NCBI RefSeq assembly: GCF_004151485.1
Contig: NZ_SBFF01000013.1
Span: forward strand, 62,402-126,401
Length of the DNA: 64,000 bases
Reading direction: 5' to 3'
Origin: Sphingosinicella sp. CPCC 101087
GTDB taxonomy: Bacteria; Pseudomonadota; Alphaproteobacteria; Sphingomonadales; Sphingomonadaceae
Under the pieces are notes generated by a model. That model did no database searches. It had not been told where the DNA came from and worked only from the letters and a program-made list of their open reading frames with translations. The translations under genes were made by a program, and so were the position numbers. Below, piece after piece: positions 1 through 64,000 of this stretch (position 1 is its first letter; every line of letters begins with the position of its first letter).

Positions 1-162
1 CTGATCCTTCTCGCCGCCACCCTGCTGAAAGTGTTCCTGTGGGACGCCTCCAACCTGGAAGGGCTGTACCGGATCCTCTCCTTCCTCGGCGCGGGCATCG
101 TCGCGATCGCGATCGGCTGGCTCTACGGGCCGGTGCTGAGGGCCGAGCGGGCGCCAAGATAG
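1..162 (+). CDS. DUF2339-type membrane protein, C-terminal end (partial)
   Basis: The frame is open from base 1 and ends at TAG 160-162, giving the last 53 residues of a protein that begins upstream of the window. The visible part contains 'KVFLWDASNLEGLYRILSF', followed by a hydrophobic stretch and a short basic tail. A Lys-Val-Phe-Leu-x-Asp motif, 'LEGLxRxLSFLG' and a final membrane helix are typical of the C-terminus of large multi-pass DUF2339 proteins. Their function is unknown. The assignment rests on this short tail only. Confidence 0.6.
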   Translation: MILLAATLLKVFLWDASNLEGLYRILSFLGAGIVAIAIGWLYGPVLRAERAPR

Positions 163-360
163 CGACTTCCCGCATCATCGGGCTCCGGCGCGGGCCGGTG
201 GGCGGAACGCTTGGGTACCCTTCCGCCACCCTGGCGATTGCCGCGATCACCGCCTCGGCGGGAGCGACAGGGCGCGGACCCGTGATTGGAACATGATCGA
301 CATCGCCGTTCATCGGGGGCACTCCTGTTGAAGCCAAGACAGAAGGACGCAGGTCGAGTC

Positions 361-807
361 ATGAACGATCGGGAAGCGATTTCCGCAGTGGTCGACGAAA
401 TGTATGCGATGATCTCCGGGCCGAAGGGACCGCGCGACTGGTCGCGCCAGGCGAACTGCTTCCACCCCGAGTCCCGGCAGATCCGCACCTGGATCGACGA
501 TGACGGCCGGCCGGCGATGAAGATGATGAGCCCGGACGATTATGCCCGCGACACCGCGCCCTTCTTCGCCGAGCACGACTTCCACGAGATCGAGATCGGC
601 CGGCGGATCGACCTGTTCGGCAACGTCGCCCATGTGTGGAGCGCCTATGAGGCGCGGACCGATCCGGCCGACGCGAAGCCGGAGCGACGCGGGATCAACT
701 CGATCCAGCTGTTTCGCGATCCGGATCGCGGGTGGCGGATCGTCGCGATGATCTGGGACAATGAGCGCGAGGGCTTGGTGCTGCCGGAACTCCGGGGGAA
801 CGCGTAA
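361..807 (+). CDS. SnoaL/NTF2-like domain protein
   Basis: Encodes 148 residues, about the size of a single NTF2-like fold. It starts '[20 protein letters not shown]' (a typical N-terminal helix of the SnoaL-like family) and ends with beta-strand-like segments around '[20 protein letters not shown]', the usual closing strands of that fold. The frame is open further upstream, but the ATG at 361 follows a purine-rich 'AAGGACGCAGG' and matches the expected domain start. It has no signal peptide and stands alone between an end fragment and a tRNA. Members include isomerases, hydrolases and binding proteins, so no substrate can be assigned. Confidence 0.7.
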
Positions 808-863
808 GCGCGCCGCCGCGGATCGAATCAGAAAGGGCGGCGCCGCGGCTGCCCTTGATCCGA

Positions 864-940
864 TGGTCGGGGCGACTGGATTCGAACCAGCGACCCCCAC
901 ACCCCCAGTGTGATGCGCTACCAGGCTGCGCTACGCCCCG
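864..940 (-). tRNA. tRNA-Pro (anticodon GGG)
   Basis: Reading the minus strand, the acceptor stem CGGGGCG (940-934) pairs with CGCCCCG (874-868). A D-arm GCGCAGCCTGGTAGCGC follows. The anticodon arm TCACA-CTGGGGG-TGTGG has U33 and anticodon GGG, and the T-arm is GCTGG-TTCGAAT-CCAGT. Discriminator A is at 867 and a genomically encoded CCA at 866-864. The GGG anticodon reads CCC and CCU proline codons. All four stems form, apart from one G-U pair in the anticodon stem. Confidence 0.95.
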
Positions 941-1216
941 ACCGGAGGCGGCGATGTAGGCGCGAGCGCGCTCCATGGCAAGCTGGCTGGGGCCTCGGCG
1001 GTTCCCCTTCGGCCCATGAGTCCCGCCGGCGGCGCAGGCGCGGACAACGTCGCGTAGCGCCGGGCCAGCCGAAGTGCAGCGCTCCGGCGACCAGGATCAT
1101 TTCGAGACGCTCCTCCCTCGGCTCGCCTTGCCTTGGCAACGGTCCATACCCATGATAGTCGCCACGCGCTCCGCGGCCGAGGCTTTTTTGCGCCGCCGCC
1201 CAATCCAGAGGGATGA

Positions 1217-1558
1217 ATGTTCGAGACTCCAGCCTTTGCCGCGACCTCCGGGGCCGCCTCCGCCGGCGGGGGGACTGCGGCCTTCATGGTGCAGATCTTC
1301 CCGCTCGTCCTGATCTTCATCATCTTCTATTTCCTGCTGATCCGCCCGCAGCAGCGGCGGATGAAGCAGCACCAGGCGATGGTCGCGGCGGTGAAGCCGC
1401 GCGACGTTGTCGTCACCAATGGCGGCCTGATCGGCAAGGTCACCAAGGTCGAGGAGCAGGAGATCGAGGTGGAGGTGGCGCAGGGCGTCCGGATCCGCGT
1501 CGTCAAATCGATGCTGAGCGACATACGGCCGCACGGCTCCAAGCCGGCCAACGACTGA
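1217..1558 (+). CDS. yajC: Preprotein translocase accessory subunit YajC
   Basis: A 113-residue inner-membrane protein that associates with SecDF at the SecYEG translocon. A single membrane helix spans about residues 25-42 and is followed directly by the family motif 'RPQQRRMKQHQ' (43-53), then a small cytosolic beta domain. The start is the ATG at 1217, preceded by 'AGAGGG'; an ATG four bases earlier is in another frame. It is the first gene of a tight block with secD (16 bases downstream) and secF, the usual alphaproteobacterial arrangement. Confidence 0.95.
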   Translation: MFETPAFAATSGAASAGGGTAAFMVQIFPLVLIFIIFYFLLIRPQQRRMKQHQAMVAAVKPRDVVVTNGGLIGKVTKVEEQEIEVEVAQGVRIRVVKSMLSDIRPHGSKPAND

Positions 1559-1574
1559 ACGGTCGGCCGCACAG

Positions 1575-3161
1575 ATGCTCGATTTCCCCCGCTGGAAGGT
1601 GTGGCTGGTCACGCTGACGCTCGTAGTCGGCGTCTATTATGCCATTCCCAGCTTCCTTCCCGAACGCGTCGCCCAGCAGATGCCGTCCTTCCTCGCGCCG
1701 CAGGTCAATCTCGGCCTCGACCTGGCCGGCGGAAGCCACCTGCTGCTCGAAGCCGATACGAGCGGCGTAGCCCGCCAGCGGCTCGAGAATATGGAGGACG
1801 TGCTGCGCCGCGAGCTGCGCAGCGGCGGCATCCAATTTGCCGACATGTCGACCAACGAAGGCCGGTTGAGCTTCCAGCTCCGGCAGCCCGGCCAGGCCGA
1901 CGAAGCGGTGCGGATCGCGCGAACCGCAACCCAGCCCGCCGCCTTCGGCGCCACGACCGAATGGACGGTGAGCGCGGAAGGCAACCGGGTCACGCTGGCG
2001 CCTACCGACGCGGGCCTGGACACGGCGGTCAACGACGCGATGGAAACGGCCCGCGACGTCATCGACCGGCGCATCAACGCGCTCGGCACGCTCGAGCCCA
2101 CCATCATTCGCCAGGGCAGCAACCGTATCGTCGTCCAGGTTCCCGGCCTCGAGGATCCGGAAGCGCTGAAGCAGCTGATCGGGCGTACGGCGCGCCTGGA
2201 ATTCAAGCTGGTCGACCTCACCGCGACGCCGGAACAGCTGCAGTCGGGACGCGGGCCGATCGGCAGCCAAGTCCTGCCCTATCCCGAGGGCGGCGAGGGC
2301 ATGCGCATCGCCGTCCAGCGGCGCGCGATCATCACCGGCGACCAGATCGCCGACGCGCGGCAGGGCTTCGACCAGCAGGACGGCCGACCGGTCGTCAACA
2401 TCACCTTCGACGGGACCGGCAGCCGGCGCTTCGCCCGGGTGACCCAGGAGAATGTCGGGCGGCCGTTCGCCATTATCCTCGACAATGTCGTCATCTCGGC
2501 GCCGAACATCAACGAGCCGATCATAGGCGGCCAGGCGCAGATTTCGGGCAACTTCACGGTCGAGAGCGCCAACGCCCTCGCCATCTCGCTGCGCTCCGGG
2601 CGGCTCCCGGTCGACCTGACCGTGGTCGAGGAGCGCACCGTGGGTCCCGATCTCGGCGCCGATTCGATCCGCAGCGGCGCGATCGCCATGGCGATCGGAA
2701 GCGTCCTCGTGCTCATCTTCATGTTCATGACCTATGGCCGGTTCGGCCTCTATGCCGACACCGCCATCCTGCTCAACGTGGCGCTGATCCTCGGGATCAT
2801 GGCGATCATGAACGCGACGCTCACCTTGCCGGGCATTGCCGGCTTCGTGCTCACCGTCGGCGCCGCGGTCGACGCCAACGTGATCATCAACGAGCGGATC
2901 CGCGAGGAGCAGAGACGCGGCCGCAACGTGATCCAGGCGATCGAGCATGGCTACAAGGAAGCCCAGTCGGCGATCTTCGACGCCAACATCACCAACGTCA
3001 TCGCCGGGATCCTGCTCTTCTATTTCGGGTCGGGTCCCGTGCGCGGCTTCGCCATCGTCATGATGATCGGCATCGTCACCTCGGTGTTCACCGCCGTCAC
3101 CGTCACGCGCATGTTCGTCTCCCTGTGGCTGCGCAAGCGGCCCAAGGAACTCGTGATTTGA
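1575..3161 (+). CDS. secD: Protein translocase subunit SecD
   Basis: A 528-residue inner-membrane protein that, with SecF, uses the proton gradient to pull exported proteins through the Sec channel. It has an N-terminal membrane helix (about 10-26), the SecD motif 'GLDLAGGSHLLLEAD' (47-61), a periplasmic region, and a C-terminal block of membrane helices from about residue 360. A conserved 'DANVIINERIREE' segment lies before the last helices. Length is normal for short alphaproteobacterial SecD. It lies between yajC and secF, with 10 bases to secF. Confidence 0.96.
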   Translation: MLDFPRWKVWLVTLTLVVGVYYAIPSFLPERVAQQMPSFLAPQVNLGLDLAGGSHLLLEADTSGVARQRLENMEDVLRRELRSGGIQFADMSTNEGRLSFQLRQPGQADEAVRIARTATQPAAFGATTEWTVSAEGNRVTLAPTDAGLDTAVNDAMETARDVIDRRINALGTLEPTIIRQGSNRIVVQVPGLEDPEALKQLIGRTARLEFKLVDLTATPEQLQSGRGPIGSQVLPYPEGGEGMRIAVQRRAIITGDQIADARQGFDQQDGRPVVNITFDGTGSRRFARVTQENVGRPFAIILDNVVISAPNINEPIIGGQAQISGNFTVESANALAISLRSGRLPVDLTVVEERTVGPDLGADSIRSGAIAMAIGSVLVLIFMFMTYGRFGLYADTAILLNVALILGIMAIMNATLTLPGIAGFVLTVGAAVDANVIINERIREEQRRGRNVIQAIEHGYKEAQSAIFDANITNVIAGILLFYFGSGPVRGFAIVMMIGIVTSVFTAVTVTRMFVSLWLRKRPKELVI

Positions 3162-3171
3162 GGAGCGCCCG

Positions 3172-4146
3172 ATGCGGCTGCTGAAGCTGGTCCCAGACAA
3201 CACCAATATCGACTTCCTGCGCTGGCGGGGCGTCGCCTTCACCATTTCGGCACTGCTCATCGCCGCCTCTATCGCGCTGATCGCGGTCAAGGGGCTCAAT
3301 TTCGGCGTCGATTTCGCCGGCGGACAGATGATCCGCGTGACGTTCCAGCAGCCGCCCCAGCTCGACGACCTTCGCGAGCGGATCGGCGGGCTCGGCCACG
3401 GCGAGGCATCGGTCCAGGAGTTCGGCAGCCCGACGGAGATCGCCATCCGCATGCCGCTGCCCGAGGGCGGGGCGGAAGGCGCCAACCAGGCCGCCAGCGA
3501 CGTGCGCGGCGCCCTCACGCAGGCCTATCCCGGCGTGCGGATCGACGCGGTCGAGACGGTGTCGGGCCAGGTTTCCGAGGAGCTGGTCGAGGCGGGGGCG
3601 CTCGCTTTGCTGCTCTCGATGATCGGAGTCTCGATCTACATCTGGATCAGGTTCGAATGGCAGTTCGGCGTCGGCGCCCTCTTCTCCCTGTTCCACGACG
3701 TCACGATCACCCTGGGCTTCTTCGCCCTGACGCAGATGGAGTTCGACCTCAACGTCGTCGCCGCCCTGCTGACGCTGATCGGCTATTCGCTGAACGACAC
3801 GATCGTCATCTACGACCGGATCCGCGAGAATCTGCGCAAGTTCCGCAAGATGGAGATGGGGGCGCTGATCAACCTCTCCGTCAACGAGACGCTGTCGCGC
3901 ACCATCGCCACCAACCTGTCGATGCTGCTGGCGCTCGGCGCGCTCTTCTTCCTCGGGCCCGACGTCATTTTCAGCTTCACCGCAGCCCTGCTGATCAGCG
4001 TCGTGATCGGCACCTATTCGACCGCCTATATCGCCGCGCCCTGGCTGATCTGGCTCAAGGTCACGTCGGACAGCTTCCTGCCGAGGGACCCTGTCAGCCG
4101 CTCCGAGCGCACCCCGCGGGAAGGCCATGACGGCGCCCGGGTCTAG
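3172..4146 (+). CDS. secF: Protein translocase subunit SecF
   Basis: A 324-residue partner of SecD. The first membrane helix spans about 20-38, followed by the signature 'FGVDFAGGQMIRV' (44-56), a short periplasmic domain, and five C-terminal helices containing 'GYSLNDTIVIYDRIREN', a hallmark of SecF. The start ATG at 3172 follows 'GAGGAGCGCCCG', a good ribosome binding site. The stop is 9 bases before the GTG of the Mth938-like gene, so the block is probably co-transcribed. Confidence 0.96.
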   Translation: MRLLKLVPDNTNIDFLRWRGVAFTISALLIAASIALIAVKGLNFGVDFAGGQMIRVTFQQPPQLDDLRERIGGLGHGEASVQEFGSPTEIAIRMPLPEGGAEGANQAASDVRGALTQAYPGVRIDAVETVSGQVSEELVEAGALALLLSMIGVSIYIWIRFEWQFGVGALFSLFHDVTITLGFFALTQMEFDLNVVAALLTLIGYSLNDTIVIYDRIRENLRKFRKMEMGALINLSVNETLSRTIATNLSMLLALGALFFLGPDVIFSFTAALLISVVIGTYSTAYIAAPWLIWLKVTSDSFLPRDPVSRSERTPREGHDGARV

Positions 4147-4155
4147 GCGGAGACG

Positions 4156-4533
4156 GTGAGCTCCAACTTCCAGCGCGTCCGGCCGGCCTCCGGTCCGGTC
4201 GTCCAGGGGCTTTCACCGGCCGGCTTCATCGTCGACGGCACCGCCTATCGCGCCGTCCTGCTGACGCCCGAGCGCGCCATTGCGTGGGAGCCGCCGACGC
4301 TCGGGGAGCTCGGCGCCGAGCATCTCGGGGCGATCCTCGATCTCGCGCCGCCGCCCGAATTCCTGATCGTGGGCACCGGCGCGACCATGGCCTTCGCACC
4401 GCGGGCGCTGGTTCGGGACCTAGAGGCGCGCGGGATCGGCGTCGAGGCGATGGACAGCCGCGCGGCGGCCCGCACCTGGAGCATATTGCGCGCCGAGGAA
4501 CGCTGGATCGTCGCGGCGATCATGGGGGTTTAG
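4156..4533 (+). CDS. Mth938-like (DUF498) domain protein
   Basis: A 125-residue protein with GTG start at 4156, preceded by 'GGCGGAG'. The sequence shows the family's features: 'GFIVDGTAYRAVLLTPERAI' near the start, 'PEFLIVGTGATMAFAP' in the middle and 'GIGVEAMDSRAAARTWSIL' near the end. Mth938-like proteins form a compact alpha/beta fold. In alphaproteobacteria they often sit directly behind secDF, and mitochondrial relatives (NDUFAF3) help assemble respiratory complex I. A role in assembly of a membrane complex is therefore possible but not shown here. Confidence 0.85.
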   Translation: MSSNFQRVRPASGPVVQGLSPAGFIVDGTAYRAVLLTPERAIAWEPPTLGELGAEHLGAILDLAPPPEFLIVGTGATMAFAPRALVRDLEARGIGVEAMDSRAAARTWSILRAEERWIVAAIMGV

Positions 4534-4618
4534 GCCCCGGACGGCGGCGGGCTTCCCGGTCGATCGACCATCTACCAGTCGAATATTTCACAGCGGTCGC
4601 GCCGCTGGGGCGGGCATA

Positions 4619-5788
4619 TCAGGACTTTCCCGCCACCTGCCGCAAATGGACTTCGAGCTCCTCGGCGTTGCGGCTCCAGCTGAACTTCTCCGCCGCCTTG
4701 CGCACGCCGACAGGATCTGGCGGGGCGGCGAGCAGGTCACGTATGGCGGCGGCAATCGCGCCGGCGTCGCGCGCGACGAGGCGGCCGGCCGCGGGCCGGT
4801 CGATCGCCTCGCGGGCGCCGCCGACATCGCAGGTGACGACCGGCGTGCCGCAGGCGAGCGCTTCCACCCAGACGTTGGCCAGGCCTTCGGTAGCACTGGG
4901 CTGCACCGCGACGTCGGCCGCGCCAAGCAATGCGGGGAGATCGTCGTGCGGCCGCACACCGAGAAAGTGAACCCGCCGGGCAACACCCAGACGCCGTGCC
5001 AGCCGCTCCAGCACCGGGCGGTGCGGCCCCTCCCCCACGAGCAGCAGCTCGGCGTCGGGCAGCTCGCCCAGCGCCTCTATGGCGAATGCCTGGCCCTTCA
5101 TTTCGATGAGCGCTCCGGCGCTGACCAGCAATGGACCGGACAGCCCGAGCGCGGCCTTGGCGGCGGCGCGGTCGATGGGCCGGAAGCGGTCGAGGTCGAT
5201 GCCCGTATGGTGGACGCGGATCCTCTCCTCGGGCAGGCCTCGCGCCGTCATGTCCGCCTTGAGCGCGGCGCTGACGGCGAGCAGGCCTCCGGCACGATTC
5301 CCCGCCGCGGCGATCTGGCCGGATATTCCGGGCCGGTCGCCCCAATGATGGATGTCGCTGCCGCGCGCCTTGATCGAGAAGGGGAGGCCGAGCGCCTCGC
5401 CGAGGCGCATCGCCGCTGGCCCGTCTGGCCAGAAGAATTCGGCGTCGATCACGTCGAACGGAAATCGATCGCGGATCCGGCGCAGCGAAGGCAGCAGCGC
5501 GCGCGCCATCGACCGCGCCGTGCCCCGCGCGCCGATCAGCGGCCAGACCCGATAGCGAGGCCGGTGGACGACGAGGCCTTTCCACGTCTCGCGTAGCGGA
5601 AGGCGCCTGAGGGGAGCGTAATGGGGATGGAGCGAAAGCGGCCATACCGGCAGGCCGACCGGCGCCACCAGCTCGAGCGCCACGCCGGGGCGCGCGGCGA
5701 GCGCCAGCGCCTGCCGCTCGACGAAGACGCCGAGCTGGGGCCGTGCCGCGTTCGGAAAGAGAGTCGCCAGGGTCAACACGCGCAGCAT
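4619..5788 (-). CDS. Glycosyltransferase family 4 (GT-B fold)
   Basis: A 389-residue protein beginning 'MLRVLTLATLFPNAARPQLG', the usual GT4 N-terminal domain that binds the acceptor. The C-terminal nucleotide-sugar domain shows 'LLVSAGALIEMKGQ' (220-232), 'LLLVGEGP' (248-255) and the EX7E motif with E301 and E309 in 'TEGLANVWVEA'. It is a soluble or membrane-associated retaining glycosyltransferase, probably acting in exopolysaccharide or glycolipid assembly. It converges with the Mth938-like gene and has no sugar-biosynthesis neighbours, so the sugar and acceptor cannot be inferred. Confidence 0.88.
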   Translation of the reverse strand: MLRVLTLATLFPNAARPQLGVFVERQALALAARPGVALELVAPVGLPVWPLSLHPHYAPLRRLPLRETWKGLVVHRPRYRVWPLIGARGTARSMARALLPSLRRIRDRFPFDVIDAEFFWPDGPAAMRLGEALGLPFSIKARGSDIHHWGDRPGISGQIAAAGNRAGGLLAVSAALKADMTARGLPEERIRVHHTGIDLDRFRPIDRAAAKAALGLSGPLLVSAGALIEMKGQAFAIEALGELPDAELLLVGEGPHRPVLERLARRLGVARRVHFLGVRPHDDLPALLGAADVAVQPSATEGLANVWVEALACGTPVVTCDVGGAREAIDRPAAGRLVARDAGAIAAAIRDLLAAPPDPVGVRKAAEKFSWSRNAEELEVHLRQVAGKS

Positions 5789-6058
5789 GGCCGACGCCTA
5801 GCAGAAACGGGCTTTCGGCAGGTTAACGGCCGAGGCGACGCCAGCGTCCAATCCCATGTCGCTTCCCCTCCCCGCCATCCCGCCCTGGCCAGCCGGTGCG
5901 TCGGTCAGGCGGCGGTCAGGCCGGGGGGGCGATGTGGTCTTCGCGACCATGACCGGATCTTGCGAGCTCGACGGCCCGTTTCACCTGAGGTTCAGGCGGG
6001 TCCTGTTCTGCTCGCGAGCCGCTTGGCCTTGCGCGAACCCTCAGCTAAGAAGCCCTCC

Positions 6059-6880
6059 ATGCAAAGAGTTAACCGCCCGCTCGTCCTCCTCGCCGTCGCC
6101 GCCGCGATCGTTCCCCTCGCCGGCTGCGGCACGCTCGGCGGCGGCCGGACCCAGGCCGACACGCGCTACGTCGCGCGCGACGTCAACACGCTCTACAACG
6201 CCGCCTGGGAGCGGCTGCAGCGCGGCAATTATCCCGTCGCCGCGGCCTTGTTCGACGAGGTCGAGCGCCAGCATCCTTATTCGGTCTGGGCGCGCCGGGC
6301 GCAGCTGATGAGCGCCTTTTCCTATTATGCGGCCGGCGATCATACCAAGTCGACCGAGGCGGCACGCCGTTTCCTGTCGATCCATCCGGGCAACCGCGAC
6401 GCACCGTACGCCTTGTACCTGATCGCGCTCAATTATTACGAGCAGATCAGCGACGTGACCCGCGACCAGGCGGTGACCCGGCAGGCGCTGGACGCGCTCG
6501 GCGAGCTGGTCCGCCGCTATCCGGCCACGCGCTACGCCGCGGACGCGCGGCTGAAGATCGACTTGGTGCGCGACCATCTCGCCGGCAAGGAGATGGAGAT
6601 CGGCCGCTTCTATCAGCGCCGCAACCAATGGCTGGCGTCGGTGATCCGGTTCCGCAGCGTGGTCGAGGAGTATCAGACGACCAGCCATGCGCCGGAAGCG
6701 CTGATGCGCCTTACCGAATCCTATCTCGCGCTCGGCATGCCGCAGGAGGCGGCTCGGTCGGCGGCCGTGCTCGGCGCCAATTATCCGGGGACGCGCTGGT
6801 ATCAGCGCGCCTACGAGCTGGTCCAGCGCAACGCGCCGCAGCAGACCGCGGCGGCGACTCCGGCAGGTGGAACGCACTGA
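6059..6880 (+). CDS. bamD: Outer membrane protein assembly factor BamD (lipoprotein)
   Basis: A 273-residue lipoprotein of the BAM complex, which folds beta-barrel proteins into the outer membrane. The signal peptide ends in the lipobox 'LAGC' with the acylated Cys at 23. Tetratricopeptide-type helices follow, including 'AALFDEVERQHPYSVWARRA' and the BamD hallmark 'ALYLIALNYYEQISDVTRDQ'. The frame is open far upstream, but the start at 6059 gives a complete signal peptide. recN follows 70 bases downstream, an arrangement common in alphaproteobacteria. Confidence 0.95.
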   Translation: MQRVNRPLVLLAVAAAIVPLAGCGTLGGGRTQADTRYVARDVNTLYNAAWERLQRGNYPVAAALFDEVERQHPYSVWARRAQLMSAFSYYAAGDHTKSTEAARRFLSIHPGNRDAPYALYLIALNYYEQISDVTRDQAVTRQALDALGELVRRYPATRYAADARLKIDLVRDHLAGKEMEIGRFYQRRNQWLASVIRFRSVVEEYQTTSHAPEALMRLTESYLALGMPQEAARSAAVLGANYPGTRWYQRAYELVQRNAPQQTAAATPAGGTH

Positions 6881-6893
6881 AGTTCCTTCCCGG

Positions 6894-6913
6894 ATTCCCG
6901 CGTTCGCGGGAAT
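6894..6913. repeat. Perfect 9-bp inverted repeat (REP-like hairpin)
   Basis: ATTCCCGCG-TT-CGCGGGAAT is a perfect inverted repeat in the bamD-recN gap, followed by GAC. Short palindromes of this type ending in 'GGGAATGAC' are common intergenic repeats in many Proteobacteria. No T-tract follows, so it is more likely a REP-like element, perhaps stabilising or punctuating the transcript, than an intrinsic terminator. Confidence 0.6.
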
Positions 6914-6950
6914 GACGTAGAGGGGGGAGGATGAGCCTCCCGATCCGTCC

Positions 6951-8599
6951 ATGCTGACCAGCCTTTCGATCCGCGATGTCGTGCTGATCGAGACGCTCGA
7001 CCTCGAGTTCGGGCCGGGGCTCGGCGTGCTTACCGGCGAGACCGGGGCGGGCAAGTCGATCCTGCTCGATGCGCTCGGGCTGGCGCTCGGCGCGCGCGCC
7101 GACAGCGCGCTCGTGCGCGACGGCCAGGCGCAGGCGTCCGTCAGCGTCAGCTTCGACCTGCCGGCGGGCCATCCGGCCCTCGCCCTAATCGAGGAGAACG
7201 GCCTTGCGGCGGAAGCGGGCGAGCCGCTCGTGATCCGCCGCCTGGTCAAGGCCGACGGCGGAAGCCGCGGCTTCGTCAACGACCAGTCGGTCTCGGTCGG
7301 CCTGCTGCGCGAGCTCGGCGCCCTGCTGGTCGAGATACATGGCCAGCATGACGATCGCGGCCTGCTCAACCCCCGCGGCCACCGCGCCCTGTTGGACCTC
7401 TACGGCCGGATCGACGTCGGCCCTGCCGCGCGCGCCTGGCAGCGACGGCGCGCGGCGGAGGAGGCTCTCGCCGAGGCGAGCGCCGCGCGCGAGACGGCGG
7501 AGCGTGACCGCGACTGGCTGGCACACGCCGCCGACGAGCTGGCCCGGCTGGATCCCACGCCTGGCGAGGAGGAGATGCTGGCCGGCCTGCGGGCGTCGAT
7601 GCAGGCGGGCGTTCGCCTGGGCGAGGAGCTGAGCGCCGTCGAGGCCCTCGTCGAGGGATCGGAGGGAGGGCTCTCGCTCCTGCGGCAGGCCGCGCGGCGG
7701 CTCGATCGGATTGCCGGCGAGCATGAGCTGCTGGCGCAGACCCTGGCCGCGCTCGATCGCGCGGTGATCGAAGCGTCCGAGGCCGAGGACCTGCTCGAGC
7801 GGGCCCGCGAGGCCTTCGCTTTCGACCCGGCGCGGCTCGAGGAGGCCGAGACACGACTGTTCGACATACGCGCGCTCGCCCGCAAGCATCGGGTGGAGCC
7901 GGAAGCGCTGCCGGCGCTGAAGACGCAGTTGGCGGAACGGCTGGCCGCGATCGATGCGGGCGAGGAGCGGGTGGCGGAGCTGGAAGCGGAGGCGCAGGAG
8001 GCGGCTCGCGATTATGACCGAGCGGCCGCCGCGCTCGGCGAGGCCCGGCGCGCCGCCGCGGCGCGGCTCGATGCCGCCGTCGCCGCCGAGCTGGCGCCGC
8101 TCAAGCTCGACATGGCGCGGTTTCGCACCGTGGTCGCCGAAGGCGAGCCGGGCGCGGCGGGCCGCGACCGGGTCGAGTTCGAAGTGTCGACCAACCCCGG
8201 CGCCCCGTTCGGGCCGCTGGTCAGAATCGCGTCGGGCGGCGAGCTGTCGCGCTTCATCCTGGCGCTGAAGGTGGCGCTGGCGGAGGAGAGCGAGGCCCGC
8301 ACGATGATCTTCGACGAGATCGACCGGGGCGTCGGCGGGGCGGTGGCCAGCGCGATCGGCGAGCGGCTCCATCGCCTCGCCGGAACGGCGCAGCTGCTCG
8401 TCGTCACCCATTCGCCGCAAGTGGCGGCGCGAGGCGCGCGCCACCTCCTGATCGAGAAGAGCCATGACGGGCTGGTCACGCGCACCAGCGTCCACGCGCT
8501 CGATGCCGCCCGCCGGCGCGAGGAGATTGCCCGGATGCTGTCCGGCGCCCAGATCACCGAGGAAGCCCGCGCCCAGGCGGAGCGGCTGCTGGAGGCGGC

Positions 8600-8603
<4 letters not shown>
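6951..8603 (+). CDS. recN: DNA repair protein RecN (SMC-like ATPase)
   Basis: A 550-residue SMC-family ATPase used in recombinational repair of double-strand breaks. Walker A 'GETGAGKS' is at 29-36, a long Ala/Glu/Arg-rich coiled coil fills the centre, the ABC signature 'IASGGELSRF' lies near residue 425, and Walker B 'TMIFDEIDRGVGG' near 450. Length matches the family. No GAAC/GTTC-N7 LexA box is visible just upstream, so SOS control is not supported here. The stop overlaps the ATG of the next gene (ATGA). Confidence 0.96.
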
Positions 8604-11424
<2,821 letters not shown>

Positions 11425-11473
11425 TCTGGCAGACGTGTTTGCCGCATAAACCGGCTTGCGCTATCATGAGGGC

Positions 11474-11836
11474 GTGACGGATCCGGAGACCGTGTCGAAA
11501 CCGGCCGCCGACGAAGCGGAGGCCTCTCCCTTCGCGGCGATCGCCGCGCTCGACCGGCTGATCCACGATCCATCGCGGTTGGCCATATTGACGGCGCTCA
11601 TCGAGTGGGCGGAGGCCGACTTTCCCTATCTCCTCGGTGCGACCGGACTCACCAAGGGGAACCTTTCAAGCCATCTGGGCAAGCTCGAGGCGGGCGGCCT
11701 GGTCCAGGTATCGAAGGGGTTCAAGGACAAGAAGCCCTGGACCCGAGTCATGCTCACGCGTGACGGCCGCGGCCGGATCCAGGCCCATTGGGAGGAGCTG
11801 GAGCGGATCCGGCGCGAGACGATGGGCCTCGCCTGA
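11474..11836 (+). CDS. Small winged-helix transcriptional regulator
   Basis: About 120 residues, largely one winged-helix domain: '[19 protein letters not shown]', then recognition-helix-like '[19 protein letters not shown]', then the wing '[17 protein letters not shown]'. This matches a family of MarR/ArsR-like DNA-binding proteins often paired with transport or membrane genes. No such partner is next to it here. The start is uncertain: GTG at 11474 has its GAGGG only one base away, and TTG at 11456 is an in-frame alternative. Target genes are unknown. Confidence 0.8.
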
Positions 11837-11981
11837 ACGCCCGCCGTGCGCGACGGCGGCGGCATCTCCGCGCCTCCGTGCGAACCGGTTACCGGCTTTT
11901 GCCTGGATCATCGCCGCCATTGCACGAGCCCGGCGGCTCACCCACATGCCCGGCAACGAAAAGCGCGGGAGCGAAAGACGG

Positions 11982-12524
11982 ATGGAAAGCTGGCACGGCA
12001 CGACGATCATCGGCGTGCGCAAGAACAACAAGGCGGTTATCGCCGGGGACGGGCAGGTGTCGCTGCAATCGACGGTGATCAAGCCCAACGCCCGCAAGGT
12101 GCGGCGCCTGGGCGACGGCAAGGTGATCGGCGGATTCGCCGGCGCGACCGCCGACGCCTTCACCTTGTTCGAGCGGCTGGAACGCAAGCTCGAACAATAT
12201 CATGGCGCGCTGATGCGTTCGGCGGTCGAGCTCGCCAAGGATTGGCGCACCGACAAATATCTCAGGAATCTGGAGGCGATGATGATCGTCGCGGACAAGG
12301 ACATCACGCTGATCCTGACCGGCAATGGCGACGTGCTCGAGCCGGCGGGCGGCGTCGCCGCGATCGGCTCCGGCGGGAATTTCGCGCTCGCCGCCGCGAC
12401 CGCCCTCTTCGACTATGAGGATGATGCGGAAACCGTCGCCCGCAAGGCGATGAAGATCGCGGCGGACATCTGCGTCTATACGAACGACCAGCTGACGGTG
12501 GAGACGATCGAGGACGCGGCCTAG
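11982..12524 (+). CDS. hslV: ATP-dependent protease peptidase subunit HslV (ClpQ)
   Basis: A 180-residue threonine protease that forms the HslUV proteolytic core with HslU. The start at 11982 leaves a short propeptide before the catalytic threonine in '[14 protein letters not shown]' (Thr7, exposed after processing). Family motifs '[14 protein letters not shown]' and 'GNGDVLEP' and the C-terminal '[16 protein letters not shown]' are present. An in-frame ATG at 11946 would add 12 residues. Unusually, hslU does not follow directly; a D-amino-acid-oxidase-like gene lies between. Confidence 0.95.
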
Positions 12525-12614
12525 GCCGGTACCGAGCCGACGAGCCCGCTGCAGAGTGCCGGGACCGCCACCTACCGGCTTCGCGGGAGTGGCGGCCAAC
12601 GCTATGGCGGCGGA

Positions 12615-13727
12615 ATGAATCGCCGCGACTTCATCGGAACCAGCGCGCTCGGCCTAGCCGGGGTCGCCCTCCCCGGCTGCACGACCACGGGCGTGCGCTC
12701 GGCCGCTTCGCCCGGCTGCCTGCCGCCGGTGCTGGCCGACGAGAGCCGGATCATCCACACCATGGCCGGCCTGCGGCCCTATCGCGCCGCCGGCTTCGTC
12801 GTCCGGCGCGAGGCGCTCGGCGACAAGGCGCTCGTCCACAATTACGGCCATGGCGGCGCCGGAATCACCCTGAGCTGGGGCAGCGCCCGCCTCGCCGTCG
12901 ATCTCGGCCTGCCGGGGCACCAGGGGCCCGTGGCGGTGATCGGCGCCGGGGTGATGGGATTGTCCACCGCCCGCCTGGTCCAGGAAGCGGGCCTTCCCGT
13001 TACCGTCTATTCCGCCGCGCTTCCGCCGAACACGACCTCGAACGTCGCGGGGGGCCAGTGGCATCCTTTCGGCCATTTCCGGGAAGACAGCGTGACACCC
13101 GAATGGCGCCGGCAGTTCCTCGCCGCCGCCGATTATAGCTGGCGGCGGTTCCAGATCATGGTCGGCGCCGATTACGGCGTGGAATGGCTGCCGACCTACA
13201 CGCAGAATGGCGGGCGACCGGAAGCGGCGCTGCTGCCGACCTTTCCGCCGATCAACCGGGTGCTCACGCCGCAGGAGCATCCGTTTCCGGTCGAGCATGT
13301 CAGCCGCTACGACACGCTCTATGTCGAGACCGGCCGCTATCTGCGCCAGATGATGCGGGACATCCAGATCGCCGGCGGAAGCTTCGCCGTGCACCAATTC
13401 GCGACGCCCGCCGACCTCGCCGCCTTGTCCGAGCGCCTCGTCTTCAACTGCACCGGCCTCGGCGCCCGTGCCTTGTTCGGGGACGACACCCTGCGCCCGG
13501 CGCGCGGGCAGCTCGCCATCCTGCTGCCGCAACCGGAGGTGCGCTACGCCTTCACCGGGCGAGCGGGCTACATGTTCCCGCGCGCCGACGGGATCATCCT
13601 GGGCGGCACCTTCGAGCTCGACCAATGGTCGACCGAGCCCGAGCCCGCGACGATCGAGCGCATCATCCGGTCGCACCGGCAGCTCTTCTCGAGCTTCCGC
13701 TGCACCCCGGCGGGCACTGCCGCTTGA
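12615..13727 (+). CDS. D-amino-acid oxidase-like FAD oxidoreductase (exported)
   Basis: A 370-residue protein beginning '[20 protein letters not shown]', a twin-arginine (Tat) signal ending in 'GCTTT', so export or membrane attachment is likely. A dinucleotide-binding motif '[17 protein letters not shown]' follows at about 107-123. DAAO-type segments '[13 protein letters not shown]', '[15 protein letters not shown]' and '[12 protein letters not shown]' are present. The family oxidises D-amino acids to keto acids. In the periplasm it could act on D-Ala released from peptidoglycan; that is inference. It sits between hslV (90 bases) and hslU (112 bases) on the same strand. Confidence 0.85.
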
Positions 13728-13839
13728 ACTGGGTCGCTCCGCCTCACATCTAGCCGGAGACATGAACTATCAGACCGCCATTCCGGACCAGGACCGGACC
13801 CCCGATTCCCCGCCCCACCCCGCCAGAGCCGCAGGAAGC

Positions 13840-15141
13840 ATGAACAACAGCCTCACGCCCAAGGCGGTGGTCGCCGCACTCGACGCCCACATCATCGGCC
13901 AGGACGAGGCCAAGAAGGCCGTCGCGGTGGCGCTTCGCAACCGCTGGCGACGCCAGCAGCTGCCCGAGGCCCTGCGCGACGAGGTGACACCGAAGAACAT
14001 CCTGATGATCGGGCCGACCGGCTGCGGCAAGACCGAGATCTCGCGGCGGCTGGCCAAGCTCGCCGACGCGCCGTTCGTCAAGGTCGAGGCCACCAAGTTC
14101 ACCGAAGTCGGCTATGTCGGGCGCGACGTCGAGCAGATCGCCCGCGACCTGGTCGAGGAGGCGGTGCGGCTGGAGCGCGAGCGGCGCCGCGAGTCCGTGA
14201 AGAGCGCCGCCGAGGCCGCGGCGATCGAGCGCCTGCTCGACGCCCTCACCGGCAAGGATGCGAGCGCAGCGACTCGCGAGAGCTTCCGGCGGATGCTCGG
14301 CGAGGGCCATCTCAACGACCGCGAAGTCGAGATAGACGTCACCGAGCAGCCGTCAACACCGTTCGAGATCCCCGGAATGGGCGGCCAGGTCGGCATGATC
14401 AACTTGTCCGACCTGATGGGCAAGGCCATGGGCCAGCAGCCGCGCAAGCGCCGCAAGATGGCGGTGCGCGAGGCGCTGGAGAAACTGGTCGAGGAGGAAT
14501 CGGACAAGAGGCTGGATCCCGACGACGTCAACCGGACCGCCCTCAAGGATGCGGAAGCGAACGGAATCGTCTTCCTCGACGAGATCGACAAGATCGCGGT
14601 GAGCGACGTGCGCGGCGGATCGGTGAGCCGCGAAGGCGTCCAGCGCGACCTGCTGCCGCTGATCGAAGGCACGACGGTCGCGACCAAATATGGGCCGATG
14701 AAGACCGACCATGTGCTGTTCATCGCCTCGGGCGCCTTTCACCTCGCCAAGCCGTCCGACCTGCTGCCCGAGCTTCAGGGCCGGCTTCCGATCCGGGTCG
14801 AGCTGAAGGCGCTGACCGAGGCGGATTTCGTCCGCATCCTGTCCGATACCCAGGCGAGCCTGACCGAGCAGTATCGCGCCCTCCTCGCCACCGAAGGCGT
14901 CGAGATCGGTTTCACCCAGGACGGAATCCACGCCCTTGCGAGGATCGCCGCCGAGGTGAATGCCGAGGTGGAGAATATCGGCGCGCGGCGGCTGCAGACG
15001 GTGATGGAGAAGCTGCTCGAGGATGTCAGCTTCGAAGCGGAAGACCGCCAGGGCGAGACGGTGACGGTCGACGCCGCCTATGTCGACCGACAGCTTTCGG
15101 ACATCGCGCGGAACACCGACCTCAGCAAATATGTTCTGTAG
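13840..15141 (+). CDS. hslU: ATP-dependent protease ATPase subunit HslU (ClpY)
   Basis: A 433-residue AAA+ unfoldase partner of HslV. It contains '[20 protein letters not shown]' near the N-terminus, Walker A 'GPTGCGKT' (58-65), a family-specific I domain (about 110-230), Walker B '[10 protein letters not shown]' near 243-252, and the sensor/C-terminal '[20 protein letters not shown]'. The C-terminus '...DLSKYVL' is the tail that inserts into HslV. The start at 13840 follows 'CAGGAAGC'. An in-frame ATG at 13762 exists but would add a non-conserved extension. Confidence 0.96.
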
Positions 15142-15300
15142 CCGTCCGATCCGTTGAGGGCGCCGGCACTGGATCAGCCGCGAACAGCGTTCCGCGGCCC
15201 CTGCCGGTTGTCCCGCCTATCCACCGGCCCGTCGATCCGCTTGGACCCTTTACCGGGTTTTCCTTCGTTTCTGCTCCAGACCAATCTGGAGACACGGATA

Positions 15301-15957
15301 ATGGCTATCAAATTCAATCTGTTGACCGCAGCTTCCCTGCTCGCGCTGCCGGCCGTGGCGGCCGCGCAGGCCTCCGGCGGAGCGGCCGGCGCCATGGACG
15401 CGAGCGTCCAGGCGCAGACGCCGGCGCCGCCGACGCAGCCGGTCGTGGACAGCGCGCAGCAGGCCCAGGACACGGTGAACCAGACGGCCGACGAGACCAT
15501 GCAGCCGGTCGAGGACGCCGTTGATGCCGAGGCGCAGGCCGAGGCCGAGACCGGTACGCAGCCCGATGCCGCGGCCGAACCCCAGGCTCAGCCCACCCCG
15601 ACGCCCGAGCAGCCCGACGCTGATCCGAATGCCGGCGCACAGCCCGACACGAGCAGCCAGCCTCCGGCGAGCACCCCCGATGCCAGCGCAGGCGCGCAGG
15701 CCGGCCAGACCGGAAGCGCCGCGCCGGTGACGGCCGCAACCGCCGCCGACGTTCAGGCCGGCGCGACCGTCCTGGATCCGCAGGGCGGCACGGTCGGCAC
15801 CATCGAATCGGTCGAGGCCGACGGCGCCGTCGTCGCCACCGGCAACGTTCGGGCCAAGCTGCCGATTACCAGCTTCGGCAAGAACGAGCAGGGTCTCGTC
15901 ATCTCGCTTACCCGGGCGGAACTCGAAGCCGCGGCTTCGGCGCGAACCCCCTCCTGA
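15301..15957 (+). CDS. Exported Ala/Gln/Pro-rich protein with PRC-barrel-like C-terminus
   Basis: A 218-residue protein with a signal peptide ending near 'LPAVAAAQA'. A long low-complexity, acidic and Ala/Gln/Pro/Thr-rich region (about 25-145) is probably disordered. The end has a small globular segment 'VQAGATVLDPQGGTVGTIES' and 'KLPITSFGKNEQGLVISL', which resembles the PRC-barrel-type fold seen in short surface-associated proteins of sphingomonads. A strong intrinsic terminator follows directly. ATG 15301 is preceded by 'GGAGACACGGATA'. The function is unknown. Confidence 0.75.
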   Translation: MAIKFNLLTAASLLALPAVAAAQASGGAAGAMDASVQAQTPAPPTQPVVDSAQQAQDTVNQTADETMQPVEDAVDAEAQAEAETGTQPDAAAEPQAQPTPTPEQPDADPNAGAQPDTSSQPPASTPDASAGAQAGQTGSAAPVTAATAADVQAGATVLDPQGGTVGTIESVEADGAVVATGNVRAKLPITSFGKNEQGLVISLTRAELEAAASARTPS

Positions 15958-15959
15958 CC

Positions 15960-16019
15960 TTCTGCGGCCCCGCAGAAAAGCCGCGCCGGCTACCCCCCTG
16001 TCCGGCGCGGCTCTTTTTT
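15960..16019 (+). terminator. Tandem hairpin intrinsic terminator
   Basis: Two hairpins lie in succession after the stop at 15957. The first is TTCTGCGG-CC-CCGCAGAA (15960-15977). The second is an 11-bp stem AGCCGCGCCGG / CCGGCGCGGCT (15979-15989 with 16002-16012), followed by C and six T. This is a textbook Rho-independent terminator for the exported protein gene. Confidence 0.92.
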
Positions 16020-16212
16020 CGGCCGCGAAAGCACGCTGCGCTCGTCGATCGACGATCGAGGCGCCCGGCCGGAATGATCGAGCACGAACGGCTGGCCATT
16101 TCCGGAAGGCCGCCCCGGCCCTCCGCGCGAATTTCGACATCACCGAGCGACCACGCCGATCCCGACGATTCCGGCCGCTCCTGAAGCCTGGCCGTAGCCG
16201 CCCGGATCCAAA

Positions 16213-18288
16213 ATGGTCTATGCGCGCGGCGTGACGCGTTCGCTGGCCGCTTTCCTCCTCATCGGACTCGCCTCCCCCGCATCGGGCCAGACCGCTCCGG
16301 GAGAGACGATCATCGTCACCGGTCGCGGGCTCGAGCCCGGCCGCGGCGAGACGCTGTTCAACGTCACGACGATCGGCCGGGAGCGGCTGGCGCACTCACC
16401 GTCGAACCGGCTCGAGGACGTGCTTCGCGATGTTCCCGGATTCCAGCAGTTCCGCCGGTCCGACGCCCGCTCCGCCAATCCGACCAGCCAGGGTGCGACC
16501 TTGCGCGCGCTTGGCGGCAACGCCTCCAGCCGGGCCCTCCTGATCCTGGACGGCGTCCCCCAGACCGATCCGTTCGGCGGATGGATCAGCTGGCCGGCCT
16601 ATGATCCGCGGCGCCTCGGCGAGGTCAGGGTGGTCCGCGGCGGCGGCACTGGCGCCAACGGTCCCGGTGCGCTGGCCGGGACGATCGAGCTTTCCAGCGC
16701 GCCGCCGGAAGCCTTGGAGGGCCATTCGGGCCGGATCGCTTATGGAAGCCGCGACAGCGTCGACGGCTTTGCCTCGGCCGGCCTGCCGCTCGGCTCCGGA
16801 TTCCTGTCCCTCTCGGGAAACTGGGCACAAGGCGACGGCTTCGTTCCCGTGATCGCGGCGCAGCGCGGCGCGGCAGATCGGCCCGCCCCCTATCGCCAGG
16901 GGAGCGTCGCGGCGCGCATGGTGACGCCGGTCTCCGGCGCGCTCGAACTTCAAGCCAACCTTTCCGCTTTTACCGATTCGCGCGAGCGCGGGACGGCGAA
17001 CAGCGATATCGAGACGCGGGGCGCCGACGCATCGCTGCGGCTGGTGGGCCGCGGAAGCCTGCCTTTCTCGGCGGTCGCTTATGTGCAGGTGCGCGACTTT
17101 TCGAACCTGTTCGCGTCGGTCGAGGACGATCGCAGCGCCGCCAATCTCGTGCTCGATCAATATTCGGTACCGTCGACCGGGCTGGGGGCCCGCTTCGAGC
17201 TTCGCCCGATCACCGGCACGACCGAGCTGCGGATCGGCGCCGACTGGCGCGAGACGGTCGGGCGCACGCAGGAGCTCTATCTATTCGAGAATGGCGCGCC
17301 GCAGCGCGGGCGGGTCGCCGGCGGACGGACCCGGACGATCGGCACGTTCGCCGAACTCGGCGTAGAGCGCGGCGACCTCACTTTCAGCGCCGGCGCCAGG
17401 ATCGACCGCTGGCGGATCGAGGAAGGCCGCCTTCGGGAACGCGTGCTCGCGACAGGGGCGCCGATCACGGAGACGGACTTTGCCGATCGGGGCGGCTGGG
17501 AGGCGACCGGCCGGGCCGGGATCGGCTGGCAGTTGGCCGAGCCGCTGACCGTGCGCGCAGCGGCCTATCGCGGCTGGCGGCTGCCGACGCTGAACGAGCT
17601 GTTCCGGCCGTTCCGCGTCGGCGCCGACGCGACCGCGGCCAATGCCGACCTGTCGCCGGAGCGGGTGGACGGAGTCGAGGCCGGGGTCGAGCTTCGCCCG
17701 GCCGCAGGCGCGCGGATCGGGCTCACCTTGTTCGCCAATCGACTCGACGAGGCGATCTCCAACGTGACGCTGGGCGAAGGCCCGGGCGTCTTCCCCGGCG
17801 TCGGCTTCGTCGGTGCCGGCGGGCAATATCGCCAGCGCCGCAATGTCGATGCGGTGACCAGCCGCGGCGTGGAGCTGGATGCGAGCGTCGCGAGCGGGCC
17901 CTGGCGGCTTTCGGCCGGCTACAGCCTCGCCGATGCCGAGATCCGCGCGGACGGGGCGGCGGCGCCGCTCGACGGCCTGCGACCGGCCCAGGCGCCGCGG
18001 CACAGCGCCGCCGCGTCGATCGCCTGGGAGGGCCGGAGCGGCGCCTATGGATCGGTGAGCGCGCGCTACACGTCGAGCCAATATGAGGACGACCTCAACA
18101 GCCAGCGCCTTCCCGACGCGTTGACCTTCGACGCGATCGCGGTGCTGCCGCTGACCCCGCAGATTGCCATCGAGGCGCGAGCGGAGAATCTCACCGGCGA
18201 GCGTGTGGTCGCCGGAATATCCGGGGCCGGGATCGTCGAGCGCGGGACCCCGCGCACGCTGTGGCTCGGGCTGCGTCTCCAGAACTGA
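16213..18288 (+). CDS. TonB-dependent outer-membrane receptor
   Basis: A 691-residue receptor of normal size. The signal peptide is cleaved near 'SGQTAPGETIIVTGR'; the last part is a TonB-box-like segment. The plug domain follows with 'LEDVLRDVPGFQQFRRSDAR', 'GNASSRALLILDGVPQTDPF' and 'RRLGEVRVVRGGGTGANGPG'. The rest is beta-barrel sequence with 'YRGWRLPTLNELFRPFR', typical for TonB receptors. These proteins import siderophores, vitamin B12, sugars or metals using energy from TonB-ExbBD. No adjacent transport genes indicate the ligand. A TonB-family protein occurs at the other end of the window (63287). Confidence 0.93.
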   Translation: MVYARGVTRSLAAFLLIGLASPASGQTAPGETIIVTGRGLEPGRGETLFNVTTIGRERLAHSPSNRLEDVLRDVPGFQQFRRSDARSANPTSQGATLRALGGNASSRALLILDGVPQTDPFGGWISWPAYDPRRLGEVRVVRGGGTGANGPGALAGTIELSSAPPEALEGHSGRIAYGSRDSVDGFASAGLPLGSGFLSLSGNWAQGDGFVPVIAAQRGAADRPAPYRQGSVAARMVTPVSGALELQANLSAFTDSRERGTANSDIETRGADASLRLVGRGSLPFSAVAYVQVRDFSNLFASVEDDRSAANLVLDQYSVPSTGLGARFELRPITGTTELRIGADWRETVGRTQELYLFENGAPQRGRVAGGRTRTIGTFAELGVERGDLTFSAGARIDRWRIEEGRLRERVLATGAPITETDFADRGGWEATGRAGIGWQLAEPLTVRAAAYRGWRLPTLNELFRPFRVGADATAANADLSPERVDGVEAGVELRPAAGARIGLTLFANRLDEAISNVTLGEGPGVFPGVGFVGAGGQYRQRRNVDAVTSRGVELDASVASGPWRLSAGYSLADAEIRADGAAAPLDGLRPAQAPRHSAAASIAWEGRSGAYGSVSARYTSSQYEDDLNSQRLPDALTFDAIAVLPLTPQIAIEARAENLTGERVVAGISGAGIVERGTPRTLWLGLRLQN

Positions 18289-18314
18289 GCGGATGCGCCC
18301 CAATGGGATGCCTG

Positions 18315-18332
18315 ATCCCGCCGCGGCGGGAT
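18315..18332. repeat. Perfect palindrome between convergent genes
   Basis: ATCCCGCCG-CGGCGGGAT is a perfect 18-bp palindrome midway between the convergent receptor and AAC(3) stops. It could fold in transcripts from either side, but no T-tract flanks it. It may be a bidirectional terminator element or a REP-type repeat. Confidence 0.45.
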
Positions 18333-18349
18333 AGGCCAGCCTCCCCGGA

Positions 18350-19180
18350 CTAGAGGTTCGCCTCCATCCAGGCCGTGCCGAAGCGGACGATGTCGGCGGC
18401 TTCGATAAGCTCGCTCGGCGCGTGGCCGACGCATCCGCGGCGGGCACGGCCGGCGTCGAGATAGGCGTTCAGGATCAAGGCGAAATAGTCGTCCCCGTCC
18501 CACACGGCGATGCCTTCCGAATCGTCGAGGCATTCGACCCAGGCGTGGCGCGGGCCGTTTTCGGTGCGCAGCAGATAATCCCAACGCGTGCGGCGCTTGT
18601 GCGGCAGCCGCGCCAGATATTCGGCATAATGAAGCGCGGTGACGGTATCGTCATTGGCGCCGAGCCTGAGGATACGGCCGCCTGCATCGCAGAGCTTCTG
18701 CAGCGGCGAGCCCGGTCCGTAATAATCGTGCCAGGGCTGGCGGCGCAGGAGCGCCTCGGCCGCCGGCCCGCGTGCGCCGAAACGTCCGCTCGGATTGCCG
18801 CTGACGATCGTACCCGGGCGGCGGCGAAACGCCTCGGCCAGCCAGCCGACCTCTCCAATCGCCGGCGCGGTCGAGAGATCGAGCGGCTCGCTGCCGGCGA
18901 GCAGGTCCGCCCGCCGGGCCGGCGCGCGCTGGTTCACCCAATCCTGGCCGTAAGCGGTCCCAAGCACCATCAGCAGCGTTCCGTCCGGACCGACCAGCCG
19001 ATCGAGCACGTCCAGAATCAGGTCGGCCCCGCCCGGGCCGTGCAGACCGCGAGCGAGGCCGATCTTTCTGAGTGAGGCGTGCACCATCAGGATGCCGCCC
19101 GGCACGACGCCCAACGCCGTCAGGTCGTCAAGCAGCCGCTCTTCTGAAAGGCCGGCGGCCTTCTTCGAGGCCGTCGCCAA
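18350..19180 (-). CDS. AAC(3)-family N-acetyltransferase
   Basis: A 276-residue member of the antibiotic N-acetyltransferase (AAC(3)/YokD) family. It shows 'LTALGVVPGGILMVHASLRK' near the N-terminus, 'GPDGTLLMVLGTAYG', 'FRRRPGTIVSGNPSGRFGA' and 'LQKLCDAGGRILRLGANDDTVTALHYAEYLA', the acetyl-CoA and substrate pocket region of the family. Characterised members acetylate the 3-amino group of aminoglycosides. Chromosomal members may have other substrates. It begins 6 bases after the SWIB gene stop, so the two are probably one transcript. Base composition matches the neighbours, which does not suggest recent acquisition. Confidence 0.87.
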   Translation of the reverse strand: MATASKKAAGLSEERLLDDLTALGVVPGGILMVHASLRKIGLARGLHGPGGADLILDVLDRLVGPDGTLLMVLGTAYGQDWVNQRAPARRADLLAGSEPLDLSTAPAIGEVGWLAEAFRRRPGTIVSGNPSGRFGARGPAAEALLRRQPWHDYYGPGSPLQKLCDAGGRILRLGANDDTVTALHYAEYLARLPHKRRTRWDYLLRTENGPRHAWVECLDDSEGIAVWDGDDYFALILNAYLDAGRARRGCVGHAPSELIEAADIVRFGTAWMEANL

Positions 19181-19186
19181 ATGATT

Positions 19187-19441
19187 TCAGCTGACGTGCC
19201 GCGAAATGTGCTTGTTCATCTCGAACATCGAGACGCGATCCTTGCCGAAAACGGCGCGCAGCTTGTCGTCGGCGACGATCTCGCGCTTGTTCTTCGGATC
19301 CTGCAGATTGTTCTTCTTGATGTGGTCCCAGATCTTGCTGACGACCTGGCTGCGCGGCAGCGGGTCGGATCCGGTAATGGCAGCGAGCTCCTTCGACGGG
19401 GTCACCGGCCTCTGCAAGCCGCTCTGCCTTCCTTGTGCCAT
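19187..19441 (-). CDS. SWIB/MDM2 domain protein
   Basis: An 84-residue protein that is essentially one SWIB domain: 'VTPSKELAAITGSDPLPRSQ', then 'VVSKIWDHIKKNNLQDPKNK' and 'LRAVFGKDRVSMFEMNKHIS'. The fold is best known from eukaryotic chromatin remodelling and MDM2; bacterial stand-alone versions occur in several alphaproteobacteria and chlamydiae, and some bind DNA or topoisomerase. A strong ribosome binding site (GGGAGGAAAGAT before ATG) supports the start. It is followed closely by the AAC(3) gene. Confidence 0.92.
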   Translation of the reverse strand: MAQGRQSGLQRPVTPSKELAAITGSDPLPRSQVVSKIWDHIKKNNLQDPKNKREIVADDKLRAVFGKDRVSMFEMNKHISRHVS

Positions 19442-19469
19442 ATCTTTCCTCCCTGTGGATTCCTGACTT

Positions 19470-19499
19470 GGGATAGGCGCAAAATTATCGGCTTTGCAA
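19470..19499 (-). promoter_or_regulatory. Possible sigma70-type promoter for the SWIB gene
   Basis: On the minus strand TTGCAA (19499-19494) is followed after 18 bases by TATCCC (19475-19470), about 30 bases before the SWIB start codon. The local region is AT-richer than its surroundings. Both boxes are imperfect, so this is only a candidate. Confidence 0.3.
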
Positions 19500-19564
19500 C
19501 CGCCATGACACTCTGACGGGCGCGATTGCCCCCTGTGCCGGTCGATTTCTGTGGATCGCCATGG

Positions 19565-20383
19565 TTAATGGACGCCGAACGGCACCACTTTGTTGGCGCA
19601 GTCGTGACCGATGTCGGCGCGACCGAGAAAAGGGATTCCCGCACGGGCGCACCAGAAGCGGACCAGAGTCTCCTCATCCTCGCCGAAGTCCGGATCGTTG
19701 GCGGGAATGTCGGTGCAGCGTCCGAGGCGGATACCGGCCAATCCTCGGGCGACCGGATTGGCGCTGATGTGGAACATCGCCCGGTCGATCCGGTACATAT
19801 GCTCGGCCACGTCCTCGATCAGCAATATGTGCCCCGACAGGTTCGGCTCGAGCGGCGTGCCGAGGAGCAGGGAAAAGACGGTGATGTTGAATGCCGCATG
19901 GGGCATTCCGGTGGCGAGACCGGGCTCGAGCGCCACGGCGGAGCGCGCGTCCAGCCACGCCAGCGCACGCGATACCGCCGCCTCGCCGCCGTCGCGCATC
20001 ACATCCTGGGGCATCGGGCCGTGGGCGAGGTGGGGAAAGCCGGCGCGATAAAGACCGGCGAGCAGATAGCCGCCATCGCTATAGCCGAGATAGAGCTTGT
20101 CGCGGGCGGCGGCCCCGAGCCGGCCGATCGCCGCTTCGGCGAAGCGGCAGGCGCCATAGCCGCCGCGCGCGAACCAGATCGCATCGAAGGCCGGATCATT
20201 GGCATATTGGACGAAGGCGTCGCCCCGTTCATCGTCCGTACCCGCGAAATGGTTGTAGGAGAGGAAGCATTGCGGGTGGAAGACCAGGTCCAGGCCCGGA
20301 AACTGCGCGGCCGCCAGCGTCCGGACCCGGTCGGCCGCGGCCTCGCTGAAGCGTGAACTCGGCGCGACGATTCCGATCCGCAT
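19565..20383 (-). CDS. LD-carboxypeptidase (peptidase S66, LdcA-like)
   Basis: A 272-residue cytosolic serine peptidase that removes the terminal D-Ala from murein tetrapeptides during cell-wall recycling. It starts 'MRIGIVAPSSRFSEAAADRV', has 'IWFARGGYGACRFAEAA', the nucleophile motif 'LYLGYSDGGYLLAGL' with Ser102, and the Glu/His region 'HILLIEDVAEHMYRIDRAMF'. It is divergent from a Mur ligase gene 174 bases away, so the two may act in the same recycling pathway. Confidence 0.88.
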   Translation of the reverse strand: MRIGIVAPSSRFSEAAADRVRTLAAAQFPGLDLVFHPQCFLSYNHFAGTDDERGDAFVQYANDPAFDAIWFARGGYGACRFAEAAIGRLGAAARDKLYLGYSDGGYLLAGLYRAGFPHLAHGPMPQDVMRDGGEAAVSRALAWLDARSAVALEPGLATGMPHAAFNITVFSLLLGTPLEPNLSGHILLIEDVAEHMYRIDRAMFHISANPVARGLAGIRLGRCTDIPANDPDFGEDEETLVRFWCARAGIPFLGRADIGHDCANKVVPFGVH

Positions 20384-20557
20384 GTCAGTCCTTCCCTTCC
20401 CTCGCTCCGTCGGTCCTCACGATGAGCGAGGTGGAACATTCGCGGAGGATCTGCCGGTTGAACCCCCACGCCCGGCCCCTCTTATGCCGGGAGGGGCAGG
20501 GAGGCGATTCCCCCGCTCGAAATTGAACTCCGCCGCGCTTGCCAATAGGGCGAGCCG

Positions 20558-21964
20558 ATGAACGCGGCCAAATCCTATTTCTTCTGCGGCATCGGCGGCA
20601 GCGGCATGCTTCCGCTTGCCCTGATCGTTAAGGGGCGCGGCGCCGAAGTCGCCGGGTCCGATCGCACGCTCGACCAGGGACGGCTCGCCCCGAAGTTCGA
20701 GTATCTCGAGCGGCACGGAATCGCCTTGTTCCCGCAGGACGGGAGCGGGGTAACCAGGCCGGACCAGATTCTCGTCGCTTCGGCCGCAGTCGAGGAAAGC
20801 GTGCCCGACGTGGTCAAGGCCAAGGCGATCGGCGCCCCTCGGATAAGCCGTCCCGAGCTGCTCGCCGAATTGTTCAACGCCGCCGGGACCGGAATCGCCG
20901 TCGGCGGCACCAGCGGCAAGTCGACGGTCACAGGGATGATCGGCTGGATCCTTCACGCGGTCGGCCGCGATCCGACGGTGATGAACGGCGCCGTGATGAA
21001 GAATTTCGCCGGGCCCGATTCGCCTTTCGCAAGCGCCCTCGTTGGCGGCGGCGGAGAGTTCGTCAGCGAAGTGGACGAGAGCGACGGATCGATCGCTTTC
21101 TATCGCCCTGCCGTCGCCCTGCTCAACAATATCAGCCTCGACCACAAGTCGCTCGACGAGCTGCGCGGGCTGTTCGCCGATTTCGCGTCCAAGGCGGAGG
21201 CGATCGTCCTCAACCTCGACGACGACGAGACCCGACTGCTCGCGGCCGCGCTTCCGGCCGACCGGCTCGTCACCTACGGCTTCGCCGATCGCGAGGCCGA
21301 CCTGTTCGGATCCGGGCTGGTCGAGGCGCCCTTCGCCGTCACCTTCGAGGCGAACGACCGGCGGACCGGCGCGACCGCGCCGGTGGCGCTGCAGGTTCCC
21401 GGGCGTCACAACGCCCAGAACGCGCTTGCGGCCCTCGCCGCGGCCACGGAGGTCGGAGTCCCGCTCGCGGAGGCGGCGCGCGTCCTCGGCGGATTCAAGG
21501 GGCTCCGCCGCCGCCTGGAACGGGTGGGAACGGCCGGCGGCGTCACGGTGATCGACGATTTCGCGCATAATCCCGATAAGATCGCGGCGACCTTGCGCAC
21601 CCTGCACGCCTTTCCCGGCCGGCTGCTCATCTTCTTCCAGCCGCACGGCTACGGGCCGCTGAAGACGATGAAGGACGCGCTGATCGCCGGCCTTTCGGGC
21701 GAGATGGCCGCGGACGACGTCCTGATCATGCCCGATCCGGTCTATTTCGGCGGCACCACCAGCCGCGACATCGGCAGCGGCGACATCGTCGAGGGCGTGC
21801 GCGGGGCCGGCCGGAACGCCGAGCATGTTCCGGACCGCACCGATTGCGCCGAACGGCTGGCGGCGATCGCCCGGCCCGGCGACCGGATCGTCGTCATGGG
21901 CGCGCGCGACGACACGCTGACGACGTTCGCGGAGGATCTGCTGACCCGATTAGAGGCGAAGTAG
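20558..21964 (+). CDS. Mur ligase family protein (Mpl/MurC-like)
   Basis: A 468-residue ATP-dependent ligase. The N-terminal UDP-MurNAc-binding Rossmann segment is 'FFCGIGGSGMLPLALIVKG' (8-26), the P-loop 'GTSGKST' is at 117-123, the central region has 'VSEVDESDGSIAFYRPAVAL', and the C-terminal domain 'VIDDFAHNPDKIAATLRTLH'. The pattern fits MurC/Mpl, which attach L-Ala or a recycled tripeptide to UDP-MurNAc. A main murC normally sits in the dcw cluster, and the partner here is an LD-carboxypeptidase, so a recycling (Mpl-type) role is favoured but not proven. The start lacks a clear Shine-Dalgarno. Confidence 0.83.
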   Translation: MNAAKSYFFCGIGGSGMLPLALIVKGRGAEVAGSDRTLDQGRLAPKFEYLERHGIALFPQDGSGVTRPDQILVASAAVEESVPDVVKAKAIGAPRISRPELLAELFNAAGTGIAVGGTSGKSTVTGMIGWILHAVGRDPTVMNGAVMKNFAGPDSPFASALVGGGGEFVSEVDESDGSIAFYRPAVALLNNISLDHKSLDELRGLFADFASKAEAIVLNLDDDETRLLAAALPADRLVTYGFADREADLFGSGLVEAPFAVTFEANDRRTGATAPVALQVPGRHNAQNALAALAAATEVGVPLAEAARVLGGFKGLRRRLERVGTAGGVTVIDDFAHNPDKIAATLRTLHAFPGRLLIFFQPHGYGPLKTMKDALIAGLSGEMAADDVLIMPDPVYFGGTTSRDIGSGDIVEGVRGAGRNAEHVPDRTDCAERLAAIARPGDRIVVMGARDDTLTTFAEDLLTRLEAK

Positions 21965-22573
21965 ATCCTCGGGCGAGGCAGCGCGCGTCTGATCGTTGGG
22001 CGTGCCGGGCCGATAGCCGAGATCGTGGAAGGCCGGTCCGTTCGCGCCATCCATCGCCAGATCGTGGCAGGTCAGCGCGTACAGGATGGCCGAGCCCGAC
22101 TGGTAGCCGGCGAGGTTGAACAGATCGAGGCGGTGGACGAGGAGCGCGCTGTCGCCGCCCGCCGACGGGTCCGGAAAGGCGAAGGCCGGGCGAGCCGTGG
22201 AGCAAAAGGCATAGTCCTGCCGGTCGGACGCTTCCCAGTCGATTCCGGATCCGCCGTCGGCGGCGGGATCGGACCCGTCGTCCATCGAGGATCCCGGCCG
22301 ATAGGTGAGGCGCCGCAACTCGCCATCCTCCGCGGCCGCCAACGGGGTGACCGAGACGACCCGCGCCCACTGACACGTGCCCTGACGGCATTCGACGCGG
22401 ACGATGCGGACCGCCTGCGCGGGGTCCGGCGCGGCCGGAGCTCCGGCCGGTGGCTGGATTACCTGGACCGGCGCCTCGGCACCGGGCGAAAAGGGCCGAT
22501 AGAGCGCCCACAGGGCAGCGCCGCCCGCGACGAGGAGGACGGCGGCGACGGCAATGGCGATGCGTGAATTCAT
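21950..22573 (-). CDS. Membrane-anchored hypothetical protein
   Basis: A 207-residue protein with one N-terminal membrane helix ('IAIAVAAVLLVAGGAALWAL') and a Pro/Ala linker, so the rest is probably periplasmic. Four cysteines, including 'VECRQGTCQW', could form disulfides. I do not recognise the family. Its stop lies inside the last 15 bases of the Mur ligase gene, so the two genes converge with overlapping ends. Confidence 0.65.
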   Translation of the reverse strand: MNSRIAIAVAAVLLVAGGAALWALYRPFSPGAEAPVQVIQPPAGAPAAPDPAQAVRIVRVECRQGTCQWARVVSVTPLAAAEDGELRRLTYRPGSSMDDGSDPAADGGSGIDWEASDRQDYAFCSTARPAFAFPDPSAGGDSALLVHRLDLFNLAGYQSGSAILYALTCHDLAMDGANGPAFHDLGYRPGTPNDQTRAASPEDLLRL

Positions 22574-22673
22574 CGATGCCGCCCTAGGACCCTCGCCGAC
22601 GCCCTGTCCAGAAGCGGATAGAAGAACGGCGGACCCGAAGGCCCGCCGTCAGTTGCGGAAAAGCGAGGCGGAT

Positions 22674-23222
22674 TCAGCCGGCGACGGTCATGTCGACCTT
22701 CTCGACCCACTCCGGATAGAAGACGGGCTCGCGGTTCGACCAGCCCGGGGCGGTGGCCGCCGCTTCGCTGATCGACTGCAGCAGGGTGCGGCGGCGCTCC
22801 GGATGTAGATGCGGAAGCGCGGCGGCGGCGCAGAAGGCCGCGGGGAGCCACGGCCGGATATTCGCGCCGACCAGCCGCTCGTAGAGAAACCGGTAGGAAG
22901 CGAAGCAGGTCAACCGCTCCTGGCCGAGGTCGAAGGCGGTCATGGTGATGAGCGGCGCCATCAGCGGCTCCATCGCGTCGAGGCCGCTATCGTCGGGTAC
23001 ATAAGTGCGGATATGGTCGAGGCGGCGATAGACGCGCTCCTGCGCGCGGATGCTCGCGGCTTCGGCCGGGTCGCGTGACCAGCGCTTCACCGCATCGCGG
23101 CGATCGAGCCCGATGTCGAGCGACCGGCGGATGTAGCGTTGCGTCCCCTTCGCGAAGCCCGCAAATTCCTTCATCTCAGCCAGTGCCACCGCTCCATCAG
23201 CGGGCCGAGTCCTCGTACTCAT
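22674..23222 (-). CDS. Hypothetical protein
   Basis: About 182 residues with start ATG at 23222, chosen because it is preceded by 'AAGGAGTGTGGGATT', a strong ribosome binding site. A longer in-frame start upstream has none. The protein is soluble and helix-rich: 'RRSLDIGLDRRDAVKRWSRD' near the N-terminus and 'FYPEWVEKVDMTVAG' at the end. There is no signal peptide or known catalytic motif. The neighbour on the start side is a divergent sensor kinase 540 bases away. Confidence 0.65.
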   Translation of the reverse strand: MSTRTRPADGAVALAEMKEFAGFAKGTQRYIRRSLDIGLDRRDAVKRWSRDPAEAASIRAQERVYRRLDHIRTYVPDDSGLDAMEPLMAPLITMTAFDLGQERLTCFASYRFLYERLVGANIRPWLPAAFCAAAALPHLHPERRRTLLQSISEAAATAPGWSNREPVFYPEWVEKVDMTVAG

Positions 23223-23762
23223 AATCCCACACTCCTTTTGCCCTGCGGGATTCATGCACCAGGACGGCTTACGATGCCGTTAACCAAAATCCCGCTCCCT
23301 GTTCATAATTGAATCACGCTTCGACTCGGCGAGCAATGCCCAAAGCCGGCCGTTCGTCGCAGCCGCAGCCGACTGTCGCTCCATGGCAACAGGCCGAGGA
23401 AAGAGAATCGCGCCGTCACAGCGGTTTCTTGCGTATCCGAAACGAAAATGGGCGGCGATAATTTCCTGTGGATAAGCCACGGGCGGGCCCCGTCGGCCTG
23501 CGGGTCGCGCCGAAAAGGACGAGCATTCCCGAATCTCGCAAGGTCGCTGACGCGAGCCCGCAGCCCATGCTATGCCATGAACGTGGGCGGGAATCGGGTC
23601 GAAGGCGCAGCCGGCGGGGAAGAGGCGGAACCGATTCTCGGTGAAGCCGACGCGCACGGCTATCGGCGTGCGCTGCCCGGTTTTTCGACCAACGAGCGCA
23701 GCCATTCTGCCAACGACGCGGCCGCGCAAGGCTTTTCAACGCCCGCTGCGCTAACAGACGGC
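23223..23762. other. Intergenic region between divergent genes
   Basis: This 540-base region separates the hypothetical gene (minus) from the sensor kinase (plus) and must hold both promoters. The part near 23265-23330 is AT-richer, including 'TTAACCAAAATC' and 'TTCATAATTGAATCA'. An in-frame ATG at 23577 could extend the kinase by 62 unconserved-looking residues. I see no RNA gene or repeat in it. Confidence 0.5.
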
Positions 23763-24878
23763 ATGGACAGGACGCTCGCCGAGGCCGACACGCGACGGCT
23801 GCCGGATCTCGGCATAGCCCTTAAATCGATCTCGGCCTTCTGGCTGCTCTACGCCACCCTGATCACTCTCAGAGCGCTCGTCGTCCAGTTTCCGGATTTC
23901 TGGGAGATGCTGGCCCGGCGCGGCGTCGCGGCCCTGGCCGGCGCGTCGATCACCTTCGTCGTCTATCTCGCGCTTCGTCCGACGCAGGGGTCGAGCCTCA
24001 GCGTCAAGGCGTTCGTCGCTGCCTTGCTCTGCCTGCCGGCATCGATGCTGTTCTCCGCGTTCAACTATTACATCTTCTACGTCTATGCCCCGCTCGACGC
24101 GGCCAAGAACGATCCCTCGATGAAGGGCATGTCGGGGTGGGAGATGCTCTGGCGCAGCGTCGCCGAGGGAACGCTCAGCTGGTACTTCATCTTCGCGGCC
24201 TGGGCCGCCTTCTTCGTGGCGATGAGCTATGCACGCCAACTCCGCCTCGCCGACCGACGCGCCGGAATGCTGGCGCGGGAGGCCCAGGAGGCGCAGCTCC
24301 GCGCCCTGCGCTACCAGATCAATCCGCATTTCCTGTTCAACACGCTCAACTCGCTCTCCTCGCTGATCCTGTCGCAGAAGACCGACGTCGCCGAGCGGAT
24401 GCTGATGAACCTCTCGACATTCTTCCGCGCCACCTTGTCGGCCGATCCGACCGCCGACGTTCCGCTGCAGGAGGAGATCAAGCTGCAACGGCTCTATCTC
24501 GACATCGAGCAGATCCGCTTTCCCAAGCGGCTGTCGGTCGAGGTCGACGTGCCCGACTCCCTGCTCGGCGCACGGGTGCCGGTGCTGATCCTCCAGCCGG
24601 TCGTCGAGAATGCGGTCAAATATGGAGTCGCCAAGTCGCGCAAGCCGGTCACGATCAAAATCTCCGCTTATGAGGAAGCGGGGCGGCTCCACATCAAGGT
24701 CAAGGACGACGGCGAGACGGCGGCGGAAGCCTGCGACGCCGGCACCGGTGTCGGCCTGCGCAACGTTTGCGACCGGCTCACGGCGCGCTACGCTTCGCGC
24801 GCCGGCTGCCTGTACGGCCCCGATCCGGACGGCGGGTTCACCGTCCACATCTTCCTGCCGGTGACGAGGAATGGCTGA
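23763..24878 (+). CDS. LytS/YehU-type sensor histidine kinase
   Basis: A 371-residue inner-membrane kinase. Four predicted membrane helices fall between about residues 22 and 155. They are followed by the His_kinase motif 'LRYQINPHFLFNTLNSLSSL' with phospho-accepting His189, then the ATPase part with 'LILQPVVENAVKYGV' and the G box 'GTGVGLRNVCDRL'. ATG 23763 gives the usual short N-terminal tail before helix 1. The stop overlaps the start of the LytTR regulator by 8 bases, so they form one two-component operon. The signal is unknown. Confidence 0.9.
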   Translation: MDRTLAEADTRRLPDLGIALKSISAFWLLYATLITLRALVVQFPDFWEMLARRGVAALAGASITFVVYLALRPTQGSSLSVKAFVAALLCLPASMLFSAFNYYIFYVYAPLDAAKNDPSMKGMSGWEMLWRSVAEGTLSWYFIFAAWAAFFVAMSYARQLRLADRRAGMLAREAQEAQLRALRYQINPHFLFNTLNSLSSLILSQKTDVAERMLMNLSTFFRATLSADPTADVPLQEEIKLQRLYLDIEQIRFPKRLSVEVDVPDSLLGARVPVLILQPVVENAVKYGVAKSRKPVTIKISAYEEAGRLHIKVKDDGETAAEACDAGTGVGLRNVCDRLTARYASRAGCLYGPDPDGGFTVHIFLPVTRNG

Positions 24879-25614
24879 GAACCCACCGCTTCGCATCATG
24901 GTAGTCGACGACGAGCCGCTCGCCGTCGAACGGCTACAGCTCCTGCTCGCGCGCTGCCCGGGAGCCACCGTCGTCGGTACCGCCAATGACGGCGAGGCGG
25001 CGCTTCGCATCGCCGAGGCGGTCGCCCCCGATCTGGTCCTGCTCGACATCGCCATGCCCGGCATGGACGGGATCGATGTCGCCCGAGCCTTGTCCGATTC
25101 GGCGGTGGATCCGGTGGTGGTGTTCGTCACCGCGTTCGACAATTTCGCCGTCGCCGCGTTCGACGTGGCGGCGATCGATTATCTGATGAAGCCGGTGCAG
25201 CTCGACCGCCTCGAACGGGCGCTGGAGCGCGTCAGGGCCCACCTGGCCGGAGGCGACCGCGCCGGCCGACGCCGGATGCCGGCGCATGTCGAGGAATTCT
25301 GGGTGCCGGACCATAGCGGACTGGTCCGGATCGCCGCCTCCGACATCGAAAGGGTCACTGCGGAGCGCGATTACATGCGCCTTCACGTGGGTCCGCGCAG
25401 CTGGCTGATCCACCGGACGATCGCCAAGCTGGAAGAGGATCTGGATCCGGAGATGTTCATCCGCGTCCACCGCTCGGTGATCCTGCGCCGCGACACGATC
25501 ACCAGCCTCTATCGCGACGATTCGGGCCATTGGACCGCTCGGCTGGCGGACGGCGGCGAGCAGAGGATCGGCCGGTCCTATGTCGACCAGGTGAAGAGGC
25601 TGGCCGGACGCTGA
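24871..25614 (+). CDS. LytTR-family response regulator
   Basis: A 247-residue regulator. The receiver domain covers about 1-125, with acidic pocket Asp13-Asp14 in 'MVVDDEPLA', phospho-acceptor Asp59 in 'LVLLDIAMPGMDG', and 'DYLMKPVQ' carrying the conserved Lys. The C-terminal LytTR DNA-binding domain (about 143-247) includes 'RIAASDIERVTAERDYMRLH' and 'MFIRVHRSVILRRDTI'. It is coupled to the upstream kinase by overlap. LytTR regulators bind direct repeats of about 9-10 bp; no target site is evident in the window. Confidence 0.93.
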   Translation: MAENPPLRIMVVDDEPLAVERLQLLLARCPGATVVGTANDGEAALRIAEAVAPDLVLLDIAMPGMDGIDVARALSDSAVDPVVVFVTAFDNFAVAAFDVAAIDYLMKPVQLDRLERALERVRAHLAGGDRAGRRRMPAHVEEFWVPDHSGLVRIAASDIERVTAERDYMRLHVGPRSWLIHRTIAKLEEDLDPEMFIRVHRSVILRRDTITSLYRDDSGHWTARLADGGEQRIGRSYVDQVKRLAGR

Positions 25615-25681
25615 GGCCTTCGGTGCTTTCATACGGCTTTTCGCCAAGCTCAATGCCTACTCTGCATGGGCGGATTAGGAT

Positions 25682-25740
25682 CGAATGATAACCGCTCATC
25701 CTGAGTAGCGGCTGAGCCTGTCGAAGCCGCGTATCGAAGG
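25682..25740. repeat. Intergenic repeat of the 'GCCTGTCGAAG' type
   Basis: The sequence contains 'CATCCTGAGTAGCGGCTGAG' followed by 'CCTGTCGAAGCCGCGTATCG'. This resembles a widespread intergenic repeat of sphingomonads and other alphaproteobacteria with core 'CCTGAG...TTGTCGAAG'. Arms AGCGGC and GCCGC can pair. It is assigned from memory of such repeats; only one copy is seen in this window. Confidence 0.45.
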
Positions 25741-25751
25741 ACGGACAAAGG

Positions 25752-25785
25752 AAAAGGGAGGCGACGGCTTTTGCCGTCGCCTCCC
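25752..25785 (-). terminator. Intrinsic terminator of the UrcA gene
   Basis: GGGAGGCGACGGC (25756-25768) and GCCGTCGCCTCCC (25773-25785) form a perfect 13-bp stem with a TTTT/AAAA loop. On the minus strand the stem is followed by TTTTCC, so it terminates transcripts coming from the UrcA-family gene, whose stop is 25 bases upstream of the stem. Confidence 0.88.
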
Positions 25786-25810
25786 GGAGGAGCCGGACTG
25801 CCCGGTGGGC

Positions 25811-26152
25811 TCAGTTGGCAGCCCGGCTCACACGCACAGCGGCATAGCGCTGGCCGCCGACGAGGGCGTTGCGCTGCGACGCCGCGGAAGCGATCACCTC
25901 CTGCCGGCACAGGCGCGACATCTCGTTCCACTTCAGCTCGACGAGCAGATACTCGCCGCATACCCGGCGCGCGGCGGCCGCGATGCGGCGATCGAGCGCA
26001 GCCTGTCCGGCGGAATTGGCGAGGTTGAGGTCCTGATGCTGGACCATGACGGCATCGAGCTGACCGGCCACCGCGGGGGCGGCTCCGAGGCTGATGGTGG
26101 CGAAGCCGGCCGCAACGGCGGCCACGGCGAGGATGGACGAACGAACGGACAT
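25811..26152 (-). CDS. UrcA family protein (exported)
   Basis: A 113-residue protein with a signal peptide ending near 'APAVAG', then one UrcA-type domain with 'AALDRRIAAAARRVCGEY' and 'EMSRLCRQEVIASAASQRNA'. The two Cys probably form a disulfide. UrcA-family proteins are small periplasmic proteins of unknown function found mainly in sphingomonads, caulobacters and xanthomonads. The start is supported by 'AAAGGAATGAGAA' before ATG. It has its own strong terminator and stands as a single gene. Confidence 0.85.
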   Translation of the reverse strand: MSVRSSILAVAAVAAGFATISLGAAPAVAGQLDAVMVQHQDLNLANSAGQAALDRRIAAAARRVCGEYLLVELKWNEMSRLCRQEVIASAASQRNALVGGQRYAAVRVSRAAN

Positions 26153-26627
26153 TTCTCATTCCTTTCAAAGGCCGGATTGGCCGTTGCGAGTTGCGGCGTT
26201 CGGGCAGGAAGCGGGGGCAGATGCCCTGCCCGCTCGCCGCCTTTTGCTTCTCGCCGATGGCGCGATCTTCCGCCTGTCCGTTTCGACCATGGCGCCGGCC
26301 GCTTCGGCCAATCCCGCGACGTTTCGACCAAATGCAGGCCCCGCTCGACGAGAAGGCAGACGGCGGCGGCAACCGCCCGGCAGCGCGAGTCGTTGATCAC
26401 GCGAATCCAGCGAGACGGAGCGGCGAAGCCGCAAGCGGCGACAAGCTCAACAAGGCGACTCCGAGCCGCAAGTCGACGGCAAAAGCCGGCTGAGCAGGGG
26501 GCTCGGCGCGCAAGCAATGTCTTTTGGCCTGTCCCTCACCGGGACGGCTCGAAATCAGGGGGCGCCAAGATTAAGGTTTTGACGCTATCTGCCCGTTCCG
26601 GGAGCCACATTCCGGACGAAAGCGGGC
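26153..26627. other. 475-base intergenic region, no gene recognised
   Basis: It lies between the divergent UrcA (minus) and SleB-like (plus) genes. Short open frames occur on both strands, but they lack ribosome binding sites and look like by-products of the base composition. The AT-richer stretch 'AGATTAAGGTTTTGACGC' near 26570 is the most likely place for the hydrolase promoter. I see no RNA gene or repeat. Confidence 0.45.
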
Positions 26628-27584
26628 ATGGCCTTGAGCGAATCGACACGAGGAATTGGGCGGGACGGCAAGCCGGAGCGGGTCTGGCGCTGGGCGCTGC
26701 TCGCCTTGGTGCCGACGAGCATTTCCTGCGTCCCGGTGGAAAACGGGCGAGCGCCGACGGCTCCGTCCGCTGTCTCCCCGGCCACCGCTCCAGAGACCGA
26801 AGCCCCGGATCCTGCCGCGGCTCTCCTCATGGGCCGGACCCGGTCGATTCTCGCGGCGCTGGCGCGCGGCGGCGATGCCTCGGCTTTCCGCGGCCGCTCC
26901 CCCGTCGACCAGCTCCGCTCGCTCGACTGCCTCGCCCAGGCCATCTATTATGAAGCGGCCTCCGAGAGCGAAGACGGCCAGCGCGCGGTCGCCCAGGTCG
27001 TCCTCAACCGGGTCCGCCACCCGGCCTGGCCGAACAGCGTCTGCGGCGTCGTCTATCAGGGGCCGATGCGGGCCGGCGGTGGGTGCCAGTTCACCTTCAC
27101 CTGCGACGGCTCGCTGACGCGTCCCGCGGGAGGCATCGCCTGGGCGAGGGCCCGGGCGCTGGCCGCAGAAGCGCTCGCCGGCCGAGTCTATGCGCCGGCC
27201 GGATCGTCGACGCACTACCATACCCATGCGGTCTCGCCCTCCTGGGCGCCGCGGCTCCAGCCGACCCTGTCGATCGGCGCCCACGCCTTCTACCGCCTGC
27301 CGGGCGCCGCTGGAGAGGGATCCGCCTTCACCGCGAACTATGCAGGCCGCGAGCCCCTGCCCCAGCCGTCGATGATCCTGGTCCGTCCGGCGGCAACGGC
27401 GAGCGCACCGGCCTTTGCGGCCTTGCCGGAGGTCCCGCCTCCCGCTGCTGCCGCGCCGGCTCCGATCTCCCTCCCCTCCGACCTCGCTTTGGCGAGCAGC
27501 CCGCCCGAATCGACGGTGCGGGAGGAATATCGATCCTCCGGCCAATGGCGGGACGACGCGCCTGCGGCGATCACCGGCCGGTAG
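26628..27584 (+). CDS. SleB-like cell wall hydrolase
   Basis: A 318-residue protein with an N-terminal hydrophobic segment ('WALLALVPTSISC'), so it is exported or anchored. A Hydrolase_2/SleB domain spans about 95-225: 'CLAQAIYYEAASESEDGQRA' with the catalytic Glu, 'VVLNRVRHPAWPNSVCGVVY', 'GGCQFTFTCDGS' and 'STHYHTHAVSPSWAP'. The tail is Pro/Ala-rich. SleB-type enzymes are lytic transglycosylases first described in spore germination; in Gram-negatives they probably remodel peptidoglycan. Confidence 0.88.
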   Translation: MALSESTRGIGRDGKPERVWRWALLALVPTSISCVPVENGRAPTAPSAVSPATAPETEAPDPAAALLMGRTRSILAALARGGDASAFRGRSPVDQLRSLDCLAQAIYYEAASESEDGQRAVAQVVLNRVRHPAWPNSVCGVVYQGPMRAGGGCQFTFTCDGSLTRPAGGIAWARARALAAEALAGRVYAPAGSSTHYHTHAVSPSWAPRLQPTLSIGAHAFYRLPGAAGEGSAFTANYAGREPLPQPSMILVRPAATASAPAFAALPEVPPPAAAAPAPISLPSDLALASSPPESTVREEYRSSGQWRDDAPAAITGR

Positions 27585-27707
27585 CGTAGCCCTCCCGGTT
27601 TCCGGGGCGTTCGGCCGCCTGCAGGGCAGGCGCTGAGGATCGACCCCAGGCGGCTTTCCCGTCCCGACGTCCGCCGGATCGCGGTTTCCCTTCCGACCGG
27701 ACCTATC

Positions 27708-28796
27708 CTAGCCCACGCGCGTCAGGCGGGCGGCCAGCCTGGCGGCGCCGGGCAGGCGCCCGACCAGTGCCATCATCGCCCGGCGGGTCGCCGCGCGCTC
27801 CGCCGACCGACGGATCAATTCGGCGAGCCGCACCGGCCGCGCGGAGCGCCCGGCGAAGGCGTTCTGAAAGCCGCCCGCGGCCCCGGCGCCGCCCGCGAGA
27901 TAGGCTCGTGCCGCCAGCTCGCCGCTCGCCAACGCGATGGCGATTCCGTCGCCGGCCAACGAGGCGATGACGGCCGACTGGTCGCCGAGCCGGAACAGGC
28001 CCCGGCGGCGGCCCTGCGCACGCCAGCCATAAGGCACGCCCGCCACCGCTTCCCACGCCAGCGGAAGGACGTCCCCAAGCCGCGATCGCAGGACGGGGGA
28101 TTCCTCCGCCAGCGCGCGAACCAGCGCCTCCGGGCTACCTTCCCGCGCCAGCCTCGCCCGCGAGACGGACAGGCAAAAATTGGCGGACCCGTCCTCCTGC
28201 AGGAGCAGGCCGGCATAGCCCTCGTCGAACAGGTGCAACTCGATCGTGCCGGCCAGAGCCCGCTCGAGGTCGGGGCGAGGCGAGAGCGCCGCCCGCAACC
28301 CGGTGGCGGGCCGCTCGCGCCGGCCGTCGAGGTCGCGCGCCGCGCCGCGCAGCTCATGCTTGCCGGTCGCGAGGAACAGGGCGTCGGCGCAGACGACCTC
28401 TCCGTCGTCGAACCGCACGCCTTCGACCTCCAATGCACGAGCGGTGCGGCCGCGATGGACGCGTGCGCCGGCCTGTTCGGCCGCGGCGAGCAAGGCGGCG
28501 TCGAGGCTTCGTCGCGACAATCCGGCGGCCATTCCGGGCAAGGCTGCCTCGACCATCTTGCCGTCCGCCAGCAGCCGCAGATTCCGGATGGGTCGCGCGC
28601 CGAGCGCGTGCGGATCGACACCCAGCCCCCGCAGCCGCGCGAGTGCGTCCCAGCCGAGGAATCCGCCGCAGACGACGTCGCGCTCGCCGCGGCTGCGATC
28701 GAACAGCTCCGGCCCCGCGCCCCCGCGCGCGAGGACCAGGGCGGCGGCGGCTCCGGCCGGACCGCCGCCGACGATCAGCGCGTCCGTTCGACGCAT
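27708..28796 (-). CDS. FAD-dependent oxidoreductase (geranylgeranyl-reductase/UbiH-like)
   Basis: A 362-residue flavoprotein. The FAD-binding motif 'DALIVGGGPAGAAAALVLAR' is at the N-terminus, followed by 'CGGFLGWDALARLRGLGVD' (the substrate-lid Cys-Gly-Gly region seen in geranylgeranyl reductase-like enzymes) and 'LFRLGDQSAVIASLAGDGIA', the second FAD motif. It is the last gene of a three-gene operon and overlaps the methyltransferase by 22 bases. In that setting it probably hydroxylates or reduces the polyketide made by the type III PKS; this is inferred by analogy with the Streptomyces srsABC alkylresorcinol pathway. Confidence 0.87.
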   Translation of the reverse strand: MRRTDALIVGGGPAGAAAALVLARGGAGPELFDRSRGERDVVCGGFLGWDALARLRGLGVDPHALGARPIRNLRLLADGKMVEAALPGMAAGLSRRSLDAALLAAAEQAGARVHRGRTARALEVEGVRFDDGEVVCADALFLATGKHELRGAARDLDGRRERPATGLRAALSPRPDLERALAGTIELHLFDEGYAGLLLQEDGSANFCLSVSRARLAREGSPEALVRALAEESPVLRSRLGDVLPLAWEAVAGVPYGWRAQGRRRGLFRLGDQSAVIASLAGDGIAIALASGELAARAYLAGGAGAAGGFQNAFAGRSARPVRLAELIRRSAERAATRRAMMALVGRLPGAARLAARLTRVG

Positions 28797-29479
28797 AGCC
28801 GTAGCGGGAAATGCCGCACCACGCGGGCGGCGCCCTCCGGAACGCCGGCGGCGGCGAGGATGGCCCGCCATTCCCGAGGTCGGAAGGAACGGGCGATCGA
28901 CAGGCGGCCGTCCTCGCGGACGATCGGGTGCGCACCGATCAGCCGAGCGAGCACCGGAAAGCCGTGATAGGCCAGAAGATGGCGGTGCAGGTCGTTGATC
29001 AGCCAGCCGCGCTCCGCCCTCGCCTCCATGAAGCGAATGAAGGCGTCGAGTTCGGCGTCGGTCATGTGATGGGCGACGAGACTGCTGACGACGAAGTCGA
29101 AGCGGCCCGGCACGTCGCGATAGTCGCCGGTGACGAACGCAATCGGCAGGTCCGGCGAAGTCGCGGCGCGGGCCGCGGCTTCGCTGCGCGGATTGAGATC
29201 GACCCCGACCAGATCGGCCGCCACGCCCCGGCGCCCGGACCATCGCGCGATTCGGCGCAGCATGTCGCCATCTCCGAAGCCGACGTCGAGCAGCCGGAAG
29301 GCCTTCATGCCGCGCGCCGAGCGATCGAGAAAGGCAAGAGTCGGCCGGGCGGCGAAGGTCCAGGCGTTCACCCGCGAAAGGTCGCGCAACACCTGGTCAT
29401 AGACGCCGGGATCGAGCGCCGGATCGTCCATCTGCTCGTCATCGCGAGCGCGCTCCACGAGACCACGGGCCGGACTCAT
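28775..29479 (-). CDS. SAM-dependent class I methyltransferase
   Basis: A 234-residue methyltransferase. SAM motif I 'RLLDVGFGDGDMLRRIARWS' is near residues 62-81, 'LVGVDLNPRSEAAARAA' gives the acidic ribose-binding position, and 'FDFVVSSLVAHHMTDAELD' is motif II. It lies between the type III PKS gene (232 bases upstream) and the oxidoreductase (22-base overlap). It probably methylates the ring or a carboxyl or hydroxyl group of the PKS product. The start could also be the ATG at 29431. Confidence 0.9.
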   Translation of the reverse strand: MSPARGLVERARDDEQMDDPALDPGVYDQVLRDLSRVNAWTFAARPTLAFLDRSARGMKAFRLLDVGFGDGDMLRRIARWSGRRGVAADLVGVDLNPRSEAAARAATSPDLPIAFVTGDYRDVPGRFDFVVSSLVAHHMTDAELDAFIRFMEARAERGWLINDLHRHLLAYHGFPVLARLIGAHPIVREDGRLSIARSFRPREWRAILAAAGVPEGAARVVRHFPLRLCVERTR

Positions 29480-29711
29480 GACTGGAGGCGGTCGTGACGG
29501 GCCGGAACGAACAGGTCGGCGGATCCCCCGGACCCGACTACGCCGTCGGGAGGACTGCGTCCCTGCTCAGGTCGTCCGCCAAGGGGCAAGGAGGGAGCGA
29601 TGCTGACGCATCGTGACTGCCGCAGCGGCGCTGCCCGGGCGGCAAGAACCGGCCTGGCGGTTCGCGGTCGGACCGATCCCGACCACCTCCAGCTCTGAAT
29701 CCGGACCCAAG

Positions 29712-30806
29712 TCACGCCACGGCGGGCAGCGGCCCGGCGCCGGCCCGCGAGAAATGGAAACCTTCGGCGGCGAGCCCCGGGCCGAAGGCGAGCGCCACGC
29801 CCTTGCGCACATCGGAGCGTCCGAGCAACTCCGCCAGCACGAACATCAGAGTGGAGGAGGACATGTTGCCGAAGCGGGCCAGGATGTCGCGCGAGGCAAA
29901 CAGCGAGCCTTGCGGCAGCTCCAGCCCCTTCTCGACCGCATCGAGGATCGAGCGCCCGCCGGCGTGCACGGCCCAGCTGTCCACCTCGTCGGGCGCCCAG
30001 CCGTTGTACAAGGTGGCGCGCAGATCCTCGTCCTGCAGCGCCGCGTTGATGCGGTTGGGCACCTCGCCCGACAGGGTCATCTCGAAACCGGTATCGACGA
30101 TCTTCCACTGGATAAGCTCGGCCGACTCCTCGAGCTGGGCCGAAAAGAGATGGCTCATCTCGAACCCACCGGGCTCCGAGGTCACGAGTGCCGCCGCCGC
30201 CCCGTCGCTGAACTGAAGCATGGCGAGAAGCTGCTCGAGCTGCTGAGTATGCTGGAGGTGGAGCGAGCAGAGCTCGACCGTGACCGCCAGCACGCGCGCC
30301 TTCGGCTCCGATCGGACGATGTGATGCGCGACCCGCAGGGCCGAAACCGCGGCATAGCAGCCCATGAAGCCGACCAGCGTCCGCTCCACCCCTTCCAGCC
30401 CCAGGCGGCGGGCGATGATCTGGTCGATTCCCGGCGCGACGAAGCCGGTGCAGCTCGCGACCACCAGATGAGTGACACCGTCCAGATCGACCTGGCCGGC
30501 AAGCTTGCCGATCGCCTCGAGCGCCAGCTCCGGCGCCGCCTCGGCATAGCATTCCATGCGCATGGACGTGGCCGGAGAGTCGCCGTGATAGAAGCCGCCC
30601 GGCCGGTCGTGGGGCAGGCCGCCCGGTGCTGGCGGGAGGACGGACCAGCGATGCTCGATCCCGGATCGGTCGGCCATGCGCATGAACAGCTTGCGCAGGC
30701 GCGGATCCTCGATCTGGCTTTCGGCCCAGTCAATGAACAGCCGGTGGACGTCATGCGGCGGAACGGTGCCGGCGATGGCGTTGATGAAAGCGCTCGGTTC
30801 GGCCAT
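29712..30806 (-). CDS. Type III polyketide synthase
   Basis: A 364-residue homodimeric condensing enzyme of the chalcone-synthase superfamily, using free acyl-CoA starters and malonyl-CoA. The full triad is visible: Cys119 in 'LVVASCTGFVAPGIDQ', His281 in 'SWAVHAGGRSILDAVE', Asn314 in 'ARFGNMSSSTLMFVL'. The start at 30806 follows 'GAAGGAGCCACGA'. Bacterial relatives make alkylresorcinols or alkylpyrones, often from fatty acyl starters. With the methyltransferase and flavoprotein downstream, the product is probably a methylated phenolic or quinone lipid. Confidence 0.94.
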   Translation of the reverse strand: MAEPSAFINAIAGTVPPHDVHRLFIDWAESQIEDPRLRKLFMRMADRSGIEHRWSVLPPAPGGLPHDRPGGFYHGDSPATSMRMECYAEAAPELALEAIGKLAGQVDLDGVTHLVVASCTGFVAPGIDQIIARRLGLEGVERTLVGFMGCYAAVSALRVAHHIVRSEPKARVLAVTVELCSLHLQHTQQLEQLLAMLQFSDGAAAALVTSEPGGFEMSHLFSAQLEESAELIQWKIVDTGFEMTLSGEVPNRINAALQDEDLRATLYNGWAPDEVDSWAVHAGGRSILDAVEKGLELPQGSLFASRDILARFGNMSSSTLMFVLAELLGRSDVRKGVALAFGPGLAAEGFHFSRAGAGPLPAVA

Positions 30807-31014
30807 TCGTGGCTCCTTCAGGATATCGTTAGACCTGAACGGCCGGCCGGACGAATAGGTTCTTCTCCGGAAGCGGAGATAATCTCCTTCACCGACGCCG
30901 ATACCGCCCGCCGTCTTGGATCCCGTCAAGTCCCGCCCGGGAGTCGCGCCGCCGCATCAGGCGAGGCAGGACGCCGTCCGCGGCCATGGAAAGGATCTGC
31001 GACCCGACCAAGAA

Positions 31015-31042
31015 GAATGGCGGACGTTGCCGCCCGCCATTC
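31015..31042 (-). terminator. Hairpin downstream of the M56 operon
   Basis: GAATGGCGG (31015-31023) pairs with CCGCCATTC (31034-31042), a 9-bp stem with a 10-base loop, about 65 bases beyond the last M56 gene stop. On the minus strand it is followed by a weak 'TTCTTGG' tract. It could end the blaI-M56 transcript, but the U-tract is poor. Confidence 0.4.
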
Positions 31043-31106
31043 CCTCCCTAGTCCCTGCATGCGGGACCTCTAAGCCTGCGCGGCGGCGCCGCGCCGGGTG
31101 AACGAA

Positions 31107-32765
31107 TCAGTTGTGCCGCTCGCGCATCTCGCGAGCCGCCTCTCGCATTTCCTGCGCGCCCTCGCGCATGCCCTGGGCACCATCGCGCAGCCCCTCGGCC
31201 GCCTCGCGCAGATCCTCGTGTGTCACCGTCTCGCCCCGCGCCCGGGCTCGGGCGATCGCGCGCTCGCGATAGTGCGGATCCTCGAGGCGGGAGGCTTCCT
31301 CCTCCATCGAGCGGGCGCTCGATTCCATGCTTTCGGCGCCGCTCATCATTCCGACCGCGCCATGGGCCATCGAGGCGCTGACGATCCGGGGCACGGTGCG
31401 GATGGCGCGCTTCGCCTCTCGCATCGCGAGCCGCATCTGGCGGTGCGAGTCGGCCCTGGCCCGGGCCTGCTGCCTGCGCGCCTCCCGCATGGCCCGCGAC
31501 ATCTCGGCCCGGCTGAGAGATGCGCGCCGCATCTCGGTCCGGGCCTCGCGCAGCGCCTCCTCGATCGTCTCGCTGTCGATCGTGGCCGCGGCGAGCGCCG
31601 CTTCGACCTGCGGACCGACATCGGGGATCTCGGGCACGGTGACGTGGATCTCGCCGGCGTCATGCACCTGCGGCGGTTCCGGCGCTTCCGCTGCGGCCGG
31701 CGGCGCCGAAGTCTCGGACACGGACGGCGGCAGCGGGACGGCTCGCACGCCTTCCGCCGGTGCCTCGGCTTCCTCGAGCGCCTCGGGCGGCGGCGCGGCC
31801 ACGAGCCGCATCGCGGCCACGGGAGCGGCGATGCCGAAGCAGAGCAGGATCGCGGCCGCCGTCCAGGCGGAGCCCGAGGGCCGCTCGCGCACGCTGCGGT
31901 CGAGCACCGCCCTGACCCGCCGGCCGAGCGCATGGCCGGACGGCGCAATGCTGTTGGCGGGAAGAAGAGGGTTGCTCTGCGCCCAGTTCAGCAGGGTCTC
32001 GGCGTAGCGCGCCGGTTCGACCCGCCCGGCGGCTTCGCAATCGGCCGCCTCCTCGGCCTGCTGGACCGTTTCGCGCTCGAGCATCCAGACCAAAGGATTG
32101 AACCAGAAGAGCGTTGCCGCGATGCGCGACAGCATCAGCGCCGGCCAGTCGCGCCGCGCCACATGCGCCAGTTCGTGCGCAAGGATCGCCTCGGCATCGT
32201 CCGGCTGACCCAGCGTATCCGTATCGATCAGCACGACCGGCTGGCGCCAGCCCCAACTCAGCGGCGAGTTGACCTCGTTCGAGACGAGCAGGCGGACCGA
32301 ATCGGAGTCGCTGACGCTCCAGCGGACGCGCTCGAAGGCGGCCAGCCATTCCGGACAGGTTACTTCGTCCGCCGTGCGGGTCCAGCGGTGGAGGGTCCAA
32401 AGGCCCGCCAGCAGCCGCGAGCCGACCATCGCCAGCCCGCCGAGATAAGCGAGGATGACGAGCGGGGTGGGATCGTCCCAGATGGTCGGCTCGGGCGCAG
32501 CGCCCATGGCGCCGGCGAGCTGGAGCTCGGGCGGAATATCGTAGGGAGCGGTCGCAAGCGGATCGGGCGCGGCGAAGGCGACGATCTCCAAGGCCGGAAG
32601 CCAGATCGCTATCAGCGGCAGGAGCAGGAGCATCCCGACGCCGATGCGCAGCACCAGGGCGCGGTCGGCGGCGGCGCGCGACCGCAACGCGTAAGCGAGC
32701 GCCAGCGTAGCACCGCTGATCAGCGCCGATTTCCAGGCCATCTCCGCAAAGAAGTCCAGGGTCAT
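31107..32765 (-). CDS. M56 (BlaR1/MecR1-like) metallopeptidase, second copy
   Basis: A 552-residue membrane metallopeptidase. Start ATG 32765; N-terminal helices including 'DFFAEMAWKSALISGATLAL' and 'IGVGMLLLLPLIAIWLPAL'. The zinc motif is 'AILAHELAHVARRDWPAL' with HELAH at 197-201, and a further membrane helix occurs near 'GSAWTAAAILLCFGIAAPVA'. The outer part is acidic then strongly helical and Arg/Glu/Met-rich (for example 'RAEMSRAMREARRQQARARA'), probably a coiled coil. It has no penicillin-binding sensor domain. The first 60 residues are nearly the same as in the other M56 gene (33707-35278), indicating duplication. It is the last gene of the operon. Confidence 0.88.
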   Translation of the reverse strand: MTLDFFAEMAWKSALISGATLALAYALRSRAAADRALVLRIGVGMLLLLPLIAIWLPALEIVAFAAPDPLATAPYDIPPELQLAGAMGAAPEPTIWDDPTPLVILAYLGGLAMVGSRLLAGLWTLHRWTRTADEVTCPEWLAAFERVRWSVSDSDSVRLLVSNEVNSPLSWGWRQPVVLIDTDTLGQPDDAEAILAHELAHVARRDWPALMLSRIAATLFWFNPLVWMLERETVQQAEEAADCEAAGRVEPARYAETLLNWAQSNPLLPANSIAPSGHALGRRVRAVLDRSVRERPSGSAWTAAAILLCFGIAAPVAAMRLVAAPPPEALEEAEAPAEGVRAVPLPPSVSETSAPPAAAEAPEPPQVHDAGEIHVTVPEIPDVGPQVEAALAAATIDSETIEEALREARTEMRRASLSRAEMSRAMREARRQQARARADSHRQMRLAMREAKRAIRTVPRIVSASMAHGAVGMMSGAESMESSARSMEEEASRLEDPHYRERAIARARARGETVTHEDLREAAEGLRDGAQGMREGAQEMREAAREMRERHN

Positions 32766-32784
32766 GGCGACCTCCTCTCCCCTC

Positions 32785-33696
32785 TTACAAGCGGCCGTCC
32801 GCGGCCGCATTGGCACGGCGGGCATCGTCCGGCGTCACGCCGTGAATCTTCATCGTGATCAATTCGTCGACGCTGAGCTGCCGGTAGCCGGCCTCGGCCA
32901 TTCCTCGAATGAAGGAAGGCGACACGTCGTGGATCGCCAGCTGCACCAGCTGCTCGGCGCCGACACTCTCATAGCCCGACTCGGCGAGCGCCCGCACGAA
33001 ATCGAGCTCGACGTCGTGGATCCGCATCTGGACGAGCTGATCCGGCGTGAGACGGGCGTAAGCGGGACCGAGCGCATGCAGGCCGGCGATATATTCGGGC
33101 GTCACGTCATGAATGCGCATGGCTACGAGCCGGTCGGCCTCCCCGGCCCGATAGCCCGCCGCATCGAGGGCGCGCAGGTAGCCGACATCGGCACCGTGGA
33201 CGCCGAGCGCCACCAGGTCCGACACGTCCGGGCGCGCATAATCCTGTCGCTCGAGCTCCTCGATCAGCGGCGTGCCGACATTCTGAAGCGCGAGCTGATA
33301 CTGGTCCCGAGTGTCGGGCCGGCCGATACCGCGCCGCTCCAGCATCGCCGCGAAGGCGGCGTCGGCGGTGAACCGGCATTGGCCGGAGCCGCGACGTTCC
33401 CGTACCGTGCCGCTGCAATCGAGCGTCCCCGCCTCGCGCGCCATTCGGAACCGGACCGGGCCGTCCTGGCCAAGCGCGAGACCCGGAAGCTCGGCAAGCG
33501 CATAATCGCGGGAGTTGTGGCTTTGGCCTCCGGCCGTGCGGTGGCGCAGGCCGAGTTCGACCTGATCGGCCGAATCGTCCGAAGGCTCGGCTACCCAGGT
33601 GACGGACAGCGTCCCCGCTTCGGGCGCCGGGGCCGCCGAGGCCTGCGTCAGCGCCAGCGCGGCCGCTGCGGCGAAAAGGAACTTGCCCACCATCAT
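32785..33696 (-). CDS. Exported protein with 'MRIHDV' repeats
   Basis: About 303 residues with a signal peptide ('FLFAAAAALALTQASA'), then a beta-rich segment with a Cys pair ('TLDCSGTVRERRGSGQCRF'). About five tandem repeats of some 27 residues run from near residue 165 to the end, each centred on [DE]xLVxMxIHDVxPxFxRxLxxAGY. The same repeat forms the extracellular tail of the adjacent M56 protein. It lies 10 bases after that gene and 19 before the second M56 gene. No function is known to me; a periplasmic sensor, ligand or decoy for the M56 proteins is a reasonable guess. Two ATGs (33696, 33693) are possible starts. Confidence 0.78.
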   Translation of the reverse strand: MMVGKFLFAAAAALALTQASAAPAPEAGTLSVTWVAEPSDDSADQVELGLRHRTAGGQSHNSRDYALAELPGLALGQDGPVRFRMAREAGTLDCSGTVRERRGSGQCRFTADAAFAAMLERRGIGRPDTRDQYQLALQNVGTPLIEELERQDYARPDVSDLVALGVHGADVGYLRALDAAGYRAGEADRLVAMRIHDVTPEYIAGLHALGPAYARLTPDQLVQMRIHDVELDFVRALAESGYESVGAEQLVQLAIHDVSPSFIRGMAEAGYRQLSVDELITMKIHGVTPDDARRANAAADGRL

Positions 33697-33706
33697 CGCG
33701 CGCGTC

Positions 33707-35278
33707 CTAGATTTCGCCGCGGATGGCCATCGCCACCAGTCGGTCCACCGAAGGCAGGCGGCCTTCCCTGGAGGCGGCGCGGCGCGCACCGCGAGCATCG
33801 ACGCCATGGATCCGCATGGCCATGAGCTGGTCCGGGGTCAGGTTCGGATAGCCGGCGCGGATCATGTCGCGAACGAAGGCCGGAGTGACGTCGTGGACGC
33901 GCATCGCGACCAGATCGTCCGCGGCAAGCCGCGCATAAGCCGGACCGAGCGCGGCGAGCTCGCCGACATAGCCGGGATCGACGCCGTGGATCCGCATCGC
34001 CACCAGAGTCTCGACCGGCACCAGGGCACGCGGCGGGACCGGCGGCCTCGGCGTCCCGGGCGCAGCCGGAGCGAAGGCGGCCGGAGGCGCGGGCGGTGCA
34101 GCGGGAGCAAGCGGAGCCGGCGATCCGGGCGACGGCGGAGCGAGCGGCGCCTTGGGCGCGGCTTGCCCGACGACGGTGATCGCGGCGACGGGCGCAGGCG
34201 GTGCGCTCGGCGCCGGCGGTGCTGCGTGGGAAATCGGAGCGGCCGGCGCGGGCGGGGCCGCGGGCGCGGCGGGTGCGGAGGGCGGAGGCACGGGCGCCGC
34301 CTCGACCAGCTCCACCGCGGCGACCGGCGCGGCGAGGCCGACGCAGGCGACCATCGCGGCCGCGGTCCAGGCCGAGCCACGGGGCCGCTCCCGCCGGCCG
34401 GCGTCGAGCACGGCCCGGATGCGACGTGCGAGAGCGCCCGCGGAGGAAGCGATGCTGTTGGCCGGAAGTGCGCCGGCGACGGGCGCGCAGTTCAGAAGGG
34501 TCCGGGCGTAAAGCGACGGCTCGAGAGCGCCGATGGCGTGGGAATCGGCCGCCTCCTCGGTCTGCTGCTCGACCTCGCGCTCGAGCCACCGCACAAGCGG
34601 ATTGAACCAGAAAACGGCCGAAACCAGGCGCGACAGCAAGAGGGCGGGCCAGTCGCGGCGGGCGACGTGGGCGACCTCATGGGCAAGGATCGCCTCGGCG
34701 TCCTCCGGCCGGTCCAGAGTTTCGCGGTCGATCAGGATGACCGGCCGGCGCCAGCCCCAGCTCAACGGCGAGGGGAGCTCGTCGGAGACCAGCAGCCGCA
34801 GCCTCTCGGCATCCGGTGCGGCCCAGCGAGCCCGATCGAGCGCCGCGCGCCATTCCGGACAGGTGACCTCCCGCGCCGCCGCGGTCCAGCGCCGAAGCGT
34901 GGCGAGACCGGCAATCAGCCGGCTGCCGACCATGAGCAGCCCGGCCAGATAGGCGATCAGGAGGAGCGGCGTCGGATCGTCCCAGATGCTGGTTCCGGCC
35001 GGCTGCATGGCTGCCGTCAAGGGCAGGACGGGACCGGATTCCGGTGCGGCGACGACGGCCGGAACCGCGCTTGCCGCGGGCGCCGCCCAGATCTCGATGC
35101 GGAGCGCCGGAAGCCAGAGCGAGACGAGCGGAAGCAGAAGCAGCGCCACGACGCCGGCCTGGAGCACCAGCACGCGATCGGCCGCGGCGCGCGACCTCAG
35201 CAACGCGGCCAGCGCGAGGGCGGCGGCGCTGATCAGCGCCGACTTCCAGGCCATCTCGATGAAGAAGTCGACGGTCAT
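33707..35278 (-). CDS. M56 (BlaR1/MecR1-like) metallopeptidase with repeat tail
   Basis: A 523-residue signalling metallopeptidase of the inner membrane. The zinc motif HEVAH is at 200-204 in 'AILAHEVAHVARRDWPALLL', with 'TEEAADSHAIG' (240-250) carrying the third ligand. A membrane helix lies near 303-322, then a Pro/Ala-rich spacer (about 328-418), then three to four 'LVAMRIHGV' repeats (423-523) in place of the beta-lactam sensor of BlaR1. The start overlaps the BlaI-like gene (ATGA), so translation is coupled. Family members cleave or inactivate the partner repressor when the outer domain senses a signal; the signal here is unknown. Confidence 0.9.
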   Translation of the reverse strand: MTVDFFIEMAWKSALISAAALALAALLRSRAAADRVLVLQAGVVALLLLPLVSLWLPALRIEIWAAPAASAVPAVVAAPESGPVLPLTAAMQPAGTSIWDDPTPLLLIAYLAGLLMVGSRLIAGLATLRRWTAAAREVTCPEWRAALDRARWAAPDAERLRLLVSDELPSPLSWGWRRPVILIDRETLDRPEDAEAILAHEVAHVARRDWPALLLSRLVSAVFWFNPLVRWLEREVEQQTEEAADSHAIGALEPSLYARTLLNCAPVAGALPANSIASSAGALARRIRAVLDAGRRERPRGSAWTAAAMVACVGLAAPVAAVELVEAAPVPPPSAPAAPAAPPAPAAPISHAAPPAPSAPPAPVAAITVVGQAAPKAPLAPPSPGSPAPLAPAAPPAPPAAFAPAAPGTPRPPVPPRALVPVETLVAMRIHGVDPGYVGELAALGPAYARLAADDLVAMRVHDVTPAFVRDMIRAGYPNLTPDQLMAMRIHGVDARGARRAASREGRLPSVDRLVAMAIRGEI

Positions 35279-35664
35279 TCGCCGCGCTCCCCCGAGTCGG
35301 ATTCCTTGGCCTGGTCGATCGCGCGCCTGAGCGCCGCGGCTTCCTCGGGGGTCAGGCTCTTGGTCAGGCCGAGCAGGGCCGTGGCGGCGCTCGCCGCCGA
35401 GCCGTCGAAAAAGGTCCGCACCATCTGCTTCAGCGCCGATTCGCGGACCTTCGCGGCCTGCGGCACGCTCTCATAGACATAGGCCTGGTCGACCGCCTGG
35501 TGCCTGACGAGCCCGCGCGCCTCGAGCCGGGCCAAGAGGGTGCGAACCGCCGAATAGCTCGGCGGATCGGCCATGGCGGCACGGATTTCGGCGGCGGTCG
35601 CCTTTCCGGCGCTGCACAGCAATTCGAAGATTTCGCGTTCGCGTCTGGGAAGGGAATCGATCAT
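35275..35664 (-). CDS. BlaI/MecI/CopY-family transcriptional repressor
   Basis: About 129 residues. The winged-helix part is 'LPRREREIFELLCSAGKATA', 'EIRAAMADPPSYSAVRTLLA' and 'RLEARGLVRHQAVDQAYVYE', followed by a C-terminal dimerisation helix region. These repressors bind TACA-NN-TGTA-like dyads and are inactivated through the partner M56 protease. ATG 35664 follows 'CAGGTGAGGTCC'; a GTG at 35673 is an alternative. It is the first gene of a four-gene operon with two M56 proteases and a repeat protein. No beta-lactamase is in the operon. Confidence 0.93.
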   Translation of the reverse strand: MIDSLPRREREIFELLCSAGKATAAEIRAAMADPPSYSAVRTLLARLEARGLVRHQAVDQAYVYESVPQAAKVRESALKQMVRTFFDGSAASAATALLGLTKSLTPEEAAALRRAIDQAKESDSGERGE

Positions 35665-35675
35665 GGACCTCACCT

Positions 35676-35704
35676 GCTACCCCTGTAGCATGCCACAATT
35701 GTAG
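35676..35704. promoter_or_regulatory. Candidate BlaI-type operator pair
   Basis: Just upstream of the repressor start are two dyads: GCTAC-CCCT-GTAGC (35676-35689, perfect) and CCACAATTGTAG (35693-35704). Read on the minus strand, the second is CTACAATTGTGG, close to the BlaI/MecI core TACA-NN-TGTA. Their position over the likely promoter suggests autorepression. This is a motif-based inference. Confidence 0.55.
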
Positions 35705-35710
35705 CAGGAT

Positions 35711-36033
35711 GCAAGTCGCTTCGTCGTCCGCGTCCATCGTTTCGGCTCCGCAAGATGAAGCCCCGATGAACCGCGCGGCGCATGGCGCACGCCACTGCTG
35801 TCCTATTCCTATAACACGGTTGCGGCGAATGGCCAATGGACTTCGGTCATTCCGTCGGCGCGGCGGGGCTGGATCCAATCCGGGCGGGCGGCCATCGCGG
35901 GGAATCCATTTCGATCGTCGCCGTGGGGGGTGATTCCGCTTCGGCCCCAGCCTTCGCTGGGCGACGGGAAACATATTGGCCTGGGCTCCGGCCTTCGCTG
36001 GGCGACGTCGGGGACCTGATGCGGCCGAGGGCG
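35711..36033. other. Intergenic region with two REP-like hairpins
   Basis: No gene is recognised here. It holds two related elements: CCCAGC-CTTC-GCTGGG (35946-35961) and CCGGC-CTTC-GCTGG (about 35989-36002), each inside 'GGCC...TTCGCTGGGCGACG'. A third relative lies at 53402-53419. The rest is AT-richer near 35795-35835, as expected for an upstream region of the repressor operon. Confidence 0.55.
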
Positions 36034-36459
36034 TCAGGCGCCTTCGGGATATCGGCCGCGCATATGGTCGAGCGACTCGGCAACCAGCGCTTCGAGCACG
36101 CATTCGTCCACGTCGGCGAGTCGCTTGATATAGAGACAGGACTTGCCGGTCCGGTGCCGGCCGAGGCGGTCCATCAGCGCCTGATGGCGCGGCGCATCGC
36201 TGGAAAGATAGAGGACCAGCTCCTTCGCCCGCGGCGAAAAGCCGATCCGGCACATGTCGCCCTCGTGACCGCTCGCATAGCGATAGTGATAGGTGCCGAA
36301 GCCGACGATGGCCGGGCCCCACATCCGGGCCGGCTCGCCCGAGACTCGCTCCATCATGGCGCGGACTTTCCGAGCGTCCTCGCGGCGGACGGGGTCGGGA
36401 ACCGCGTCGAGAAAGGCGTCGACGCTGATCTCGCTAGGCTTGGTCTTGAGCTCGGCCAT
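36034..36459 (-). CDS. DUF1801 domain protein
   Basis: A 141-residue protein with the DUF1801 (YdhG-like) pattern: 'VDAFLDAVPDPVRREDARKV' at the start, 'GPAIVGFGTYHYRYASGHEG' and 'IGFSPRAKELVLYLS' in the centre, and 'GKSCLYIKRLADVDECVLEA' near the end. The fold is a small alpha/beta domain of unknown biochemical role, found in cytosolic proteins. It is a single gene, followed after 66 bases on the far side by a DUF6265 gene on the same strand. Confidence 0.88.
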   Translation of the reverse strand: MAELKTKPSEISVDAFLDAVPDPVRREDARKVRAMMERVSGEPARMWGPAIVGFGTYHYRYASGHEGDMCRIGFSPRAKELVLYLSSDAPRHQALMDRLGRHRTGKSCLYIKRLADVDECVLEALVAESLDHMRGRYPEGA

Positions 36460-36525
36460 CGCACCTTTCCTCGCAATCCGAAGCTTATGCGCCCATCGCC
36501 CGGGCCTTGGAAGCCGAGGGCGACG

Positions 36526-36960
36526 TCAGTCGCGGCGGCGGTAGGTCCAGCTCGAAGCCCTGGACCCGTCCGCGGCCGAGATCGTCGCCACCATCGTATC
36601 GCCCTCGCGGCGATAGGCGATACGCTGGGGAAAATCGTGCGAAGGATTGGCGAAGGTGGCGTTCGAGCCCCCGCTCTCCACCAATCGGAAGGAGACCACC
36701 GCCCGGCCTCCGGGCGCGGCGAGATAGACCGGCACGCCGTCCTCGCCGCGCTCGATCCGAAGATGTTCGAACTCGCTCGGCTCCTCGCCGCGGCCGGATC
36801 GGCTGTAGCCAATCATCGCGCCGCCGCGGGGGACCGACCAATGCTCCTCGCTCCAGCGTTCGCCGCTCACCATCTCCCAGGTACCCGCCATCCATCCGAG
36901 GTCGCTCGCCGCCGGCGCGGGCGAAGCCGCGGCCAGCGCCAATGCCAGCAATATCTTCAT
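36526..36960 (-). CDS. DUF6265-type exported protein
   Basis: A 144-residue protein with a short signal peptide ('LLALALAAASPAPAASDLGW') followed by 'MAGTWEMVSGERWSEEHWS', 'SEFEHLRIERGEDGVPVYLA' and 'ATFANPSHDFPQRIAYRREG'. These are features of a lipocalin-like domain annotated as DUF6265; the 'W-M-x-G-x-W' opening and 'NPxHDFPQRIxY' motif are distinctive. The ligand and function are unknown. It lies 40 bases downstream of the large esterase gene on the same strand and could be co-transcribed. Confidence 0.8.
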   Translation of the reverse strand: MKILLALALAAASPAPAASDLGWMAGTWEMVSGERWSEEHWSVPRGGAMIGYSRSGRGEEPSEFEHLRIERGEDGVPVYLAAPGGRAVVSFRLVESGGSNATFANPSHDFPQRIAYRREGDTMVATISAADGSRASSWTYRRRD

Positions 36961-37000
36961 GGCCTGCCTCCCTCTCGCGCCGCGCGTGCGCGGCCAGCCC

Positions 37001-39706
37001 TTATTGCTCCGTGCGGGCCGCGCTCCGCAACAGCGGATCGCCCGGGAAGGTCCAGCGGTCGTCGCGCCGCCAGCTTCGGTCGAACACGCCCGAGGCGATC
37101 CAGCCGCGTTCGGGCAACAGGCCCGGCTCGAGAGCCGGGCTGACGGCGTCGCGCAGCGTCCAGTCGTAGGAATTGATCCGGATTCCGGCCACCGGATGCC
37201 AGTAGGAGGCAGGGTCCCAAAGCCTCAGGCCCGCCGCGGAGGTGCCGGCGACGAGCATCACATAGCGATCGTCCGCGACCGGGCTGGGATAGACGAGGTC
37301 GAGCAGGGCATCGCGCGCGGCGAAGGAGCGGCCGTCGATCGTGACCGAATCCGGGGAGACCCGCACCGGAAGCCGGTTCCACAGGCGCCGGCTCACCGCA
37401 TTGGCGTCCGGCCCGCCGATCAGGACGAGGCTGAAGCTGCGCTCCATCTCGGGCGTGAGGTCGCGGTCGGCGACGATGCGGGGCACGACGTGTTGCCAGA
37501 GGCGCCATTGCTCGGCGAGCCGGTCCGCCATGTCGCGGGTCAGGCGCCTGATCTCGGGATCCCGGGCGGTCGTACCGGCGACGATGACGAAGGGGGTGGC
37601 GAAGACGTTGGACAGGCCGCCTTCCAGCCCCGCGCGCTTGACCTGCGGGCGTCGGCGCCGGTCGGGAAGAGAGAGCCGCGCCCGGCCCGACCCGTCGAGC
37701 GCCGCTTCGACCGGACGCCCGTTCCACACCACCTGCAGCGGGCCCGGTCCGGCGAGCGCCGGCGGCGGGGCGAGGACCAGCGACGCGACGTTGCGCGTGT
37801 CGAGGCGCAGCCGGCCGGGCTCCACCATCTCGGCCTCGGCCTCGATCATCTCGAGCGGCCGCTCGGCGCCCTCGATGCGCACCCACCAGGCACCGGCACC
37901 TTCCAGGTCGGTGGCGCGGATCCGAACCTGGCGCGGGGCCGCGGCGCGGCGGTGGCGAAGCATCCATTCGATCGCCTGGTCGCGCCAGTGCAGCTCCTCA
38001 TGTCCCAGGCCGGGATATTCGCGGTAGCGGACGTCATAGCCCCAGCGCTGGAGTCGTTCGACGGCGTGACGCGAAAAGAGCACGTCGACCGTGGAGTCGG
38101 CGTCGCCATGATGGACGAAGACCGGGGTGGCGATCAGCTGCTCGGCGCCGGCGAAGGAACTGTGCGCCTCGGCCAGCCACCTCTCCATCGGCCGGTCGGC
38201 GGCGGGATTGGAGAAAGCGCCACGGCGCTGCAGGCGGAAGTCCCAGCCGCCGAACACCGGCACGATCGCCGCGAACAGATCGGGGTGTCGCGAACCGATC
38301 AGCCAGGTGCCCGAGCCGCCCATCGACTCTCCGGTCAGGTAGACGCGGTCCTCGTCCACGCGCAGGCGTCTCTTCGCCTCGTCGAGACAGCGCAGCACGT
38401 CGCGCTCGCCGATGCCGCCATATTGGGCGTTGGCGCGGCCATGGGCTTCGATCCAGATGATGTTCCACCGGTCCGCCATCTCGTCGTGGCGCTGATCGAC
38501 CCGCCAGAAGCGGATGTAAGGCGGGTTGGGCGGGTTGAAGCCGTGCAGGTAGATCACCGTCGGTGACGGCCGCGCGGGATCGTAGTCGGGCGGCAGGTGA
38601 GCGCGGCAGAATTGGGTGGACCCGTCGACCGGGTCGATCCAGGCCAGGCGGACCATTCCCGACGGGCGTGCCGCCGCCTGCGGACCCAGGTCGAGCTCCG
38701 CCGCCTCCATCAGCACCGCATGCACCGTCTCGGGATGCCGGTCGAGCGCGACCAGGTCGGCGCCGGCGCGGTCGGCGAGCAGCGCGCCGAGCATCCGCCA
38801 GTGGCCGCTCGCCGAATCGTCGCCGCCGGCTGCAGCCGCGCGTTCGAGCAAGTTCCGGGCGGCCGGCGCCGGATCGCCCTTGTACCAGGGCAGCCAGGCG
38901 ACGGCCGGCGCGCCGAACGCGTCCGCGCCTGTCACGCGCAGCTCGTAGGGTCCGTCGGGCCAGGCCGCTGCCTCGAAGACCGCCGAGCCTCGGCGATCCG
39001 CCGGCGCCTCCGCGACCGTCCGGCCGCCGGGCGCGAGGACGGCAATCCGGACGGAGGCGGCCGGTGTAGGCGCGCCTGCATGGACGACGAGACGGCCGGA
39101 ATCGCTGTCGATCCAGGGCGCCAGCGCCGGCGCGGCGACCGGTTGGCCGGATTCGAGCAGCCGCGCGGTCAGTTGGGGCGGGCCGTCCGAATGTTCGGTG
39201 CGAAGCAGGATCCGGTTCTCGCCGGCGCGGAGGCGGACCGGAAGGCGCACGGAGTCGCGGACCAGCGCCTGCGCGCCGGGGACTTCGCCGGCCGGCACGC
39301 CATTGACCCAGGCCTGAACGGGCATGCGGCTGCCGATGGCCAGCTCGGCGGGACCGGCCTGTTCGCGCTCCAGCGTGGTGAAGGCGTAGACGAAGCGGGA
39401 ATCCGGCGGCGACCCGTCCGGCGGCCTCATCTCCGTGACGTCCGACCAGGCGACGTGCGCGGACCAGCCGTCGTCGGGGCCGTCGGGCGCCAGCGCCGCC
39501 TCGCCGGGGAGCGGCGTCCCCGAGGCCTTGACCAGCCAGTTCCTGAGGGCGCGGGCGACGCCGGGGGTCCACAGATCGCGCTGGGCGTCGCGGACCGCCT
39601 GGCTGCGCGTGTCGGGGGGCGCGGGCTCGGGTGCCTGGGCCCGCGCCTGAAGGGCCAGCGCCGCCGCGGCGAGCGTGAAGGCAGGCAGATACGGCAAGCG
39701 ACGCAC
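37001..39706 (-). CDS. Large exported alpha/beta hydrolase (prolyl-oligopeptidase/esterase fold)
   Basis: A 901-residue protein with GTG start at 39706, preceded by 'GGGAGGGACTGCC', and a signal peptide ending near 'ALQARAQA'. The N-terminal half is beta-rich. The catalytic domain has 'TVIYLHGFNPPNPPYIRFW', the nucleophile elbow 'RVYLTGESMGGSGTWLIG', acid region 'VFVHHGDADSTVDV' and His in 'YPGLGHEELHW'. A further C-terminal region has 'SFSLVLIGGPDANAVSRRLW'. It resembles secreted phospholipase/esterases of the polyhydroxybutyrate-depolymerase and prolyl-oligopeptidase-like groups. The substrate is unknown. The TetR gene upstream may control it. Confidence 0.82.
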   Translation of the reverse strand: MRRLPYLPAFTLAAAALALQARAQAPEPAPPDTRSQAVRDAQRDLWTPGVARALRNWLVKASGTPLPGEAALAPDGPDDGWSAHVAWSDVTEMRPPDGSPPDSRFVYAFTTLEREQAGPAELAIGSRMPVQAWVNGVPAGEVPGAQALVRDSVRLPVRLRAGENRILLRTEHSDGPPQLTARLLESGQPVAAPALAPWIDSDSGRLVVHAGAPTPAASVRIAVLAPGGRTVAEAPADRRGSAVFEAAAWPDGPYELRVTGADAFGAPAVAWLPWYKGDPAPAARNLLERAAAAGGDDSASGHWRMLGALLADRAGADLVALDRHPETVHAVLMEAAELDLGPQAAARPSGMVRLAWIDPVDGSTQFCRAHLPPDYDPARPSPTVIYLHGFNPPNPPYIRFWRVDQRHDEMADRWNIIWIEAHGRANAQYGGIGERDVLRCLDEAKRRLRVDEDRVYLTGESMGGSGTWLIGSRHPDLFAAIVPVFGGWDFRLQRRGAFSNPAADRPMERWLAEAHSSFAGAEQLIATPVFVHHGDADSTVDVLFSRHAVERLQRWGYDVRYREYPGLGHEELHWRDQAIEWMLRHRRAAAPRQVRIRATDLEGAGAWWVRIEGAERPLEMIEAEAEMVEPGRLRLDTRNVASLVLAPPPALAGPGPLQVVWNGRPVEAALDGSGRARLSLPDRRRRPQVKRAGLEGGLSNVFATPFVIVAGTTARDPEIRRLTRDMADRLAEQWRLWQHVVPRIVADRDLTPEMERSFSLVLIGGPDANAVSRRLWNRLPVRVSPDSVTIDGRSFAARDALLDLVYPSPVADDRYVMLVAGTSAAGLRLWDPASYWHPVAGIRINSYDWTLRDAVSPALEPGLLPERGWIASGVFDRSWRRDDRWTFPGDPLLRSAARTEQ

Positions 39707-39933
39707 GGCAGTCCCTCCCCCTTTTTGCGACTATGTTAGCGCAAACATTTCTGGACGCCAGCGGCGATTGCGAACGGCGCGGCAGTCTGCGCGGTTGGGA
39801 AGCTCTCGAGCGATTTCCTGAAGGCACGGCCGTGAATGGAGGCCGAAGGCCGACCGCCGTGCCGAGCGCCCGACGACGGCGAGCGCGTCTGGATGCGGGC
39901 CGGCGCCGGGATGACGTGGTCCGGAAGGGAGGT

Positions 39934-40599
39934 TCAGGCGCCGAAGACGGTTTTCACATGCTCGCGGAAGAGGCGCATCTGGCGGCCCATCAGGTGGCGG
40001 TCGCCCAGGGCCTTGGAAAGGATGATCGCGCCTTCGACGATGACGGTGACCTGGTCGGCCATGGCGTTCACGTCGATCACCTGGTCGGGCGGATGGCTTT
40101 CCGCGACTGCGGCGATCCAGTCGGCGAAGCGCTGGCGCAGCGCCAGCACGCTCTCGCGGTTCATTCGCCGCACCTCGGCGTCGAACATCTGGTCCTGATA
40201 GGTGATGGTGGCGACGAGGCAGCCCGGGTGGAGATCGGGCATCTCGTCCATCACCTCGGCATAGAGGTTGAGGAAGACGAGAAAGCTCTGCAGCGGATCG
40301 TCGCACAAGGCGCGGGCCCGCTCGGTGAGCGTGTCGAGTATCGCATTGTCCTCGGCGAGGAATCGCTCGAGCAGCTGGCGGGCGAGATCGTTCTTGTCCT
40401 TGAAATGGTAGAAGAAGCCGCTCTTCGTGATTCCGGCCGCCTCGACCAGTTCCTCGATCGAGGTGGCGGCGAAGCCCTTGTGAACGATCGAATCATAGGC
40501 GATGTCGAGGATCCGCGTACGGGTCCGCTCGCCCTTGGTGCGCGCCGCGCCTTCCAACTGTACCGACGGTGCGGTTTTCTCGAGGATCTTGTCGACCAT
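39934..40599 (-). CDS. TetR/AcrR-family transcriptional regulator
   Basis: A 221-residue repressor. The HTH spans about residues 25-70: 'RTRILDIAYDSIVHKGFAAT', 'SIEELVEAAGITKSGFFYHF' and 'KDKNDLARQLLERFLAED'. The C-terminal ligand domain has 'LHPGCLVATITYQDQMFDAE', typical of the TetR subgroup with a C-terminal TetR_C domain of the AcrR type. The start follows 'GGAAAGGAGCTGCCGAG', a strong ribosome binding site. It lies upstream of the esterase gene on the same strand, 227 bases apart. Confidence 0.92.
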   Translation of the reverse strand: MVDKILEKTAPSVQLEGAARTKGERTRTRILDIAYDSIVHKGFAATSIEELVEAAGITKSGFFYHFKDKNDLARQLLERFLAEDNAILDTLTERARALCDDPLQSFLVFLNLYAEVMDEMPDLHPGCLVATITYQDQMFDAEVRRMNRESVLALRQRFADWIAAVAESHPPDQVIDVNAMADQVTVIVEGAIILSKALGDRHLMGRQMRLFREHVKTVFGA

Positions 40600-40914
40600 C
40601 TCGGCAGCTCCTTTCCGGCGGAAACGGCAAGCTACCAGAACAACTGTCTTTTCTCCACCGCGGCGAAAAAGACCGCGGAGCCGGTAGAGAAAGGGACGGA
40701 ATGGCGGCTAGTAAATGCCGGTGAAGAGGTCGGGTTCGAGCGGTCGAATCGTTCGCCAACCGCCCACCCCGAACGGCCGGTGATGTTGTCGACCGGCGAA
40801 GGACCGATCGGCCGGAGATCCTCGGACGAGGGCCTTCCAGGGCCGGCCCTGGTCGGGATGAGCGGAAGATGGAAGAGCGACGCCGCGGCCCGCACCTCGT
40901 TTCGAAGGTGGGAT
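40600..40914. other. Intergenic region, nothing recognised
   Basis: It lies between the TetR gene (minus) and the decayed desaturase copy (plus). It contains the TetR promoter region with the AT-richer 'CCAGAACAACTGTCTTTTCT' near 40640. No convincing gene, RNA or repeat is seen. Confidence 0.4.
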
Positions 40915-41211
40915 ATGCCAGGTCGCTATCACTCTCTCGCGCGCCGCTCGTTCGAGGCGTTGGCGCGCTTCTTTCCGGCAAAGCGGGCGAAGCCTGCGAG
41001 CGCCGGCCAATGGCGGCTGAAGGCGAGCGCCCTTGCCTTGCCCTTCTTCGCTGCCGCGACCTTGACGCCGCTACACCCGGATAAGTGGGCGGCCGATCCG
41101 TCGGACCGCGCCGCCGGCAAAGCCGTCGCGCAAGCACGCGCCGGCGCAAACGCCGAACGCGCGAGCCGGCCCCTGGCGATCCACAGTCCGCGGCGGATCC
41201 AGGTGTACTGA
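40915..41211 (+). pseudogene. Decayed partial copy of the sterol-desaturase-family gene
   Basis: An open frame of 98 codons whose first half aligns almost collinearly with the N-terminus of the intact desaturase at 41401. 'MPGRYHSLARRSFEALARFF' compares with 'MIGLYHYIALGLFAAFAATD', and 'WRLKASALALPFFAAATLTP' with 'WRLKGSAFMLLYFAVATVAP'. Resemblance stops after 'PDKW', and none of the histidine motifs needed for catalysis is present, so it cannot be an active enzyme. A ribosome-binding-like 'GAAGGTGGGAT' precedes the ATG. It is best read as an old tandem duplication that has lost its 3' part. Confidence 0.65.
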
Positions 41212-41332
41212 CGGTATGGTTTCCCCGCCGATCCGCTCGACCGGACCGGCCCGAGCTGCAGGCGGTACATGCCAAGTCACTGGAATCGGCGAGCTTTCTT
41301 TATAGAAGCGAAAACCGACCGTGAACCTGCTA

Positions 41333-41400
41333 GAGACGGAGGCGAAGCCGCCTGTATCTGACCCCGTCTCAGGGGGGGCTCTGAGGTCACAGGAGCCACC
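41333..41400 (+). promoter_or_regulatory. Structured leader in front of the desaturase gene
   Basis: Two foldable elements precede the ATG. The first is GAGACGG/CCGTCTC (41333-41339, 41364-41370) enclosing AGGCG-AAGC-CGCCT (41340-41353). The second is GGCTC (41377-41381) with GAGCC (41393-41397), which would occlude part of the Shine-Dalgarno AGGAG (41391-41395). This could modulate translation. It matches no riboswitch class known to me. Confidence 0.4.
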
Positions 41401-42123
41401 ATGATTGGTCTGTATCATTATATCGCGCTCGGCCTGTTCGCCGCCTTCGCGGCGACCGACCTGCTGGCGCGGGCGCGCCGCTTTCCCGAGATCAGCCGCT
41501 GGCGGCTGAAGGGAAGCGCCTTCATGCTTCTCTATTTCGCCGTCGCCACCGTCGCCCCCTTGATGTGGGACGGCTGGCTGGGCGAGCACCGACTGCTCGC
41601 CGCCGACACGCTGCCGCTCTGGACCCAGGTGGCCGGCGGCTTCCTGGCGCTCCAGCTCGGGATCTACGCCTGGCACCGGACGATGCACAACGTGCCGTTC
41701 CTCTGGCGCTGGTTCCACCAGATGCACCACAGTGCCGAGCGGGTCGACATCTGGGGCGCCTTCTACTTCCACCCGCTCGACATGCTCGGCTGGACGCTGC
41801 TCGGGAGCCTCTGCCTGGTGCTCGGCTTCGGGATCAGCGCCGAGGCGGCGATCTTCGTCGCCGTCGCCGCGACCTTCTGCTCGATGTTCCAGCATGCCAA
41901 TATCCGGACGCCGCGCTGGATCGGCTATTTCGTCACCCGCCCCGAAAGCCATTCGCTCCATCACGAGCGCGGCGTCCACGCCCGCAATTATGGCGACATT
42001 CCCCTGTTCGACATCCTGTTCGGCACGTTCGCCAATCCCGAGCGGTTCGAAGGCGAGGCCGGATTCTATGACGGCGGATCGAAGCGGATCGGAGCGATGC
42101 TGGCGGGGAGGCCGATCGCATGA
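41401..42123 (+). CDS. Sterol desaturase / fatty acid hydroxylase superfamily protein
   Basis: A 240-residue membrane di-iron enzyme. Hydrophobic helices occur at about 5-22, 38-55, 73-90 and 130-160. The eight-histidine signature is visible as 'HRTMH', 'HQMHHS' and 'HSLHHE', with a further His in 'FYFHPLD'. Family members hydroxylate or desaturate lipids (sterols, carotenoids, fatty acids, sphingoid bases). In a sphingolipid-making lineage a lipid hydroxylase role is attractive, but no sphingolipid genes are adjacent. The stop overlaps the ATG of the alpha/beta hydrolase gene (4 bases), so the two are coupled. Confidence 0.9.
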   Translation: MIGLYHYIALGLFAAFAATDLLARARRFPEISRWRLKGSAFMLLYFAVATVAPLMWDGWLGEHRLLAADTLPLWTQVAGGFLALQLGIYAWHRTMHNVPFLWRWFHQMHHSAERVDIWGAFYFHPLDMLGWTLLGSLCLVLGFGISAEAAIFVAVAATFCSMFQHANIRTPRWIGYFVTRPESHSLHHERGVHARNYGDIPLFDILFGTFANPERFEGEAGFYDGGSKRIGAMLAGRPIA

Positions 42124-43052
42124 GCGGCCTTCGCATCTTGCCGACGCCGCGGCCCTGCGTCGCCGTCGCCCTGGGCGGCCCGGACGCCGCCGCGCCGGTC
42201 GACCAAGCCGGCTGGGCCGAGCGGAAACGGACGGTCCGGCTGCCGAACGGGCTTCGCCTCGCTTATGTCGAGTTGGGCGATCCGGACGGTCCGCCGCTGC
42301 TCCTGCTGCACGGCTATACCGACAGCAGCCGGGTGTGGACGATCCTGGCGCCGCAGCTCGGACGCTACCGGATGCTCATCCCCGACCAGCGCGGCCATGG
42401 CGCGTCGGACGCGCCGGCCTGCTGCTACACGATGGAGCAGCTGGCCGAGGATGCGCGGCTGTTCCTGGACGCGATGGGCGTCGAGCGGGCGGCGGTCGCC
42501 GGCCATTCGATGGGAAGCATGGTCGCGCAGGTGCTCGCCGCAGAGCATCCGGACCAAGTGACCCGGCTCGTGCTGGTCGGATCGACCGCCCTTCCGGCGG
42601 TGCGCCGCGGCGACTGGCTGTGGACGCAGGTGATGGCGCTGCGCGAGCCGATCGCCTCCAATGCCGACTTCCTGCGCGCGTTCGGGCCGGACTCCAGCCC
42701 GACTCCGGTCGATCCGGACCTGCTCCGTTTCTACGCGCCGGAGATCGCCGCGACGCCGCCGCATGTCTGGCGGTCGATGATCCGGCAGCTGGTCGAGGTG
42801 CCGATCGGACGCTACGCGCCGGACGTCCGGGCGCCGGTGCTGATCCTGTCCGGCGGCCGCGACGAACTGTTTCCGGCCGAGCATCATGCGGCGCTGGTCG
42901 CGGCCTATCCGCGGGCGGAGGCGCATGTCTTTCCAGAGCTTGGCCACAATCTGATCATCGAGCGGCCGGAGGAGGTGGGGCCGGTGCTGGTGCGGTTCCT
43001 CGACGCGGGGCCGCCGGCGGAGGCGCTGGATCATTCCGCCGCGGCGGACTGA
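42120..43052 (+). CDS. Alpha/beta-fold hydrolase
   Basis: A 310-residue hydrolase of the epoxide-hydrolase/haloperoxidase-like group. It has 'LRLAYVELGDPDGPPLLLLH', the oxyanion segment 'LHGYTDSSRVW', nucleophile elbow 'VAGHSMGSMVAQV', acid in 'LSGGRDELFPAEHH' and catalytic His in 'FPELGHNLIIERPE'. The first 40 residues are not conserved-looking, so the true start could be later, but ATG 42120 is coupled to the upstream desaturase stop. The pair suggests a two-step modification of a lipid or aromatic compound; the substrate is unknown. Confidence 0.88.
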   Translation: MSGLRILPTPRPCVAVALGGPDAAAPVDQAGWAERKRTVRLPNGLRLAYVELGDPDGPPLLLLHGYTDSSRVWTILAPQLGRYRMLIPDQRGHGASDAPACCYTMEQLAEDARLFLDAMGVERAAVAGHSMGSMVAQVLAAEHPDQVTRLVLVGSTALPAVRRGDWLWTQVMALREPIASNADFLRAFGPDSSPTPVDPDLLRFYAPEIAATPPHVWRSMIRQLVEVPIGRYAPDVRAPVLILSGGRDELFPAEHHAALVAAYPRAEAHVFPELGHNLIIERPEEVGPVLVRFLDAGPPAEALDHSAAAD

Positions 43053-43081
43053 TCCGCTGCACGCGGCCCTTCGCCGCTGCG

Positions 43082-44920
43082 TCAGCCCGCCTCGGGCGCC
43101 GCGACCGGTTCGGAACGCGGCGCCGCCGCCTCCGGAACCAGGCCCGCATCGACGGCGAGCACGTCGCCCCCGACGGTGAAGTCGCGCACCTGCCGGACCT
43201 GAACGCCGCCGTCGGTGCCGACGGCGAGACTGACGATGCCGCCGGCGAGGCCGATCGCGCCGACGCGATCCGGATGCCGCGGAACGTGGATCGGACGGCT
43301 GTGCACCACCTCCTCGCCGAACAGGGTCTCCTTCGTCACGACGACCCGCTCCGCCTCGACCGCCTGCAGCGTGAAGCGGTAGCGCAGCGGCCGACCGAAA
43401 TCCCCGTCACGCTGGACGACCGGCACCGGTCCGTCGTTCGTGCTGGTGCCGGCCGCGTAGGAGAAGCTTCGCACTTCGAAGGCGGGCGTCTGGCCGCGAA
43501 GGAGGGTGTAGCGGTCCGGCTGGCTCGGAAGGCAGGTCGCCGTCCACCGGCCCTCATCCTCGACCGGAGCGCACCAGACAAGGCGGACATCGTCCGGCCC
43601 CGGCTCCCGCTGCGCACCGCCGCGGACCGGGACACCGTTGACGGTCGTGATCCGGCGCGAGCCCATCGGGATGCCGTAAAGCGCCGTGCCGGCAGGCAGC
43701 GACCGGCTGCTGAACAGGGTGCGGATCACCGTATCCTGGGTGAGGACGCCCATATAGCCGTGGCGGAGATCGGCCGTGAACAGGACGTCCCCGGCCGCGC
43801 GCGTCCCCTCGGAAACATCCGGCGCCGCCGCCAGCATCAGGACCGGCCGTTCGAAGCGCTGGGCGACGGCCAGGCTGTTCTGCCGGCTCGTCATCCCTTC
43901 GGAAAGCGGCGCGACCGCGATGCCGCTGAGCCGGTAGAGCCGCTTCGGGTTGCGCAAGCCCAGGAGCCGGACGGGGGCGCCGTCGTCGCGCGGTCCGACG
44001 GCGATGAGGAGCTCGTCGAGACGGGCCGCCACCGCGCCGCGCTCGAGATTGCCGGGATGGAGCGCATTGCCCTCCTCCAGGCTTTCCGCCCGCCGGCATT
44101 CCAATCCACCGGTCCGAATGCGGGCGGCCATTTCCATCATGCGACGGGCGAGTTCCGGATCGTTGCGCAGCGCGTCCGGCGTGACCGCGCGGATCTCCGC
44201 CGGTGTCAGGACGGGGGCGTCGCTCCGCGCTCCCAGGTTGAATCGCGGGCGGTCATGGTCGCGCGCGCAATTGCGATATTCGACATCGATGCCCGGAAGC
44301 TCGTCCTCGCTTGCGGCCCGATAGGGTATCGGCTCGGGCAATGGTGAAGACGGACCGACGAGGGACAGCTCGGCGACCCGCGGCGTCGTTTCGCCCAGCC
44401 CCTTCGCTTCGGCTTCGAAGCGCCCGTCCCCATCGTCATCGATCAAGCAGATGATCGACGCGATCCGCTTCGGGCCCGGCCCGTCGGCGCAGTAAAGGCG
44501 TTCGTCGGCGGCCTCGACGAGGCCGCCCTCCGACACGAACGACTCCAGGTCGCCGGTCACCGCCTTCCACAGGATCAGCGGGCCTTCCCCCTGCCCCAGA
44601 TCCTGCTCGACGGCGACGGCGCCGATCGGCCGGAGGCGCATCGCCGCGATCAGGTTGGCGCTCGGCCGCTCGCCCCGCACCCAGATCGGGTCGCTCGCCT
44701 GCGTCAGATCCAGCGGCAGGGCGACCAGCGGCGCCGCGGCGGCGCGGATCTGGCCGATGTCCGGCGCCGCCTGCGAGTTCGCGTCCGGGTCCGCAACGGC
44801 CGCCGCTTCGGGCAGCGCCGGCGCCGGCCCGGCCGATTCCCCCGTCACGTCCGCCTGGGCCAGAGCGGCCGACGACAGGCAGGCGAGCAAAGGCGCCAGC
44901 CGAAAAGACTTCCTGTTCAT
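43082..44920 (-). CDS. Large exported hypothetical protein
   Basis: A 612-residue protein with a signal peptide ('LAPLLACLSSAALAQA'), then a Pro/Ala linker and a beta-rich remainder. Segments 'IASIICLIDDDGDGRFEAEA' (acidic DxDxDG, EF-hand or thrombospondin-like, possible calcium site) and 'GTALYGIPMGSRRITTVNGV' stand out. No catalytic signature is recognised. It converges with the hydrolase gene. It is the first of three consecutive minus-strand genes for exported proteins. Confidence 0.72.
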   Translation of the reverse strand: MNRKSFRLAPLLACLSSAALAQADVTGESAGPAPALPEAAAVADPDANSQAAPDIGQIRAAAAPLVALPLDLTQASDPIWVRGERPSANLIAAMRLRPIGAVAVEQDLGQGEGPLILWKAVTGDLESFVSEGGLVEAADERLYCADGPGPKRIASIICLIDDDGDGRFEAEAKGLGETTPRVAELSLVGPSSPLPEPIPYRAASEDELPGIDVEYRNCARDHDRPRFNLGARSDAPVLTPAEIRAVTPDALRNDPELARRMMEMAARIRTGGLECRRAESLEEGNALHPGNLERGAVAARLDELLIAVGPRDDGAPVRLLGLRNPKRLYRLSGIAVAPLSEGMTSRQNSLAVAQRFERPVLMLAAAPDVSEGTRAAGDVLFTADLRHGYMGVLTQDTVIRTLFSSRSLPAGTALYGIPMGSRRITTVNGVPVRGGAQREPGPDDVRLVWCAPVEDEGRWTATCLPSQPDRYTLLRGQTPAFEVRSFSYAAGTSTNDGPVPVVQRDGDFGRPLRYRFTLQAVEAERVVVTKETLFGEEVVHSRPIHVPRHPDRVGAIGLAGGIVSLAVGTDGGVQVRQVRDFTVGGDVLAVDAGLVPEAAAPRSEPVAAPEAG

Positions 44921-44998
44921 GATATCATTCCCCCCGTAGCAGGGAGGGAATGCCCCAGGATCGGCGAGATTCCAAGCCGTTGGAGACTCAGCGGAGGA

Positions 44999-45550
44999 TC
45001 ATTCCTCCCGCGCCGGCCGATAGGTGTAATCGAAACCGGCATTCCAGGTGCGGCCGCCATCGGCGGACCATGTATCGACCTGGCGGACCGCGCCGCCGGG
45101 CTCGCGCGTGAAGCGCATCCGGTTCAGCCTCGCCGCGCCGTCGGGACCGGCGGTGGTGGCGGTGAGGACGATCGCGCCATCCTCCATGCCGCCGGCATAA
45201 TCGCGCCAGCCGTTGCGGCCGTCGGTCCAGATCTGGCGCCAGCGGCCCTCGGCCGGGACCCAGCTGTTGAGGCTGCCGCCGCCGGCGCCGTCCAGCGGCA
45301 TCCAATGCTCGCGGATGACGCAGCCGCCGTAGAGCCGCTCGATCAGGCTGCGGGCGACGAGCCTGTCCGTGCCGGTCGGGAAGACGTCCCAGCGGCCGAC
45401 CCAGAAGTCGAGCTGGCGATGCTCGGGCGTGGTGCAGACGGGCGGCGCCGGTACCGGCGCCCGCGCCGGCGCGGCGGGCGGCTGGCCCGAAGCGGGGCCG
45501 GTGAGGCCGGCGGCGAGAAGGATGGCGGCTGAACCTTGGCGGGCGGACAT
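44999..45550 (-). CDS. Exported DUF1579-like/lipocalin-like protein
   Basis: A 183-residue protein with start at 45550 behind 'ACAGGAGAAGAGACGCCGA', a signal peptide near 'LLAAGLTGPASG' and a Pro/Ala linker. The domain begins with 'HRQLDFWVGRWDVFPTGTD' and continues 'GGCVIREHWMPLDGAGGGSL' and 'RWRQIWTDGRNGWRDYAGGM'. The 'LDFWVGRWDV' opening and 'WxQxWxD' motif are typical of small exported beta-barrel proteins of the DUF1579 kind. Their ligands are unknown. Confidence 0.75.
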   Translation of the reverse strand: MSARQGSAAILLAAGLTGPASGQPPAAPARAPVPAPPVCTTPEHRQLDFWVGRWDVFPTGTDRLVARSLIERLYGGCVIREHWMPLDGAGGGSLNSWVPAEGRWRQIWTDGRNGWRDYAGGMEDGAIVLTATTAGPDGAARLNRMRFTREPGGAVRQVDTWSADGGRTWNAGFDYTYRPAREE

Positions 45551-45761
45551 TCGGCGTCTCTTCTCCTGTGCGTTCGGCCGCGACCTGCAGCGAAGGGCGC
45601 GCCGGCGCATCCCGGGTTCGGCCAAGGCAAGCGAGGGTTCGACGAAGGGACGAACGCTCGTGAAAATCCGACGAACGTGACGAACGCCTTCGCCGCCTGG
45701 CCCCACGTCTGCCCCACGGCCGGCGGCAGCCGCCACAACGCGGTCTGGAGGAAGGCGCGGC

Positions 45762-46577
45762 TCAGAAGCCGAAATAGTTCTCGCAGGCGGGAAGCGGTCG
45801 GTCGGGAGCATAGCGTCCGCTTCGGGCGTCGAAGGCGAAGGTGCGGCGAAAGGTGCAGGCGGGATCGTCGGCCCAGACCAGATCGCTGCTCGCGAGCGGA
45901 GGACCGGCCAGGGAATCCACGGTGCGCGAGCGGCGGCCGGGGAAGGTGCGGGCATGTGTGGCGAGGACGAAGCGCGGCCGCCCTTCGCGCACCTCGGGAT
46001 CGAGCGCCAGCGCGCCGACGAGCTCATATTCGTCGCTGCAGGCGCCGGCCCGCTTGGCCATGTCGGCTTCGTCGAAGCAGGCGCGGATGGTCGCCGATCC
46101 GTGCAGGTCCGTTTCGAGGACGAGCGCCGACGATTCGGCGGGCGCCGCGGGGAAACGGTAAAGCTCCAGACGCGAGGTCGTCGCGCCGCCGCCCGAATAG
46201 CCGGCCGACCGGGCGCGCACGATGCCGGCGATCGCGGCGCCGTCGGCTTCGAGCAGGATGTGGGGCCAGATCGTCACGCTGCCTTCCTCTCCGTCGCCCG
46301 GCGAGGCGACAGGGACGAAAGCCGGATCGCTCCGGGCGCCTCCGGTCGAATCCTTTTCGATCAGGCGCAGCTCGGGGACCTCCGATGCCCAGGGCAAGGA
46401 GACGCACCAGCGGCCGTCGGCGGTGCAGGCGGTGGGATCCGGATCCGGATCGGAGGGCGGCGATTCCCTGACGCGGAGCGGCAGGAGGCGGTTGCCGGCC
46501 GCGTCGGAAGCGGGCGGAGCGTCCTGAGGCGATGATGCCGCGACCATTCCGGCCGCGAGGATGAGGAAGAGGTTCAT
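45762..46577 (-). CDS. Exported hypothetical protein
   Basis: A 271-residue protein with signal peptide 'MNLFLILAAGMVAASSPQDA'. It shows 'CTADGRWCVSLPWASEVPEL' and 'TIRACFDEADMAKRAGACSD', so disulfides are probable, and the rest is beta-rich. No family is recognised. Same strand as the DUF1579-like gene, 211 bases apart. The start codon is followed on the other side by the 370-base uvrA upstream region. Confidence 0.68.
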   Translation of the reverse strand: MNLFLILAAGMVAASSPQDAPPASDAAGNRLLPLRVRESPPSDPDPDPTACTADGRWCVSLPWASEVPELRLIEKDSTGGARSDPAFVPVASPGDGEEGSVTIWPHILLEADGAAIAGIVRARSAGYSGGGATTSRLELYRFPAAPAESSALVLETDLHGSATIRACFDEADMAKRAGACSDEYELVGALALDPEVREGRPRFVLATHARTFPGRRSRTVDSLAGPPLASSDLVWADDPACTFRRTFAFDARSGRYAPDRPLPACENYFGF

Positions 46578-46948
46578 GGATCGGGTGCCCCCTGTCGCCG
46601 GCGGAGCTTATTGCGGTACGCGCCTGTCGGGAACCGATATCCTGTTTCCCCAATGCTTCGGCCTTCGCCGCGTTGGCCTGGATCCCCGCCCCGGGGACGA
46701 CGGGAGGGTGGCCTGGCGCCTCTTGCTTCCGCGTCTCTCCGCGATCAAAACGGGTGCCGACAACCCGCCACGCCTTGCGGCTCGTCTCTCCAAAGCACGG
46801 CCGCCGGGGCCGGGCCGTTCCCGCCGCTCCGCCGGGAAGCGGCGTGGCGAGCTTGCCTTCGCCGCCCCCCGCCCCCATCTCGCCCGAACCGCGTTGACGC
46901 CCGGCGCGACCTCATTTAACACTAGAACAAATCTGGAACAGCAGGCCG
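46578..46948. other. Divergent promoter region for uvrA and an exported protein gene
   Basis: This 371-base region contains the LexA box near its uvrA end, described separately. The last 30 bases before uvrA are AT-richer ('TTTAACACTAGAACAAATC'). The remainder is high-GC with several unlikely short frames. No other element was recognised. Confidence 0.5.
46925..46939 (+). promoter_or_regulatory. LexA box (SOS operator) of uvrA
   Basis: GAAC-AAATCTG-GAAC lies 9 bases before the uvrA ATG. It is the complement of the alphaproteobacterial LexA direct repeat GTTC-N7-GTTC, with exact spacing. uvrA is a standard SOS gene in this class, so LexA repression of uvrA is strongly suggested. The site also overlaps where the ribosome or early transcript begins. 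Confidence 0.85.
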
Positions 46949-50073
<3,125 letters not shown>

Positions 50074-50077
<4 letters not shown>

Positions 50078-50409
50078 ACCGGGCGCGGCGGCTCCTGTTC
50101 GTGTGCTCGCAGAACCGATTGCGCGGCCCGACGGCCGAGGCCCTCTGTTAGGGCATCGACGGCGGCATCGAGGCCCATCTCCACAGGCACCAACAAAGAC
50201 GCCGAGCAGCCGCTCACCGTCGATCTCATCGAGTAGGTCGATGTCGTCATGGGCGGGAGCATCGTAACCGCATTATCCGGAAGTTTCGTGGCCAGCTGAA
50301 AGGAAAGCAGGTCCTCGTGGTCGGCATCCCCAACGATTATGAGTATATGCAGCCTGAGCTGATCAGCTTGCTGGGGGTACGGCTCCAGCGGTGGATAGGC
50401 GCTCAGTGA
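50074..50409 (+). pseudogene. Broken low-molecular-weight protein tyrosine phosphatase-like gene
   Basis: It begins GTG at 50074 overlapping the uvrA stop. The first codons read 'RRLLFVCSQNRLRGPTAEAL', the characteristic start of the short phosphatase-like family (C-x-x-N-R-L-R-x-P-T-A-E). An in-frame TAG at 50149-50151 and later frame changes interrupt it. Downstream pieces still readable are 'GTNKDAEQPLTVDLIE' (then a stop) and 'RKFRGQLKGKQVLVVGIPND', ending 'RLQRWIGAQ' with TGA at 50407-50409. It is a decayed gene, and the adjacent bases mark the left edge of the AT-rich island. Confidence 0.8.
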
Positions 50410-50611
50410 GCTAGCAAGAAGTGCAGTGTCGCCGTAACTCTGGCCAACGAACCAGCCGGAAAACAGGGTACTCAATGAACCTATCGCTCCCGACCTCGGC
50501 CGCGTATCGTTTGCCTTGTCCGCTCCATTCGCAGCGAATATGCAACATGGTTAGCGCGAAGCGCGTCGGAACCAAGTGTGGGCGGCACTCGCAACCCGAG
50601 GTCTAATGTGA

Positions 50612-51784
50612 ATGGATAATACCACCGGTGAACGCATCTTCGGAGAAGACGATCAGCAAGGTCTTGAGCAGGAGACCTTGTTTCCTGAACTTAACCAAAT
50701 TCCTGATAAGATCGACCATCCGTTCGATCCTAATCAAATAAAGATTAGCAGAAGAGTTGTTACTATTGGTCAGATTGCCAGCCGAATAGAGCACGGCGAA
50801 GTCGAGCTCGCACCGGATTTTCAACGCCGCGCGCGAATATGGGACATATCAAGGAAAAGCAAGCTTATTGAATCAATACTTCTCCGTATCCCGCTGCCAG
50901 TGTTCTATGTAGCAGCTGACGATAGAGAGAACTGGAGAGTTGTAGACGGCCTTCAGAGATTGACAACAATATACGATTTTATCCATACAGAAAGCGTTCA
51001 TTCGTTTTCACTAAGAGGGTTAGAGTATTTGAGTGCCTTGGAAGGCACAACATTCACGCAGCTCCCGCGCTCCATAAAACGTCGTATCGACGAGACTGAG
51101 CTTAACATTAACGTCATCGAGAGTGGAACACCAGATGAAGTGATGTTTAATGTATTCAAGCGGATAAACACTGGCGGGATAACGCTTAACGGACAGGAAA
51201 TTAGGCATGCGCTTAATCCTGGTCCAGCTCGTGGATTCTTGTTGTCTTTAGTTGAATCCGAGGAATTCAGGAGAGCGACAGACGACTCTGTCCGCGATGA
51301 TCGAATGGGCGCCCGGGAGCTTGCCCTTAGGTTTTGTGCCTTTTCGATGACCTCTCCAGAGAGCTACTATGGCGGTGACCTAGACGGTTTTCTTAATGAT
51401 GCCATGAAACGTCTAAATGACATGTCAAACTCAGAGCGACAGGCGCTTCGGAATAGATTCCGTCTGGCGATGACGCGCGCCGAAGAAGTTTTTGGTAACG
51501 ACGCGTTTCGAAAGCGTTATACGATGACTGCGCCTAGGACGCCAATTAATCGGGCGTTGTTCGAAGCATGGTCGGTGCGATTGGCTGAGTTAAGCGAAGG
51601 GGATTTTTGGAACCTCCGTTCCAAATCCTCTATGTTGCGTGACGAGTTTTCAATGGCTCTGATGGATAATTACGAATTTGAGCGCTCTGTGTCGGTTGCT
51701 ACGGGTAGTCGAGCAAGAGTGCTTCTCCGATTTAATACGGTTCAGAAGCTAATCAAGGAAGTGCTCGATGCTCAATTCGATTAG
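50612..51784 (+). CDS. DUF262 domain protein (ParB/Srx-like fold), island gene 1
   Basis: A 390-residue protein with clear DUF262 motifs: 'IASRIEHGEVELAPDFQRR' (55-73) and 'WRVVDGLQRLTTIYDFI' (108-124), plus 'FNVFKRINTGGITLNGQEIR', the third conserved block. DUF262 is found in GmrSD-type and other restriction or phage-defence proteins, where it binds or cleaves DNA or hydrolyses nucleotides. No DUF1524 HNH domain follows. Base composition is far from the genome: 50701-50760 has only 23 G/C of 60. Its last 17 bases overlap the ATPase gene. The start has 'GAGGT' about nine bases upstream. Confidence 0.9.
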   Translation: MDNTTGERIFGEDDQQGLEQETLFPELNQIPDKIDHPFDPNQIKISRRVVTIGQIASRIEHGEVELAPDFQRRARIWDISRKSKLIESILLRIPLPVFYVAADDRENWRVVDGLQRLTTIYDFIHTESVHSFSLRGLEYLSALEGTTFTQLPRSIKRRIDETELNINVIESGTPDEVMFNVFKRINTGGITLNGQEIRHALNPGPARGFLLSLVESEEFRRATDDSVRDDRMGARELALRFCAFSMTSPESYYGGDLDGFLNDAMKRLNDMSNSERQALRNRFRLAMTRAEEVFGNDAFRKRYTMTAPRTPINRALFEAWSVRLAELSEGDFWNLRSKSSMLRDEFSMALMDNYEFERSVSVATGSRARVLLRFNTVQKLIKEVLDAQFD

Positions 51785-52871
51785 GCTCAGAAACTTCAAG
51801 AGTTTTGACGACGTGGTCGTTCCAATGAAGCCGCTCACTGTGATTTTGGGACCTAACGGTGCCGGGAAGTCAAGCATGATACAGGCACTAGCCCTACTTC
51901 GCCAGAGCTTGGGTCAGCACCGCGCGAAGCAGGCAGTGCTAAACGGAAGCTTGGTGAGCTTGGGTACTGGGCATGACGTGTTACGACAAGGAGCAGATGA
52001 AGATGTCATCGAGCTCACCCTCACGGGGTCCGAGGACAGGAGCGGCGTGTTCAGGATGGGGTACAATCCTGAGGCAGACGTACTTCCTCTCGGAACTCCT
52101 TTCGCCATTCTCCCGGAGCTAATATCAGATAACTTCGTCTACCTCGCTGCGGAGCGAGTGGGTCCGAGGTTAGTTGGTCCTCGATCGCTTCAGAGTGCAG
52201 AGCGTAGAGAGATGGGGCCGCGAGGTGAAGGTGCCCTTGCAGTGCTCGAAAGATTTCGAGCGGAAATCCTTCCTAAGAACGACCCGAGGCGCGGGGGACA
52301 AGGCGGTTCACTTGAGGAACTGTTCCAAATGTATCTTGGACAAATTTGTCCGACTGCTCGCATCGAGCTTCACCCCTACGGTGAAGTGGATAGCATAGGA
52401 TCTAGCTTTGTTTTTACGCCCCCAGGTGGCCTTCCTAGCTTACCTGTGCGGCCTACCAACGTTGGCTTTGGCCTAAGCTACGCATTGCCTATCATTGTGG
52501 CGGCCTTGGTGGCACAACCGGGAGGAACGCTGATTGTTGAGAACCCTGAAGCTCACCTTCATACGGTCAGTCAACGAGCAATGACCGAACTTCTTTATCG
52601 GACCGCCGCTGCCGGTGCCCAAGTGATTGTAGAGACCCATAGTCGAGAAACTTTTCACTGGCTGAGAAATAGTTCGATGAGTAGGAGTATTGATGGTTCG
52701 ATCGTATGCATCAACTACTTTCAGGCCGTATACGACGAGAGTGGACGCGTTTCGAGATGCTCTACATTGAATTCCTCTGACGACAGTCTACAAGACTGGC
52801 CGCAAAGCTTCTTTGATGAGTACGGCTCTCCGGGAGACTTAATTGCACCGGTCGTGCCCGTTCCTTTATAA
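51768..52871 (+). CDS. RecF/AAA-type ATPase with DUF3696-like end, island gene 2
   Basis: A 367-residue ABC-type ATPase. 'SIRLRNFKSFDDVVVPMKPL' and Walker A 'GPNGAGKSS' (28-36) open the protein. A combined signature/Walker B region is 'GGTLIVENPEAHLHTVSQRA' near 246-265, and the H-loop 'VIVETHSRE' follows. The C-terminus 'DDSLQDWPQSFFDEYG' resembles DUF3696. Such ATPases of the SMC/OLD type pair with nuclease or DUF262 partners in defence modules. It is translationally coupled to the DUF262 gene and shares its AT-rich composition. Confidence 0.9.
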   Translation: MLNSIRLRNFKSFDDVVVPMKPLTVILGPNGAGKSSMIQALALLRQSLGQHRAKQAVLNGSLVSLGTGHDVLRQGADEDVIELTLTGSEDRSGVFRMGYNPEADVLPLGTPFAILPELISDNFVYLAAERVGPRLVGPRSLQSAERREMGPRGEGALAVLERFRAEILPKNDPRRGGQGGSLEELFQMYLGQICPTARIELHPYGEVDSIGSSFVFTPPGGLPSLPVRPTNVGFGLSYALPIIVAALVAQPGGTLIVENPEAHLHTVSQRAMTELLYRTAAAGAQVIVETHSRETFHWLRNSSMSRSIDGSIVCINYFQAVYDESGRVSRCSTLNSSDDSLQDWPQSFFDEYGSPGDLIAPVVPVPL

Positions 52872-52872
52872 T

Positions 52873-52957
52873 TGGCCGATCCTCAGCAGGTTGCCCCCAC
52901 GGTCGGGAACCAGCCGCCGAGCTCGCCCGTGCCCTTGTTCGGAATTACGGTGACGGT
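52873..52957 (-). pseudogene. Remnant of a VOC/glyoxalase gene 3' end
   Basis: On the minus strand this reads roughly 'NKGTGELGGWF', then with a one-base frameshift 'GGNLLRIGQ', matching the end 'KGRGEYGAWFRDCDGNLLGV' of the intact VOC gene at 54859-55254. The nucleotide match is clear, including 'CGCCCGTGCCCTTG', while one base is missing near 52911. It lies directly behind the island ATPase stop and marks the right edge of the AT-rich segment. Confidence 0.72.
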
Positions 52958-53009
52958 GCATTATTTCGATCGACACGCGAAGTACCCACAACCAAGGGGA
53001 TTATGCATT

Positions 53010-53297
53010 TCACGAACCCGGCCGTTTGCGTCGCCGGATTTCAGTGCATAGCCAGTAGGGCACAAACATGAGCGGGAGCGAGGCGAGCAAAATGATGATT
53101 GCGAGGACATCCATCTCGAGTGCGTAGCGAATCAGATCCTCCGGCAGTTGCGCGATGCTCCTCCCGAACAGGCCCGCACCAAGGGCATAGACGCCAAGGA
53201 GTGGGAGTATGATCAGGCCCCACGCAAGGAGGTAGCACCCGACATAGACGCGCTTGTTCCTCGCGGCCTCGTCACGGCCCTGATTTGGCGACCTCAC
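53010..53297 (-). CDS. Small membrane protein, hypothetical
   Basis: A 95-residue protein with two membrane helices ('VYVGCYLLAWGLIILPLLGV' and 'VLAIIILLASLPLMFVPYWL') and basic ends. No family is recognised. It lies just right of the AT-rich island, and its own base composition is intermediate. It could be a foreign remnant or a small local gene. The clean hydrophobic pattern makes real coding plausible. Confidence 0.5.
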   Translation of the reverse strand: MRSPNQGRDEAARNKRVYVGCYLLAWGLIILPLLGVYALGAGLFGRSIAQLPEDLIRYALEMDVLAIIILLASLPLMFVPYWLCTEIRRRKRPGS

Positions 53298-53401
53298 CCC
53301 TGCGGCTTCTCAACCGGCTTATGCTTCACCAGGTTCCCGAGCCGTTCGCGGAAGCGCTTAGGGTTGCGGTGATACGTGCGATAACGCCTAAGAGGCTGGG
53401 C

Positions 53402-53419
53402 CCCGGCCTTCGCCGGGGT
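53402..53419. repeat. REP-like hairpin
   Basis: CCCCGGC-CTTC-GCCGGGG is a perfect 7-bp stem with a CTTC loop, followed by 'TGACGG'. Related elements occur at 35946-35961 and 35989-36002. It is the common sphingomonad-type intergenic palindrome. Confidence 0.65.
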
Positions 53420-53463
53420 GACGGACCCATCAAGACAGGCCAACTCTCCTAATCTCACACCGG

Positions 53464-54144
53464 TCAAGTCGCGAGCTTTCCGATCCAGTCCGCCACCGCG
53501 TCCCAAGCTTCGGCCTCAGCATCGGCCGAGCTGCGGCCGCTCCTGGCGGCGACCCTGAAGCCATGGTCGGCATGGTCGATCAGGTGGAGGGTCGCACGCG
53601 ATCCGAGGTCGGCGACCACCGGCCTCAGCAGGTCCAGCTCCGCCAGGGCGTCGCGCGTGCCGGAGACGAACAGCATCGGAATTTGCACGCGCGCGAGATG
53701 CTCGGCGCGCGAGATGCCGGGCTTGCCGGCCGGATGGAGCGGGAAGCCCAGGAAGACGAGGCCGCGCACGCCGGGAAGCGGCGCCTCCGCCTGTGCCTGC
53801 GAGGTCATCCGCCCGCCGAAGGAGCGGCCGCCGGCGAAGAGCGGAAGATCGGGCGCGAGCCGCGCGGCTTCGGCCGCCGCCGCGCGCACGGCCGCGTGGG
53901 CGAGCTTGGGCGGATCGGGCCGCTTCGAGCCCTTCTCCATATAGAGGAACTGGTAGCGTAAGGTCGCGATGCCGCGCGCGGCCAGGCCTTCGGCCGCGGC
54001 CGCCAGGCTCCGGTGCCTCATCCCCGCGCCGGCGCCGTGGGCAAGGAGGTAGAGCGCCTTCGCGTCGGTCGGGCACAGCAACAGGCCCGAGACCTGCTCG
54101 TCGCCGACGGCAATGCCTAGCTCGATCTCATCCATCTCGATCAA
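53464..54144 (-). CDS. Alpha/beta hydrolase (KANL3/Tex30-like)
   Basis: A 226-residue hydrolase. 'ALYLLAHGAGAGMRHRSLAA' holds the oxyanion region, 'LPLFAGGRSFGGRMTSQAQA' the nucleophile elbow (G-R-S-F-G-G), 'MLFVSGTRDALAELDLLRPV' the acid, and 'IDHADHGFRVAARSG' the His. This arrangement is that of the KANL3/Tex30 alpha/beta hydrolase-like family. Its substrate is unknown. Start ATG 54144; a second ATG at 54135 is possible. Confidence 0.85.
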   Translation of the reverse strand: MIEMDEIELGIAVGDEQVSGLLLCPTDAKALYLLAHGAGAGMRHRSLAAAAEGLAARGIATLRYQFLYMEKGSKRPDPPKLAHAAVRAAAAEAARLAPDLPLFAGGRSFGGRMTSQAQAEAPLPGVRGLVFLGFPLHPAGKPGISRAEHLARVQIPMLFVSGTRDALAELDLLRPVVADLGSRATLHLIDHADHGFRVAARSGRSSADAEAEAWDAVADWIGKLAT

Positions 54145-54271
54145 TGCTCACGATGACGACGCCACTTCACGATTGCACCCCTTGCTCCCTTCGACCAGCA
54201 GTTTTCCGAAGCCAGCCGCGGCGACTTGACCTGTCACCGCGTCGCATTCCGCCGCCGCCCCGGCACGGCAC

Positions 54272-54823
54272 CTACCCCCATATCCCCCTGACCACCTCGG
54301 CGACCTCGCCGAGATCATTGCCGAGCTGATGATCGCGCCCCGGCAGGAGGTGCAACCGGGCCTGCGGCAGCAGGCGGGCATAGAGGCCGGCATGGGCGGG
54401 CGGCGCGACCTCGTCCTCTTCTCCGTGGAAGATGTGGACCGGCAGGCCCGGCGGCAGATTCGCGCCCAGGTCGGCGGGCGTCTCGAAATCGTCAAGCTGC
54501 CAGCCGCCCTCGCCGGCGAAGGGCGCGGCCAGGAGGAACAGCGCGCCGAGCGGCCGCGGCGGCGGCAGCCCGGCGAGCGCGTCGACGAGGATCATCCCGC
54601 CGAGCGAATGGCCGAGGAGGATCGCGCAGTCCTCCAGCGCGGCAAGCTCCCGGGCGATCTCCGCCTTCCACGCGTCGACGTCGGGCTCATCCTCGTTCGG
54701 CATGAGCGGATAACGTATCTCACGGTCCGGCCCGAGCGCCCGCGCGAGGCTGTCGACCAGCAGGCGGTCGCACGCATGCGCGCCGGCGCCCCCGCCCTGA
54801 ATGAAAAGCAGCTGGCGTCGCAT
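54272..54823 (-). CDS. Alpha/beta hydrolase (RBBP9/YdeN-like)
   Basis: A 183-residue small hydrolase. It begins 'MRRQLLFIQGGGAGAHACDR', has the nucleophile elbow 'CAILLGHSLGGMILVDALAG', an acidic segment 'VHIFHGEEDEVAPPAHAGLY' and a His in 'LHLLPGRDHQLGNDLGEVAE'. Size and motifs fit the RBBP9/YdeN-type serine hydrolases. It is on the same strand as the KANL3-like hydrolase (128 bases) and the VOC gene (36 bases upstream of its start), so these three may form a transcript. Confidence 0.83.
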   Translation of the reverse strand: MRRQLLFIQGGGAGAHACDRLLVDSLARALGPDREIRYPLMPNEDEPDVDAWKAEIARELAALEDCAILLGHSLGGMILVDALAGLPPPRPLGALFLLAAPFAGEGGWQLDDFETPADLGANLPPGLPVHIFHGEEDEVAPPAHAGLYARLLPQARLHLLPGRDHQLGNDLGEVAEVVRGIWG

Positions 54824-54858
54824 CGGCTATCCCCTGGCCGTGAACAGGCTCTCCAATC

Positions 54859-55254
54859 CTAGAAGGGCTGCCCGACCCCAAGCAAATTGCCGTCGCAGTC
54901 CCGGAACCAGGCGCCATATTCGCCCCTGCCCTTGCTCGGATAATTGCCGTCGACCGTGGCGATGCCGTCCTCGGTGCGGAGGGGCTCGTCATACTCCTCG
55001 AACACCACGCCGCGCCGCCGCAGCTCGGCGACGGTCGCCCGCAGGTCGGCTACCTCAAACCCCATTTGCGTGAACGTGCCGTCGGACTGGCCAGCCGACG
55101 CGAACAAGGCGAACTCGCCATCGCCGACCACATATCGAAGCCCGCCGGGCCGCGCCTCGGCCGGGTGCAGGTCCAGCTTCTCGGCATACCAGGCGCGGGC
55201 CCGGTCCAGATCCTTCGCCGGCAGCCGCGTCGCCACCTTTCGCAAGCCCAGCAT
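54859..55254 (-). CDS. VOC/glyoxalase family protein
   Basis: A 131-residue protein built of two beta-alpha-beta-beta-beta modules: 'VATRLPAKDLDRARAWYAEK' opens the first, 'QMGFEVADLRATVAELRRRG' the second, and 'GEYGAWFRDCDGNLLGVGQP' is the closing Gly/Trp/Phe/Asp-Pro-like strand with a metal-side Asp and Asn. VOC proteins are metal-dependent isomerases, dioxygenases or antibiotic-binding proteins; the function here is unknown. Its 3' end recurs as broken copies at 52873-52957 and 58825-58908. Confidence 0.88.
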   Translation of the reverse strand: MLGLRKVATRLPAKDLDRARAWYAEKLDLHPAEARPGGLRYVVGDGEFALFASAGQSDGTFTQMGFEVADLRATVAELRRRGVVFEEYDEPLRTEDGIATVDGNYPSKGRGEYGAWFRDCDGNLLGVGQPF

Positions 55255-55520
55255 CGTTTCCTCCTTTGCAGCGCTCGGGCGCCGCGCTTGCCCTTACCAT
55301 CTCTCCCGAACGGCCGCACGTCGACCCCGAAGGCCTAGGCCGGACGCGACCGCCTGACGAGCCATGCCGCCGCGGCGGCCATGTCCTGCGGGCTTCAGGA
55401 AGACGGCTTCGGCCCTGACCGGCGCGAACGCCGCGGTCTTGGGGCCGCCACGCCGGGAGCAACCCTTGCGTCGAGGGCGCCCTGTGGCCAATCTGAGTGA
55501 AGGCCATGAAGAAGGCGGCA

Positions 55521-56045
55521 ATGGCGATGGCATCCTGGATCCTGCGGCAGATCGGGCCAGAAGCGGCGAATGAGCTGGCCCGTCTCTGGGCCGAGACGTT
55601 TCGGCAGGCTTATGCCTCGGTCCATAGCCACGCCAATGTCGAAGCCTATTGCGCGGTCAATTATTCGGCAGAGCGGGCGCGCCTTGCGCTGAGCGATCCC
55701 AAGCAGGTCTGCAAGTTCGCCTATCGGGACGGGGAGCCGACGGGCCTTTACGTCCTGAAGAGGCATGACTGCCCGATCGCGCTCCAGGGCGAGTCCATGG
55801 AGCTGAAACAGCTTTACGTCCTCGCTTCCGAATATGGAACGGGCCTGGGGCGCGTGCTGATGGAGGACGCGATCGACTCCGCTCGCGTTTCAGGAGCAAG
55901 GCATTTGTGGCTGGCCGTCGCAGACACCAACCGGCGGGCACAGGCCTTCTATCTCAAGCACGACCTCGCGCCCCTTGGATCGGGACCAATACTCGACGTC
56001 GGGACCGACCGTCTGAGCTCGACGATCCTGGCCCGTCCGATCTGA
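55521..56045 (+). CDS. GNAT family N-acetyltransferase
   Basis: About 174 residues. The acetyl-CoA-binding motif is visible as 'MELKQLYVLASEYGTGLGRV' (the R/Q-x-x-G-x-G/A type loop, 'YGTGLG'), followed by 'LMEDAIDSARVSGARHLWLA' and 'RAQAFYLKHDLAPLG', the GNAT C-terminal motifs. The start at 55521 has 'AAGAAGG' five bases upstream; ATG 55506 and GTG 55497 are in-frame alternatives. The substrate is unknown. Confidence 0.88.
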   Translation: MAMASWILRQIGPEAANELARLWAETFRQAYASVHSHANVEAYCAVNYSAERARLALSDPKQVCKFAYRDGEPTGLYVLKRHDCPIALQGESMELKQLYVLASEYGTGLGRVLMEDAIDSARVSGARHLWLAVADTNRRAQAFYLKHDLAPLGSGPILDVGTDRLSSTILARPI

Positions 56046-56164
56046 AGCCCGGACCGGGCCGGCAGGCGAAGCCGGATCACGGCGCCGCCTTGTCGGAGAG
56101 TCCGGCGAATCCCTGGGCCAGTTTACCAGTTCCGCGCGGAAAGCCCGTCAAACAGACGGCCTCA

Positions 56165-56899
56165 TTATCCGCCGAGCCCCGGCCGATCCTGGAACAGGCC
56201 GATACGCGCCTGGCCGAGGAAGGTCCGGAACATCCGCAAATCCTCCTCCAGGCGTCCGGGTCGCGTGCCGAGCGTGGCCCGGTAGACGACATGCGGCACG
56301 TCCTCGGGCGGATCGCCGGCCCACTCTCCGGCCAGCGCATAGACCGTGAGATCGATCGACCCGTCCTTTCCGATGCTTTGACAGGCGAGCGACCGATGGC
56401 CGGGGAAGACCAGTCCGTCGGCGCCGAAATGTTGGAGGATGGCTTCGTCCGGCGGCGTGCAGCTTCCGGCGACCTCTGCCGGTGTCGCAAGGAAGGTCGC
56501 ATTGAAGGATGAGTTCAGGCCCATGGACGCCTCCGGCGAATCCTCCCGGCCTTCGGGACAGCCCGTCGCGCCCGTTCCGTAGCGAGCGTAGAAGCCGCGC
56601 GGCGCGTCTCCCGAACGGCTCATGCAGACCCGGCTACCCTGCGGAAAGACCACGCTCAGCCCCATATTCTCGTTCACGAATGGCCGTGCGCCGTCGGACA
56701 GCACCGGCCTCTGCAGGCCGCACGACAATTGCTCCGGCGGACAAGGGGGAGGAATGGACCCTGCGGCACCCCGTCCCGTCGCCGGGGACGCCGCGCCTCC
56801 CGTTTCGCTTTTCCCGATTTGCGAGTTGCTGTCGGGAGCGCAGGCGCCGAGATGCGCAGCCGCAACCGTCATGAAGGCCATTGGCAGGTGCCGGTACAT
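56165..56899 (-). CDS. Lipoprotein of unknown function
   Basis: A 244-residue protein with N-terminal signal and lipobox 'HLGAC' (Cys20), then a Gly/Ser/Ala spacer. The body has a Cys pair in 'PPPCPPEQLSCGLQRPVL', an aromatic segment 'GFYARYGTGATGCPEGREDS' and 'SIDLTVYALAGEWAGDPPED'. It is probably anchored to a membrane with the rest periplasmic. No family is recognised. It is divergent from the serine hydrolase gene, about 300 bases apart. Confidence 0.7.
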   Translation of the reverse strand: MYRHLPMAFMTVAAAHLGACAPDSNSQIGKSETGGAASPATGRGAAGSIPPPCPPEQLSCGLQRPVLSDGARPFVNENMGLSVVFPQGSRVCMSRSGDAPRGFYARYGTGATGCPEGREDSPEASMGLNSSFNATFLATPAEVAGSCTPPDEAILQHFGADGLVFPGHRSLACQSIGKDGSIDLTVYALAGEWAGDPPEDVPHVVYRATLGTRPGRLEEDLRMFRTFLGQARIGLFQDRPGLGG

Positions 56900-57195
56900 T
56901 CGGTCCGCTCCGTGCCGGGGGCGAGGCGCCCGGCGAGAAGAGGACACCGAGCCTCGATCATTGTCAACGGACCGCACCATCATCGACGGCGCCCCCAACC
57001 TGTCGCCGCGGCCGCTCGGTATGGCCTGCCGGGCGACGGCGAGGCGATCGGCCAATCGGTGCGTGCCGGTGCCGAGCCGCGGGGAGGCTTGCACCAGGGA
57101 CGTTCCCTGTCCAAAGTAGAGCGGCTGATCAGGGCACCGGATCAGCCTTGCACCACCTGAGGCGGGCGCTGCCACTCATCTCGAGGGGGAGTGCC

Positions 57196-58719
57196 ATGCC
57201 CGTAGAACTGCGACGCCGAGAATTCCTGGCCGCCGGCCTGGTCCTGCCGATCCTGCCGCCCGCCTCCTCGCGCGCCCACGCCGGGGCCGCCGGACCGGCC
57301 CCCGGGTTCGAGACGCGGCTGCGCCCGACGGTCCGTGCGGCGGACGCCCGGCCTTCCACGCTTGCCGATCGCATGGCCGAGCTGCACGTGCCCGGAGTCG
57401 CCGTCGCGATCCTGCGTGAGGGGCGGATCGGGACGATCGGCGGCTACGGCACCCGAACGGCCGGGGCGGCTGCGCCGGTGGGTCCGGAGACCCTGTTCTC
57501 AGTCGGGTCCGTCAGCAAGGTAGCGACGGCGGCCCTGTGCCTGCGGCTCGTCGCGCTCGGCCAGTTCGACGTCGACCGGGACGTTGGTCGCTGGCTGCGG
57601 CGCTGGCCGGTGCCGCCAGGGCCGGCCGGCGACACGAGCCCAATCACGCTGCGGATGCTGCTGTCCCACACCGCCGGCTTCAACGTTCACGGCTTTCGCG
57701 ATTTCGCGCCCGGTGCCGCGCTACCGGACCTGGCCGACATATTGACCGGCACGGCGCCGGCGACGAACCGGCCGCTCGCGCGCATCGAGCCTGCGGGCGC
57801 GCGCGCCCGCTATTCGGGAGGGGGATATATGATCGTGCAAGCGATCTTGGAGGACGCGATGGGGGCGCCGCTGGACGCGCTCGCCGCCCGCCACGTCTTC
57901 GCGCCCCTCGGCATGCGCCGAAGCCGGTTCAGCGCCTCGCTTTCCCCCGCTCCCGCCGACGTCGCCCACGCCCACGGCGGCGCCGGCGAGCCGGCCGCCC
58001 TGCCTCGCGGCTGGCAGAGCTTTCCCGAGCTAGCCGCTTCCGGCCTGTGGACCTGCGCCCACGACCTAGCCCGGCTGATCGCCGCCCTGACCGGCAGCTT
58101 TCGCGGCGAGGCCCGGCCGTTCCTGCCTAGAAGCTTAGCGACGGAGATGATGACGCCCGTCTCGCCGGGCCTGTTCGGCCTGGGTCCGCGCCTGGCCGGC
58201 GAGGGGGACTCAGCGATCTTCCATCACGGCGGCGCCAACGACAGCTACAAGGCCTATGTCGAAGGCCATCTCGCCAGCGGCGACGGCCTCGCCATCCTCA
58301 CCAACGGCGCGAACGGCGACGTGCTCGGCGACGAGATCCGCAATGCCGTCTCGGACGCCCTGGGATGGCCGGGAGACTGGTCCGCCGTCGTGCAGCCGAT
58401 CCGGGACAGGGCCCTCTTCGCCCATTATCCCGGAACCTATGTCCGGCGCCGGGATCAGCCGATCGAGATTGCCGGGCTTCTCGACACGGGCTTCGACCAT
58501 GAGCGGATCGCCATCGAGGCGGCGGGCGACGGGCTGGAGCTGCGCATCGGAGACGAGACGAAGGCGCTGGCGCCCCTGACGCCCAGCCGCTTCGTCGTGC
58601 CGGGCCAATATGTGCCGGCCGGCACGCTGCAGCTGGAGTTCAAGCGGAGCGCCGCCAACCGCGTGACGTCGCTGATCGCGAGCGCAGGCGGGGGCAGGCT
58701 GCTGTTCGACCGGGGGTGA
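57196..58719 (+). CDS. Serine hydrolase of the beta-lactamase/class C family
   Basis: A 507-residue exported enzyme. Start ATG 57196 follows 'CGAGGGGGAGTGCC'. The N-terminus 'MPVELRRREFLAAGLVLPIL' is twin-arginine-like. The catalytic Ser-x-x-Lys is 'SVSK' (105-108), the Tyr motif 'ARYSGGGYMI' near 208-217, and 'HHGGAND' serves as the KTG-like His-x-Gly region. A separate C-terminal domain of about 130 residues ('ALFAHYPGTYVRRRDQPIEI') follows. Family members include esterases, DD-peptidases and beta-lactamases. The substrate is unknown; it is not linked to the BlaI operon. Confidence 0.88.
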   Translation: MPVELRRREFLAAGLVLPILPPASSRAHAGAAGPAPGFETRLRPTVRAADARPSTLADRMAELHVPGVAVAILREGRIGTIGGYGTRTAGAAAPVGPETLFSVGSVSKVATAALCLRLVALGQFDVDRDVGRWLRRWPVPPGPAGDTSPITLRMLLSHTAGFNVHGFRDFAPGAALPDLADILTGTAPATNRPLARIEPAGARARYSGGGYMIVQAILEDAMGAPLDALAARHVFAPLGMRRSRFSASLSPAPADVAHAHGGAGEPAALPRGWQSFPELAASGLWTCAHDLARLIAALTGSFRGEARPFLPRSLATEMMTPVSPGLFGLGPRLAGEGDSAIFHHGGANDSYKAYVEGHLASGDGLAILTNGANGDVLGDEIRNAVSDALGWPGDWSAVVQPIRDRALFAHYPGTYVRRRDQPIEIAGLLDTGFDHERIAIEAAGDGLELRIGDETKALAPLTPSRFVVPGQYVPAGTLQLEFKRSAANRVTSLIASAGGGRLLFDRG

Positions 58720-58824
58720 CGGGGTATGGCGGCCGGGCGGCCGTCGCGGTGCCGGCAAGGCCGCCGGAGGCTGCGCGCCATGGTTTAGCCGGGCTTGTCG
58801 CCGCGCCTTACCTGACCACCTTTG

Positions 58825-58908
58825 GAACGGCCGTCCGATCCCCAGCAGGTTGTCCTCGCAGTCGCGGAACCAGGCGCCGAATTCGCCCGTGCTGTCAACG
58901 AAATGCAC
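58825..58908 (-). pseudogene. Second remnant of a VOC/glyoxalase gene 3' end
   Basis: The minus strand reads 'STGEFGAWFRDCEDNLLGIG' then 'RPF', matching 'GRGEYGAWFRDCDGNLLGVG' and 'QPF' at the end of the intact VOC gene. Only the last 25-28 codons are present; no stop follows in place, and the reading frame simply runs on. It stands in the 327-base gap between the serine hydrolase and ABC-F genes, which otherwise holds nothing I recognise. It is a truncated gene copy. Confidence 0.75.
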
Positions 58909-59046
58909 CCCGGTCGGAAGGTGCGAGAATCTGCGCGGGCCGAGGCATCAGCGCCGTAAGCCGGCTGCCCATGGGCTTTCGCCGCATGCGGACGGCTGGA
59001 ATTGGCACTGGCACTCCCCGCTCCTAGACCCTACCTACCGCTCCCC

Positions 59047-60918
59047 ATGCTCAACCTGACCGACATCATTGTCCGCCTCGGCGGGCGGACGATCCTCGAC
59101 GGCGCTTCCGCCAGCCTGCCGCCGCGCGGGCGGATCGGGCTGATCGGGCGAAACGGGGCGGGAAAGACGACCCTGGTGCGGGTCGTCGCCGGAATGCTCG
59201 AACCCGATGCCGGCGAGCTGCGCATGCCGCGGGGGAGCCGCATCGGCTACATCGCCCAGGAGGCGCCGGGCGGAAGCGCCACGCCGTTCGAGACGGTGCT
59301 TGCCGCCGATACCGAGCGCGCGACCCTGCTCGCCGAGAGCGAGCATAGCGAGGACCCGGACCGGCTGGGCGAGCTGCACGAACGGCTGAACGCGATCGAC
59401 GCCCATTCGGCGCCGGCGCGGGCGGCGCGGATCCTGGTCGGGCTCGGCTTCGACGAGGAAGCGCAGCACCGGCCGCTCGACACTTTCTCGGGCGGCTGGC
59501 GGATGCGGGTGGCGCTCGCTTCCTTGCTCTTCTCGGCGCCGGACCTGCTGCTGCTCGACGAGCCTTCGAACCACCTCGACCTGGAGGCTGTGCTGTGGCT
59601 CGAGGATTTCCTCAAATCCTATCCCGCCACCATCCTGCTGGTCAGCCACGAGCGCGACTTCCTCAACAATGTCGTCGATCACATCCTCCATCTCGAGCGC
59701 GGCAAGCTGACCCTCTATCCGGGCGGCTACGACGCGTTCGAGCGGCAGCGCGCCGAGCGGCAGGCGCAGCTCGCCTCCGCCCGGGAGCGGCAGGAGGCGC
59801 AGCGCGCGAAGCTGCAGGACTATATCGCCCGCAACAAGGCGCGCGCCTCGACCGCCAAGCAGGCCCAGTCGCGGGTCAAGGCGCTGGCGCGGATGCAGCC
59901 GATCGCCGAGCTGCTCGACGATCCGTCGCTGAGCTTCGATTTTCCGAGCCCGGAGGCGCTTCGGCCGCCGCTGGTGACGCTCGACCATACGGCCGTCGGC
60001 TATGACGGCGTTCCGGTCCTCCGGAAGCTCGACCTCCGGCTCGATCCGGACGACCGCGTCGCCCTGCTCGGCCGCAACGGCAACGGCAAGACGACGCTGG
60101 CGCGGCTGCTCGCCGCACAGCTGAAGCCGATCGAGGGCGAGATGAACGCCAGCGGCAAGATGCGCGTCGGCTATTTCACCCAGTATCAGGTCGAGGAGCT
60201 GGACCGGGGCGAGACGCCGCTCCAGCACATGACCCGGCTGATGCCGGGGGCGAGCCCGTCGGCGGTGCGCGCGCAGCTCGGCCGGTTCGGATTCGGCGGC
60301 GCGAAGGCGACGACGGAGGTCGGCAAGCTTTCGGGCGGCGAGCGGGCGCGGCTGGCGCTCGCCTTGATCACCCGCGACGCGCCGCACATGCTGATCCTCG
60401 ACGAGCCGACCAACCATCTGGACGTCGATGCGCGCGAGGCCCTGATCCAGGCGCTCAACGCCTATGAAGGCGCGGTGGTGATCGTCAGCCACGACCGGCA
60501 CATGATCGAGACGACCGCGGACCGGCTGGTGCTGGTCGACGGCGGCACGGCCCGCGAATATGACGGATCGCTCGACGACTATATCGCCTTCGTGCTTCAG
60601 GGCGACGCGCGCGAGGCCGGCAAGGCCGAGGCGAAGATCGACCGCAAGGCGGCGCGGCGCGCGGCGGCCGAGGCGCGGGAGAAGAGCGCGGCGCTGAGGC
60701 GGCGCGCCAAGGAGGCGGAAGCGGAGCTGGCGCGGCTGACCGAGCAGAAGAGCGCGATCGACCGGGCAATGTTCGACCCTTCCTCGGCGGAGGCGGCGCT
60801 GGCGAAGCTGACCATGAGCGAGCTGATGAAGAAGCGCGCGCAGGTCGAGGCCAGGATCGAAGAGATCGAGGCGGAGTGGCTGGACGCGAACGAGGCGCTG
60901 GAGCGGATCGCGGCCTGA
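59047..60918 (+). CDS. ABC-F family ATPase (Uup/YheS-like)
   Basis: A 623-residue soluble protein with two ATPase domains and no membrane helices. The first Walker A 'GRNGAGKTT' is at 34-42 and the second 'GRNGNGKTT' near 341-349. Signatures are 'FSGGWRMRVALASLL' and 'LSGGERARLALALI', Walker B 'LLLLDEPSNHLDLEA' and 'MLILDEPTNHLDVDA'. The linker is charged, and a C-terminal coiled coil extends about 90 residues ('RKAARRAAAEAREKSAALRR'). ABC-F proteins act on ribosomes or in DNA metabolism. The start at 59047 gives the standard N-terminus 'MLNLTDIIVRLGGRTILDGA'. Confidence 0.94.
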   Translation: MLNLTDIIVRLGGRTILDGASASLPPRGRIGLIGRNGAGKTTLVRVVAGMLEPDAGELRMPRGSRIGYIAQEAPGGSATPFETVLAADTERATLLAESEHSEDPDRLGELHERLNAIDAHSAPARAARILVGLGFDEEAQHRPLDTFSGGWRMRVALASLLFSAPDLLLLDEPSNHLDLEAVLWLEDFLKSYPATILLVSHERDFLNNVVDHILHLERGKLTLYPGGYDAFERQRAERQAQLASARERQEAQRAKLQDYIARNKARASTAKQAQSRVKALARMQPIAELLDDPSLSFDFPSPEALRPPLVTLDHTAVGYDGVPVLRKLDLRLDPDDRVALLGRNGNGKTTLARLLAAQLKPIEGEMNASGKMRVGYFTQYQVEELDRGETPLQHMTRLMPGASPSAVRAQLGRFGFGGAKATTEVGKLSGGERARLALALITRDAPHMLILDEPTNHLDVDAREALIQALNAYEGAVVIVSHDRHMIETTADRLVLVDGGTAREYDGSLDDYIAFVLQGDAREAGKAEAKIDRKAARRAAAEAREKSAALRRRAKEAEAELARLTEQKSAIDRAMFDPSSAEAALAKLTMSELMKKRAQVEARIEEIEAEWLDANEALERIAA

Positions 60919-60979
60919 TCGACTCGCCAAGGCGGGGCGAGAGCCGGCGGGGGCGTGCCGGAAAGGCCGACCGTCGCGC

Positions 60980-61543
60980 CTAGGCGGTCTCGTAGCGGAG
61001 CAGTAGGATGTCCGAAGCGAAAGGCCGGCATTCGACCAGCTTCATCGCCGCCTTCACGCCGTCCGGGAACAGCCGCTTTCCCGCGCCGAGGACGACAGGA
61101 TAGACCATCAGCCGGAACTCATCGATGAGCCCGTGCGGCATCAGGGCGTGAGCGACGGACGCGCTGCCGTAGACGAGTATGTCTCCGTCGGTCGCCGCCT
61201 TCACCTTTCTCACATCGTCGACGATGTCGCCCCTGAGCACAGTGGAGTTGCTCCAATCGGCTCTCTCGAGCGTCGTGGAGGCGACATATTTTGGCAGGCT
61301 GTTCATGCGGTCGGCAAATTCGGTCTTCACCATCGGCCAGACCGCCGCAAAGGCTTCGTAGGTGCGGCGGCCGAGCAGGATGGCGCCGCTCTCCTCCAGC
61401 TCCCGATGCTTGAACGCGTCCCCTTCCTCGCCGCGGCTGTAGGGGCCGGTCCAGTCCCCGAGGCCGCTATCCTCCATGCCGACGGGATCCTCGATCACCC
61501 CGTCCAGCGACACATAATCGGTCACGACAAGTCGTCCGGCCAT
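60980..61543 (-). CDS. Dihydrofolate-reductase-like (RibD C-terminal fold) protein
   Basis: A 187-residue protein. 'LVVTDYVSLDGVIEDPVGME' opens it, 'SGAILLGRRTYEAFAAVWP' follows, then 'DGDILVYGSASVAHALMPHG' and 'DEFRLMVYPVVLGAGKRLF', the NADPH-binding and closing strands of RibD_C/DHFR-like proteins. The start has 'GAAAGGAAGTCAGGA' upstream. It is close behind the AraC regulator gene on the same strand (93 bases), a common pairing. The substrate is unknown. Confidence 0.9.
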   Translation of the reverse strand: MAGRLVVTDYVSLDGVIEDPVGMEDSGLGDWTGPYSRGEEGDAFKHRELEESGAILLGRRTYEAFAAVWPMVKTEFADRMNSLPKYVASTTLERADWSNSTVLRGDIVDDVRKVKAATDGDILVYGSASVAHALMPHGLIDEFRLMVYPVVLGAGKRLFPDGVKAAMKLVECRPFASDILLLRYETA

Positions 61544-61636
61544 TCCTGACTTCCTTTCACCCGGCGCCGCTCGCCGTCACAGGGATGGCAGGTTGATCGA
61601 AGGGCGGCGCATTGTCTTGAACGAAAGCGACGAAAC

Positions 61637-62323
61637 TCACCGCGCCTCCCTCGCGATCTGCGCCGGCGTCTGGCCGACGAAGCGCTTCAGCGAACGGGTG
61701 AGATGGGCCTGGTCGGAATAGCCGGCGCGCATCACGGCGTCGAAAATGGTTGCGCCCCCGTCCAGGAGCGCCGCAGCCTTCCGCGCCCGCTCGATCTGCC
61801 TGATCGCTCCGAGCGTGAGGCCCGTCGCGCGCCGGACCCGGCGTTCGACGGACCGCCGCGACAGGTCCACCGGTCGGCCCTGCAGGGCATCGCGCACCGC
61901 GGGGTCGTCGACGAGGAGGCCTTCGCGCACCAGTCTCCCGACGAACGCCTCGATGTCGTCGAAGGTCGGGATCTCGAGCACGGAGCCGTTGAGCCGGACG
62001 GCGTTGCCGACGCCGCGGCGAAGGGTCACGTCGCCGTCGACGAGGGAATGCACGGGCAGGTCCGGCAGGAAGGTCCCGGGCCTGAACTCGACCGACATGA
62101 ACTGCGCATCGGCCGGTATCGGGACCGCGCTCGCCCGGGTTTCGGGGCCCCGCACCGTCACATGCGTCCGGCCATCCTGCTTCCAGAAAACGACCAGCCA
62201 ATGGGCTGCGGCGACCGAGATGAAGGAAGGATGCGGAGCGCTCGTCGTTCGCCAGATGCTTCGGACCATGGAATGGCTCGTCTCGCGCGCCTCCAGATGG
62301 AAGATCTTCGTCGCGCGCTGCAT
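61637..62323 (-). CDS. AraC-family transcriptional regulator
   Basis: A 228-residue protein. The N-terminal ligand-sensing region includes 'GPETRASAVPIPADAQFMSV'. The C-terminal HTH pair includes 'LSRRSVERRVRRATGLTLGA', 'IRQIERARKAAALLDGGATI' and 'AGYSDQAHLTRSLKRFVGQT'. The start follows 'GGGAGAGATCC'. The frame ends 'QIAREAR', and another frame directly after continues 'VSFVAFVQDNAPPFDQ', which resembles the last strand of this subfamily, so a recent frameshift near 61637-61650 is possible. It probably controls the adjacent reductase gene. Confidence 0.88.
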   Translation of the reverse strand: MQRATKIFHLEARETSHSMVRSIWRTTSAPHPSFISVAAAHWLVVFWKQDGRTHVTVRGPETRASAVPIPADAQFMSVEFRPGTFLPDLPVHSLVDGDVTLRRGVGNAVRLNGSVLEIPTFDDIEAFVGRLVREGLLVDDPAVRDALQGRPVDLSRRSVERRVRRATGLTLGAIRQIERARKAAALLDGGATIFDAVMRAGYSDQAHLTRSLKRFVGQTPAQIAREAR

Positions 62324-62598
62324 TGGATCTCTCCCGGTCTCCGGCGTCGGTCGCCGAAGCTATGACGCCATCCCTTGCCAGGCGCCACACGCCATCGGCT
62401 CGACGTAGTCCAGGGGCTGCCGAGCGGGCATGGTCCGGCCGCGGCCGCCCTTGCATTCCACTGCCGCACCCCCACTTCAGGAAACTGCTTCGGTCGTAGA
62501 GACGGTCTTCGGCGCTTTTCGGCTCCTTGCTCCTTCTGTCGCCTCCCTGGCACCGGGCTTGCGCCAATTCCGGCGCGCCCGATCGGAAGGAAAATTCC

Positions 62599-62805
62599 AT
62601 GCCCATCGGCAAAGTAAAGTTCTTCAACATCCACAAGGGCTTCGGCTTCATCACGCCGGAAGAAGGCGGCAATGACGCCTTCGTCCATATCAGCGCCGTC
62701 GAGAAGATCGGCCTGAACAGCCTGGCCCAGGACCAGCGCGTTTCCTACGAGCTGCAGACCGATCAGCGCGGCAAGACCAGCGCGGTCCAGCTGCAGACCC
62801 TCTGA
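62599..62805 (+). CDS. Cold-shock protein (CspA family)
   Basis: A 68-residue OB-fold protein that binds single-stranded RNA and DNA. RNP1-like 'KGFGFITPEEG' and RNP2-like 'DAFVHISAVEK' are intact, and the start 'MPIGKVKFFN' is standard. 'CGGAAGG' precedes the ATG. It is a single gene with a 270-base leader, common in cold-shock genes; no specific RNA element was recognised. It may act as a general RNA chaperone. Confidence 0.95.
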   Translation: MPIGKVKFFNIHKGFGFITPEEGGNDAFVHISAVEKIGLNSLAQDQRVSYELQTDQRGKTSAVQLQTL

Positions 62806-62924
62806 TCCGCCTGCCTGGCTTCGCACGGGTTCCGATCCCGTTGCGCCTTCGGGCGCGGCGGAATCCGGCATCGGCCGCGGACGACCCGTTCCGCCCCACC
62901 ATGCCATGACCGGGGAGACCGAAG

Positions 62925-63179
62925 ATGTCGGCCATCAGTGAATTCTACCGCACCCGCGCCGAGGCCGCCCACCGCGACGCCGCGGCCGCGACGCTCGACA
63001 ATGTGCGCGAGCGCCACCTGCGCGCCGCGGCCGCCTGGGAAAAGATGGCCGAGCGCGGCGAGCGGGTCGAGACCGGCCGCGCCAGCCTCGATGCCCACAA
63101 GGCCGCGCTGCGCGCCGAAGCGGCGGCCGACGAGGCAGCCGCCGGGACACCGACGCCTGCGGACGATCCGGCCGCCTGA
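62925..63179 (+). CDS. Small Ala/Glu-rich helical protein, hypothetical
   Basis: An 84-residue protein, almost entirely predicted helix with heptad-like Ala/Arg/Glu pattern ('RHLRAAAAWEKMAERGERVE') and a Pro/Asp tail. 'GGGGAGACCGAAG' lies before the ATG. No family is recognised. The regular amphipathic helix suggests a coiled-coil or small protein-binding role. It lies 119 bases behind the cold-shock gene. Confidence 0.65.
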   Translation: MSAISEFYRTRAEAAHRDAAAATLDNVRERHLRAAAAWEKMAERGERVETGRASLDAHKAALRAEAAADEAAAGTPTPADDPAA

Positions 63180-63286
63180 AGGCATCCAGGCCTGCCGATT
63201 CCGGCTCGCCCCTCGGATAATCGCTTCGGCGCGGCGACGCCGCCATCCTGCTTGCATGAAAGCCTGACATCGCTGACATTCTCCGC

Positions 63287-64000
63287 ATGATGACGGCCGG
63301 TCATCAGAGTGTGCGTGAGAAGGTCGGCTCCGCTTCCGGCGCCTTGCTCGTGCAGGCGCTGATCGGGGCGATGATCCTGTGGGGACTCGGCGCCGACGTG
63401 CGAGGGGCGGTCGAGGCGCCGTTGCGGATGTTCGACGTGCTTCCGCCGCCGCCTCCACCGGAGCCGAAGCCGGTGCAGCCGCCGCCAAGGCAGGAGAGCG
63501 ACACGCGGAACCAGCGCTTCACGCCGCGAGAGGAAGGCGGGGCCGCCCCGCCCAACCTGCGGTCGCAGGCGACGGAGGTGACCGCGCCGGCCCCGGTGAT
63601 CCCGCTGCCCGTGACTCCGCCGATCGTGGCCGCGCCGCGGCCCGCGGCCGGAAACGATCCATCGTCCGGCGCCGCCGAGCGACCCGGCCCCGGAACCGGG
63701 AGCGGCGGGATCGGCGACGGGAGCGGCTCGGGCGCGGGCGGCGGCGGTGGCGGTGGGGGCGGCTACGGCCGGGTGCGCCCGCCGCGGCTGATCCGCGGCG
63801 GCTTTCGCGATTCCGACTTCCCGCCCGGGCTCGGCGAGGCCGGGATCGGCGGCACCGTCTCGGTCATCTTCACCATCCTCCCCGACGGCAACGTGACCGA
63901 CTGCCGGATCACCCGGTCGAGCGGCAGCCCGGCCCTGGACGAGACGACCTGCCGCATCATCGAACGGCGCTATTTCTTCGAGCCCTCGCGCGACGAGTCG
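63287..64000 (+). CDS. Energy transducer TonB-type protein (partial, cut by window end)
   Basis: The frame is open from ATG 63287 to the last base, 238 residues so far. An N-terminal membrane helix ('LLVQALIGAMILWGLGADV') is followed by a Pro-rich spacer ('LPPPPPPEPKPVQPPP'), a Gly-rich run of eight consecutive glycines, and a TonB C-terminal domain: 'GIGGTVSVIFTILPDGNVTD', 'CRITRSSGSPALDETTCRII' and 'ERRYFFEPSR'. TonB passes the proton-gradient energy of ExbBD to outer-membrane receptors such as the one at 16213. A second ATG at 63290 is possible. Confidence 0.9.
   Translation, partial: MMTAGHQSVREKVGSASGALLVQALIGAMILWGLGADVRGAVEAPLRMFDVLPPPPPPEPKPVQPPPRQESDTRNQRFTPREEGGAAPPNLRSQATEVTAPAPVIPLPVTPPIVAAPRPAAGNDPSSGAAERPGPGTGSGGIGDGSGSGAGGGGGGGGGYGRVRPPRLIRGGFRDSDFPPGLGEAGIGGTVSVIFTILPDGNVTDCRITRSSGSPALDETTCRIIERRYFFEPSRDES

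Follow-up and report, generated by a model that had tools for sequence, protein, structure and literature searches.

Several described defense systems pair an ATPase with a second protein: in Septu, PtuA is partnered by an HNH protein (PtuB), and in PARIS, AriA is partnered by AriB. Closest to the locus described here is Menshen, whose genes we take to be NsnA, NsnB, and NsnC (NsnABC). In the literature searched, the Nsn gene names and Menshen were not found together in any paper, and the link is supported by the fit of the Nsn genes with the Menshen description in passages of a review (PMC10952713). Those passages state that DUF262 domains hydrolyze NTPs in GmrSD-like enzymes, that mutation or deletion of the DUF262 gene abolishes Menshen resistance, and that one Menshen component is tied to an OLD-type TOPRIM domain. 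As for genomic setting, core genes flank varied defense systems in hotspots of Pseudomonas aeruginosa (the core defense hotspots cDHS1 and cDHS2; PMC10250203) and of Escherichia coli (PMC10121019).

The window, by which we mean the whole 64-kb stretch of DNA analyzed, contains two intact plus-strand open reading frames (ORFs), nsnA and nsnB, that overlap by 17 bases (Table 1). Their GC contents were 0.474 and 0.531 (47 and 53%), compared with 69% around them (window, 0.685; left flank, 0.690; right flank, 0.696). The island is the most AT-rich place in the window: when GC was measured in 1.5-kb segments at steps of 250 bases, the 14 lowest segments all started between 49250 and 52500, and the 15th (GC, 0.637) started at 23000. 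A preliminary description had proposed an AT-rich island of two genes overlapping by 17 bases, and the ORF coordinates and base composition agree with it; its count of 23 G/C in the line from 50701 to 50760 was also reproduced. Its starting point of 50410 was wrong, the first gene beginning at 50612.

Broken genes form both edges of the island, and here too the preliminary description, which had named a phosphatase on the left and a VOC gene on the right, was borne out. The nearest intact neighbor on the left is uvrA, which that description did not name. The phosphatase remnant carries an in-frame stop and matches, at 55.6% over 108 amino acids (aa), the copy behind uvrA in a relative (G003), which in turn matches Pfam LMWPc. 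The right-hand remnant, which begins at the second base past the nsnB stop codon, resembles VOC gene ends: over 72 bases (52873 to 52943) it agrees at 74% with the intact VOC copy of the window itself, and over its full extent it agrees at 77% with the VOC gene end of relative G005. Thus, the window has two VOC copies, one broken and one intact 1.9 kb further on, and we rejected the reading that the VOC neighbor is simply intact, since the second copy is broken. The intact gene has matches of 84% and 74% at loci L095 and L110, and in G005 and G009 its relatives are located ∼4 to 6 kb downstream of uvrA. As the preliminary description had also stated, no integrase or transposase was recognized among the eight neighborhood proteins by Pfam. 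The sole tRNA of the window is at 864 to 940, and promoter and terminator scans gave no more than in shuffles. The window's UvrA has 1,042 aa, exceeding the 943 aa of the NCBIfam model by ∼100, and, by eye, contains an Ala/Ser/Glu-rich stretch around residues 240 to 310.

Table 1. Features of the window and of the uvrA 3' site in relatives (PADLOC rows, matches above 80 bits).
Feature	Locus or genome	Position	Strand	Evidence
uvrA, intact, left anchor of hotspot	Window	46949..50077	+	NCBIfam UvrA equivalog, 1580 bits
Low-molecular-weight phosphatase gene remnant, internal stop	Window	50086..50403	+	Similarity to G003 copy
nsnA, DUF262 / GmrSD_N (ParB-like NTPase), 390 aa	Window	50612..51784	+	PADLOC, Pfam
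nsnB, SMC/OLD-type ABC ATPase head, 367 aa	Window	51768..52871	+	PADLOC, Pfam, model
VOC (glyoxalase-fold) gene 3' end remnant, at the place where nsnC would begin	Window	52873..52958	-	Similarity
Intact VOC gene	Window	54859..55254	-	Pfam Glyoxalase
Second copy of uvrA end	L095	16878-17108		
Second copy of uvrA end	L096	13125-13268		
Second copy of uvrA end	L105	11703-11924		
Second copy of uvrA end	L097	10079-10273		
AbiL	G005			PADLOC
NsnB/PDC-M55A-like	G010			PADLOC
PDC-M03	G018			PADLOC
dGTPase	G004			PADLOC
Beta protein with ImmA-like neighbor	G001			PADLOC
Kinase of mad6/PD-T4-6 kind	G020			PADLOC
PDC-S06	G008			PADLOC
PDC-S60	G009			PADLOC
AbiU	G013			PADLOC

The first protein matched PADLOC NsnA at 463 bits over residues 14 to 385 of 390 (next-best family, 125 bits), and the second matched PADLOC NsnB at 276 bits over residues 1 to 352 of 367, its ATPase also matching the AriA model at 87 bits. 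In Pfam, NsnA matched GmrSD_N (DUF262) at 78 bits, with a sub-threshold MetJ match as its only other hit, and it carries the motif VDGLQRL; NsnB matched AAA_15/AAA_21. Neither protein had a Pfam match to DUF1524 or HNH. TOPRIM was absent from the window's NsnB in the Pfam scan, and its 367 aa are modeled as an ATPase head only; one relative's NsnB and 10 third-gene proteins likewise had no TOPRIM match in Pfam. For the predicted NsnB model (pLDDT, 82), the best PDB matches were PtuA of Septu and retrons and SMC heads, with TM-scores of ∼0.5. BrxU was the sole PDB match of the predicted NsnA model (pLDDT, 84) with an E value below 0.001 (1.5e-4), and because the TM-score was only 0.27, kinship of NsnA with BrxU is supported just for the ParB-like core. 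As read from the sequence, NsnB retains GPNGAGKSS, NVGFGLSY, LIVENPEAHLH, and ETHS, which we take to be ATPase core motifs.

The pair shares with Menshen the NsnA and NsnB matches, the gene order, and the overlap but differs in having no NsnC and in an NsnB whose second half has changes at conserved sites. An SMC-like ATPase head is common to the window, PtuA of Septu and retrons (by structure), and AriA of PARIS (by the PADLOC model), but the partner in the window is a DUF262 protein. With GmrSD, BrxU, and SspE the pair has in common a DUF262 domain with the DGxQR motif, though not the DUF1524 nuclease domain, and unlike in Gabija and OLD nucleases, no TOPRIM follows the ATPase.

We examined 15 plasmid regions, 1 phage region, 20 genome stretches (the 19 best matches after the window itself, plus G031), 2 extra stretches, and, from 202 viral-contig loci, the best 80. 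NsnA and NsnB were adjacent in all 15 plasmid regions, the phage, 5/20 genome stretches, both extra stretches, and 28/80 viral loci. Four of these loci are cut off by the end of the record and were left out: L021 among the plasmid regions and L146, L147, and L177 among the viral loci. In each of the 47 loci that have both genes and extend far enough behind them (14 plasmid regions, 1 phage, 7 genome stretches, and 25 viral contigs, several of them near-identical), a third ORF of 240 to 336 aa follows directly, starting within ∼170 bases of the NsnB stop, and all nine third-gene proteins scanned match NsnC models. The window has no same-strand ORF of at least 100 aa within 690 bases behind nsnB. 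A search of the window with 30 NsnC proteins gave no convincing match (best E value, 0.018, at 60387 to 60491), and neither did querying the whole genome with a single NsnC, that of Methylobacterium (best E value, 0.106). Across 29 matched loci, the median pairwise identity was 15.5% for NsnC and 32% for both NsnA and NsnB; such hypervariability would fit a specificity part. An initial scan of the genome contigs with NsnA yielded no relative. NsnB as a family had matches in all 14 control genomes, and thus only strong NsnB matches were used.

Since all 47 relatives carry the third gene, the pair is an incomplete known system rather than a new one. Overall, the preliminary interpretation is partly supported. 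Strong PADLOC matches and the genomic site favor the link to phage defense that it drew; it had recognized a DUF262 protein without HNH and an ATPase of the OLD/SMC type, both correctly. Of the two options it offered, part of a known system was right (NsnA plus NsnB of a three-gene system), and a minimal system of its own kind is not supported, as 0/47 relatives are without the third gene. The DUF3696-like end it had noted is weak: the WPxxFFD motif is kept, but Pfam DUF3696 misses the window protein and matches the Methylobacterium relative. It counts against the pair being a fixed unit that NsnA-like DUF262 proteins commonly stand without NsnB, as in 15/20 genome stretches. Close relatives with single homologues in housekeeping contexts and of normal base composition at this same locus were not found.

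At 29 conserved columns (37 sequences), the window's NsnA showed no deviations. Its NsnB deviated at 5 of 33 conserved columns, the second highest count of 37 sequences; all five deviations lie from residue 189 on, and motifs that are almost invariant in other sequences are affected (ETHSDH to ETHSRE and HLHP to HLHT). It is important to note that the NsnB of L161, with the third gene present, deviates at 6/35 columns, above the window's count, so NsnB divergence alone is no proof of decay.

Judging from the sequence, the island is probably a Menshen (NsnABC) cassette with NsnA and NsnB and without NsnC, situated at a recurrent cassette site behind uvrA. In the full system, NsnB, an SMC/Rad50-like ATPase head, would dimerize on ATP and sense or grip phage DNA; the variable NsnC may set or trigger specificity or act as a partner effector; and NsnA, a DUF262 NTPase of ParB-like fold, would then be switched on and carry out or gate the attack. 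With the NsnC step missing, the pair would most likely be inactive or altered as phage defense, both frames still being open and NsnB drifting. Several points count against this explanation: the open frames, the relative-like overlap, and the fully conserved NsnA are ill-suited to a long-dead remnant; the hypervariability of NsnC means that an unrecognized partner may exist elsewhere in the genome; and the TOPRIM domain that the review ties to a Menshen component had no Pfam match in the proteins scanned.

The main rival is a working two-gene derivative of Menshen, in which the changed NsnB lets NsnAB sense phage without NsnC. It would account for the open frames, the retained overlap, the unchanged NsnA columns, and the ATPase core motifs kept in NsnB, but a third gene is missing in none of the 47 relatives and NsnB is altered in motifs that are otherwise nearly fixed; we regard such a derivative as rather unlikely. 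Less probable still, to the point of being doubtful, is a partner supplied in trans by a protein, unrecognized or unrelated, that is encoded at another place in the genome. Homology searches can miss a partner at the median identity found for NsnC, but the whole-genome search with one NsnC gave nothing convincing, and the third gene is adjacent in all 47 relatives. The DUF262 domain and the BrxU structural match might suggest a type IV restriction enzyme of the GmrSD/BrxU kind divided over two proteins; this reading is highly improbable and was rejected, because DUF1524/HNH is missing from both proteins, the partner is an ABC ATPase, and the NsnA score far exceeds that of the next family.

The incomplete Menshen cassette is one occupant of the site behind uvrA, and that site is the larger result of our analysis. 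A match to the uvrA end was found in 23 of the 26 genomes of the genus, own genome included, and we examined the 3' side of uvrA in 19 relatives, leaving out G012, G021, and G024 (partial or paralogous matches) and G017, G022, and G023 (no match). In 16/19 relatives, a 1.5-kb stretch of less than 56% GC begins no more than 2 kb from the end of uvrA; on two cut contigs among them, only 848 and ∼1,490 bases were measurable. No AT-rich stretch was present behind uvrA in G014, G015, and G002. Farther than 3.5 kb from uvrA, none of the 17 relatives with enough sequence had a stretch below 56% GC.

Different relatives carry different cassettes behind the same core gene. When 27 cargo proteins from 15 islands were compared all against all (E value, 0.001), the only matches concerned an ImmA-like protein, present in both G001 and G007, and an ATPase stretch of 31 residues. 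PADLOC matches above 80 bits were found in 9 of the 15 islands scanned, out of 16 (Table 1); some of the matched models are broad (ATPases, kinases, dGTPase), and in several islands the scan covered the main protein only. Compared with nearby sequence, the cassettes were enriched in defense genes, as judged by a small control in which 10 ORFs of the same loci, located 2.2 to 8.1 kb behind uvrA and not in the AT-rich stretches, gave one PADLOC match (a subtilase, 88 bits). A Fisher test for PADLOC matches, with the unscanned island counted as a miss among 16, gave a P value of 0.037; because the relatives are not independent, such P values are only indicative. Six of the 15 islands were without a useful PADLOC match: G003, G011 (DUF4238), G007, G019, G025 (NB-ARC/TPR), and G006 (17 bits, cold-shock model).

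Some of the cargo proteins have features of their own. In G006 and G025, STAND-like proteins (L107:10179-12026 and L105:9131-11659, respectively), mutually dissimilar at an E value of 0.001, both end in a cold-shock-like part (33.6 and 24.7 bits, respectively, to Pfam CSD; cut-off, 27) and are possibly nucleic-acid-sensing defense proteins. In G016, a long protein behind uvrA (L108, minus strand, ∼950-3600) appears by eye to begin like SIR2 and to include a P-loop NTPase part.

Beyond the genus, we defined a dip as 700 bases whose GC content is lower than that of uvrA by 8 points or more. At the family level, a dip was found in 16 of the 28 uvrA loci that were long enough, two being those of the own genome and G008; at recA, used as a control with loci from the genus rather than the family and a few of them short, there was a dip at 0/52 sides. 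Among named genomes (the best 80 of 586 uvrA relatives, 73 of them with 1.5 kb behind uvrA), 25/35 Sphingomonadales had a dip versus 5/38 other Alphaproteobacteria, and farther out the counts were 3/32 and 7/34; membership follows the organism named on the record, with bare "Alphaproteobacteria" or "Proteobacteria" records counted as others. When one ORF from each of 20 named genomes was scanned, 9 matched PADLOC at an E value of 0.001 or better and 5 exceeded 40 bits, a signal clearly weaker than in the genus. Four of the 20 genome stretches (G269, G298, G062, and G221) have an NsnA-like gene without NsnB at a distance of 1.4 to 2.9 kb from the end of uvrA, and in G302 an NsnA-like gene lies ∼0.5 kb from it by coordinates. 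Further, G010 and Sphingopyxis sp. GW247-27LB have in common a two-gene system behind uvrA (L096:11163-13015 and L293:9543-11494), with 64% identity in the NsnB/PDC-M55A-like ATPase and 46% in the small partner.

Like the P. aeruginosa and E. coli hotspots, this site combines a core gene with a varied defense set, but the anchor is uvrA, the bacterial order is another, the cassettes comprise ∼1 to 3 genes, and no integrase was recognized in the cassettes scanned. In the literature searched, mostly outside subscription journals, no title or abstract start reported a defense hotspot at uvrA.

With regard to how the cassettes move, Pfam recognized no integrase in the window neighborhood or in the part of the cargo proteins that was scanned. 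In 4/19 relatives, the terminal part of uvrA recurs behind the gene as an incomplete, diverged second copy (48 to 78 codons, 50 to 76% identity; Table 1), within 90 bases of uvrA in three of them and ∼1.1 kb away in L097. These copies look as though cassette exchange had replaced the 3' end of uvrA. Together with the broken genes at both edges of the window's island, they suggest that cassettes move by recombination through the flanks rather than by site-specific integration.

On balance, we lean toward the view that the 3' side of uvrA is a Sphingomonadales-wide, integrase-free site at which cassettes of 1 to 3 genes are swapped by recombination through uvrA and neighboring genes, that the cassettes unmatched in PADLOC (for instance, those of G006 and G025) are largely undescribed putative defense systems, and that the Menshen pair without NsnC is one edited cassette. 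With a constant location next to a housekeeping gene, small, diverse defense cassettes could be surveyed across the whole order, and the unmatched ones among them would be a place to look for new systems. The pair itself offers a natural test of the role of NsnC in Menshen.
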